Below, piece after piece: positions 1-35,080 of a DNA stretch of 35,080 nt. The translations under genes and the position numbers were made by a program. The DNA lies in IMG/VR virus record IMGVR_UViG_3300020417_000015, positions 1 to 35,080 of that record. One strand, 5' to 3'. The DNA is from a virus. Below the pieces are notes generated by a model that saw only the letters and a list, made by a program, of their open reading frames with translations, was not told where the DNA came from and made no database searches. The stretch's first letter is position 1. Each line of letters starts with the position of its first letter.

Positions 1-1652
1 GTTCCAGTAATTCTACCATTAACATCAATACTTAGTGTTTTTTCTGCTCCAATTACACCACCTGGAGTTGTTGCGTTATTACCTATCAAAGATGTATGAG
101 TATTTATATTTGTAGTATTGTCACCAACAGTTAATGCTAGGTTGTTTACAGCGGTAACAGCACCATCAGCTTTACCATCTGCTGTGTTAGCCGTAGTTTC
201 TACAGTTGTAAATTGTGTGCTTGTAGCTAATACTAAGTTACCACTTCCATCTTGTACTTGTGATTTTAAAACATTTATATCTGATGCTTGAGATGTATTA
301 ATTCCACTTAAAGATGAAACAGTACCATTTAACTGATTAAATGCCTGTGCTGTTGCTAACTTTAATGTGCTTCCATCAGATTCAAATACAGCAGCTTCCA
401 AAGATGTTATTCTATTAAGATCAAGAGTTATGTTTCCTGATCCAGTAATTCCTAAAGTTTCTAATTGTGCTACTCTTGACGCAAGTGATGTAGATTGTGA
501 GCCATTAACTACTGTATCTATTGAAGCATACAAGGCCTCTACATTTGTTAATCTTGTTCCTTGATCTGATATTTGATCTACACCATTAATAGTTATTAAG
601 TTTTCTGCTGCAATTAAACGAGTATCTAATGTTGGCACTTTGTTAAGTGTATTTGTCAAATTAGTAGATAAATGTGTTGAGTCAATTTTAACTGGATTTG
701 TTGCCATATCTGATAAAAGCTTACTTATATCTACATTAGCTTGTGTTACTGTTGTACCAGAATCTACATTAATTATTGTTCCTGATCCTGATGTTTGTGT
801 TGATGAAAAATCTCTAATTTCTACAGCAGCGCCTACTGGTGGAGCTGTTGTAAATGTAATAATATTATCAGCTACATCATAATTATTAGGATTTTGCATT
901 ACACCATCAATCATAACTAATATGGACAGTTTACTACTTGGTCTTGAAGTTAAAGTCATTATTGTGTTGCCAGTTGAGGTAAAGGAAGTAGATATAGGTT
1001 GTACTCTACCAAAGACTAAATCCCAAGATGTTCCTGTCCATATTTTTGTTTCTAAACTTGTTGTATTGTAATATATATCTCCGACTTCCAATGGAGAATT
1101 GTCTGGTCTGTTAGTTAAATCAGCTGTAAAAGCTCCAAGATACTCAGTAATAGCACTTGTTTTAGTGGTGACATTACCAGATGAGTCAAAAGCCAAGAGT
1201 TTTCCAGCCCTTGAAGTCGCAATAGGTAAATCTCCTGGCGTATCTTCTTGAGGTTGTACTGAAATACTTTGATCAACTTTTAACTCCAAGTCTTGTACTA
1301 TTCTGGTTAGTCTTGATAACTCAACATTCAAATCTTCTATATCAAAAAACCCACCAGTATTAAAGTCACTTGTTCTTGATATGGCTGTATCTCTAATAAT
1401 GTCAATAGTCACATTACTTTGTTCAGTAGCAAATTGTACCTCAGTACTATTAGCTGTACCTACATTGTTTAATGTATACTTTGTTCCTGTTTGACCAACT
1501 AATGATGATACATAATCTGCTTTAACATCATTAACATAAACAGCTACATCTGCTTGTTGTTCAGTAGCAAACGGTACTGAAAATGTAGTTTGCCCACTGC
1601 TTCCTACGGTATAACTCTGTCTAGGAGTTGTATCTGATACACTTATTGCCAT
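1..1652 (-). CDS. Tail fibre protein, T7 gp17-like N-terminus (3' end cut by window edge)
   Basis: Virion tail fibre that should attach to the tail through its N-terminus and bind the host surface with its missing C-terminus. About 550 codons are open from the ATG at 1652 to the window edge with no stop. Residues 1-120 resemble the T7 gp17 N-terminal anchor: a start of the type MAISVSDTTPRQSYTV, a TTFSVPF core, and NVTIDIIRDTAISR followed by DIEDLNVELSRLTRIVQDLE, the coiled-coil region after the anchor. The rest is Thr/Ser/Asn-rich with recurring short beta and coiled-coil repeats, as in fibre shafts. An AAGGAAAG ribosome site precedes the ATG. It follows the gp16-like gene by 42 bases, the T7 order. 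The receptor-binding end is not visible. Confidence 0.85.
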   Translation of the reverse strand, partial: MAISVSDTTPRQSYTVGSSGQTTFSVPFATEQQADVAVYVNDVKADYVSSLVGQTGTKYTLNNVGTANSTEVQFATEQSNVTIDIIRDTAISRTSDFNTGGFFDIEDLNVELSRLTRIVQDLELKVDQSISVQPQEDTPGDLPIATSRAGKLLAFDSSGNVTTKTSAITEYLGAFTADLTNRPDNSPLEVGDIYYNTTSLETKIWTGTSWDLVFGRVQPISTSFTSTGNTIMTLTSRPSSKLSILVMIDGVMQNPNNYDVADNIITFTTAPPVGAAVEIRDFSSTQTSGSGTIINVDSGTTVTQANVDISKLLSDMATNPVKIDSTHLSTNLTNTLNKVPTLDTRLIAAENLITINGVDQISDQGTRLTNVEALYASIDTVVNGSQSTSLASRVAQLETLGITGSGNITLDLNRITSLEAAVFESDGSTLKLATAQAFNQLNGTVSSLSGINTSQASDINVLKSQVQDGSGNLVLATSTQFTTVETTANTADGKADGAVTAVNNLALTVGDNTTNINTHTSLIGNNATTPGGVIGAEKTLSIDVNGRITG

Positions 1653-1684
1653 AATGACCTACTTTCCTTAATGTTTATTCTATT

Positions 1685-1693
1685 GCAACGCAC
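1685..1693 (-). repeat. GTGCGTTGC element, copy 1
   Basis: Intergenic 9-mer between the gp16-like stop and the tail fibre start. Identical to 12597-12605 and 15857-15865; a 7-base version is at 18330-18336. Confidence 0.5.
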
Positions 1694-1694
1694 T

Positions 1695-4600
1695 TTAATA
1701 CCCATACAAAAACTCATCATCTAATTGTTTAGATTCTAACATTTCTTTTTGTACACCTTTAGCTACAGGGCTAAGATAAAAAAGGTTGTTAAACGGTATT
1801 AATTGCCTAATTGCATTTAATTTTTCTCTATCTGTTTTATCATCATTGTTTAATATATAATCGTATGCTTTATATAAGGCTGCATAACCAGTACCAAATC
1901 CACCACCTACTCTTTCTATGTTTTCATCATAAGACCATTTTGGATCCATTCCTAACATAGCTCTTAAACCAAATTCATCTTCTGTTAACAAAGGTGCAAG
2001 TGTTTCTATTGATGTATTAAAATCTAATAACCAATTTGTAACACCGCTATATTCTAATGCTGTAAGCATTTGCTCATTTTCATCTAAGAATCTATAATAT
2101 GGATTTCTAAGATAATTAGAAATATATGCTAATGCTATAACTGCTGATAAACCAGACCATCTTGATCTTTGTCTACCTTGTGTAAATGCTTGTGTAATTT
2201 TTTGCGCAGCACCAATACCAAATGATCTAAACTGAAATATTAAACTAAATAATGGAGCGTATTTTCTTCCTAATCCAGAATATTCAGATTGTAGCTCTCT
2301 AAATCTTTCACGCATAGGTTCTAATTCTTTTTCACCAACACCTCTATTAACTCCATCTCTAATTTTGTCATCTAAATCATTCATTTCTTTTCTTATCTTT
2401 ACAGCCCATTTACCTCTAAAAGGAACATTAACAGTATTGTATAAATAATTTGGTTTAGAAGATAAGCCTGGTATCATAACAGCTAATTCAGTTTGTTCAA
2501 AAACAGCAATCTCAAATTTTTCTGCTAGTTTTCTATCTGTCCAGTTATTAACATTACCTACATATATAGAGGTATCACCCTCCTCAACTTTTTCCCAATT
2601 AACTCCTGTTTTCTTTTGACCTATTGCAATAATTTCTGATTTGCTTAAACCTAAATTTTGTAACCTTTGCCATTCTTTAATATCTTTTTTAGGTATATCA
2701 GCTACATATTTTTTACCATTAGCTCTTGGCTTTACATTAGCTGTAAGTTCAATAGCATTTCTAATTAACTGTGATGTTGTTAAAGTACCAGCTAATTGTT
2801 TTGTCATTGTTGTCCAAGGCAATAACAAGTTTGCTATGTGCATAGCATTAGCACCACGCTCTGCGTAATCTTCCATGTTTCTTAAACCAAATTGTCCAAG
2901 ACCACCACTAGGTGTTCGGTATTGATTGGGTTCCATAAATCTTGCATTACTACCTAATACAGTTTCAATAGCTAATCCAATTTCTTTAGTAAACTCTTTG
3001 TTTTGTTCTATTGCGTTTATAAGGTTTTTGTTTCCAGATGTTATAGCTTGTGTATAAATACCAATTTCTTTCATACCAATTATTGCTGCCATGTTTCCTA
3101 AATCTGGAATAGAGCTAAATAAAAACTTACCAGCAAATAATGTTGTAGCGTAATTTTTTAATAACCTTGCTGTTCTTGCTTGTATACTTGCTGGGTTACC
3201 GTGATTACTCATCCTACCTAAAACAACATCCCTCATGTCTGCAATATTAAGTTTAAAGTTTTCCATATCTTCTTCAATTTTTGGTAAGTGTTTTTTTGGT
3301 GCAGTAGATTTTATAATGTTAAAGTTTTTTTCTATTTCTATCATTTGTTTACTTAACATAATATCACCACCACCAAAATCGTGCATTTTAATTAATGGCC
3401 CAACTCTATGTATATAATTAGACATAACAGAAAAAATATCATTATCTATCCACTTCAACATTTTATCTTTTTCATGCCAAGTAACTTGTCTTTCTATAAA
3501 ATATTTACTTCTTCCTCTGCCAGATAAATTTCCAAAATTATATTCTAATGCTTCACCCATTATTCTTTGTGCTGATATTTCAGCTCTTTCTCTAGCAGTT
3601 AATTTACCAGTAAACATACCTAGTGATTCATCTATTTTAAATTGTGCTTCTAAATCATCTATAAATTCAACTTTTCTATCAACAGGAATTTCTCTATACA
3701 AATGAGGATAATACCCTCCTGATCTAACAGGCATGTTTTCTTCTTTAACTATAGCTAACAACTCTTTTGCATCTTCTAATTTAGCTTGATACTCTCTAAC
3801 AACAATTTTAGATAATGGGTTTTTACTTTTTTCTTCTCTTAATATTTTTGCTTCTAATAAGTTTATTTCATTTTGTATTTGTTTAGGTACACCTATTAAA
3901 TTTCTTTTTGTTAACTGTTTTTCAAACATTTCAGTTATTTCATTTATTACTCTAGCTGTTCCTTCAATAGCTTGTATTGTAGTAGCGTCATATCCTAGTC
4001 TTAATGTACTGCCAGGTTCTTCTATTTCTCTTATTACCAAATCATAGTAATCGCTTTCTTTTATTTTAGCTCCCTTACCCCCAGCTATTTTATCAACTTT
4101 GCTTTCTATTTTTTGTCTTTCAACACCAAGATCGTAAGCCTCTGCTCTTAGTTTACCTCTTGTCCAACCATTAATCATAGATATACCATCATATAATGCT
4201 TCATTAATCTTAGGTATAAGTCTGTCAAACTCTCGTCTTGATTGCATTTGAATACCGCTTCCTTGAGCTTTTGTATTTGTTGTTAACATTAAAGCACCAT
4301 CACTAACTAAATCATCCATCATATATGATAGCTCTGCAAGTGCATCATTATATACTTTAGAGTCACTATAAACTGGATTGTTTTTAGAATGATATTTTGC
4401 AACAATATCTTTTGTAAAATCATAAGGAGAACGACCTAAACCAAAAGGTCTTTCTACAATTTCTCTTACAATTCTACCAGCTACACCCTCTGTATATACT
4501 TTATGTACTTCTTTCATTTCTCCATTTTCAAACACCCACTCTGTATCTTTATATTCTCCCCATTTAGTAACAGAATCTTCTGGTCTAAAAGTAATAGCGT

Positions 4601-5540
4601 TAGCTATATCTTTTTGATATTGATTTTCTAGTACAGTTAAAGCTGTAGATTGTTGTTTATTATTTCCAAGAAGTATTACATCTCTTAGTTTATGACTTTT
4701 ACCATTATCAACAATTTCATGTTTTAATGTTCCAGCTTTTTCTTTGTTCCAATGATTTTTTGGATCAACATCAAATGTGCCATCTTCTTTTTGTTTCATT
4801 TCTATAATATCAGAATCATCTTTTAATTGTTTAGGAGCTGGAGGAGGAGTGCTGCTATCTGGTTCTGTTTTAAATCTTGCCCTACCTCGTAAAGCATTTA
4901 AACCAGCACCCATTATACCACCAAATAATCCAACAGTAGGTATCATAAACAATGCTTCTTGACTTACTCCTGGAATTGGACTTTCTTGAGATGTTGGATC
5001 AGCCCAACCTTTTGGTATTTGATATAAAGCCTCTGCTCCAGATGTTCTTAAAGCAGCTTTAGTAAATGCTTCTGATGTTTTTAATACCTTACCACCTTTT
5101 AATATTGGTATAAAATAACTTATATCACCCCCAGCTATATTCCCTAATGGATATGCTAACATTTGTGTACCAAAATTAAGTGTATCTATTTTTCTTCTAG
5201 CTGATAAATTATCTCTAATTTGTTCTTCTTTTAATCTTACTTGTTCTGCATTATGTAAATGATAAAACTCATCCCAATACCTACTAGCTAAATAAGGATC
5301 ACTAACATCTGATAAAGGATTGTAATCTGGATCGTAATCTGATTCTAAACCAGCTATTTCTATTTTTGTATTTCTCCAAACATTACTACCAACACTTGTT
5401 TTAAAGTGTGCTGCAATACCACCTAATAAATCATAAGAACCATTTAAGTCTTTATATTTATCGTAATCTTCTGGAAGATAATTGGATGGCCTTATATTTC
5501 CAGTTATAGTTCCATTTAATAATTCTTCTTCGTAGCTCAT
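1695..5540 (-). CDS. Internal virion protein, T7 gp16-like (ejected core protein)
   Basis: A very long protein (1281 residues from the ATG at 5540; T7 gp16 has 1318) in the exact T7 position after the gp15-like gene and before the tail fibre. In T7 this protein is ejected into the cell envelope to form the DNA-transit channel. I see long helical, charged stretches and a hydrophobic area near residues 195-215, consistent with a core protein. I do not see the N-terminal lytic transglycosylase domain of T7 gp16: the first 200 residues lack a recognisable SLT signature. An in-frame TTG exists four codons upstream, but the ATG overlaps the gp15 stop as TAATG, the junction type used throughout this cluster, so I prefer it. 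Identity rests on size and order more than on motifs. Confidence 0.75.
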   Translation of the reverse strand: MSYEEELLNGTITGNIRPSNYLPEDYDKYKDLNGSYDLLGGIAAHFKTSVGSNVWRNTKIEIAGLESDYDPDYNPLSDVSDPYLASRYWDEFYHLHNAEQVRLKEEQIRDNLSARRKIDTLNFGTQMLAYPLGNIAGGDISYFIPILKGGKVLKTSEAFTKAALRTSGAEALYQIPKGWADPTSQESPIPGVSQEALFMIPTVGLFGGIMGAGLNALRGRARFKTEPDSSTPPPAPKQLKDDSDIIEMKQKEDGTFDVDPKNHWNKEKAGTLKHEIVDNGKSHKLRDVILLGNNKQQSTALTVLENQYQKDIANAITFRPEDSVTKWGEYKDTEWVFENGEMKEVHKVYTEGVAGRIVREIVERPFGLGRSPYDFTKDIVAKYHSKNNPVYSDSKVYNDALAELSYMMDDLVSDGALMLTTNTKAQGSGIQMQSRREFDRLIPKINEALYDGISMINGWTRGKLRAEAYDLGVERQKIESKVDKIAGGKGAKIKESDYYDLVIREIEEPGSTLRLGYDATTIQAIEGTARVINEITEMFEKQLTKRNLIGVPKQIQNEINLLEAKILREEKSKNPLSKIVVREYQAKLEDAKELLAIVKEENMPVRSGGYYPHLYREIPVDRKVEFIDDLEAQFKIDESLGMFTGKLTARERAEISAQRIMGEALEYNFGNLSGRGRSKYFIERQVTWHEKDKMLKWIDNDIFSVMSNYIHRVGPLIKMHDFGGGDIMLSKQMIEIEKNFNIIKSTAPKKHLPKIEEDMENFKLNIADMRDVVLGRMSNHGNPASIQARTARLLKNYATTLFAGKFLFSSIPDLGNMAAIIGMKEIGIYTQAITSGNKNLINAIEQNKEFTKEIGLAIETVLGSNARFMEPNQYRTPSGGLGQFGLRNMEDYAERGANAMHIANLLLPWTTMTKQLAGTLTTSQLIRNAIELTANVKPRANGKKYVADIPKKDIKEWQRLQNLGLSKSEIIAIGQKKTGVNWEKVEEGDTSIYVGNVNNWTDRKLAEKFEIAVFEQTELAVMIPGLSSKPNYLYNTVNVPFRGKWAVKIRKEMNDLDDKIRDGVNRGVGEKELEPMRERFRELQSEYSGLGRKYAPLFSLIFQFRSFGIGAAQKITQAFTQGRQRSRWSGLSAVIALAYISNYLRNPYYRFLDENEQMLTALEYSGVTNWLLDFNTSIETLAPLLTEDEFGLRAMLGMDPKWSYDENIERVGGGFGTGYAALYKAYDYILNNDDKTDREKLNAIRQLIPFNNLFYLSPVAKGVQKEMLESKQLDDEFLYGY

Positions 5541-7762
5541 TATTTTTCCCAAGGGTATAATGTTCCCTCTATTCCCATTAATTTGCGAAACGCATCTAAC
5601 TCTGCTTGTACTTTGTCAGCATTAATATATGCTTCATGTTTTTTAATAGCATTACCCATAGGTATTCTTAAAAGATATTCTACTCCAGCATTAATTCTTC
5701 CATCACCGTTGCTTGTGATAGGAGTATAATAAGGATTGTCCTCATCTTGGTAACCAATGTGATATAATTTTTCTTCTGATGGTGTTCCTGTTATTCTAAA
5801 ACCATTGCTGTTTGTATATTGCTTATCTTCTGGGTAAGGTATTGTATGTGTGTATTCTCCTACTGGTATAAATACTAAATTTTCCATAGGTACTTCACCC
5901 TCACCTATTTTATCTTTTACATATTGTGGTAAATTACTGTTATTAATTAAATCGTGATACTTAATAAAATTTTCTGCATCTTTTATAAAATTTTTCTTTC
6001 CATGTATTTTAGTTGGTGTTTCGTCTATACGCATCCAACCTATTGAGTATTCAGGTTCATTAGTCCATTCATCTTTAAAATCTTTTATAACTTTTTTAGC
6101 TACATCTCTTGCTATTTTACCATTAACTTGACCACCACGCTGAACAGCTGCTCTTTCTAATCCAAAAATAAATTTCTGTTTTATCCATTCATGAGCATTT
6201 GCTGTGCCAAAATCTGCGTTATTTAAATCTCTTATTAGTGATTTGTTCATATTACGAACATCTAGTAGTTGGAAAAAACTTATAGGGTTTTGTCCTAACA
6301 ATTCTTTAATTGTTTTACCTTTATCGGAGTCTGTGGAAAAATTAGCCACATCACTTAATGCTCTAGCTTCTACATTTAAAAATCTATTTTCATCATATTC
6401 ACTTAAAAATACTTGAAAGTTTTGTTGGTCTGCATCATCAGAAATACTTGTCCAAAGATTATGTCTTAGTAAAAGAGTTTCCATTTCATCTTTTACTTTA
6501 CTATCAAGCCTAATATCCTGTCCTTCTAATGCAGTGTAAATAACTTGACCATCTTCAAAATATTGAACATCTCGTAAAATACCATCTTCATCTCGTATAT
6601 CATTTAATTGCATATCAACATTTACTGTGTTTGCTAATCTGCCACCTATTAATATATTTGGTAATTGTTGAACTAAAGCATTTAATCTTTCTGGACTTGC
6701 TAAAGCAGTTTCATATATAGTAGTCCATTCGCTTTCTTTTAACACTCCTATTTCTCTTATTGTTGTTACTGTTTTATCTAAGTTGTCTATCCATTCATTA
6801 TCAGTTAATGTTGAATTAAACTTTAAATCTACTTCTTCTTTAAAGTTTGATTCTTTATAATTCTCATCTGTTGACTCTCCCATCTTCATTGACATTATAG
6901 CTAACTCTGCGTTCATACCAGCTGTTGCATCAGCAATACTTACTTTAATAGGGTTTTCTAAATCTTGCCATGAAGCAACATTACCACCAGATATTTTTAC
7001 TAAATCATTCATTGTGTATTTTTTTCCATTTATTACAGCTTCTTTTCCCCCTTGTAATAAATCAAGAACACTTTGTCTTTCATTTAAAGGTCGACTACGA
7101 ATATACCTTGATATTAATTCTTTACCGTGTCTTTGAAACATAGCGTATCTATCAGATGGTACTGCACCTGATTTTGATGCTATGACACTTTGCTTATAAA
7201 GCTCGTATTCATTGTTTAAATGTGTTCCTATTTCATTAAAGGTTGTTGCTTGTGTAAAATCATAAGCCATATTTTGTGTGTAAATTGTTTCAGCTGCGTT
7301 TAATACATTTGCTTGATTAACATTTTGTAAATGTGTTTTTCTTGCAGTATATAAAGGATTTAACTTTGCATCAAAAGATGATTGTAATGCGTTTGTTATT
7401 ACTGCTTTTCTGTTATCGCTTATATCTAAGCTATTTATTTTTTTATTAATAGCTCCATCATAAGTTCCTCGTATAGTTAATATTCTATCTTGGAAAGCAT
7501 TTTCATCTTCACCTATATTACTTTGAGCTTCTTGTATTGAATTGTTTATAGTCGGTTGTATATCTCTGTTAAGATTAAGAATTGTATTTTTATCTTCAAT
7601 AGCTTGTGTTTCTATCTTTTGTTTAAATGTTTGGTTTGATATTGTTTGACCTAAACCTACTAAGTCTTGCCCAATTTCTTGTGCTGCTTCTGTACCAGCA
7701 GTTACTCCTTGAGCTACTCCTATATTTCCTATTGATGATACTTGTCTTTTATACCTAGCCAT
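5540..7762 (-). CDS. Internal virion protein, T7 gp15-like
   Basis: 740 residues against 747 for T7 gp15, and placed between gp14-like and gp16-like genes with one-base TAATG overlaps at both ends. In T7 gp15 forms part of the inner core and the periplasmic conduit. The sequence is soluble, helix-rich and repetitive in composition, with no signal peptide or membrane segment. The N-terminal 100 residues (VAQGVTAGTEAAQEIGQ, then Gln/Asn-rich helices) look like coiled coil. There is no recognisable enzyme motif. Function is inferred from order, length and composition; direct sequence similarity to T7 would be weak. Confidence 0.7.
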   Translation of the reverse strand: MARYKRQVSSIGNIGVAQGVTAGTEAAQEIGQDLVGLGQTISNQTFKQKIETQAIEDKNTILNLNRDIQPTINNSIQEAQSNIGEDENAFQDRILTIRGTYDGAINKKINSLDISDNRKAVITNALQSSFDAKLNPLYTARKTHLQNVNQANVLNAAETIYTQNMAYDFTQATTFNEIGTHLNNEYELYKQSVIASKSGAVPSDRYAMFQRHGKELISRYIRSRPLNERQSVLDLLQGGKEAVINGKKYTMNDLVKISGGNVASWQDLENPIKVSIADATAGMNAELAIMSMKMGESTDENYKESNFKEEVDLKFNSTLTDNEWIDNLDKTVTTIREIGVLKESEWTTIYETALASPERLNALVQQLPNILIGGRLANTVNVDMQLNDIRDEDGILRDVQYFEDGQVIYTALEGQDIRLDSKVKDEMETLLLRHNLWTSISDDADQQNFQVFLSEYDENRFLNVEARALSDVANFSTDSDKGKTIKELLGQNPISFFQLLDVRNMNKSLIRDLNNADFGTANAHEWIKQKFIFGLERAAVQRGGQVNGKIARDVAKKVIKDFKDEWTNEPEYSIGWMRIDETPTKIHGKKNFIKDAENFIKYHDLINNSNLPQYVKDKIGEGEVPMENLVFIPVGEYTHTIPYPEDKQYTNSNGFRITGTPSEEKLYHIGYQDEDNPYYTPITSNGDGRINAGVEYLLRIPMGNAIKKHEAYINADKVQAELDAFRKLMGIEGTLYPWEK

Positions 7763-8181
7763 TATGAACCTATTTTATATGCTGTATCAGCACCTACTTG
7801 TCCTAATTTAATTAATGATTTTGTCATTTGCATACCAGCTGATTGTCTAAATCCTATCTCACTTCTTTTTAATTGTTCTCTTTGCAATAAACTTGTTCTT
7901 GATGCAGTTGCTTGATCCATCTGGTACAATGTTTTGTTTTGGTCTAGTAATGCTTTAGTAGATTCACCACCTACAGATGTTGCTAATATATTTTCTGTTG
8001 TAGCTTGATAATTTCTAGCTAATTCATTTTCAGTAGAAATAGCATTTATCTCATTAATTTTTTGCTGTATCTTCATTTCTCTAGCTTTTGCTAATTGTTC
8101 AGCTCTTGCAGCTCTACCACCAAATATAAGACCTAATGCTTGTAATCCACCTGATACACCTAATATTACTTCTAATGACAT
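7762..8181 (-). CDS. Internal virion protein, T7 gp14-like
   Basis: 139 residues (T7 gp14 has 196). The N-terminal 20 residues are hydrophobic and glycine-rich (LGVSGGLQALGLIFGG), followed by a long Ala/Gln/Glu helix with AEQLAKAREMKIQQKI, the usual look of small phage core proteins that insert into the outer membrane during DNA ejection. It lies between tail tube B and the gp15-like gene, as in T7, and shares TAATG junctions with both. It is shorter than most relatives. The call relies on synteny and composition. Confidence 0.65.
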   Translation of the reverse strand: MSLEVILGVSGGLQALGLIFGGRAARAEQLAKAREMKIQQKINEINAISTENELARNYQATTENILATSVGGESTKALLDQNKTLYQMDQATASRTSLLQREQLKRSEIGFRQSAGMQMTKSLIKLGQVGADTAYKIGS

Positions 8182-10703
8182 TATACTGTTACCTCACTTA
8201 CTAATTGCATTACTCCACATGATGCTGGTAATGTCTGTGTTATTTGAATCGTTGGGTCCTGAGAATAACCTAACAATCTAAAATCCTGTTTGCCATCTAC
8301 TCTAGCTGGGTCCTGTTGTATAAGGCCAGATGCAGTAGTTCTGTTAAATAATGTTCTACCATTAACAGACATTGACAATGCTCCCTCAGTTTCTACTTTC
8401 ACTCTTGTTATTCTCCTCATGTTGCCAGTTAATTCACTGCCTGGATATTGAAAATCTACTGGCATAGTTTCTAAGTTCATAAAATATGAATATCCTATAT
8501 ATGCTTTATCATCATTTGATAAGTTCAGCAAACTTGAATCCAATGTTCCTGTACCTGATACAGTTTGTGTTCCTCTGTAAGAGCCGTCATTTTTGATTAC
8601 ATGGACAGTTTTGTTATAATGATGTGCTGGTATACCTGAGATTGTATTATTGGCTACAGTAACCTCGTATGCGTCATCTAGGTGACATTCATTTTCAGAG
8701 TTTGACTCATCAAAGTTTGTAAACTTTTCTAAAGAGATAACTCCATTTCTATCTGTAACCCAAAACATATTTTCATTAACAGCACACATAGACATAACTT
8801 TATCTAAATGACCATCCGTACTAGGTGTTTGTCCTGTAGCATCCCATAATACCCATCCTAATACTTGTTCAGATATAACAGAATGACAAACTGCTACAGT
8901 ACCATCTGTGTTTACAAAGAAGATATATTCCTCAGGTCTGGTATCAGAACCACCAGAGCTACATATATCAATAGGATTATTAATAAGATGGCGAGAGCGT
9001 ATGGAAACATCTCTTGGTGCAAATGCTCCAGCAGATACTCTTTCCAAATCCCTAACAGTCCTACCATTCCTTTGTACATAAAAGGTATTACCATTAGAAA
9101 TATGAGGAGTAGCTCTTGTTGATCCATATCCTGTCATCCTTTCTATTTGTATATTAGTAGGTGTAAGAGGAGTACCAGCATCTTGTATAACAAGAAACTC
9201 TCCACCACTTGTTAATAGTTCTAATCCTTTATTAGAAACTATGTGATGTATTTCATTAAGTTGATTAGATGCTACAATAGTTTGGATGCTATCATTGTCC
9301 GCAGCAGTACCCACATCAAAGTTATAATAATCTCCTGACTGTGAACCAAATACAGCATCAGGTTGACTTACTGTTCCTCCAAACCATAATCTATTTTGAT
9401 GGAATGTTATTGCTCTTGGGTAACCATTTCTTGAACAGAAAGATTGTTCTTTCCATTCTCTTGACGGAGGCATATTAGCTCCAGTTATTTTAATACCAGC
9501 ACCACCAAAATCTCTGGACCCATTACCATTAGGATCAGTATTTGCTGTATTTCCAGTATATCCAGTTACTTCATGTGATGCGTTGTATACTGCCCAATTA
9601 GTTGTAGGGCTGTTACCTACACTATATCCACCAGTAGCACTCCATGTAACACCAGTTGGTAAGAAGAATCCAATACCAGTACCAGTAAGTATTTGTGTAG
9701 CATTGGTTACTGAGTCTGTTCCAATTTCAAAATGATCATCATCTACTACTCTCCTAATTTGATATGATCCATTTAATCCAGCTCTTTGTATAAGCCCAGG
9801 CTCTCCAGCAAAACCACTTAATGTAATAACATCACCAGCTTTAAAGCCATGATTAACTAATGTAATTTCTACAGAGTTTTGTCCAGCAGTAGACCTAAAT
9901 GGATTTAAACCTAATTTAATCTCTAATACATCTTTAACTTGTCCTACTACTGTTGTTGGATTTGTATATGTTATAATTTCTATTTCTTTACCATGCCACA
10001 GTATTGACTCTCCTACCCAATCACTGCTAAATGTATCAACGCTGGCTACTAAGTTGACTTGACCACTATTGGAGCTAGGTTTAATGGTCGTATCACTTAG
10101 AGCCAGCTTAGAGTATGGTTGATAAATTTCATGCAATACTCTTGTTGTTCCACCATCATCATATTCTGTCACATTAGATGATTTCTTAAATTCTAATTTT
10201 TTTGCAGTAAATGAAGATGAGCTTACTCTTTCTACAATAATTGGATGGAAGTCCTCATGAGTAAAAATAAATGTGTCACCTTGTTGTGCGTATGTAAATT
10301 CATGTATATTAGTGTTATTAATAGGTATATTTGGAGTTGTTGATCCATCTGTATAGGTAGTAATAGTTGATATAGGTGTTGGAACACCAGCAACAAGGTT
10401 TTGATTTGCTACATTATAAACAAGAATTTTTCCGTCAGTTCCATCCCATTGAAATAAAAAAACATATTCTTCTGATTCATTAAAAATAAATGGTTCTACT
10501 CTAGCATGAGTAATAGCATTATCTAATGGACTCCAATGTAGAGTACCTGGCCTCCTAAATACTGATCCTTGTGATGTTAATAAAGCATTTCTAAGTTTCT
10601 TACATCCAGCAGAATAAGCTGGAATGTCTGTCCTTGCTTTCATACGAGGGTCCAATTCGCCTACAGTAAAATCTGTTTGTACAAATTTTATCTTTCTAGC
10701 CAT
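8181..10703 (-). CDS. Tail tubular protein B, T7 gp12-like (nozzle)
   Basis: 840 residues (T7 gp12 has 794). The N-terminus is characteristic of podovirus tail nozzle proteins: VQTDFTVGELDPRMKARTD, then YSAGCKKLRNAL and GSVFRRPGT. Further on come FHQNRLWFGGT with a following GSQSGDYYNFD, a pair of motifs I associate with this family, and a beta-rich C-terminus. The protein forms the distal tail tube below the gp11-like ring. It is translated between tail tube A and gp14-like with one-base stop/start overlaps, suggesting coupled translation and stoichiometric assembly. Confidence 0.9.
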   Translation of the reverse strand: MARKIKFVQTDFTVGELDPRMKARTDIPAYSAGCKKLRNALLTSQGSVFRRPGTLHWSPLDNAITHARVEPFIFNESEEYVFLFQWDGTDGKILVYNVANQNLVAGVPTPISTITTYTDGSTTPNIPINNTNIHEFTYAQQGDTFIFTHEDFHPIIVERVSSSSFTAKKLEFKKSSNVTEYDDGGTTRVLHEIYQPYSKLALSDTTIKPSSNSGQVNLVASVDTFSSDWVGESILWHGKEIEIITYTNPTTVVGQVKDVLEIKLGLNPFRSTAGQNSVEITLVNHGFKAGDVITLSGFAGEPGLIQRAGLNGSYQIRRVVDDDHFEIGTDSVTNATQILTGTGIGFFLPTGVTWSATGGYSVGNSPTTNWAVYNASHEVTGYTGNTANTDPNGNGSRDFGGAGIKITGANMPPSREWKEQSFCSRNGYPRAITFHQNRLWFGGTVSQPDAVFGSQSGDYYNFDVGTAADNDSIQTIVASNQLNEIHHIVSNKGLELLTSGGEFLVIQDAGTPLTPTNIQIERMTGYGSTRATPHISNGNTFYVQRNGRTVRDLERVSAGAFAPRDVSIRSRHLINNPIDICSSGGSDTRPEEYIFFVNTDGTVAVCHSVISEQVLGWVLWDATGQTPSTDGHLDKVMSMCAVNENMFWVTDRNGVISLEKFTNFDESNSENECHLDDAYEVTVANNTISGIPAHHYNKTVHVIKNDGSYRGTQTVSGTGTLDSSLLNLSNDDKAYIGYSYFMNLETMPVDFQYPGSELTGNMRRITRVKVETEGALSMSVNGRTLFNRTTASGLIQQDPARVDGKQDFRLLGYSQDPTIQITQTLPASCGVMQLVSEVTV

Positions 10704-11329
10704 TAGAATCTCCTAGCAAGTGTCCGTGAGTTACCTCTAAACTTAGCATATCTATCCATTCTTAATCTTTCAGATGTAGTTTGTTGAGCATCTACATTCC
10801 TTGCTAATAGATATTGTCTTTGTGCTTTTTCTTCAAAGAGTGCTGATTTGTTTTCATCTTCTGCTATTGCTCCAGCAAATACAGATGCTAAATGAAATTG
10901 TAATGCTGTAATAAAGTATGGTGGAAATGTTGTTGTGTCTGGTCTATATGTATATTCAGCTATAACTTTGTCATTTACACCAGCATTACAGAATAACTTT
11001 TCTGTAAATATTTCGTATTGTATTGGGTTACCATTAACAGTAACGCCATGTATCATAATTGATTCTTGTGGTATTTGGTAAGCAGCATCATATCTATTAT
11101 CATCTATTGGAGCATCTTCGAGTCTTGATAGTTGTGTTATGTTTGAGGCAAACCTCCATCGTGTCTGTGTGAGGGCTGATCTTACAATATCTTCATACAG
11201 ATTCTGTGCTACTTGGGATTCAGTTGTTGTTCCAGAAAACGACGAAATCGGTGATGCACCGATTAGAACTAATCCTCTTGAGGCTATGTCTATGTCACTC
11301 CCTGAGGGAGTTGATGTTGTTGTTGTCAT
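10703..11329 (-). CDS. Tail tubular protein A, T7 gp11-like (gatekeeper/adaptor)
   Basis: 208 residues (T7 gp11 has 196). It has the typical N-terminal pattern: IASRGLVLIGASPISSF, then a helix with AQNLYEDIVRSALTQTRWRFA, and LSRLEDAPIDDNRYDAAYQIP. The C-terminal helix carries FHLASVFAGAIAED and EEKAQRQYLLARNVDAQQ. This family forms the ring between portal and nozzle. The start ATG at 11329 lies just downstream of the hairpin at 11337-11367. The stop overlaps the start of tail tube B. Confidence 0.9.
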   Translation of the reverse strand: MTTTTSTPSGSDIDIASRGLVLIGASPISSFSGTTTESQVAQNLYEDIVRSALTQTRWRFASNITQLSRLEDAPIDDNRYDAAYQIPQESIMIHGVTVNGNPIQYEIFTEKLFCNAGVNDKVIAEYTYRPDTTTFPPYFITALQFHLASVFAGAIAEDENKSALFEEKAQRQYLLARNVDAQQTTSERLRMDRYAKFRGNSRTLARRF

Positions 11330-11336
11330 GTAATTT

Positions 11337-11367
11337 TAGGGGTAGCTGCGAACGCTCACTACCCCTA
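11337..11367 (-). terminator. Hairpin between capsid module and tail tube A
   Basis: A perfect 9-bp inverted repeat (TAGGGGTAG with CTACCCCTA on the + strand) with a 13-nt loop. It lies 10 nt downstream of the stop of the decoration-like gene and 7 nt upstream of tail tube A. T7 has its main late terminator at the matching place, after the capsid gene. Here the minus strand continues as AAAATTA, without a T-run, so this is more likely a weak terminator, RNA processing or mRNA-stability hairpin than a full intrinsic terminator. Confidence 0.55.
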
Positions 11368-11377
11368 TCCTTTTAGG

Positions 11378-11623
11378 TTATGCTAAAGCAGTAGTTGTTA
11401 CAGTTGTATTGCCAGTAGTTGATGAAACTGTAATTACATCAACAGCAGCAGTACCACCAGTAGCAGAAACAACAAGAATAATATCAAATTGTTTCAGATT
11501 AGTAGTAACATCGTTAAAATAACCAGATGTCGTAATAGTGCCAATCGCATCAGCTGATTTGTAATACCAAATAGCTGGTGAAGCACCACCGACTTTTTTC
11601 AATTCACTTGATGATAAAGCCAT
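11378..11623 (-). CDS. Putative capsid decoration / head-fibre-like protein
   Basis: 81 residues with the pattern LKKVGGASPAIWYYKSADAIGTITTSGYF followed by a beta-rich, Thr/Val-rich second half ending TTTALA (quoted in parts: VGGASPAIWYY, ADAIGTI, SGYFND). Small domains of this kind occur directly after the major capsid gene in many marine podoviruses and in head-fibre or decoration proteins. The gene is 9 nt downstream of the capsid gene and just before a hairpin, so it is likely expressed at capsid level. I have no direct proof of surface location. Alternatives are a head-completion protein or a secreted structural peptide. Confidence 0.55.
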   Translation of the reverse strand: MALSSSELKKVGGASPAIWYYKSADAIGTITTSGYFNDVTTNLKQFDIILVVSATGGTAAVDVITVSSTTGNTTVTTTALA

Positions 11624-11632
11624 GTTTTACTC

Positions 11633-12460
11633 CTATACCGATTCGTCTATAACAACTTCAATAATGCCAGCAGAGTCGACAGCAATCGATCCCATTGACA
11701 TATATGAGGTTACAAGGTTACTAACTTTTTCTGGAATGTAATTCACTTCTGTTCTAACATCCGATCCTGTTGCAGTTCCAATAGCAGATTTATGGTAAGC
11801 AAAACATTTTCTATCATTAGTAGAAATAGGTAATGCTGAATGGATCATAAAGTTAAATCCTAGCCATTTTTTCTGTGTAAAACCACTTGGGAAAGGTTGC
11901 TCAGCCTCTTTGACATAATCTGTGTTAACAAATTCGTCAATAGCCAACAAGTCTGCCCATCCTTCTGGTGACACTACAAAGTATCTTTGTCCGTCATCAG
12001 GGATGTCTGCTTCATTCATGGAAACAAAAGCATTTAATACTTTAGCTTTTGTTAAACCAGCTGAACCAGCAGCGATTGTTGTACCATTACCAGCATCAAG
12101 AGCAGAGATAATAAGGTCATCAGTCTTTCTTCCTAATGCGTTTGCAGCATTAGTAGCGACTACTTGTCTTTCATCAATGTTTGTCTTGAGTAGGTCAAGA
12201 GTGTCAATATAATCAGCTGCATAATAATCAGACAATGTGACATCAACATTAGTATGTGTGAGGTCCATGCTTGTTACTTCTGCATGTCTTGATTTAGTAA
12301 CAGCTTCGCCTTTACCGATTTTTTGGAATCGTGCAGTTGAACCAGTTACATTATTGACTTGGCGAGTTGTGTTTCTGAGCTTAGCACCAGCTCTTTGATA
12401 AGCAAGGTGGACTTCACTCTCGAACTGCGTAATAAACGCTTGATCTATGGATAGTGCCAT
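11633..12460 (-). CDS. Major capsid protein (HK97-fold, T7-like)
   Basis: 275 residues, shorter than T7 gp10A (345). The pattern fits podovirus capsid proteins: an N-terminal helix (SIDQAFITQFESEVHLAYQ), RNTTRQVNNVTGSTARFQKIGKG in the E-loop area, DLTHTNVDVTLSDYYAADYID in the backbone, and a P-domain with GQRYFVVSPEGWADLLA (quoted in parts: YFVVSPEGWADLL). It follows the scaffold and gp13-like genes. The 109-nt gap upstream is the longest inside the virion cluster apart from the gap before terL-module genes and may hold control signals. The ribosome site is AAAGGAGAG, the strongest in the cluster, as expected for the most abundant product. Confidence 0.92.
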   Translation of the reverse strand: MALSIDQAFITQFESEVHLAYQRAGAKLRNTTRQVNNVTGSTARFQKIGKGEAVTKSRHAEVTSMDLTHTNVDVTLSDYYAADYIDTLDLLKTNIDERQVVATNAANALGRKTDDLIISALDAGNGTTIAAGSAGLTKAKVLNAFVSMNEADIPDDGQRYFVVSPEGWADLLAIDEFVNTDYVKEAEQPFPSGFTQKKWLGFNFMIHSALPISTNDRKCFAYHKSAIGTATGSDVRTEVNYIPEKVSNLVTSYMSMGSIAVDSAGIIEVVIDESV

Positions 12461-12569
12461 AAATACTCTCCTTTAGTTAGAGTTAATAAAATACCTCCTG
12501 TTATCCTAGAGTACTGATTCCAATTATCCTAAGGAATAGGGTTGGCCATTTACCTTTGGGCAGTTAACA
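12461..12569 (-). promoter_or_regulatory. Capsid-gene leader with repeated TAGGATAA
   Basis: A 109-nt non-coding gap in an otherwise packed operon. On the minus strand it holds two copies of TAGGATAA (12524-12531 and 12501-12508, + coordinates), 23 bp apart, and a small inverted repeat ATTCC/GGAAT around the first. I cannot see a convincing -35/-10 pair. It may be a capsid-specific promoter, a processing site or an mRNA-stabilising leader. Confidence 0.35.
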
Positions 12570-13058
12570 CTAATTAATTATTTCTTGATTATTCACGCAA
12601 CGCACAAAATACATACGGTTGTCATCTTCTAAGTCTATAATATCAAACTTATGATAGAGTAAAAACTTCTTTAAACCTTTTCTTCTTGAATCTGCTATGT
12701 TAAATATTAAATCAAAGTGTGTGTTAAAGACTTCTACCCATGCTTTTGACTCTCTTAAAAATATAAACTTTTCTTTTTTATTCATGTTGTTAGACATTAA
12801 AAGCCATATTCTACCAGCATTTTTGTACATCTTATTGTTAACAGGGGGTGTATCTCTAAAGATTCCCCACATCATCATAGGTCCATGTTTGTTTACAGCT
12901 ACCCATGATATATCTTGTTGATGTTCTGTTAATGCTTGGACACATGCCTCTAAAGGTGTGCATCCAAGCAATTCACATTCTGCAATATCTTCATCTGTTA
13001 GATTACCAGCTAACGATGTGACTAAGTGTAAGTCAGGTTTAAATATACTAATTGCCAC
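12570..13058 (-). CDS. T7 gp13-like / GNAT-like fold virion-assembly protein
   Basis: 162 residues. The pattern (LTDEDIAECELLG, a beta strand around DISWVAVNKHGPMMMWG, RIWLLMSN, a helix with AWVEVFNTHFDLIFNIAD, then KKFLLYHKFDI and MYFVRCV) resembles the T7 gp13 / DUF2833 group, which is related to GNAT acetyltransferases but usually lacks acetyl-CoA-binding residues. T7 gp13 is needed to assemble infectious particles. The place differs from T7: here it sits between scaffold and capsid, not after tail tube B. It overlaps the scaffold gene by 11 nt. The end of the gene contains one GTGCGTTGC element. Confidence 0.6.
   Translation of the reverse strand: MAISIFKPDLHLVTSLAGNLTDEDIAECELLGCTPLEACVQALTEHQQDISWVAVNKHGPMMMWGIFRDTPPVNNKMYKNAGRIWLLMSNNMNKKEKFIFLRESKAWVEVFNTHFDLIFNIADSRRKGLKKFLLYHKFDIIDLEDDNRMYFVRCVNNQEIIN
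12597..12605 (-). repeat. GTGCGTTGC element, copy 2
   Basis: Second copy, inside the last codons of the gp13-like gene, upstream of the capsid leader. Preceded by TTTT, like the 18330 copy. Confidence 0.5.
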
Positions 13059-13824
13059 CTAACTTTTGAAAACCTTCGTTAACTTCTGCAACAAAGGCTT
13101 CATCCCTTCTATTAGAATCCCAGTATCTAGGATCGTTCATCATTGATCTTAAGTCACTAATAGTTTGTTGTCCTGTTCCTTTAGCTACTGTATCAGCAGT
13201 ATTGACACTACCAACACCCATACCCATACACCTTTCTAAAAATCTTATACCAGCAGCAGTTGTTCCTAACTCTACAACAATATCAAGTTCTTCATTTTGA
13301 AAATTAGTTGAAGCCCATTTAGTTACGCTATCTATTCTTGCTTCAGCGTTATCACCAAGTTTACTTTTTTCTTGATCTAAATCAATTTCTATTACATTAG
13401 ATTGTGCAAATTGTTTAATACCCTCATGAAATTGTTCATCACTAAATCCTTGTTCATATGCTGTTTTTTTCCACCAATCTAGCATAGGATTAGCAAGTAT
13501 ATCTTCTTGTGTAAATCCTTCTACTTCTGGAATTGTATAAGCATTTTCATCTGCTGGCCTATTTTTCATTTGCTCTGCTTTAAGTTCACCTATCAGTTCT
13601 TCTTTAAAATCATCTTTTCTTTTACCTATCATACCCTCTAATTCTGTATATGATTTAGCTAAAGATAGATCATCTAACTTTCCATCTTTCCAAAATTTTT
13701 CTGGTACATGTTCAGGTTTAGTTGGAGTCTGGCTTTCGGTTGGTGCAGATTGGGTGGGAGGGAGATCGCCAGACTCCGTTGTTTCTTCTACTACTTGTGG
13801 TTCTACTAATGATTCTTCTGTCAT
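13048..13824 (-). CDS. Capsid scaffolding protein, T7 gp9-like
   Basis: 258 residues (T7 gp9 has 307). It has the usual composition: an acidic, Pro/Glu/Thr-rich disordered N-terminus (about residues 1-40), then VPEKFWKDGKLDDLSLAKSY and a helix around ELEGMIGKR. The phrase FW-KDGK-D plus L-KSY-ELE is frequent in podovirus scaffolds. The C-terminus is helical and basic/aromatic, which in scaffolds contacts the capsid protein. It starts 4 bases inside the Bbp19-like gene and ends inside the gp13-like gene. Confidence 0.85.
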   Translation of the reverse strand: MTEESLVEPQVVEETTESGDLPPTQSAPTESQTPTKPEHVPEKFWKDGKLDDLSLAKSYTELEGMIGKRKDDFKEELIGELKAEQMKNRPADENAYTIPEVEGFTQEDILANPMLDWWKKTAYEQGFSDEQFHEGIKQFAQSNVIEIDLDQEKSKLGDNAEARIDSVTKWASTNFQNEELDIVVELGTTAAGIRFLERCMGMGVGSVNTADTVAKGTGQQTISDLRSMMNDPRYWDSNRRDEAFVAEVNEGFQKLGGN

Positions 13825-14090
13825 TTGTTTTGCTCCTTAGGTTTATGTGTTCTAATTCTTGTTTCAATAATACCTACTAAATATCTTTGGCCCTCTAAGT
13901 GAAATAAAGCATCAGCTTTTATTTCTGGTCCAGCAACTCTTTCTGTTGTTATTGATTTTAAATAAGCCAATGTTTGTTGTCCGTGTGGTGTTGAAAATGT
14001 AGTAGCAAGTAAATCATTCAAAGATTCTTGATCCTTACTGCTTCTTTCATATCCATCAGGACCCAGTATTTTCGGTTGTTGTTTCGTCAT
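13821..14090 (-). CDS. Bbp19-like small phage protein
   Basis: 89 residues from the ATG at 14090. That start has GGGAG 8 nt upstream; an alternative ATG at 14144 would extend the protein 18 residues into portal-coding sequence without a comparable site. The central part (TTFSTPHGQQTLAYLKS, then ALFHLEGQRYLVGIIE) matches the pattern of small Bbp19-type proteins found between portal and scaffold genes in many podoviruses: a helix with GxxxLA-L and a later EGQR. The role is unknown. The gene overlaps the portal 3' end by 35 nt and the scaffold start by 4 nt. Confidence 0.6.
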   Translation of the reverse strand: MTKQQPKILGPDGYERSSKDQESLNDLLATTFSTPHGQQTLAYLKSITTERVAGPEIKADALFHLEGQRYLVGIIETRIRTHKPKEQNK

Positions 14091-15594
14091 TTGGTATAGC
14101 TCCCATCTGTTGTGCCTGTTGTAAAACTTGCTGTCTATCAGCATCAGTCATTAATAAATCCTCTGGCACGGAGAATTTTTTAGCTAAGAATTTAGCAACC
14201 TCATCACCTTTAACTAACATAGGTAACATTTGTGGTCCAAACCTAGCCATAACTAATTCTAAAAATCTATCTACTGATGCAATATCAGTTTGCATTTGTG
14301 CTTGTGCTAATGGAGAAATACTTACTACTTTAATTTCTCTGCCATTAATCTGTGGTACTTCTATTCTACCCTGTTTCTTAAGTATGTGTATAACTCTGCG
14401 TAAGATTGGAGTGACCAGCTCTGCTTGTAATCTTCCAAAGGCTGATCCAATTCTTCTTGAAAGGTCTGCCATTCTTTCTGCAATTTCTGTTGCAGAGGCT
14501 GGTGTTCTGTTCGGATCACCAAGCATATCATTGTATAAAGCTCTTTTGATATTGTTACGCATATCCGATAGGATAATATCAGATATTCTAAAATCACCAG
14601 CATTTTGTATTGGTTGGAGTCCTGACGAGCCTGGAGCTTTTGGTATGACTGTACCTGGCAATAACTGTATTGTATCTGTATTAACAATACCATCATCTTC
14701 AAGTTGATATATACCTGAGATAGCCATCTGCGCATTTTCTAATATCATCTCCACAGTTAAATTGGTAGTCTTGATTGCTGCCATAGCGTTCATCAATGGT
14801 CCACGACCATATACTTCTCCAGCACATTTACCCCAACGGAAGCAAATGTATGGATTAGAACCATTACCATTCATTTCTCTATGTACTATCTTACGCTTTT
14901 CTTCTTTAATTACCACACAATAATGATACTTTTCATCAGGCAGTACAGAGTAATCTCTATATACTGTTTCAATAACATTAATTTTTTTGTCTGGATTATC
15001 TATCATACTCTGTTTCATTTGAGATGATAGGTCTGCATCAGGATATGCAACCATAAGGTCTTTACAACGAATTAATCTTTTCCTATATATCGTATCAATA
15101 TCGTCTTGAGGTCCTGTGTCCAAGCAGATATGAGGGAGCGGAATTGCTGTAAAGTTGACAGGGTTAATTGCGTCACCTTCTTCCACAAGTAAGCAACCTG
15201 TTCCAACAGCCAAGTCCAAGAAGCTTTCATGTACTTCTTGATTAAAGTTGGAATTTTGCAGAACTTCAAATACATATTCTGTAACATCATCGAGAGCTTT
15301 GTTAACATCTAATCTTTCCTCCTCAGGAACTTCTTGTCCTCCTACTAAGTCAGCCCATCTAGCAAAGTTGGGAACAATTCCAGCTTGTAGTCTTGATGCA
15401 AATTCTTGTACACCTACTACAGCTGTTTCATCAAAAATTTTGTCATGTCTATTTGCACCTTGAGATTCTTGATAAAAACTTTCTCTTTGTGGTAGTGCGT
15501 ATTCATAACATTCTTCAAAAGTAGTACTCCATAATTGTTTGGTAGCTTCTGCTTTTGCATACCTTTCAAGTATTAGTTTAACATTATCTACCAT
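14056..15594 (-). CDS. Portal protein (head-tail connector, T7 gp8-like)
   Basis: 512 residues (T7 gp8 has 536). The N-terminus (RYAKAEATKQLWSTTFEECYEYALP) and the following GVQEFASRLQAGIVPNFARW are typical of T7-type connectors (quoted in parts: LWSTTFEECYEYALP; FASRLQAGIVP). Later come ENPYICFRW-like NPYICFRWGK and GEVYGRGPLMNAMAAIK, then PNRTPASATEIAERM, a hallmark of the clip/stem region, and a Gln-rich C-terminus. Twelve copies would form the vertex channel for packaging and tail attachment. Confidence 0.93.
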   Translation of the reverse strand: MVDNVKLILERYAKAEATKQLWSTTFEECYEYALPQRESFYQESQGANRHDKIFDETAVVGVQEFASRLQAGIVPNFARWADLVGGQEVPEEERLDVNKALDDVTEYVFEVLQNSNFNQEVHESFLDLAVGTGCLLVEEGDAINPVNFTAIPLPHICLDTGPQDDIDTIYRKRLIRCKDLMVAYPDADLSSQMKQSMIDNPDKKINVIETVYRDYSVLPDEKYHYCVVIKEEKRKIVHREMNGNGSNPYICFRWGKCAGEVYGRGPLMNAMAAIKTTNLTVEMILENAQMAISGIYQLEDDGIVNTDTIQLLPGTVIPKAPGSSGLQPIQNAGDFRISDIILSDMRNNIKRALYNDMLGDPNRTPASATEIAERMADLSRRIGSAFGRLQAELVTPILRRVIHILKKQGRIEVPQINGREIKVVSISPLAQAQMQTDIASVDRFLELVMARFGPQMLPMLVKGDEVAKFLAKKFSVPEDLLMTDADRQQVLQQAQQMGAIPNDETTTENTGS

Positions 15595-15608
15595 TAATTA
15601 AAACCTTC

Positions 15609-15812
15609 TTAAGAACCTAGAGGGTAACCTCTACCTCCTCCTACACCAGTAATAAGAGATCGTCTACCAAATCCAGATTGCAATAATCTTTCGGCTTCCG
15701 TTGCCTCAGTCTTAAGTCTAGTACGCTCGTCTAACTCGCTTTTGAGTTGAGCTGCTCTTGCTGCTTTTGCGTCTTGACTTTCCTTTGGTGGCTTTGGTGT
15801 TTTTATACACAT
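15609..15812 (-). CDS. Small conserved-looking protein before portal, unknown role
   Basis: 67 residues, starting MCIKTPKPPKESQDAKAA, with a central charged helix (about 15-45) and a C-terminus GFGRRSLITGVGGGRGYPL. Small proteins with a Cys at position 2, a helical middle and a GRRSLLT-GG-type tail occur next to portal genes in T7-like and cyanophage-like podoviruses. No function is established to my knowledge. It lies 14 nt upstream of the portal gene with an AAGGATG-type leader. Confidence 0.6.
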   Translation of the reverse strand: MCIKTPKPPKESQDAKAARAAQLKSELDERTRLKTEATEAERLLQSGFGRRSLITGVGGGRGYPLGS

Positions 15813-15856
15813 ATTTTTTCATCCTTATTGCATTGGTATTTGTAAATAGAATATGA

Positions 15857-15865
15857 GCAACGCAC
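15857..15865 (-). repeat. GTGCGTTGC element, copy 3
   Basis: Third copy, 7 bp after the stop of the 38-residue basic peptide, in the gap before the small gene preceding the portal. Confidence 0.5.
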
Positions 15866-15871
15866 ATTCCA

Positions 15872-15988
15872 TTATTTTTTCCAACCCTTCTTCATTTGAG
15901 AGTATGCTTTTTTACTTATTGTTGTTTTTTTCTTTGACCTAGAAATACCTTTTCTTTGTCTTTTTTTTATGTTTGCTAATAAACTCAT
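15872..15988 (-). CDS. 38-residue, very basic peptide
   Basis: An ATG at 15988 begins one base after the stop of the upstream 85-residue gene, which suggests coupled translation. The product starts MSLLANIKKRQRKGISRSKK and ends YSQMKKGWKK. More than a third of residues are Lys/Arg. A KKR-KKG-SRSKK-T-S-KAY--MKKG pattern recurs, as far as I recall, in short genes of marine phages. A nucleic-acid-binding role would fit the charge but is not shown. Confidence 0.5.
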   Translation of the reverse strand: MSLLANIKKRQRKGISRSKKKTTISKKAYSQMKKGWKK

Positions 15989-15989
15989 G

Positions 15990-16247
15990 TTACCATTTCA
16001 CCTTATTTGCCCAGTAAGCTGCGGACAATCTTCCTTTCTTTATGTTGCTTGCGTGCCTTGCTTTAAATGATCTGCTTCTTGCAGTATTACCTTTATCGCC
16101 TGACACTCCTTGTTGACCAAACCTAATTGTTTTTATTATATCCCCTACTTTAGCTAAGACTACATGTGATTTAGTTTTATGCCCAGGTGTTCTTTTTGGT
16201 TTGTTATATCCACTAAGTTTTAATCTTTTTAATAATGACTCACTCAT
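15990..16247 (-). CDS. 85-residue basic conserved protein, unknown function
   Basis: Basic protein with blocks KRTPGHKTKSHVVLAKVGD, IIKTIRFGQQGV and FKARHASNIKKGRLSAAYWA. This looks like a small uncharacterised family I have seen in marine podoviruses (DUF6321-type, from memory), where the RFGQQG and KARH--NI-KG-SAAYWA blocks are the constant parts. It overlaps the upstream 26-residue peptide by the ATGA junction. The conserved Arg/His/Lys blocks suggest RNA or DNA binding, but there is no evidence here. Confidence 0.6.
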   Translation of the reverse strand: MSESLLKRLKLSGYNKPKRTPGHKTKSHVVLAKVGDIIKTIRFGQQGVSGDKGNTARSRSFKARHASNIKKGRLSAAYWANKVKW

Positions 16248-16324
16248 TTTTTACCTATCCAATAATTTAATAATAAAGATAATAAAGCGGCAATACCAAA
16301 TATGTCAAAGTACGATAGGTGCAT
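16244..16324 (-). CDS. 26-residue membrane peptide between terL and the 85-residue gene
   Basis: The ATG at 16324 shares its A with the terL stop (TAATG), and its TGA stop overlaps the next start (ATGA). The product, MHLSYFDIFGIAALLSLLLN followed by YWIGKK, is one hydrophobic helix of about 18 residues with a basic C-terminus. Perfect stop/start coupling at both ends argues that it is translated. Possible roles: a tiny holin-like or regulatory membrane peptide, or simply a coupling cistron that carries ribosomes from terL to the next gene. Confidence 0.5.
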   Translation of the reverse strand: MHLSYFDIFGIAALLSLLLNYWIGKK

Positions 16325-17844
16325 TAAAACTTACTCCAAAAACTTTTTTCTTTTTTTCTAGGTCTTTTCTTATCAAATGGATTAAAGGATGCCTTTACCT
16401 GAAAAGCATCCCTTAATGCGTTCCCATGTGTTATCCCTCTGCCCTCACCAGAACCTAGCATCAGGTATTGTAGAGCATCATGCACATGGGAGAATCTGTT
16501 TTTGTTTGGTGTTTCTTGGTATCTTTCCTGTCCTGTTACTTGTAATCTTCTATAGTGATAGCCACCATCAAACCCAGCTATAAGTTCTTTACATCTTTTA
16601 TCTATGATTACCCCAGACTGGCCCTCAAGCATACGAGTTAGTCCAGCATTTACAGACTCTAACCTTAGACTTACATCATTACTAGGTGCTGGATAGACTT
16701 GTACTCCAGCTCCTCTCATTATCTGGAATGGTGTACTCTCATCAGTCTGCGCTCTGAAGTCACCAGCTGGATCACCCCACATTTGTAGGTCACAACCCTG
16801 ATAATTCTGTGCAATCTCTTGTCGCATTAGCTCTGCAAAGCGTACAATACCCATGTCAATACACACAACTTCTTTTAATATGTGCCATCTTCCGCGAATT
16901 TTTTGGGCAAATACGGCAGCTGGAGTCAATCCAAAGTCCATACCTACATAGACTGTATTACCATTTGCTACTGGTATATGTTCTTCTGCTACATGAATGA
17001 GCTTATTAAAGTCTGGATATACTGGTTTACCATCATCTAATCTACCTAATCGGTTCATAACATATATATCTATCCAAGATTTAGTCTTACCATTGACTAT
17101 ATTCTTGTAGTAATCTGGGGTTAAATGCTTTTTGTTTTCTGCTTTATCGTTAGATTTATAACCTATAACTTCATTCTCATCATTCTTATTTTCAATCATA
17201 CCTCCTGGCTGATTCCAAAATGCCCAGTTATCAGGCTTTACTAACATTAATGCTTCTTCTCGTGATATATGTTCTGGTACTATAGAGTCACCAGCCATGA
17301 TAGCCCACCAATGATCTTCTTCTGGAGCGTTGGTATCACATATAACTCCATACCAAGTAGGTCCACCATCTTTCATAGAGGGGTATCTACCCACTCTCAT
17401 AGTACACGCATCAATAATAGACTTAGGAATCTCTCTTGCCTCGTTTACCCATATACCAGTTAGCTCTAATGATAGCAGCTTCTTCACATCTTCTGGTCTA
17501 TCTAGGGCTAAAAAGATAATCTCAACATCTAAATCGCCTTTTTTTATGTGGTGTGTAAAGGGAACAGACCATCTAAAGTTTCCCCAATCATTCTCAGGAA
17601 ACCAGTCAAGCCATGTTTTTATAGTTGTTGTGCGTAATTGTGGGTTAGTATTCCTTATAACTGCCCATCTGCTGCGCCGTTTTCCATCTTCCGATGGCTT
17701 TTGTAGTAAGGCACGCCTAAACATTTCTATGCAACATGCTACAGATTTGCCAGAACCTACTGGACCACGAAGCCCACGAAAGAACGAATCATCTTTCATA
17801 AAGGTTTTCAAGGTGTCGCCATCTGGTTTGTATTTAAGTTGCAC
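16324..17844 (-). CDS. terL: Terminase large subunit (packaging ATPase/nuclease)
   Basis: 506 residues. N-terminal ATPase: Walker A GPVGSGKS at residues 27-34, and a Walker B-like strand with catalytic Glu in GIWVNEA (about 130-136) followed by the EIP coupling turn. C-terminal RNase-H-like nuclease: VYVGMDFGLTPAA (Asp about 303), WGDPAGD (about 357-362) and SHVHDALQY near the end supply the acidic metal ligands. The enzyme packages DNA through the portal and cuts it. It is shorter than T7 gp19 (586). It starts 11 nt inside the zinc-motif gene and ends with TAATG into the 26-residue peptide. Confidence 0.95.
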   Translation of the reverse strand: MQLKYKPDGDTLKTFMKDDSFFRGLRGPVGSGKSVACCIEMFRRALLQKPSEDGKRRSRWAVIRNTNPQLRTTTIKTWLDWFPENDWGNFRWSVPFTHHIKKGDLDVEIIFLALDRPEDVKKLLSLELTGIWVNEAREIPKSIIDACTMRVGRYPSMKDGGPTWYGVICDTNAPEEDHWWAIMAGDSIVPEHISREEALMLVKPDNWAFWNQPGGMIENKNDENEVIGYKSNDKAENKKHLTPDYYKNIVNGKTKSWIDIYVMNRLGRLDDGKPVYPDFNKLIHVAEEHIPVANGNTVYVGMDFGLTPAAVFAQKIRGRWHILKEVVCIDMGIVRFAELMRQEIAQNYQGCDLQMWGDPAGDFRAQTDESTPFQIMRGAGVQVYPAPSNDVSLRLESVNAGLTRMLEGQSGVIIDKRCKELIAGFDGGYHYRRLQVTGQERYQETPNKNRFSHVHDALQYLMLGSGEGRGITHGNALRDAFQVKASFNPFDKKRPRKKEKSFWSKF

Positions 17845-18034
17845 TCTTACTAATCCTTTCTTCGTAACAAGGTAGACAAATTCTTATATCACCACCAGTA
17901 ACAACAAAATTATCGCCTTGATGCACAGACCTTTCGCATATACGACACGGCCCTAAAAGTCCTCCCCTTTTGTTTTGATACAGCTCCTGAGGTGTCATAT
18001 CCCTCTTTAACTTCTTCTTCTTTACTCCAACCAC
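17834..18034 (-). CDS. 66-residue zinc-ribbon-like protein
   Basis: Two CxxC knuckles, Cys30/Cys33 (CRIC) and Cys53/Cys56 (CLPC), separated by 19 residues form a likely zinc-binding ribbon. A Lys-rich N-terminus precedes it. The likely start is the GTG at 18034, which overlaps the preceding stop and has GGAGG just upstream; an ATG at 17998 is possible. It lies between terminase genes and overlaps terL by 11 nt. HNH motifs are absent, so it is not an obvious nuclease. A DNA-binding accessory role in packaging is only a guess. Confidence 0.6.
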   Translation of the reverse strand: MVGVKKKKLKRDMTPQELYQNKRGGLLGPCRICERSVHQGDNFVVTGGDIRICLPCYEERISKSAT

Positions 18035-18294
18035 TATTCCTCCGTGTAGTGTTCCACCCTATCGCTAAATGCTTTTCGGACAAAATGGTCCAAAAAATTT
18101 TTCTGGAATAAGAGAGTATAGATGTCCTTATCCTCTGCATATACTCCAACCCTACCATCACCATGCTCAACAACACAAGTGAGAGATACAATATCATCCC
18201 TATACTCCATAAGGTGATCAAGTACAGAATCAGTTGTATGCCTTGTGTTATCATCATTTAGTGTAAACTCTATTATGTTGTTATCATTTGACAT
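18034..18294 (-). CDS. Hypothetical acidic protein between terminase genes
   Basis: 86 residues from the ATG at 18294 (a GTG six codons upstream at 18312 is an alternative; neither has a clear ribosome site). The sequence is acidic with alternating strands and helices (VVEHGDGRVGVYAEDKD, then a helix to HYTEE). I do not recognise a family. The end abuts the zinc-motif gene. A 128-nt gap separates it from terS. Confidence 0.5.
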   Translation of the reverse strand: MSNDNNIIEFTLNDDNTRHTTDSVLDHLMEYRDDIVSLTCVVEHGDGRVGVYAEDKDIYTLLFQKNFLDHFVRKAFSDRVEHYTEE

Positions 18295-18329
18295 GATGTT
18301 GTAACTATACACCAGTATTGACGAACCCT

Positions 18330-18336
18330 AACGCAC
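18330..18336 (-). repeat. GTGCGTT element, partial copy 4
   Basis: Shorter copy in the 128-nt gap between terS and the next gene. Confidence 0.35.
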
Positions 18337-18422
18337 AAAAATATTTAAGAGCTTTTTTTAAGAATAATGTTTGAGGAGGAGAAGTAACAGTAAAGCTTGT
18401 CCGAGTTTTGAACCCCCTATCC

Positions 18423-18794
18423 TTATGACAAATCAATAGATATTTTGATGTCACCATCAAGAAGATGTTGTGTCCTTTCTGGCGGTTTGAATCCAGCTCT
18501 ATCTAATATATCCTTAGACGCTTCAAGTTGCACATACTCTGACTTAGCTCCACCAGAAAGGTTAACCATCTTCTGCATTGCCTTTGCAGATGCGATACCG
18601 ATGTGTTCTGCAGTTCCTTTCATAAGAGCTTGTTGAATATGTGGGAGTTTCAGTAACTTACTGGCTTGCACACTTGCGTTCTTGTCTGAGTAACCAGCAT
18701 CGATACAAGCTCTCTTGCCGTTACCGCCATTGGTTAAATAGTTATCCACGAATTGCATCTGCAAGTCTGTTAAAGTTGTGACATCATTAGCCAT
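18423..18794 (-). CDS. terS: Terminase small subunit
   Basis: 123 residues with a Terminase_2-type N-terminal helix-turn-helix: LTDLQMQFVDNYLTNGGN, ACIDAGYSDKNASVQASKLL, then LPHIQQAL. The NG-ACIDAGYS turn and Q-A--LLK-P-I-- helix are characteristic. A central oligomerisation helix (AKAMQKMVN) and a C-terminal tail (DGDIKISIDLS) follow, the latter a possible terL contact. It recognises phage DNA for packaging. It is the first gene of the late operon, 24 nt after the predicted transcription start of a consensus promoter, with GAGGT as ribosome site. A near-consensus DnaA box (TTATCCACG, 18742-18750) lies inside the gene. Confidence 0.9.
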   Translation of the reverse strand: MANDVTTLTDLQMQFVDNYLTNGGNGKRACIDAGYSDKNASVQASKLLKLPHIQQALMKGTAEHIGIASAKAMQKMVNLSGGAKSEYVQLEASKDILDRAGFKPPERTQHLLDGDIKISIDLS

Positions 18795-18825
18795 GTATCA
18801 TACCTCACGGTTAGTTGCTCTGCCG

Positions 18826-18855
18826 ATTATACAGTTATGATTCGTTTCATGTCAA
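18826..18855 (-). promoter_or_regulatory. Consensus sigma-70 promoter for the late operon
   Basis: On the minus strand TTGACA (18855-18850) and TATAAT (18831-18826) are both perfect and 18 bp apart. Start is expected near 18819, about 25 nt before terS. A phage that relies on host RNA polymerase would need this. Its strength raises the question of how late expression is delayed. Confidence 0.85.
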
Positions 18856-18860
18856 GACTG

Positions 18861-18869
18861 TTATCCACA
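18861..18869 (+). promoter_or_regulatory. Perfect DnaA box TTATCCACA
   Basis: Exact match to the high-affinity DnaA box, 5 bp from the late promoter's -35. A second, one-mismatch copy (TTATCCACG) is at 18742-18750 in terS. The phage itself encodes a DnaA-domain-IV-like protein (27868-28506), so the box could serve replication initiation, promoter control or both. Confidence 0.5.
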
Positions 18870-19479
18870 TGGCTAATTAAATATCTGTGATTTGTGCGAT
18901 TTGTGTGTGATTAGTGCAGATAGCAACAGATAGATATGACAAAGCACACCATAAACAATGGCCGAGTTAATCAACTATTCAGTTTGCAGACAAGCTAATG
19001 ATTGGTTTCACTAAGCGTTTTGTGCTTTGATTATCTAATCTGTTGTCTAAGAACAACCAAGACTTACTGTCTGAGAATCTCTAATCTTGCTTAATCTTGA
19101 TTCTGCAAGGTTTCTACCTAAGAAGAAAGACCAACATAATCTACCAGTTAATTCAACCCTATTCTTTAATGAGATTAAGCAAATCTAGTAGATTCTAGGC
19201 ATTGAGAACTGGTCTATCTGCACCAAAGACATATCTTCTGGGTAGCGTCTAACCAGATTCATCAAAGAGATTCTACTAATCTATTCCACTTAGAATCCAG
19301 AGATTTCCATCAACTCCTGGCTACCCATCATTCTCAAAAAAGTCTAGTGATAGTTAGCTTCTTGATTATTCTGAGGAATATCTAACTGATATGTCCATCA
19401 CACACAGAAATCGCTAATATTGTAATTCTTACTAGACCGTTTGGGAAGTGTTGCCAACACAACAGCTAATATACCATTG
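18870..19479. other. Non-coding control region with TAATCT/GATTCT repeats, probable origin
   Basis: No credible gene in about 600 bp. TAATCT occurs directly at 19036, 19082, 19092, 19137 and 19277, and inverted at 19172. GATTCTA occurs at 19269-19275 with its complement TAGAATC at 19291-19297, forming a 7-bp hairpin with a 15-nt loop. AATCT/AGATT forms a short hairpin at 19182-19194, and GGGTAGC/GCTACCC brackets 19240-19326. Spaced short repeats next to DnaA boxes between divergent operons are what one expects of a phage replication origin. Confidence 0.45.
19005..19016 (+). repeat. Direct repeat GTTTCACTAAGC, copy 1
   Basis: Identical to 19576-19587, 571 bp away. The match continues as purine-TTT. 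The two copies bracket the repeat-rich region and the long hairpin. Confidence 0.7.
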
Positions 19480-19568
19480 GAAAATGCCCGCCTCTTTACC
19501 CTTTTACACCTTTCTCTTAAGGAGGGCGCTCTACAAGAGCGCAGAGAAAGGCGGTAGAGGACATTTTC
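19480..19568 (+). ncRNA. Long hairpin RNA candidate carrying an unpaired perfect Shine-Dalgarno sequence
   Basis: Four nested stems: GAAAATG/CATTTTC (19480-19486 with 19562-19568), CCTCT-tt-ACC/GGTAGAGG (19491-19500 with 19553-19560), CCTTTCTCT/AGAGAAAGG (19509-19517 with 19543-19551) and GCGCTCT/AGAGCGC (19526-19532 with 19536-19542), about 31 pairs in all. Nearly all unpaired bases are on the left strand, including TAAGGAGG (19518-19525), a full complement of the 16S 3' end with no nearby start codon. An intrinsic-terminator-like hairpin follows at 19594. No clear promoter was found. It could also act as DNA, for example a single-strand origin. Confidence 0.5.
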
Positions 19569-19575
19569 AAGAACA

Positions 19576-19587
19576 GTTTCACTAAGC
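19576..19587 (+). repeat. Direct repeat GTTTCACTAAGC, copy 2
   Basis: Second copy of the 12-bp repeat at 19005-19016, between the long hairpin and the terminator-like hairpin. Confidence 0.7.
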
Positions 19588-19589
19588 AT

Positions 19590-19835
19590 TTGCAACGACT
19601 AGAACTCCTTGTCGTTTTAAAGACCAAGTTAAACTACTATTTCTCTATACCATGGCTAAAAACACCAACACTACCCAGCACTAAACGAGGACAAGCCGAC
19701 TTTTCAACCAGAATAGCAGATGTCCGTGAAGTTATCTTTGATAGAGCAGATAACTTCCGCACCAATTACATCTACGATTCTGCTTTCCCTTATTCCATTA
19801 CTATAGAGCGTAATGGCGGTGAAAAGGACCCATAG
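19590..19835 (+). CDS. Small early protein with disrupted or shifted start
   Basis: The open frame ends at a TAG at 19833 and codes for a protein-like C-terminus (TKRGQADFSTRIADVREV, then FDRADNFRTNYIYDSAF). The only in-frame start is a TTG at 19590 that lies at the terminator-like hairpin, without a ribosome site. A better-placed ATG at 19652 is in another frame and stops after 10 codons. Skipping one base, for example in the A5 run at 19658-19662, would give MAKTPTLPSTKRG and a 60-residue protein. Either a +1 shift, an assembly error or a decayed gene would explain this. Function unknown. The exact 5' end is uncertain. Confidence 0.4.
   Translation: MQRLELLVVLKTKLNYYFSIPWLKTPTLPSTKRGQADFSTRIADVREVIFDRADNFRTNYIYDSAFPYSITIERNGGEKDP
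19594..19618 (+). terminator. Intrinsic-terminator-like hairpin after the long hairpin
   Basis: AACGAC (19594-19599) pairs with GTCGTT (19611-19616), with an 11-nt loop and a short T4 tract overlapping the stem. The stem is short, so termination may be partial. Confidence 0.4.
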
Positions 19836-19919
19836 TTTATGTGGTCTTTCGTTTGCCTCATTTAGTTGGGGTAGTGTAAGGGTTTTATACCCATAATATA
19901 GACAAATAGGAGATTAACT

Positions 19920-20534
19920 ATGTCTTTAAAACAACAAGAAGCTCTAGTCGAGCAAATACTAAGTAAAACTGTTCATGAAAATGACCGCTACCGAAAAGGG
20001 AAAGAGGCTGGGATTTACCTTAATGGTAGATTAGCTGGGCAACACTACCCAAACGGACCAGCAAGAAGTTACATATTAGCAGAGATTTCTGCGTGTGACG
20101 CACATATCAGAAGATATACCAAAGGTCAGACTAACCAAACAGCTAACTATCACAGACTTTTAGTTGAGAATGATTGGATAGACCAAGAGGTTGAGGAAAT
20201 GCTCAAAGGATTCCAAGAGGAATCTCTTAGAGAACCTCTATATGATGAATCTGGTAACCCACTACACAGTCCAGAAGTTATGGCTTTGGGCAGAATAGAA
20301 ACCAGTTCTCAATACCTAGAAATCTACCAAGATTTACTAGAACCTCATCTAAAGAAAAGGGTTATCTTAACTGGTGATTATGTTTGGACTTTCTTCTTCG
20401 GAGAAACCTACGCAGAATACAAGACGAAACAAGCTAAGCGATTCGAGAAGTCAGACACTAAGTCTGGTTCTTCTAAGACACCAGCTCAGCTAATCAAAGA
20501 CCAAAAAGCTAAGCTCAACGCAATCAAAGCTTAG
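19920..20534 (+). CDS. Hypothetical early protein, 204 residues
   Basis: Begins at an ATG after AGGAGATTAACT, a good ribosome site. The protein is soluble and charged, with helices around residues 5-35 and 75-105, a middle block with ESLREPLYDESGNPLHSPEV, and a Lys/Ser-rich tail with GSSKTPAQLIKDQKAKL. Base composition is less AT-rich than the genes that follow. An intrinsic terminator lies 12 nt after the stop, so it is a separate transcription unit. I do not recognise a family. As the first full early gene it could be a host-takeover factor, but nothing in the sequence proves that. Confidence 0.75.
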   Translation: MSLKQQEALVEQILSKTVHENDRYRKGKEAGIYLNGRLAGQHYPNGPARSYILAEISACDAHIRRYTKGQTNQTANYHRLLVENDWIDQEVEEMLKGFQEESLREPLYDESGNPLHSPEVMALGRIETSSQYLEIYQDLLEPHLKKRVILTGDYVWTFFFGETYAEYKTKQAKRFEKSDTKSGSSKTPAQLIKDQKAKLNAIKA

Positions 20535-20545
20535 TCTAGCAAACT

Positions 20546-20575
20546 GAATAGCCGATTAACTTCGGCTATTCTTTT
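20546..20575 (+). terminator. Intrinsic terminator after the 204-residue gene
   Basis: A perfect 10-bp stem GAATAGCCGA/TCGGCTATTC with a 6-nt loop is followed by TTTT. It ends the first early transcription unit. Confidence 0.85.
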
Positions 20576-20581
20576 GTGTGT

Positions 20582-20610
20582 TTGTCATTTAGAAATGGAA
20601 AAAGCATTAT
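20582..20610 (+). promoter_or_regulatory. Sigma-70-type promoter of the second early unit
   Basis: TTGTCA (20582-20587, 5 of 6) and CATTAT (20605-20610, 4 of 6) are spaced 17 bp. Start would fall near 20618, at the beginning of a structured leader. It lies directly after the previous terminator. Confidence 0.5.
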
Positions 20611-20617
20611 GATTTTC

Positions 20618-20755
20618 TGTTTCTATCTGCTGTAAATATGAGGGAACTTGGCTAATCGCCAGAGAGAACGCTTCGAGCTACTCATTACAGCACAATGCTA
20701 CAGGAGGAAGTAGTCATCTCCCCAGATATACTAAATCCTGTAGCTAATTTTTTTT
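20618..20755 (+). ncRNA. Structured leader or small RNA ending in an intrinsic terminator
   Basis: A closing stem TGCTGTA/TACAGCA (20628-20634 with 20686-20692) continues as ATGAG/CTCAT (20638-20642 with 20681-20685) and encloses two hairpins, TGGC-TAATC-GCCA and GCT-TCG-AGC, a three-way junction. A terminator follows (see 20697-20755). TACAG and CTGTA each occur twice, once in the closing stem and once in the terminator stem, so the strands could exchange. With the promoter upstream this is either a terminated small RNA of about 135 nt or a riboswitch/attenuator-like leader for the operon starting at 20779. Confidence 0.55.
20697..20755 (+). terminator. Intrinsic terminator before the ArdC operon
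   Basis: GCTACAGGA (20697-20705) pairs perfectly with TCCTGTAGC (20736-20744) over a 30-nt loop, followed by TAA and eight T. It lies only 23 nt before the next start codon, an attenuator-like position. Confidence 0.75.
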
Positions 20756-20778
20756 AAAAAGAGGATAAGGAGAAACTA

Positions 20779-21000
20779 ATGGCAATAGAAAAATTTAATG
20801 TATCATTTACTTTAGAAAGAGATAATTCAAATGATGAAGATGAAACATGGGTTGATGAAGAACACATCGCTAGTGAAATCAAATCATGGCTTGAAGATAT
20901 AGATTATATAGTAACTGATATTAAAATTAACAACACTAACTTTATTAAAGTAGACTGGAAAGTAAGTTATGATCTTGTAAAGGAGGACACAAATGTCTAA
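20779..21000 (+). CDS. Small acidic early protein
   Basis: 73 residues with a strong ribosome site (AAGGAG) and an excess of Asp/Glu (NSNDEDETWVDEEHIASEI). The pattern of strand, helix (EIKSWLEDI) and strands (VTDIKINNTNFIKVDWKV) suggests a compact alpha/beta fold. It overlaps the start of the ArdC-like gene by 8 nt and is the first gene behind the terminator-leader. Acidic small proteins next to antirestriction genes can be DNA mimics, but I have no direct evidence for that. Confidence 0.65.
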   Translation: MAIEKFNVSFTLERDNSNDEDETWVDEEHIASEIKSWLEDIDYIVTDIKINNTNFIKVDWKVSYDLVKEDTNV

Positions 21001-22018
21001 AACAAAAAAAGTTGCAGAGTTAAACAAGCATAAACTCAATGAAAAATTTTTAACAATACTTGATGACGCTGATAAGATTGAGGGATCATGGCATAAGCCA
21101 TGGCAATCACAGCTTACATCACAATACAGAGCAAGTACTATTGATGTTAATAAAAAGGATAACAAACCAGAATCTTATAGTGGTTTGAATCAAATACTTA
21201 TGTCATTAGTATCAGACTTATATGGATATAAGTCTAAAGTATGGGGTACATACAAGACATGGGAAAAGATGGGGTATACACCAAGAGGTGCTAGTCCAGT
21301 AGGTATTGTAAGGCCAATCTATAAATATAATGCTGAAGCTGGTAAAGAAATTATATCACGGTGGACAAGTACACCTGGCTTTAATGGAGATCAAGTAGAA
21401 CCAATAGTAATTCGTGATGTAAAAGTTGTGCCAGATTATACAGACTCTGACTATATAGATATGGGTAACACTAAGAAAGATAACTTAGTTAATATGACTG
21501 AAGAATGTGAGCGTCTGGTTTCTGACTTTATGCAGAAGCAAGGCATTAAGTTAAAAGAAAAAGGTAGCCAAGCATACTATAGTCCAATAGCAGATATGAT
21601 ATGTATGCCAGAAAAATGGAGATTCCAAAAAACAATAGACGGATTATCACCAACAGATATGTATGTAATTGTTATGTTACATGAGTGTGGTCATGCTACT
21701 GGTGCAGCACATAGATTAGATAGAGGTTTAGAACTTGGAGCTGTTGATAAAGAAAGCTACGCTAAAGAAGAACTAATAGCTGAGATGTGTAGCATTATGG
21801 TATCTTATGAATTAGGTATAGTATCACAACCACAACCTAATCATTTGCAATACATTAAGTCATGGAAGAAAGCTATCAAAGATGATACTAACTACCTGAC
21901 TCATTGTATTAATCAAGCAAGCGCAGCATCAAAATGGATTCTGGAAAATAAAACACCTAAACCTATGAAAGAGGTGCTTAAGAAATCATTTGATAAAGTA
22001 TTAAAACACATAGATTAA
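20993..22018 (+). CDS. ArdC-like antirestriction protein (ssDNA-binding domain plus metallopeptidase)
   Basis: 341 residues with two domains. The N-terminal part (about 15-115) follows the ArdC_N pattern: WHKPWQSQ near 33-40, then YSGLNQILM, VWGTYKTWEKMG and a conserved basic strand (GIVRPIY). The C-terminal part is a zincin-like (MPTase-PolyVal-type) domain with HECGH at 230-234, followed by ATGAAHRLDR and YAKEELIAEM; His230, His234 and a downstream Glu (about 260-264) would bind zinc. ArdC proteins protect incoming DNA from type I/II restriction. AGGAGG precedes the ATG. Early placement fits protection on entry. A peptidoglycan role is unlikely given the ArdC N-domain. Confidence 0.8.
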   Translation: MSKTKKVAELNKHKLNEKFLTILDDADKIEGSWHKPWQSQLTSQYRASTIDVNKKDNKPESYSGLNQILMSLVSDLYGYKSKVWGTYKTWEKMGYTPRGASPVGIVRPIYKYNAEAGKEIISRWTSTPGFNGDQVEPIVIRDVKVVPDYTDSDYIDMGNTKKDNLVNMTEECERLVSDFMQKQGIKLKEKGSQAYYSPIADMICMPEKWRFQKTIDGLSPTDMYVIVMLHECGHATGAAHRLDRGLELGAVDKESYAKEELIAEMCSIMVSYELGIVSQPQPNHLQYIKSWKKAIKDDTNYLTHCINQASAASKWILENKTPKPMKEVLKKSFDKVLKHID

Positions 22019-22074
22019 ATAAATCTATTGTGAATTAATGTGGATTATGTTAATAATATTATAAGGAGATAAAC

Positions 22075-22377
22075 ATGACTAAAGAATTACCTGATATAGA
22101 CAAGGCTTTTCATACTAATATGCGCAGTCATATTATAAAAGGTATGAAATTAAAACATCCAGATGTAGAGTTTACATTAAATGAGTTTGATGAAAATTTT
22201 ATAACTGGAATCACTAAGCAAGTTCAAGTGTATGCAAAATCACATGACCTTACTGATGACCAACAAAAATTTATGATAACCAAAACATTACAAAATGCAA
22301 TAGATGAGCTTATATCTTACAATATGACACAAGCATTTGGTTCTGACATGGAGGTAGCAGATGGCGATACCGACTGA
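22075..22377 (+). CDS. Hypothetical protein, 100 residues
   Basis: Mostly helical and charged, with an acidic C-terminus (SDMEVADGDTD). An AAGGAG site lies 9 nt upstream of the ATG. It overlaps the winged-helix gene by 17 nt, so the two are probably co-translated. Family not recognised. It could be a partner of the regulator, given the overlap alone. Confidence 0.65.
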   Translation: MTKELPDIDKAFHTNMRSHIIKGMKLKHPDVEFTLNEFDENFITGITKQVQVYAKSHDLTDDQQKFMITKTLQNAIDELISYNMTQAFGSDMEVADGDTD

Positions 22378-22726
22378 TATAAATATAATTAAATTTCCTA
22401 CACCTACAAGGAAGAACGATCCATCTACATCTAAGAATACATGGACCAACACTAAAGACTATAAGATACTACATGCTTTAACTAAAAGTTTAAATACTGG
22501 TGGTACATTCTCAGAGATAGCAAAGTATACTGGTATTAAAGAAGTATCAATAAGCTCCAGGCTTAAAGCATTTAGAGATAAGGGATGGGTATACATTAAG
22601 TTTGATGAACATGGTAACCCAGATAAAAGGAAAAGTATTACAAGTAATTGTAATAACACTATACATTTCCTTAGTACTAAGGGTTTAGAATTAGTTAGAA
22701 GCGAGGAGGACAATGCAACACAGTAG
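22361..22726 (+). CDS. Winged-helix DNA-binding regulator
   Basis: 121 residues. After a polar N-terminal 30, the pattern is helix (TKDYKILHALTKSLN), helix-turn-helix (GTFSEIAKYTGIKEVSISSRLKAFRDKGW, quoted as FSEIAKYTGI and VSISSRLKAF), then a wing with basic residues (YIKFDEHGNPDKRKS) and a last strand/helix (IHFLSTKGLELV). This is the MarR/ArsR-like winged-helix layout. A 14-bp palindrome 1.4 kb downstream (23751-23764) is a candidate operator for this or the XRE regulator. Overlaps with both neighbours by 14-17 nt. Confidence 0.7.
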   Translation: MAIPTDINIIKFPTPTRKNDPSTSKNTWTNTKDYKILHALTKSLNTGGTFSEIAKYTGIKEVSISSRLKAFRDKGWVYIKFDEHGNPDKRKSITSNCNNTIHFLSTKGLELVRSEEDNATQ

Positions 22727-22889
22727 TTTAGACTTAGACTTATACGAAATTAAAAAGCGTTACCAATGGGCAAAGAAACATTTGCAAGACGCTAAGTATT
22801 TGGAACAAAAGAATTTTTTTCAAAAGGAGATTAATGAATGTGCTTTTGCAGCAGAACAAAAGCATAATGTAGATATAAGAAACATATAG
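22713..22889 (+). CDS. 58-residue hypothetical protein
   Basis: Begins at ATG 22713 with GAGGAGG just upstream and overlaps the winged-helix stop. It reads MQHSSLDLDLYEIKKRYQWA and continues as an amphipathic helix rich in Lys/Gln/Glu, including LEQKNFFQKEINECAF. Two long helices are predicted by eye; no known family. The TATAAT at 22896 and the structured region follow its stop directly. Confidence 0.65.
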   Translation: MQHSSLDLDLYEIKKRYQWAKKHLQDAKYLEQKNFFQKEINECAFAAEQKHNVDIRNI

Positions 22890-22895
22890 AATTTA

Positions 22896-22901
22896 TATAA
22901 T
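22896..22901 (+). promoter_or_regulatory. Perfect -10 hexamer at the head of the structured region
   Basis: TATAAT with no recognisable -35 at the proper distance. If used, transcription would start near 22908, where the multi-hairpin region begins. Confidence 0.3.
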
Positions 22902-22907
22902 GGGTGG

Positions 22908-23205
22908 GATTGCAATACTGATGAGCGGTGTTACAAATACTAGGATGAGTAACCAAAAGTCAGAGGAGAAACTGAGGCTGTGGCTGATGACAGTATCTCA
23001 AGCGTGTCGCACACGAACCAACATTATATGATAAAGTCGTGATGAGTATTACGCAAAGAGGCGGTATGATAAGTGCTGAAAAAATCATATCCAAGTATCG
23101 TTAGACTGCACACTTGATTGAATGTAATGCAAGTCAATCAGAGTAGGTTACTGTATTTCCTAAGTTAGAAAGGCCTCACGAACTGCTTAGTATACTCATC
23201 ACGCA
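22908..23205 (+). ncRNA. Multi-hairpin non-coding region (structured RNA or 5' leader)
   Basis: No gene in 337 bp. Left part: GTTAC/GTAAC (22930-22934 with 22949-22953), CTGT/ACAG (22978-22981 with 22990-22993), CGTGT-CGC-ACACG (23003-23015). Right part: a perfect 12-bp long-range stem CGTGATGAGTAT/ATACTCATCACG (23038-23049 with 23192-23203) encloses GG-TATGAT/ATCATA-CC (23063-23092), TGATTG/CAATCA (23115-23140) and CTAAG/CTTAG (23160-23190). The closing stem ends 13 nt before the AAGGAG of the next gene. There is no terminal T-run, so a cis-acting leader or a processed RNA is likely. Confidence 0.5.
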
Positions 23206-23226
23206 ACCAAACAAAAGGAGATTAAT

Positions 23227-23511
23227 ATGTACAGTCAAGAATGGATTAGGCAACAAGTCAACCAAGAGTTTGCTTCTATGGGTAGAAGAATTAGAACCAG
23301 AAGTAGAATGGCAGTAGAAAATTCTATTGAAATATTAGAAACCAGAGGTGGATGCATTGGAACACAAGTAAGTCAAGTCAATGAAGATTATTACTATGAT
23401 GTAATAAATACAATGCGTGAGTATTTATGTAGCAGAGGTGACGCATCTGCAATTATTATTAACAGATTATATCAGGAGAAAAAAGAATGGCAGAAACAAA
23501 ACATTATGTAG
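23227..23511 (+). CDS. Hypothetical protein, 94 residues
   Basis: ATG after AAGGAGATTAAT. Basic N-terminal half (GRRIRTRSRMAVENS) and helical C-terminal half (DVINTMREYLCSRG, INRLYQEKKEWQKQN). No family recognised. It follows a 300-nt structured leader, which may control its translation. It overlaps the next small gene by 25 nt. Confidence 0.65.
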   Translation: MYSQEWIRQQVNQEFASMGRRIRTRSRMAVENSIEILETRGGCIGTQVSQVNEDYYYDVINTMREYLCSRGDASAIIINRLYQEKKEWQKQNIM

Positions 23512-23660
23512 ATGAGGCGATGGATCAGATGATGGATTCATTAGCTGAACAAGCAGAAACAGAAAGACTAAGACAGATAGCTATTGAAGCTGGTATCTGT
23601 ATGTATTGTGGTGTTGGTGCAGAAGGTGGTGCATGTGGAGATTACAAATGTTGGATATAA
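23487..23660 (+). CDS. 57-residue protein with Cys-rich zinc-binding-like C-terminus
   Basis: ATG at 23487 with AGGAG upstream, overlapping the preceding gene. The N-terminus is an acidic helix (MAETKHYVDEAMDQMMDSLA). The C-terminus has CMYCGVGAEGGACGDYKCW, that is C-x2-C and C-x4-C within 17 residues, a plausible metal knuckle. Such mini zinc proteins are common in phage early regions and often contact nucleic acid or host proteins; no specific role can be assigned. Confidence 0.6.
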   Translation: MAETKHYVDEAMDQMMDSLAEQAETERLRQIAIEAGICMYCGVGAEGGACGDYKCWI

Positions 23661-23719
23661 AAAATATTATTGAACTAATATTTTGTATACTCACATTGAC
23701 TATACTTTGGCACATTTAA
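23648..23719 (+). CDS. 23-residue putative membrane peptide
   Basis: ATG overlaps the end of the Cys-rich gene and has GGAG 7 nt upstream. The product is MLDIKNIIELIFCILTLTIL plus WHI, almost entirely one hydrophobic helix. The good ribosome site supports translation, but the length makes chance possible. Confidence 0.35.
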   Translation: MLDIKNIIELIFCILTLTILWHI

Positions 23720-23750
23720 AATCGTTAATGTCAAGATAGTAATTAGTATT

Positions 23751-23764
23751 TTATCTTAAGATAA
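23751..23764. promoter_or_regulatory. 14-bp perfect palindrome, candidate operator
   Basis: TTATCTTAAGATAA reads the same on both strands and lies in a non-coding gap. Its size and symmetry fit a dimeric repressor site. Candidate binders in the window are the winged-helix and XRE proteins. Confidence 0.4.
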
Positions 23765-23861
23765 TTCCTCTAACAGATAGTTGGAGGGCATTATGTCTAC
23801 CGATTGAAAGCTATTGGTATGTAATATTGTGTTTATTATATACACTATCACATTGAATTTG

Positions 23862-23969
23862 ATGGGTGAACCTATGCCCATGCAAATTGTTCACGGTCGT
23901 AGGACTGTGCGCAGAGTGGTTGTCACTACATCTGAACAAGATGCTAGTGATTTTATTAATGTCATATAA
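23862..23969 (+). CDS. Small basic peptide ORF (35 residues or longer), start unclear
   Basis: From ATG 23862 it reads MGEPMPMQIVHGRRTVRRVV and ends with QDASDFINVI just before the ribosome site of the next gene. No Shine-Dalgarno site precedes this ATG. The same frame is open upstream to a TGA at 23805 and, beyond it, to an ATG (23793) that has a strong GGAGGG site but reads only MSTD before that TGA. The extended part encodes a hydrophobic segment (LLVCNIVFIIYTITLNL). The true product may start at a TTG (23814) or pass the TGA. Confidence 0.35.
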   Translation: MGEPMPMQIVHGRRTVRRVVVTTSEQDASDFINVI

Positions 23970-23982
23970 AAGGAGAAAAAAC

Positions 23983-24420
23983 ATGGCAAAAAAACTAAAT
24001 GTACGAGTAAAAGATAGGGAACGAATAGAAGAAAGAGTTAAAGAAGCTGTTCGTAAACATTTTCTAAAGCAAGTAGAAAGTGATAAACTTGTTATCAATA
24101 AGCTAAGAAATTTAAATCTTAGGAAAGAAAAGATCAAACAACAAAGAGAAAAACTCTATGAATTAGACGCAGCTATTGATAATGATGTTGAAGAATTTGC
24201 AAATTGGTTAAAGTCTTGTGATCATTATGGAGAAGGTTTTTCTGTTGAAGGCTTTAGGTATAGTTCTGATAATAAGATTCATATTGCTTGGCATAACTAT
24301 GAGCTATGGTCATTAGTTCATGACACTACTATGTTTAATGCAGAGGATAATCCAGCTGTTACATCATTAGGTATGCTAGAAGAAATAGTATTACAAGATG
24401 TAATAGAAAAACTTTCTTGA
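23983..24420 (+). CDS. Hypothetical protein, coiled-coil N-terminus
   Basis: 145 residues from ATG 23983 after AAAGGAG. The first 70 residues are a long basic/charged helix (RIEERVKEAVRKHFLKQVE and LNLRKEKIKQQREKLYELD), a probable coiled coil. The second half has aromatic, strand-forming segments (FSVEGFRYSS, IHIAWHNYELWSLVHDT). An in-frame GTG at 23866 would extend it through another small frame without a ribosome site and is unlikely. No family recognised. Confidence 0.65.
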   Translation: MAKKLNVRVKDRERIEERVKEAVRKHFLKQVESDKLVINKLRNLNLRKEKIKQQREKLYELDAAIDNDVEEFANWLKSCDHYGEGFSVEGFRYSSDNKIHIAWHNYELWSLVHDTTMFNAEDNPAVTSLGMLEEIVLQDVIEKLS

Positions 24421-24449
24421 TTTAAAAACGAAAGCACCTATGCTATACT
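24421..24449 (+). promoter_or_regulatory. Extended -10 promoter immediately before the XRE gene
   Basis: TGCTATACT (24441-24449) is an extended -10 element; TTTAAA (24421-24426) lies at the -35 distance with 17-bp spacing. Transcription would start within a few bases of the ATG at 24453, which implies a leaderless mRNA. Confidence 0.5.
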
Positions 24450-24452
24450 GTT

Positions 24453-24740
24453 ATGGCAGATAAGAATGAATGGATAGCATCAAGGTCTAATCGTGTAGGG
24501 TATAAACCTACATGGTATTGGGAACTGATATATCAATTCAAACTGAGGAGAGAGAGTTTGAATATATCTCAATTAGAATTGGATCAACGCATGGGTAATG
24601 CTGATGGGTTGGTAGGTAAATGGGAATGTGGTATTAGAAGTCCAGGTGCTTTCAATTTAACTTCATGGGCTATGGCCCTTGACTGCGATATTAAATTGGA
24701 GACTACTAATGAAAGTATACAAACAGAAAGACCTCATTAA
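24453..24740 (+). CDS. XRE/Cro-CI-type helix-turn-helix regulator, probably leaderless
   Basis: 95 residues. The HTH is at about 28-62: FKLRRESLNISQLELDQRMG, then ADGLVGKWECGIRSPGAFNL, the usual LR---LSQ-ELA---G-----V--WE-G-R-P pattern. The C-terminal part (WAMALDCDIKLE) completes the domain. No Shine-Dalgarno site precedes the ATG, but an extended -10 promoter ends 3 nt before it, as for the lambda cI gene transcribed from PRM. It overlaps the O-like gene by 32 nt, so it may control replication functions. Confidence 0.7.
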   Translation: MADKNEWIASRSNRVGYKPTWYWELIYQFKLRRESLNISQLELDQRMGNADGLVGKWECGIRSPGAFNLTSWAMALDCDIKLETTNESIQTERPH

Positions 24741-25095
24741 ACTTAAACTCATGGATGGATTTAAATTATTCTGGGAAGCATATCCAAATGCTCAAGGATT
24801 ATTTCCAGCTATGACTGCGTATGTTAATGCAGTAAAAGATGATGGCGCAACAGAACAGGAGATTATAAATGGAGCAAGAGAATACAGAAAATATGTCCAA
24901 CAAAATAAAATCGAACAAAGATACATCAAGTACCCAAGTAACTGGTTACGAGAAGGACACTACTATAATAGATACGAAACCAATAGCACATCTGCAAACA
25001 CCATTCAGCAAGGAATTGTTGACAGGGGTGCAATACAAAGCACAGATGGAAATAAAGTCTTACAAATCCCAGAAAGAAATAAACGCAGCACTTGA
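24709..25095 (+). CDS. Phage O-like replication protein (C-terminal domain type)
   Basis: 128 residues from ATG 24709, which has GGAG 7 nt upstream (an ATG ten codons earlier lacks a site). The sequence FKLFWEAYPNAQGLFPAMTA, followed by GATEQEIINGAREYRKYVQ and YIKYPSNWLREGHYYN, matches the domain at the C-terminus of many phage replication initiators (yP-k---a---w, ii-ga--y, yi--p-nWL--g-w). In lambda-type phages such proteins bind origin DNA or hand over the helicase. Here the DNA-binding N-domain is absent; the neighbouring XRE gene might supply it. It overlaps the following loader-like gene by 227 nt. Confidence 0.6.
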   Translation: MKVYKQKDLIKLKLMDGFKLFWEAYPNAQGLFPAMTAYVNAVKDDGATEQEIINGAREYRKYVQQNKIEQRYIKYPSNWLREGHYYNRYETNSTSANTIQQGIVDRGAIQSTDGNKVLQIPERNKRST

Positions 25096-25438
25096 TGAAT
25101 TGGATATAGACTTACAGTTTATGATAGATAGACTACAACCTATTACATTAGAACAAATGTCTGAATGTTTGTATCTATTGTTCTTAGTTAACAAGCATGT
25201 GTTACCAGATACAGAGCAAGAAAAGAAAGACTTCTATGCTGTGTACTCTAATGAATTAAAATTATTTCCAGCTGATGCTATTCAATATGCAGTATCTAAG
25301 ATGGTTAAAGAATCTGAATACCCTAGCATAAAAAATATTAGGACACATGCTAACAAGATATACATTCCACGACTGGAAGTATTTGAGTTATTACAGCATG
25401 CTCATAAAAAAATTGCTGAACAATTAGAGGAGGAGTAA
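24869..25438 (+). CDS. Helicase-loader-like protein (G39P/P-type), overlapping the O-like gene
   Basis: 189 residues from the ATG at 24869, which has AGGAG 7 nt upstream. Alternative starts at about 25028 (GTG) or 25046 (ATG, 131 residues) lack clear sites. The C-terminal part (LYLLFLVNKHVLPDTEQE, FYAVYSNELKLFPADAIQYA, then EYPSIKNIRTHANK) resembles helicase-loader/G39P-like proteins: a helix, L--fP-d-i--av, a short loop and yPsi--ir. The first 60 residues are polar and low in complexity, as expected where the frame overlaps the O-like gene. The role, loading host DnaB, is an inference from pattern and position. Confidence 0.55.
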   Translation: MEQENTENMSNKIKSNKDTSSTQVTGYEKDTTIIDTKPIAHLQTPFSKELLTGVQYKAQMEIKSYKSQKEINAALDELDIDLQFMIDRLQPITLEQMSECLYLLFLVNKHVLPDTEQEKKDFYAVYSNELKLFPADAIQYAVSKMVKESEYPSIKNIRTHANKIYIPRLEVFELLQHAHKKIAEQLEEE

Positions 25439-25558
25439 ATGAGTACTCAAAAAGAAGAACTACAATATGCAGTTAAGCATTACCTTAAGACTATGATGAT
25501 AGCAATTCTATCTGGAATTGTATTGTTGAATGGTCTTGCATTTATTTTTGGTCTTTAA
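25439..25558 (+). CDS. 39-residue membrane protein
   Basis: The ATG directly follows the loader-like stop, with GAGGAGG upstream. The first 17 residues are polar (MSTQKEELQYAVKHYLK), then one hydrophobic helix (TMMIAILSGIVLLNGLAFIF). It looks like a type II single-pass inner membrane peptide. No function assigned; super-infection or membrane-attachment roles are possible but unsupported. Confidence 0.6.
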   Translation: MSTQKEELQYAVKHYLKTMMIAILSGIVLLNGLAFIFGL

Positions 25559-25559
25559 C

Positions 25560-25697
25560 ATGGCTAAAGATAAGAATCATAAAGGGAAGTATTCCCACAC
25601 AGGCGGTAACTCAAGACCACTTAGAGGTACAGTCTATTTTAAAAATGGTAAGTGGTACAAAAAAGTAAAAGTTATGGAGGATAGAAATGTCAATTAA
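25560..25697 (+). CDS. 45-residue basic protein
   Basis: ATG two bases after the preceding TAA. It reads MAKDKNHKGKYSHTGGNSRP and ends with strand-like VYFKNGKWYKKVKV. Strongly basic, possibly nucleic-acid binding. It overlaps the next gene by 11 nt. No clear ribosome site, so translation probably depends on coupling. Confidence 0.5.
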   Translation: MAKDKNHKGKYSHTGGNSRPLRGTVYFKNGKWYKKVKVMEDRNVN

Positions 25698-25896
25698 ATT
25701 TACTGATTGGGTTATTGAACAACAAGAAGAAGCTGATATAGAAAGCTACAAGAAACACTTTAAGCAATATGCTAAAGAGAATCCTGATGCTGAGTATGAT
25801 GAGGTCCATGAATACGCAGAAGAACAAGTATATCGTGAAAAAGATTTTTATGAACCTGATCCTGAAAGTGATGTGAGGCCAGAAGATGTCAATTAA
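25687..25896 (+). CDS. 69-residue strongly acidic protein
   Basis: ATG with GGAGG 7 nt upstream. Rich in Asp/Glu/Tyr (EYDEVHEYAEEQVYREKDFYE). Predicted helices with an acidic tail. It overlaps the exonuclease start by 11 nt; both genes begin with the same residues MSIK. Acid-rich partners of recombination nucleases exist (DNA-mimic inhibitors of RecBCD such as lambda Gam are larger), so an anti-nuclease role is a guess only. Confidence 0.6.
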   Translation: MSIKFTDWVIEQQEEADIESYKKHFKQYAKENPDAEYDEVHEYAEEQVYREKDFYEPDPESDVRPEDVN

Positions 25897-26881
25897 AATA
25901 TATAAAAGTGTAGAATACTCTGGAACAAGAGAAGAATACTATCAGGATAAGATAAGTAGTAGTGATGCAAGAGCAATAGCTAGTGGTGACTACTATGATT
26001 TAGAAAAACTTTGGGAACAAAAAATAAATCTTAGCAAAGATGATTTGTCTAATGTATTCCCTGTTCAATTAGGATTAGCTACTGAGGAGTTTCATACAAG
26101 TTGGCTTAACAAAGAGCTAACAAGAAACAATGTAGTTGGTTACGGACATGAACATAACTTAATGTATGAACAAGCACATTGTGTTATTGAATCTGATAGT
26201 ACATCTCATCCATTTATATTAGCATCTACTATTGACATAGCTTATTCAAATGAACCTATTAATCATCCGAATGATAATATAAAAAGTATTAGTTTAGTAG
26301 AACTTAAACATACTGGAGAATACAGTAACTTAGATAAAGTAATTGAGAACTACTATCCACAATTACAGCATCACATGTATGTCTGGGGTACACATGAGAT
26401 AATGATCTCAGCTATCTTTGGAAACAAAAGACAACAGCATGACATAGTTAAAAGAGATAATACCTTTCTTGCAGAATATATGGAAAGAGCTATGGAATTA
26501 GGAAGATTAATCCATGACTATTGGCATGACGATGCAAGATTCTATGAAGATGGAGAGAACTCAACAAGAGATGAATGGTGGAATGTATCACAAGAATTAG
26601 ATTGGGTTACTGGTATACCAATAGAAAAAGATATTGTATGTGCAAGCGGTAAGGTGTATAATCTTAACGAATGTGCAGATTGGAATTGGGCTAAAGAATT
26701 TATTGATAAAGCAATAGAAACTTCAGTAAGCAATACTGGATTCAGTAAGTCTAAAGAGGAGAATGAACACAATAAGAATCACCTCAAGAAACTGATACCA
26801 GATGATGCCAAGTCTGTAACATACAACGGTATTACTGCCAGCCGAAATAAAAATGGCATAGTGTCTATCAGAATTAAATAG
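25886..26881 (+). CDS. YqaJ/lambda-exonuclease-like recombination nuclease
   Basis: 331 residues with a PD-(D/E)xK core: PVQLGLATEEFHTSWL (about 59-74, the G---E helix), HPFILASTIDIAY (Asp117), LVELKHTG (Glu139-x-Lys141) and YYPQLQHHMYVWG (Gln159/Gln161, the family's motif III). This is the pattern of 5'-3' exonucleases of the lambda Exo/YqaJ type that make 3' overhangs for annealing. It is followed by an annealing-protein candidate and SSB, a complete Red-like set. The C-terminal 60 residues are Lys/Asn-rich with an amphipathic helix. Confidence 0.8.
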   Translation: MSIKIYKSVEYSGTREEYYQDKISSSDARAIASGDYYDLEKLWEQKINLSKDDLSNVFPVQLGLATEEFHTSWLNKELTRNNVVGYGHEHNLMYEQAHCVIESDSTSHPFILASTIDIAYSNEPINHPNDNIKSISLVELKHTGEYSNLDKVIENYYPQLQHHMYVWGTHEIMISAIFGNKRQQHDIVKRDNTFLAEYMERAMELGRLIHDYWHDDARFYEDGENSTRDEWWNVSQELDWVTGIPIEKDIVCASGKVYNLNECADWNWAKEFIDKAIETSVSNTGFSKSKEENEHNKNHLKKLIPDDAKSVTYNGITASRNKNGIVSIRIK

Positions 26882-26890
26882 GAGGAACCA

Positions 26891-27289
26891 ATGGATAGAG
26901 AAGAAGCATGGGCTAAGATACAAAAACTTTGCCCAGACATAGAAAAAAGCGATGATCTTGCATGGAAACTAAGAGATCGTTGGATATTAAGTAACAAAGC
27001 TGTTCAAAGAATTGCAGCTTATCATAAAATAGTAGTTACTTATGGCGAACCAAAAGAACTAATGGGTAATATATACATTAGAGCTACTGCTAGAAATACT
27101 GTAACAGGATTAGAGATAGAAACTTTTGGTGAGTCAAATAGTAAAAATACAATAGCAAAATATCCAATAGCTATAGCAGAAAAAAGAGCGCATGATAGAG
27201 CTGTTCTTAAATCTACAGAAGTATATGTAGATTTTTATAGTGAGTCAGAAAGCGATGACTGGAAAAAACCAAAGACAAAGGAGGTATAA
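26891..27289 (+). CDS. Putative single-strand annealing protein (Rad52/ERF-like)
   Basis: 132 residues after GGAGGAACCA. The central strands (GNIYIRATARNTVTGLEIET) and the helix YPIAIAEKRAHDRAVLKSTE carry the AEKRA-DRA-LK block that I associate with short phage recombination/annealing proteins adjacent to YqaJ and ssb. The acidic end (YSESESDDW) resembles tails that contact partners. Position between exonuclease and SSB supports this. Direct family proof is not available; it could be another DNA-metabolism protein. Confidence 0.55.
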   Translation: MDREEAWAKIQKLCPDIEKSDDLAWKLRDRWILSNKAVQRIAAYHKIVVTYGEPKELMGNIYIRATARNTVTGLEIETFGESNSKNTIAKYPIAIAEKRAHDRAVLKSTEVYVDFYSESESDDWKKPKTKEV

Positions 27290-27706
27290 ATGTCAGGAAG
27301 TTTAAATAAAGTAATGCTCATAGGTAGACTAGGAGCGGACCCAGAGATCAGAGATACAAAGACAGGAGGGAGATTCGCAACCTTTAGTCTTGCAACATCT
27401 GAACGATGGAAAGACAAGAGCGGAGATCAACAGGAAAGAACCGAATGGAATAGAGTAGTAGTATTCCAAGAGGGATTGATTCCTGTTATAGAACAATATG
27501 TTACGAAAGGTAGTAATGTATTTGTTGAGGGTAAATTGCAGACAAGAAAGTATGAGGACAAAGACGGAGTAGAAAAATATACTACCGAAGTTGTACTTCA
27601 AGGATTCAATTCTACATTTACCATGCTAGATTCTAAATCATCAGAGTCAGGAGCGAAGCCCACAACAAGCGGAGCGATTGACGATGATGATGGTATACCA
27701 TTTTAA
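27290..27706 (+). CDS. ssb: Single-stranded DNA-binding protein
   Basis: 138 residues with a bacterial-type OB fold: LNKVMLIGRLGADPEIR, FATFSLATSERW, the TEWNRVVVF strand, GSNVFVEGKLQTRKYED and YTTEVVLQGF. The C-terminus ends DDDDGIPF, the acidic tip that recruits host replication and repair proteins. A Ser/Thr linker separates it from the fold. The start follows the preceding TAA without a gap, with GGAGG upstream. It would coat ssDNA in replication and recombination. Confidence 0.95.
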   Translation: MSGSLNKVMLIGRLGADPEIRDTKTGGRFATFSLATSERWKDKSGDQQERTEWNRVVVFQEGLIPVIEQYVTKGSNVFVEGKLQTRKYEDKDGVEKYTTEVVLQGFNSTFTMLDSKSSESGAKPTTSGAIDDDDGIPF

Positions 27707-27771
27707 CCTATTGATTCTCCTTTCCTAATTCGTTTGTGCATCAATAGGTTAGTATTCAAAGGGCGCAAACG
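27704..27771 (+). ncRNA. H-type pseudoknot downstream of ssb
   Basis: Stem 1: TAACCTATTGAT (27704-27715) with ATCAATAGGTTA (27740-27751), 12 perfect pairs starting at the ssb stop codon. Stem 2: CGTTTGTGC (27731-27739), inside the stem-1 loop, with GCGCAAACG (27763-27771), 8 Watson-Crick pairs and one T-G. Loops are 15, 0 and 11 nt. A strong terminator follows. It may protect the ssb mRNA 3' end, give a stable small RNA, or bind a protein. Confidence 0.5.
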
Positions 27772-27778
27772 GATGCTG

Positions 27779-27824
27779 ATAAGCACAGCTATAGCTTAGA
27801 AACAATGGCTGTGCTTATTTTGTT
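27779..27824 (+). terminator. Intrinsic terminator after ssb
   Basis: ATAAGCACAGC (27779-27789) pairs perfectly with GCTGTGCTTAT (27808-27818), with an 18-nt loop, followed by TTTGTTTG. It ends the early operon before the DnaA-like gene. Confidence 0.8.
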
Positions 27825-27867
27825 TGTGAGTAGATAAGGAGATAAGTAATTGCTATAAAGGAGAGCT

Positions 27868-28506
27868 ATGCAAATGAAATTCAAAAATAAAAAACTTACA
27901 CATATAGTCCATAAGATTATGGAAGATTATGATTTAACTGTAGAAGAAATCAAAGGCAATCAAAGAACCAAACAAGTAACAGAACCACGCTGGGTTATGT
28001 GGAAACTAATCAGAAAAAATTCTGGATTAAGTTACGGAGAGATAGGCAGACTGTTTAACAAAGACCACTCTACTGTTATGAATGGTATTAAAAAAGCACC
28101 ACAAGATATTGTGGATGAATACCAAAAAATATTTAACGAGATTTCTTTTGAAGAAACTCAAGATAGTCACGACCTTCTTCCACATTCTCAAAGAAAAGCT
28201 GCTTTGATGCACTTAGAGAGTATGGATCGATCACTTGCAAGATTGACTGACCATGTTGCTGTTGATGAAAACCCTTATCTATTGCATATTGATCGTGATA
28301 CTTATAACCTCTTAGTCGAACTAAAGAACTTACTTTACCATTTACTTGCTCCACTTTCTGAATCCCCCAGTTATGCTTATGACCAGCAATATACAGATCA
28401 GCATCAGAATTCCAAAGACTCGCTTTCATCAGCCCATGAAGATTTGAATATTGAGAATGACCAGGATAGTCATGTCGTGCGTCCACCGAAAGACGATATC
28501 CATTAG
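27868..28506 (+). CDS. DnaA domain-IV-like DNA-binding protein
   Basis: 212 residues. Residues 10-85 resemble the DnaA C-terminal domain: helix 1 with VEEIKGNQRTKQVTEPRWVM, then LIRKNSGLSYGEIGRLFNKD and DHSTVMNGIKKA. The DH-TV signature (Asp66-His67-Ser68-Thr69-Val70) contacts the DnaA box in DnaA. There is no AAA+ domain. Residues 89-212 are polar and lie antisense to the phosphoesterase gene. AAGGAG precedes the ATG. It could bind the TTATCCACA box near 18861 and help or block host DnaA. Confidence 0.7.
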   Translation: MQMKFKNKKLTHIVHKIMEDYDLTVEEIKGNQRTKQVTEPRWVMWKLIRKNSGLSYGEIGRLFNKDHSTVMNGIKKAPQDIVDEYQKIFNEISFEETQDSHDLLPHSQRKAALMHLESMDRSLARLTDHVAVDENPYLLHIDRDTYNLLVELKNLLYHLLAPLSESPSYAYDQQYTDQHQNSKDSLSSAHEDLNIENDQDSHVVRPPKDDIH

Positions 28507-29170
28507 GAAAATTTAATCTAAACTTAACTTGCCAATCAGCAGAGATATTCTTTGGCTGTTCCATCCATGTCATCGGATCCTTTGCGCTAGGTGTCCAGTT
28601 ATCATGATTCCCTCGTATTAGTATGAGTGGGTCCATATTGTTAATTAACCATTCAATAAGCATATAGGTTTGAGAGTCAGTAGTTTCTTGACTAGGACTC
28701 ATTTTTAAAGACAAGCGACCTATCCAGTTATTGTGTACATCTCCTATCGATGCGCCTTTAATAGCTGGATTAGATTTAATTAACTCTACATCAGAGTATA
28801 GCTTTTCCCAATCACAATGGTTATCATCTATATGTGGATCACCCATCCATAGTATACCTACTGGCCCATCAATATTTACTTTAACATCTATCCAATCATG
28901 AGCATCAGTAGCTTTCTTTCTTGTACGAAATCTCTTTCGTTTATACTCAATCAATTCTTCAATAGGTAATTCCTCAGATGGTAGGTCTGGTACTTCAAAC
29001 TCAGGTTCTTTAGATAAGTCAGGTAACCTTTCTCTTGCACAATATAATCGTGCAGTGAATGTAGCATAACTTAGACCTAATGATTTAGCAGCATCATGTC
29101 TGCTCTTATGTTCATTGTCTGCTTCTAATACTTCTAATAACTCATCGACTGTTAATGGATTGCGTGACAT
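28133..29170 (-). CDS. Metallophosphoesterase with N-terminal helix-turn-helix
   Basis: 345 residues. N-terminal 45 residues include a helix-turn-helix-like segment (HDAAKSLGLSYATFTARLY). The calcineurin-like core shows GDPHIDD (110-116), IGDVHNNW (142-149), RGNHDNW (186-192) and AGHKHNWG (262-269), the four metal-binding motifs. Similar proteins in marine and T7-like phages are annotated as phosphoesterases of unknown substrate, perhaps nucleotides or DNA ends. Ribosome site AAGGAG. The last 125 codons overlap the DnaA-like gene in antisense. Confidence 0.85.
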   Translation of the reverse strand: MSRNPLTVDELLEVLEADNEHKSRHDAAKSLGLSYATFTARLYCARERLPDLSKEPEFEVPDLPSEELPIEELIEYKRKRFRTRKKATDAHDWIDVKVNIDGPVGILWMGDPHIDDNHCDWEKLYSDVELIKSNPAIKGASIGDVHNNWIGRLSLKMSPSQETTDSQTYMLIEWLINNMDPLILIRGNHDNWTPSAKDPMTWMEQPKNISADWQVKFRLNFPNGYRLSVDARHDYPGHSQYSNLHGLMKASLWNSDADLYIAGHKHNWGIQKVEQVNGKVSSLVRLRGYKYHDQYAIDKGFHQQQHGQSILQVIDPYSLSASKQLFFENVEEGRDYLEFLQKKSR

Positions 29171-29173
29171 TGT

Positions 29174-29371
29174 TTACTCCTTACAACATTTACAAAATTT
29201 TTCTTCTCGTCTTATTTCTTGGATAGCATCAAGACATCCACATATTAAATTAATATACGAATTAACTGTCATGTCTTTCCATAGGGATTCATTATCTATA
29301 CACACCCTTAACCTATTACCAGATGGGATTATGTAAGTCTGTGTGTCTTTATCAATCTTTATTGATTTCAT
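29174..29371 (-). CDS. Hypothetical protein, 65 residues
   Basis: ATG at 29371 with AAGGAG 7 nt upstream; it overlaps the preceding gene by 20 nt. The sequence has strands (YIIPSGNRLRVCIDNE) and a C-terminal helix ending in KFCKCCKE. The CKCC end and Cys51/Cys-rich pattern could bind metal, but no fold is recognised. Confidence 0.6.
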   Translation of the reverse strand: MKSIKIDKDTQTYIIPSGNRLRVCIDNESLWKDMTVNSYINLICGCLDAIQEIRREEKFCKCCKE

Positions 29372-29657
29372 CTACTTGCTCCTTAAGTTTACCAACTTCT
29401 TCTTGCAGTTGCTCAATCCGCATGTCTTGAAGTGCATCATCTGGGAGCGCACCGAACTCACCTCTCGGCCATTTAACTCTAAACTCTGAGTTAAGAACTA
29501 TATCTTTATCCTTTAATTCTAATTCATGTTCAAGAAAATTTAATCTTTCAGTTAAACCAAAGTAACCATACACAGCTATACAGCTACCAGCTATAAGGCT
29601 TACAAGATTTCTTAATGGTATAGATATTACACTTGAGTCTGATACTTTCATAGCCAT
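29352..29657 (-). CDS. Membrane-anchored coiled-coil protein in the lysis region
   Basis: 101 residues. N-terminus VSDSSVISIPLRNLVSLIAG is followed by a transmembrane helix (to about residue 34), then FLEHELELKDKD and SEFRVKWPRGEFGALPDDA, and a C-terminal coiled coil (IEQLQEEVGKLKEQVDEIN). I recall this SSVISIPLRNL/FRVKWPRGE pattern from conserved proteins in marine phages. N-in membrane anchor plus coiled coil fits an i-spanin-like architecture, but this is inferred. Confidence 0.65.
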   Translation of the reverse strand: MAMKVSDSSVISIPLRNLVSLIAGSCIAVYGYFGLTERLNFLEHELELKDKDIVLNSEFRVKWPRGEFGALPDDALQDMRIEQLQEEVGKLKEQVDEINKD

Positions 29658-30223
29658 TAGTTTCTTTCTATTAAATATAAAATTTCAGATATTCTCATAG
29701 CTGTAGCTTTAGTTGTTTTTAAATCTGGAGTAACGCCATCTATATACTGTACTAATACAAACCCCCAGCTATCTTCGGCAGACATTACACTACATGCAAT
29801 ATTAACAGTATCTCTATCTAATGATGTGCATTGTCCTAATACAAAATGCCCAATGACATACTCATCGCCCTCCATCCAGTAACCAGTAGGTAATAGATCA
29901 ATACTATTTGCTGGCATATTAATTAATGGTGCAATATTTCTAGCATCAATCCAATCATACAACCACACAGATTCAATATCTCTATCTGACCTTAACAGTT
30001 TACTGATTAATTCTTCTACTTTAATTTTCTTTTCTGGGTCCTTTTCAAATACTTCTTCAATAGGAATTTCTGTATCTTCTTCAACAGTTAAACTTGAGTA
30101 TTGTTGGAAACCAACATAAGCAATAACAGCCACAACAATAAGACCAATGATCTTCATAACAAAAGCTGACCAAGATTGCTCTGGCGATATAATGCTTTTA
30201 ACTATTTCAATAATTTTATCCAT
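29657..30223 (-). CDS. Single-pass membrane protein with periplasmic-like domain
   Basis: 188 residues. A transmembrane helix at about 20-41 (FVMKIIGLIVVAVIAYVGF), then an acidic linker and a globular domain (KVEELISKLLRSDRDIESVW, IAPLINMPANSID, FVLGQCTSLDRDTVNIACSV). Two Cys residues in the domain could form a disulfide in the periplasm. It lies between the holin and the coiled-coil protein with one-base junctions. A role in lysis or in envelope modification is likely from the neighbourhood; the domain is not recognised. Confidence 0.6.
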   Translation of the reverse strand: MDKIIEIVKSIISPEQSWSAFVMKIIGLIVVAVIAYVGFQQYSSLTVEEDTEIPIEEVFEKDPEKKIKVEELISKLLRSDRDIESVWLYDWIDARNIAPLINMPANSIDLLPTGYWMEGDEYVIGHFVLGQCTSLDRDTVNIACSVMSAEDSWGFVLVQYIDGVTPDLKTTKATAMRISEILYLIERN

Positions 30224-30654
30224 TATCTTTTACTCATTGCTCTTTGTCCAAACCAAAATGCAATAATGCAAGATACCATACCCTCATCAAAATCTGAGTA
30301 GATGATGTGTAAGTTTTCATGCAGCTCTACACCGCTAGTATATGCTTGCCATATAGTAATTGATTTTGCAGTAAGATAAGAAAACAAAAACAGATATGTA
30401 ATGACTGGTCTACAAGTAGCAGAAAATGTTGTTACCCATTTTGCTGAACCTTTAGCTAAAGTTTGATCGTGTTTATAAATATTTTCTGCTTGTGCTATAT
30501 CAGCCTGGGCATTTGCAATATTCATTTTATGTTTAGATTGCGCTTCGAGTAATGCAAGTTGTTGCTTATGAGCCTGTCTTTTTTCAAAAAATCCTAATAC
30601 AGATGGAATTGTACTGGAAAAGAACCCAAGTGCTGATCCGAACAGGGCAATCAT
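30223..30654 (-). CDS. Holin, three-transmembrane type
   Basis: 143 residues with hydrophobic segments near 2-22 (ALFGSALGFFSSTIPSVLGF), 78-98 (CRPVITYLFLFSYLTAKS) and 120-137 (MVSCIIAFWFGQRAMSKR). The amphipathic KKQQLALLEAQSKHKM-type helix between the first two and the C-terminal FWFG-R--SKR end are typical of the Holin_3TMS / GTA-holin group. It would time lysis by opening the inner membrane. No endolysin gene is recognisable nearby. Confidence 0.75.
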   Translation of the reverse strand: MIALFGSALGFFSSTIPSVLGFFEKRQAHKQQLALLEAQSKHKMNIANAQADIAQAENIYKHDQTLAKGSAKWVTTFSATCRPVITYLFLFSYLTAKSITIWQAYTSGVELHENLHIIYSDFDEGMVSCIIAFWFGQRAMSKR

Positions 30655-30763
30655 GAAAAATTAATCCCATAAATGAGCGTAGAAAAGAAGTTAGGTATGT
30701 CTATATAGTATAAGGTCATAAAGTTTAAATCTTTCTGTATGGCTTTCTATTCAAGCGAGAGAG

Positions 30764-30907
30764 CTAACTGTCTTTTTCAGTAGTAGTTTTTATCTCAATA
30801 GAGATATTCTGGTCTGATGGTAGCTGAGCATTGACTCCAATGTGGCTAGACGCACAACCAGATACAGTTATTCCAAATAAAATTATAAGGGATAGTGCAT
30901 ACTTCAT
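30764..30907 (-). CDS. 47-residue outer-membrane lipoprotein, o-spanin candidate
   Basis: Starts at ATG 30907, immediately after the TAA of the upstream gene. It has a lipoprotein signal: MKYALSLIILFGITVSGC with lipobox VSGC and Cys18, then ASSHIGVNAQLPSDQNISIE and a polar tail. Size and type match Rz1-like outer-membrane spanins of phages, and it stands in the holin region. No proline-rich stretch is present, so it may instead be another phage lipoprotein, for example a superinfection-exclusion factor. Confidence 0.6.
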   Translation of the reverse strand: MKYALSLIILFGITVSGCASSHIGVNAQLPSDQNISIEIKTTTEKDS

Positions 30908-31117
30908 TTAATTTCCTCCAAAATAGTTAGTGATAAAGTTAGTAAGGCCAGCTGATACTCCACCAGCTGCAAAAATAATTCCAAATAACAATCCTCTACC
31001 TCTTGCTACTTGTGTTTCCATGTTATGTAGTCTTGTATTTAAATCTTCAACTTGATCTGTTAACCTATTAACAGCTTCTAATAGCTTGCCTTGTTCAATA
31101 GGTGTAAGACCAGACAT
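30908..31117 (-). CDS. Coiled-coil plus C-terminal membrane helix (XhlA-like)
   Basis: 69 residues: a polar coiled coil (IEQGKLLEAVNRLTDQVEDL, then NTRLHNMETQVARG), then a C-terminal transmembrane helix with GLLFGIIFAAGGVSAGLTNF. This tail-anchored layout resembles XhlA-type accessory holins or antiholin partners. It overlaps its upstream neighbour by one base and abuts the lipoprotein gene. A lysis role is inferred from layout and place. Confidence 0.6.
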   Translation of the reverse strand: MSGLTPIEQGKLLEAVNRLTDQVEDLNTRLHNMETQVARGRGLLFGIIFAAGGVSAGLTNFITNYFGGN

Positions 31118-31419
31118 TATTCTGGGTCCTCATAGTTTTCATTCAGAGTCCATTCACCATCAACATAATAATATTTGTATGGAGCTACATCTTCTGGAAT
31201 ATTTTCTACATTTTCAACAACAGTAAATCCATCTGTTCCATAATGGTAACCTACAGGATAACCATCAGCAGACTCATAAGTTAATTGTGTTTCAGTTTGT
31301 GTGTATTCATACATATCTAAAGGTAATGTATCTATGTATAAATTAGTTAATGAAAATGGTAATGAGTTTCCATCTTCATCTTCTGTTATTGTTTTATTTA
31401 ATACTACTATTGTCCTCAT
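31117..31419 (-). CDS. Hypothetical protein after tail fibre (possible fibre accessory)
   Basis: 100 residues with a strong AAGGAG site. Acidic, Tyr/Thr-rich and beta-like (LYIDTLPLDMYEYTQTETQL, HYGTDGFTVVENVENI, APYKYYYVDGEWTLNENYED). No family recognised. Directly downstream of the collagen-like fibre gene, where small fibre-assembly chaperones are common, and the compact acidic composition is compatible with that. Confidence 0.6.
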   Translation of the reverse strand: MRTIVVLNKTITEDEDGNSLPFSLTNLYIDTLPLDMYEYTQTETQLTYESADGYPVGYHYGTDGFTVVENVENIPEDVAPYKYYYVDGEWTLNENYEDPE

Positions 31420-31428
31420 GATAACTCC

Positions 31429-34400
31429 TTACATTGGCATTGGACCTTTACATCCATAAACTTTCATATACGAACCATTACTCCAGTAATGGCTAGTGCT
31501 TCCTGTGTAAATTTGTATGTTAGTAGCTGGAGAGTCTAATTGGTCATGTCTTATACCACCTTCCATGTGTTCATAATGATTAAAATTACTTCCTTGAACT
31601 TTTGATTGGAAACTATGACCAACACCCCAACCATAAGACGCATGACTTTTACTTTGGTCAGTATTAAAATCAGGCCACCATTGAACAAAAGCCATATAAG
31701 AACAATAAGTTTGATTGCTTAAATTATTGTTACCAGTTATAGGCCATTGGTCACTTCCTGATGATTGATTTGTACTGTTAGTTCCATATCTATATCTATA
31801 TTTATAATTATTTCCAGTATGACCGCTTAACCTTAAGCCAGCGCTTGTTGTATTAACACCTGAGTAGAAAGAAAAACCAGCCATTATTGCCAAGTGATCA
31901 TAATTTGATGTCCAGCCTGGCGTGTCTACTTGCAAAGTATGTGTAGAATTATTAGTAAGAATATGTTCTCCAATTAAAACAGGACCAGCGTTCATATTAG
32001 TTAATAATGATCCATCTACAGCTGGTATTTTACCCTGATCATTTAATGCTAAAATATTATTTGCAGCACTTCCTACTGAATATCCATCAAGGTCACCATC
32101 AGATAAAATAATTTCAGTAGTACTAATAGCAGTACCAATAAATCTATCTGTTGCAGTTGTTGTTAATGAACCAGTACTGCTTAAATAATATTTTGTACCA
32201 GCAGTTAAACCAGATAATCCACTCGCAATAGAATTTTTTAATGCTGTGCTTACAGTAGCACCATTACCAGCGCTTGCTAAAGCAATACCAGTAAACCTAT
32301 CTCTTGATGTTGCTACAGGGTAACCTAAATCTATATTATGGAATCTGTTTTCTTGACCCCAAGATGTGCCAGCAGTATAATTATCGCTATCTCTTTTAAC
32401 GGATGCCATAAACATGTTAGCACCAGTTGTTGGATTAAATCTTAAATCAATACCACTACTATTTTGTGCAAGAAAAGCATCACCATCGGTATCTAAACCT
32501 ACTACAGTTCCACTATCTATACTATAGCTTGTAGTATCATTTGTATTATCAAAACTTCCTGTGCCTGTTAATCTATATGCAACAACTTTTTTATTACCAT
32601 GTGTAGTATTTGTACTATTACTACCACCATTATGAGCAACATAAAGAGCAACAACACGATTTGTAGCAGTATCAACATCTACAGATGGATAGCCTTGCAT
32701 ATCATTAGCGCCACCACCAATATAAGTAGTGCTAGTGTCTTGTACATGAACACCATTGTTTGATACATTAGCATTGCTATGTTCCCAATGATCTGTACCT
32801 GAACCTTTACATCTGTATTGGAATGTCCAGTACCAAGGTCTATAGTTGTTACTATTATTGTGAAAAGGGTCTCTACCAAAAACCATTATTCTTTTTGTAA
32901 CTGGATCAAGAGCCATTTGCATATTAGTCCAGTTAGGACCAGTACCACCTCTATCAACATCAGAGTTCCAACTTCTAAGTACTTTTGAATTTGAATTATT
33001 ACTAGCTGAATTTCTGTTTGTGTTCCAGAAAGCATAACCTATTTCGTATGGGCTACTACTTCTTTCATAGATAGCTACCATGCTAGGACCATCACTTGAT
33101 GATGCGCTACCGTGACTTGATGTATAACTTGTTGTCTTAGCCTCTGATCCTAAGTGCATCATTTTAAATCTACCATCAAGATTTGATGCGTTACTAAAAC
33201 CACTCTCGTGTTGCCATTGACCCCAATAACTAGCATATCCATCTCGATAAGTTATTGCATCTCCAGCAGCATTGTAATTAAAATGATACATAAACTGGCC
33301 TTGACTGTTGTATGGATAGTTACCAACACCATGACTTACTACAACAACTTCTCCATTAGTATGGTCATAAGCCATATCATAAAAAGTATGGTTACTACCC
33401 ATCAATGTAAATTTTAAATTTAAGCTTAAATTACCACTAGTATCACAATCAACATTCCATACATAAATACCACCATCAGAACTTTGTCTACCAGCAATAA
33501 TTATGTGGTCATTTACTGGATCATAATCTACAGCAAAGGATGTTAATCTACCATTATTTACTTGAAACTCTGGACCATATTCAAATGTTCCATCACTATT
33601 TCTTTTAACTGTTTTGCCATAAAATTTAGCATTATTATTAGCACCAGTATAAAATATAGCAATGCGATCAGCATGGTCTACATAGACACTTGATTTCTGG
33701 CCCATATAACTTAACTCAGACTGACTACTCCAAGATGATCCTGGCTCAAATAATTTATTTGGCCATGCTGTATATGTCTGATCATTGTTAGATGCTGGTA
33801 TATCTGTGTCTTGAATAGCAGCTGGTATAGTTTCTTGTACTTTTTTTACAGTACCACCACTTGAATCAATAGCTAAAGCATCACCAGCAGTTACAGCTTC
33901 GGATGTTGTAAAAGTTTTTCTTGATCCAAGACCACCTGATGCTGGCAAGTTAGTTACTTGAGATGCGTCAACAGCTGGTAACCTTGAAGAACCATCAAGC
34001 TGAACAACATTGTTAGCTGATGTTCCAACATCTTGAGTTGCAGCAGTACCTAAACCTAAGTTAGTTCTTGCAGTAGTTGAGCTTGCTAAGTCACTTAAGT
34101 TATTAGCTGTAGCTGAATAATCTGATGTTGCAGCAGTAGATATAGTTCCTAAACCTAGCGTAGTTCTTTGAGCAGCGGCATCTGCATCATCTAATAATGC
34201 TTTACCAGCACTCGTTAAATCATAAGTTGAAGCAGTACCACTTCCAGTAAACTGTATGCCTTTATCCGCAGCTGAAGTTAAACCAGCAATAGCAGTAAGT
34301 TCAGCATCATAGGCTTGAACATCTGTACCAATAACTAATCCTGTTATCGTATTGCCGTTTAAATCTAAATTACCACCTAGTTGCGGTGTTGTATCATCAA

Positions 34401-35025
34401 CAATATCTTGTAACCCAGAGCCAGCTGGTCCTTGAGGTCCAGTTAAATCAGGTGTTGTAATAGTATGTGTACTACCATCAGACATAGTATGAATAACATT
34501 ATATGTACCAGCACTACTACCAGTTGTGCTTGTTATATTATTTATTGATGTACCAGTAGCTCCAGTATTACCAGTAAGACCAATATTACCTTGAGGCCCT
34601 GTATCACCTGTATCACCTTTTAAATTAGCAGATGTATGAGTACCAGTTGTTCCATCACTAAATGCAAAATTAAATGTAATTGTTCCATTAGCATTGTTAG
34701 TTCCACTAAAAGAATTTATTGTAATCCCAGATGAACCAGCTGGTCCAGTATTACCTACAGCACCTTGAGGTCCTACATTACCATCATCACCTTTTGCTCC
34801 AGTTGCTCCATCAGCACCAGCTGGTCCTGTAGGTCCAGTTAAAACAGGAGTTGTTATTGTATATGTTGAACCATTAGTAGCATGAAATATAATATCAAAT
34901 GTGCCATTCCCATTATCTGATTTAGTAACATTGTTAAAACCTGATGTTACACCAGACGCATCAAGATCAGCAGTTCCAATAGAACCGTCTGTTACCATTC
35001 TTCCATGTACTGTAGTTAATGCCAT
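31429..35025 (-). CDS. Large tail fibre/adhesin with collagen-like repeats
   Basis: 1198 residues. N-terminus [20 protein letters not shown]; then Gly-X-Y collagen-like runs at about 62-100, 138-160 and 193-205 ([19 protein letters not shown]); then classic fibre shaft repeats ([49 protein letters not shown]); then about 600 residues of Tyr/Asn/Trp-rich beta repeats that read like a propeller; last, a globular end ([17 protein letters not shown] to YGCKGPMPM). Its ribosome site is AAAGGAG. It is the second fibre of the window and probably binds the host surface or glycans. Residue positions are approximate. Confidence 0.8.
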
Positions 35026-35027
35026 TA

Positions 35028-35080
35028 TTATTCTCCTTTAGGATTCCTTTCTTTAATGTCTTTTATAGTATCTCTCCATT
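35028..35080 (-). CDS. C-terminus of a further late gene (cut by window edge)
   Basis: The minus strand from the right edge is open and ends with a TAA at 35030-35028, giving ...[16 protein letters not shown]. The last codons overlap the ribosome site of the collagen-like fibre gene, the packing style used throughout. The helical, charged end resembles small tail-assembly proteins, but 17 codons are too few to identify it. Confidence 0.45.

Follow-up and report, generated by a model that had tools for sequence, protein, structure and literature searches.

The putRNA of phage HK022 is about 70 nt long, folds into two stem-loops, and is located just after the early promoter and before the terminators that precede the early genes (PMC9378689). 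The window, i.e. the complete IMG/VR virus record of 35,080 nt that was analysed, contains a three-way-junction RNA (motif A) that resembles the put elements of this lambdoid phage (putL and putR) in that it, too, would be a cis-acting RNA of about 70 nt in an early leader, 3' of a promoter and 5' of terminators. Put consists of two stem-loops, whereas motif A forms a three-way junction, has conserved joining strands of its own, and is present in one copy per genome; two adjacent stem-loops were not found in the folds from the window and the contigs L005, L010, and L066. By analogy, HK022 put would be the functionally nearest system. Because its two-stem-loop fold differs from that of motif A, membership is not claimed.

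The leader also shares features with RNAs that control a terminator, such as riboswitches and protein-binding attenuators: a compact, conserved junction lies 5' of an intrinsic terminator abutting a Shine-Dalgarno sequence, and the upstream element (motif A or another element, B) is exchanged before the same terminator type. Unlike these RNAs, motif A matches no Rfam family, shows no predicted strand exchange, and precedes no metabolite gene. A structured, conserved domain 5' of a gene-preceding intrinsic terminator was found in the ArdC phages and not in L066; mutually exclusive pairing of a terminator and an antiterminator was not found. Cuckoo/CcsR-type small RNAs of alphaproteobacteria combine a C-rich-loop hairpin with an intrinsic terminator, and both are seen in the leader as well. 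Unlike these small RNAs, the leader RNA is located in cis, immediately 5' of a ribosome-binding site, and contains a three-way junction.

According to its genes for a head-tail adaptor, a tail tubular protein, and a terminase, the window stems from a podovirus. Among cultured phages, the nearest relative found was Pelagibacter phage EXVC031P Hodr, with 65% identity in the adaptor. The features of the leader and of the operon that follows it are:

20546–20571, + strand: T1, terminator-like hairpin of the upstream gene, 10 bp with a T-rich tail
20582–20610, + strand: candidate sigma-70 promoter TTGTCA-17-CATTAT (TTGTCA, 20582–20587; CATTAT, 20605–20610)
20628–20692, + strand: motif A, three-way-junction RNA of 65 nt, deduced from fold, covariation, and covariance model
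20628–20634/20686–20692, + strand: P1a of motif A
20635–20637, + strand: AAU bulge of motif A
20638–20642/20681–20685, + strand: P1b of motif A
20643–20648, + strand: joining strand J12, GGAACU, invariant across all four lineages
20648–20652/20658–20662, + strand: P2 of motif A
20662–20669, + strand: joining strand J23, GAGAGAAC, GASAGAAC over the lineages and nearly invariant
20670–20672/20676–20678, + strand: P3 of motif A
20697–20755, + strand: leader terminator T2, outer stem GCTACAGGA/TCCTGTAGC, inner CCCC-loop hairpin, T8
20767–20772, + strand: Shine-Dalgarno sequence AAGGAG of the first downstream gene, just 3' of the U-tract
20779–21000, + strand: first open reading frame of the operon (73 aa), from a conserved family of unknown function
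20993–22018, + strand: ArdC-type anti-restriction protein (ArdcN + MPTase-PolyVal)
25886–26881, + strand: RecE-like recombination exonuclease, same operon as ArdC
27290–27706, + strand: single-strand DNA-binding protein (SSB), same operon as ArdC

The upstream gene ends at 20534, just 5' of T1. The outer stem of T2 comprises 9 bp (20697–20705/20736–20744) and is followed by UAA and by T8 at 20748–20755; the U-tract ends 23 nt 5' of the ATG at 20779. The sequence and the coordinates of promoter, junction, and terminator that an earlier note on this DNA had given, including the 9 bp, the T8, and the distance of 23 nt, are thus correct. The ArdC operon (+ strand, from 20779) also contains two weak helix-turn-helix matches (22361–22726 and 24453–24740). 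A scan for further strong intrinsic terminators in the operon found none from 20757 to about 27818.

The surroundings of the leader display further structures. Between the divergent operons lies an inverted repeat of 74% identity (window 18936–19690 and 19856–20588, about 750 bp per arm), the right arm of which ends at the -35 box of the leader. Relatives have shorter hairpins in the same region (L029 10800–11161, L003 1177–1543, L005 398–764, L016 2303–2394). The leftward structural operon has a perfect sigma-70 promoter (TTGACA-18-TATAAT, window 18855–18826, - strand), and another match of 11/12 lies at 16308–16279. In Hodr (L036 12200–12370), a hairpin of about 170 nt was recognized by eye 5' of gene 022; its outer arm includes the Shine-Dalgarno sequence.

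Homologues were collected from ArdC relatives and by sequence-pattern scans of viral contigs. Motif A was found in nine IMG/VR records besides the window, one of which (L002/L019/L035) is essentially the same phage as the window. These metagenomic contigs represent few lineages, namely four: the window type (with L012), L009, the L005 type (L005, L010, L003, L011, L034), and L066. Each genome contains one copy, on the same strand as the downstream gene. The RNA folds as a three-way junction in the window, L005, L010, and L066, and the order P1a, bulge, P1b, GGAACU, P2, GASAGAAC, P3, UA is common to all four lineages. The bulge is AAU in three lineages and U in the L005 type; P3 is GCU/AGC, and in L066 GU and C are inserted. 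The joining strands GGAACU, GASAGAAC, and UA are nearly invariant; in all, the motif has about 16 nearly invariant unpaired positions.

The helices were compared at the level of single base pairs, in a structural alignment made by hand. P1a is almost wholly rebuilt between lineages (UGCUGUA/UACAGCA; AGCUGUA/UACAGCU; CUCGUA or CUCAUA/UAUGAG; GACGGUG/CACCGUC), P1b shows exchanges of A-U with C-G and of A-U with G-C, and P2 shows exchanges of G-C with A-U. Paired substitutions, for which the earlier note had suggested a search, are present in P1a, P1b, and P2. In a model-fitted alignment, which leans towards the model and gives P1a a wrong register in the L005 type, double-sided changes occur at 8 of 18 pairs compared to 3.4 in shuffles (none of 500 shuffles reached this number), and the actual pairing is far superior to every slid register. 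A covariance model trained without L066 assigns this contig a score of 61.4 bits (E about 2e-16). L066 is an unrelated podovirus, whose terminase, portal, and head protein belong to other families; the portal is 38–42% identical to the nearest phage records, which are mostly KPP25-like. The double-sided pairs and this leave-one-out match bear out the three-way-junction fold that had been proposed, and sequence comparison shows motif A to be a real conserved, covarying RNA element common to unrelated marine phages.

The predicted folding energy of the leader (20618–20760) is -38.2 kcal/mol (z -3.0), a value that none of 200 shuffles reached. Folded separately, the T2 hairpin reaches a z value of -4.2 and the junction one of only -2.2; the case for the junction rests therefore on conservation. 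The T2 hairpin is well formed, terminator-like, and followed by U8; the spacer of 2–3 nt between stem and U-tract may weaken it. The promoter at 20582–20610 is plausible: hexamers and spacer of the sigma-70 type that the earlier note had named are present, and both hexamers are unchanged in L012. The number of matches is at chance level, however, as six sites with the same score (9/12) were found and 5.9 are expected.

Rfam 15 gave no gathering-level match in the window, and none was convincing over the motif in the window, L001, L003, L006, L009, and L066 (E up to 5–10). Together with the covarying fold and a terminator that abuts the ribosome-binding site, this agrees with the previous description of an attenuator-like leader of no known class. 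The covariance model detected no copy in Hodr, HTVC011P, G004, G005, G008, and G009, blastn revealed none in cultured relatives among phage records, and 64 further ArdC loci lacked the motif as well. Scanning 84,980 prokaryote species genomes yielded 11 matches, most of them not closely inspected and none titled marine alphaproteobacterium, which is weak evidence that motif A is absent from hosts. Most relaxed-pattern matches (L028, L030, L032, L033, L038–L063, and the rest of L064–L164, L170–L192, L199, and L200) were rejected upon inspection, being coding-like and lacking P1 complementarity; L183, L199, and L200 were compared with open reading frames. The sole survivor was L066. The abstracts found in a literature search on pelagiphages and riboswitches describe no such element.

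Five leader types precede the same 73-aa gene, each directly 3' of a T1-like hairpin:

Window and L012: T1, promoter-like sequence, motif A, T2
L005 type: T1, motif A, T2
L009: T1, AT-rich promoter-like stretch, motif A, element B with terminator
L006: T1, element B, T2 of the L005 type
L016, L008, and L023: T1, the same stretch as in L009, then the gene, with neither A, B, nor terminator

Within these five types from ArdC phages, a terminator on the side of the start codon is present exactly when A or B is present. In ArdC phages with motif A, 12–23 nt separate the U-tract from the ATG, and the end of the searched motif core lies at a similar distance from the ATG in all of them (96–108 nt). 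In the L005 type, the stretch from T1 to motif A leaves no space for a promoter; its RNA must therefore come from read-through of T1. The transcribed leader of L012 is identical to that of the window, yet it is followed by a 179-aa gene and the ArdC is of another type; blastn similarity falls off right after the U-tract. The 179-aa gene (L012 543–1082) lies 3' of the leader terminator and 5' of the 73-aa gene and has its own AAGGAG directly after the U-tract. As the leader was kept while the next gene and ArdC differ, it appears to be a movable, generic control unit and not a gene-specific operator. Its transcribed part contains 0 changes compared to 6 in the 375 nt just upstream, which are too few to prove selection on the leader. 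The 75-aa gene that follows motif A in L066 is not separated from it by a terminator, so that the basic activity of the motif would not need one; a terminator and further same-strand genes lie 3' of the 75-aa gene. It can be inferred that A, B, and the terminator act like modules that can be exchanged.

Element B, a second conserved element of the leaders that either replaces or follows motif A, occurs at L006 106–162 and L009 2842–2912 (UAGUCAUCCCCA...GUUGGARCGACUUUAAAAGUG); its outer stem is rebuilt, and a pseudoknot CCAACUG/CAGUUGG is possible in L009. The inner-hairpin sequence ATCTCCCCA of T2 is common to the window and the L005 type although the stems differ. Each leader with A or B contains AUC(U)CCCCA (window 20716–20724; L005, L006, L009) in differing stems, and GGGA of J12/P1b is a possible pairing partner of this sequence. 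For J12/P1b and the C-rich element farther 3', a GGGA:UCCC contact is possible in the three ArdC-phage lineages and absent in L066. P1 meets competition from a GGGGA:UCCCC contact in the L005 intermediate, a contact that L066 does not carry. The early region contains only one + strand copy of UCCCCA, which does not suggest a general phage site. In L066 (2150–2440), recurring terminator-like hairpins (CCATAGCTATCCAGCTATGG) separate small genes, and TATAAATATAAGGAG comes after each hairpin; this arrangement resembles late-promoter cassettes.

The most likely reading, with a probability of roughly 0.48, is that the region 20582–20778 is a cis-acting 5' leader in which motif A governs read-through of T2 by binding and not by strand exchange. 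RNA synthesis would begin near 20617, and the nascent RNA would fold first into motif A and then into the intrinsic terminator T2. As the space from T2 to the gene is too short for a promoter and no other strong terminator follows before about 27818, expression of the ArdC/replication operon implies read-through of T2, which would be regulated or partial. Motif A in the nascent RNA would set this read-through by binding something via its conserved joining strands, the putative signature of a binding site in the aligned sequences. Candidates are a phage or host protein or RNA polymerase itself; a small molecule is less likely. The missing terminator before the gene in L066 speaks against terminator control as the sole context of the motif.

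Strand exchange had been suggested previously, as the words TACAG and CTGTA occur in both P1 and the terminator and could swap partners; in L010, moreover, the sequence of the 5' strand of P1 could pair over about 9 bp with the 5' arm of the terminator. In the window only 5 bp are available, and junction and terminator are held together in the best fold. For the intermediate that exists before the 3' arm of the terminator is made, the expected number of pairs between these strands is 0.02 for the window, 0.14 for L005, and 0.26 for L010, and the loss of P1 and terminator costs about 29–34 kcal/mol. Energies and pair probabilities thus speak against the partner swap, and an attenuator of this kind is hardly credible. 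The leader might alternatively encode a stand-alone small RNA, a transcript of about 140 nt from the promoter at 20582–20610 to T2, with the junction as a stabilizing or protein-binding domain and a C-rich loop (AUCUCCCCA) that pairs with Shine-Dalgarno-like targets. The candidate promoter, the strong hairpin with U8, the bracketing of the unit by T1 and T2 in every leader type with A or B, and a C-rich loop that is kept while its stem changes are consistent with this idea. It is nevertheless unlikely, because the U-tract abuts the Shine-Dalgarno sequence of a co-directional operon with no space for another promoter, the L005-type phages have no promoter between T1 and the fold, and no defined small RNA would result in L066, where no terminator follows the fold.

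Two further explanations leave the RNA in cis. Like HK022 putL, motif A alone, without a dedicated factor, could bind the elongating RNA polymerase, which would then pass T2. Size class and location match putRNA (PMC9378689), the motif is portable across unrelated phages, and in L066 there is likewise a downstream terminator followed by same-strand genes. The differing folds, the single copy per genome compared to two in HK022, and the fact that only one strong terminator has to be passed in most of the window operon make this quite improbable. Similarly, a compact junction with so many nearly invariant unpaired positions, which lies within transcribed regions without a local promoter in the L005 type and in L066, might be a ribozyme-like or nuclease-recognized element that trims the 5' end of the mRNA. 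Such processing is very doubtful, as no Rfam ribozyme family matches and the co-occurrence with a terminator is left unexplained.

Regulatory RNA is almost uncharted in phages of the most abundant ocean bacteria. Tentatively, motif A may represent a new class of phage RNA, namely a portable junction, exchangeable with element B, that takes hold of RNA polymerase or a regulatory protein and thereby lets transcription continue past operon-guarding terminators in unrelated marine phages. It is compact, strongly covarying, and without a known class, can be tested directly in vitro, and can serve as the seed for a new RNA family. If termination is indeed controlled without strand exchange, motif A would be one of the very few RNAs acting on the transcription complex.
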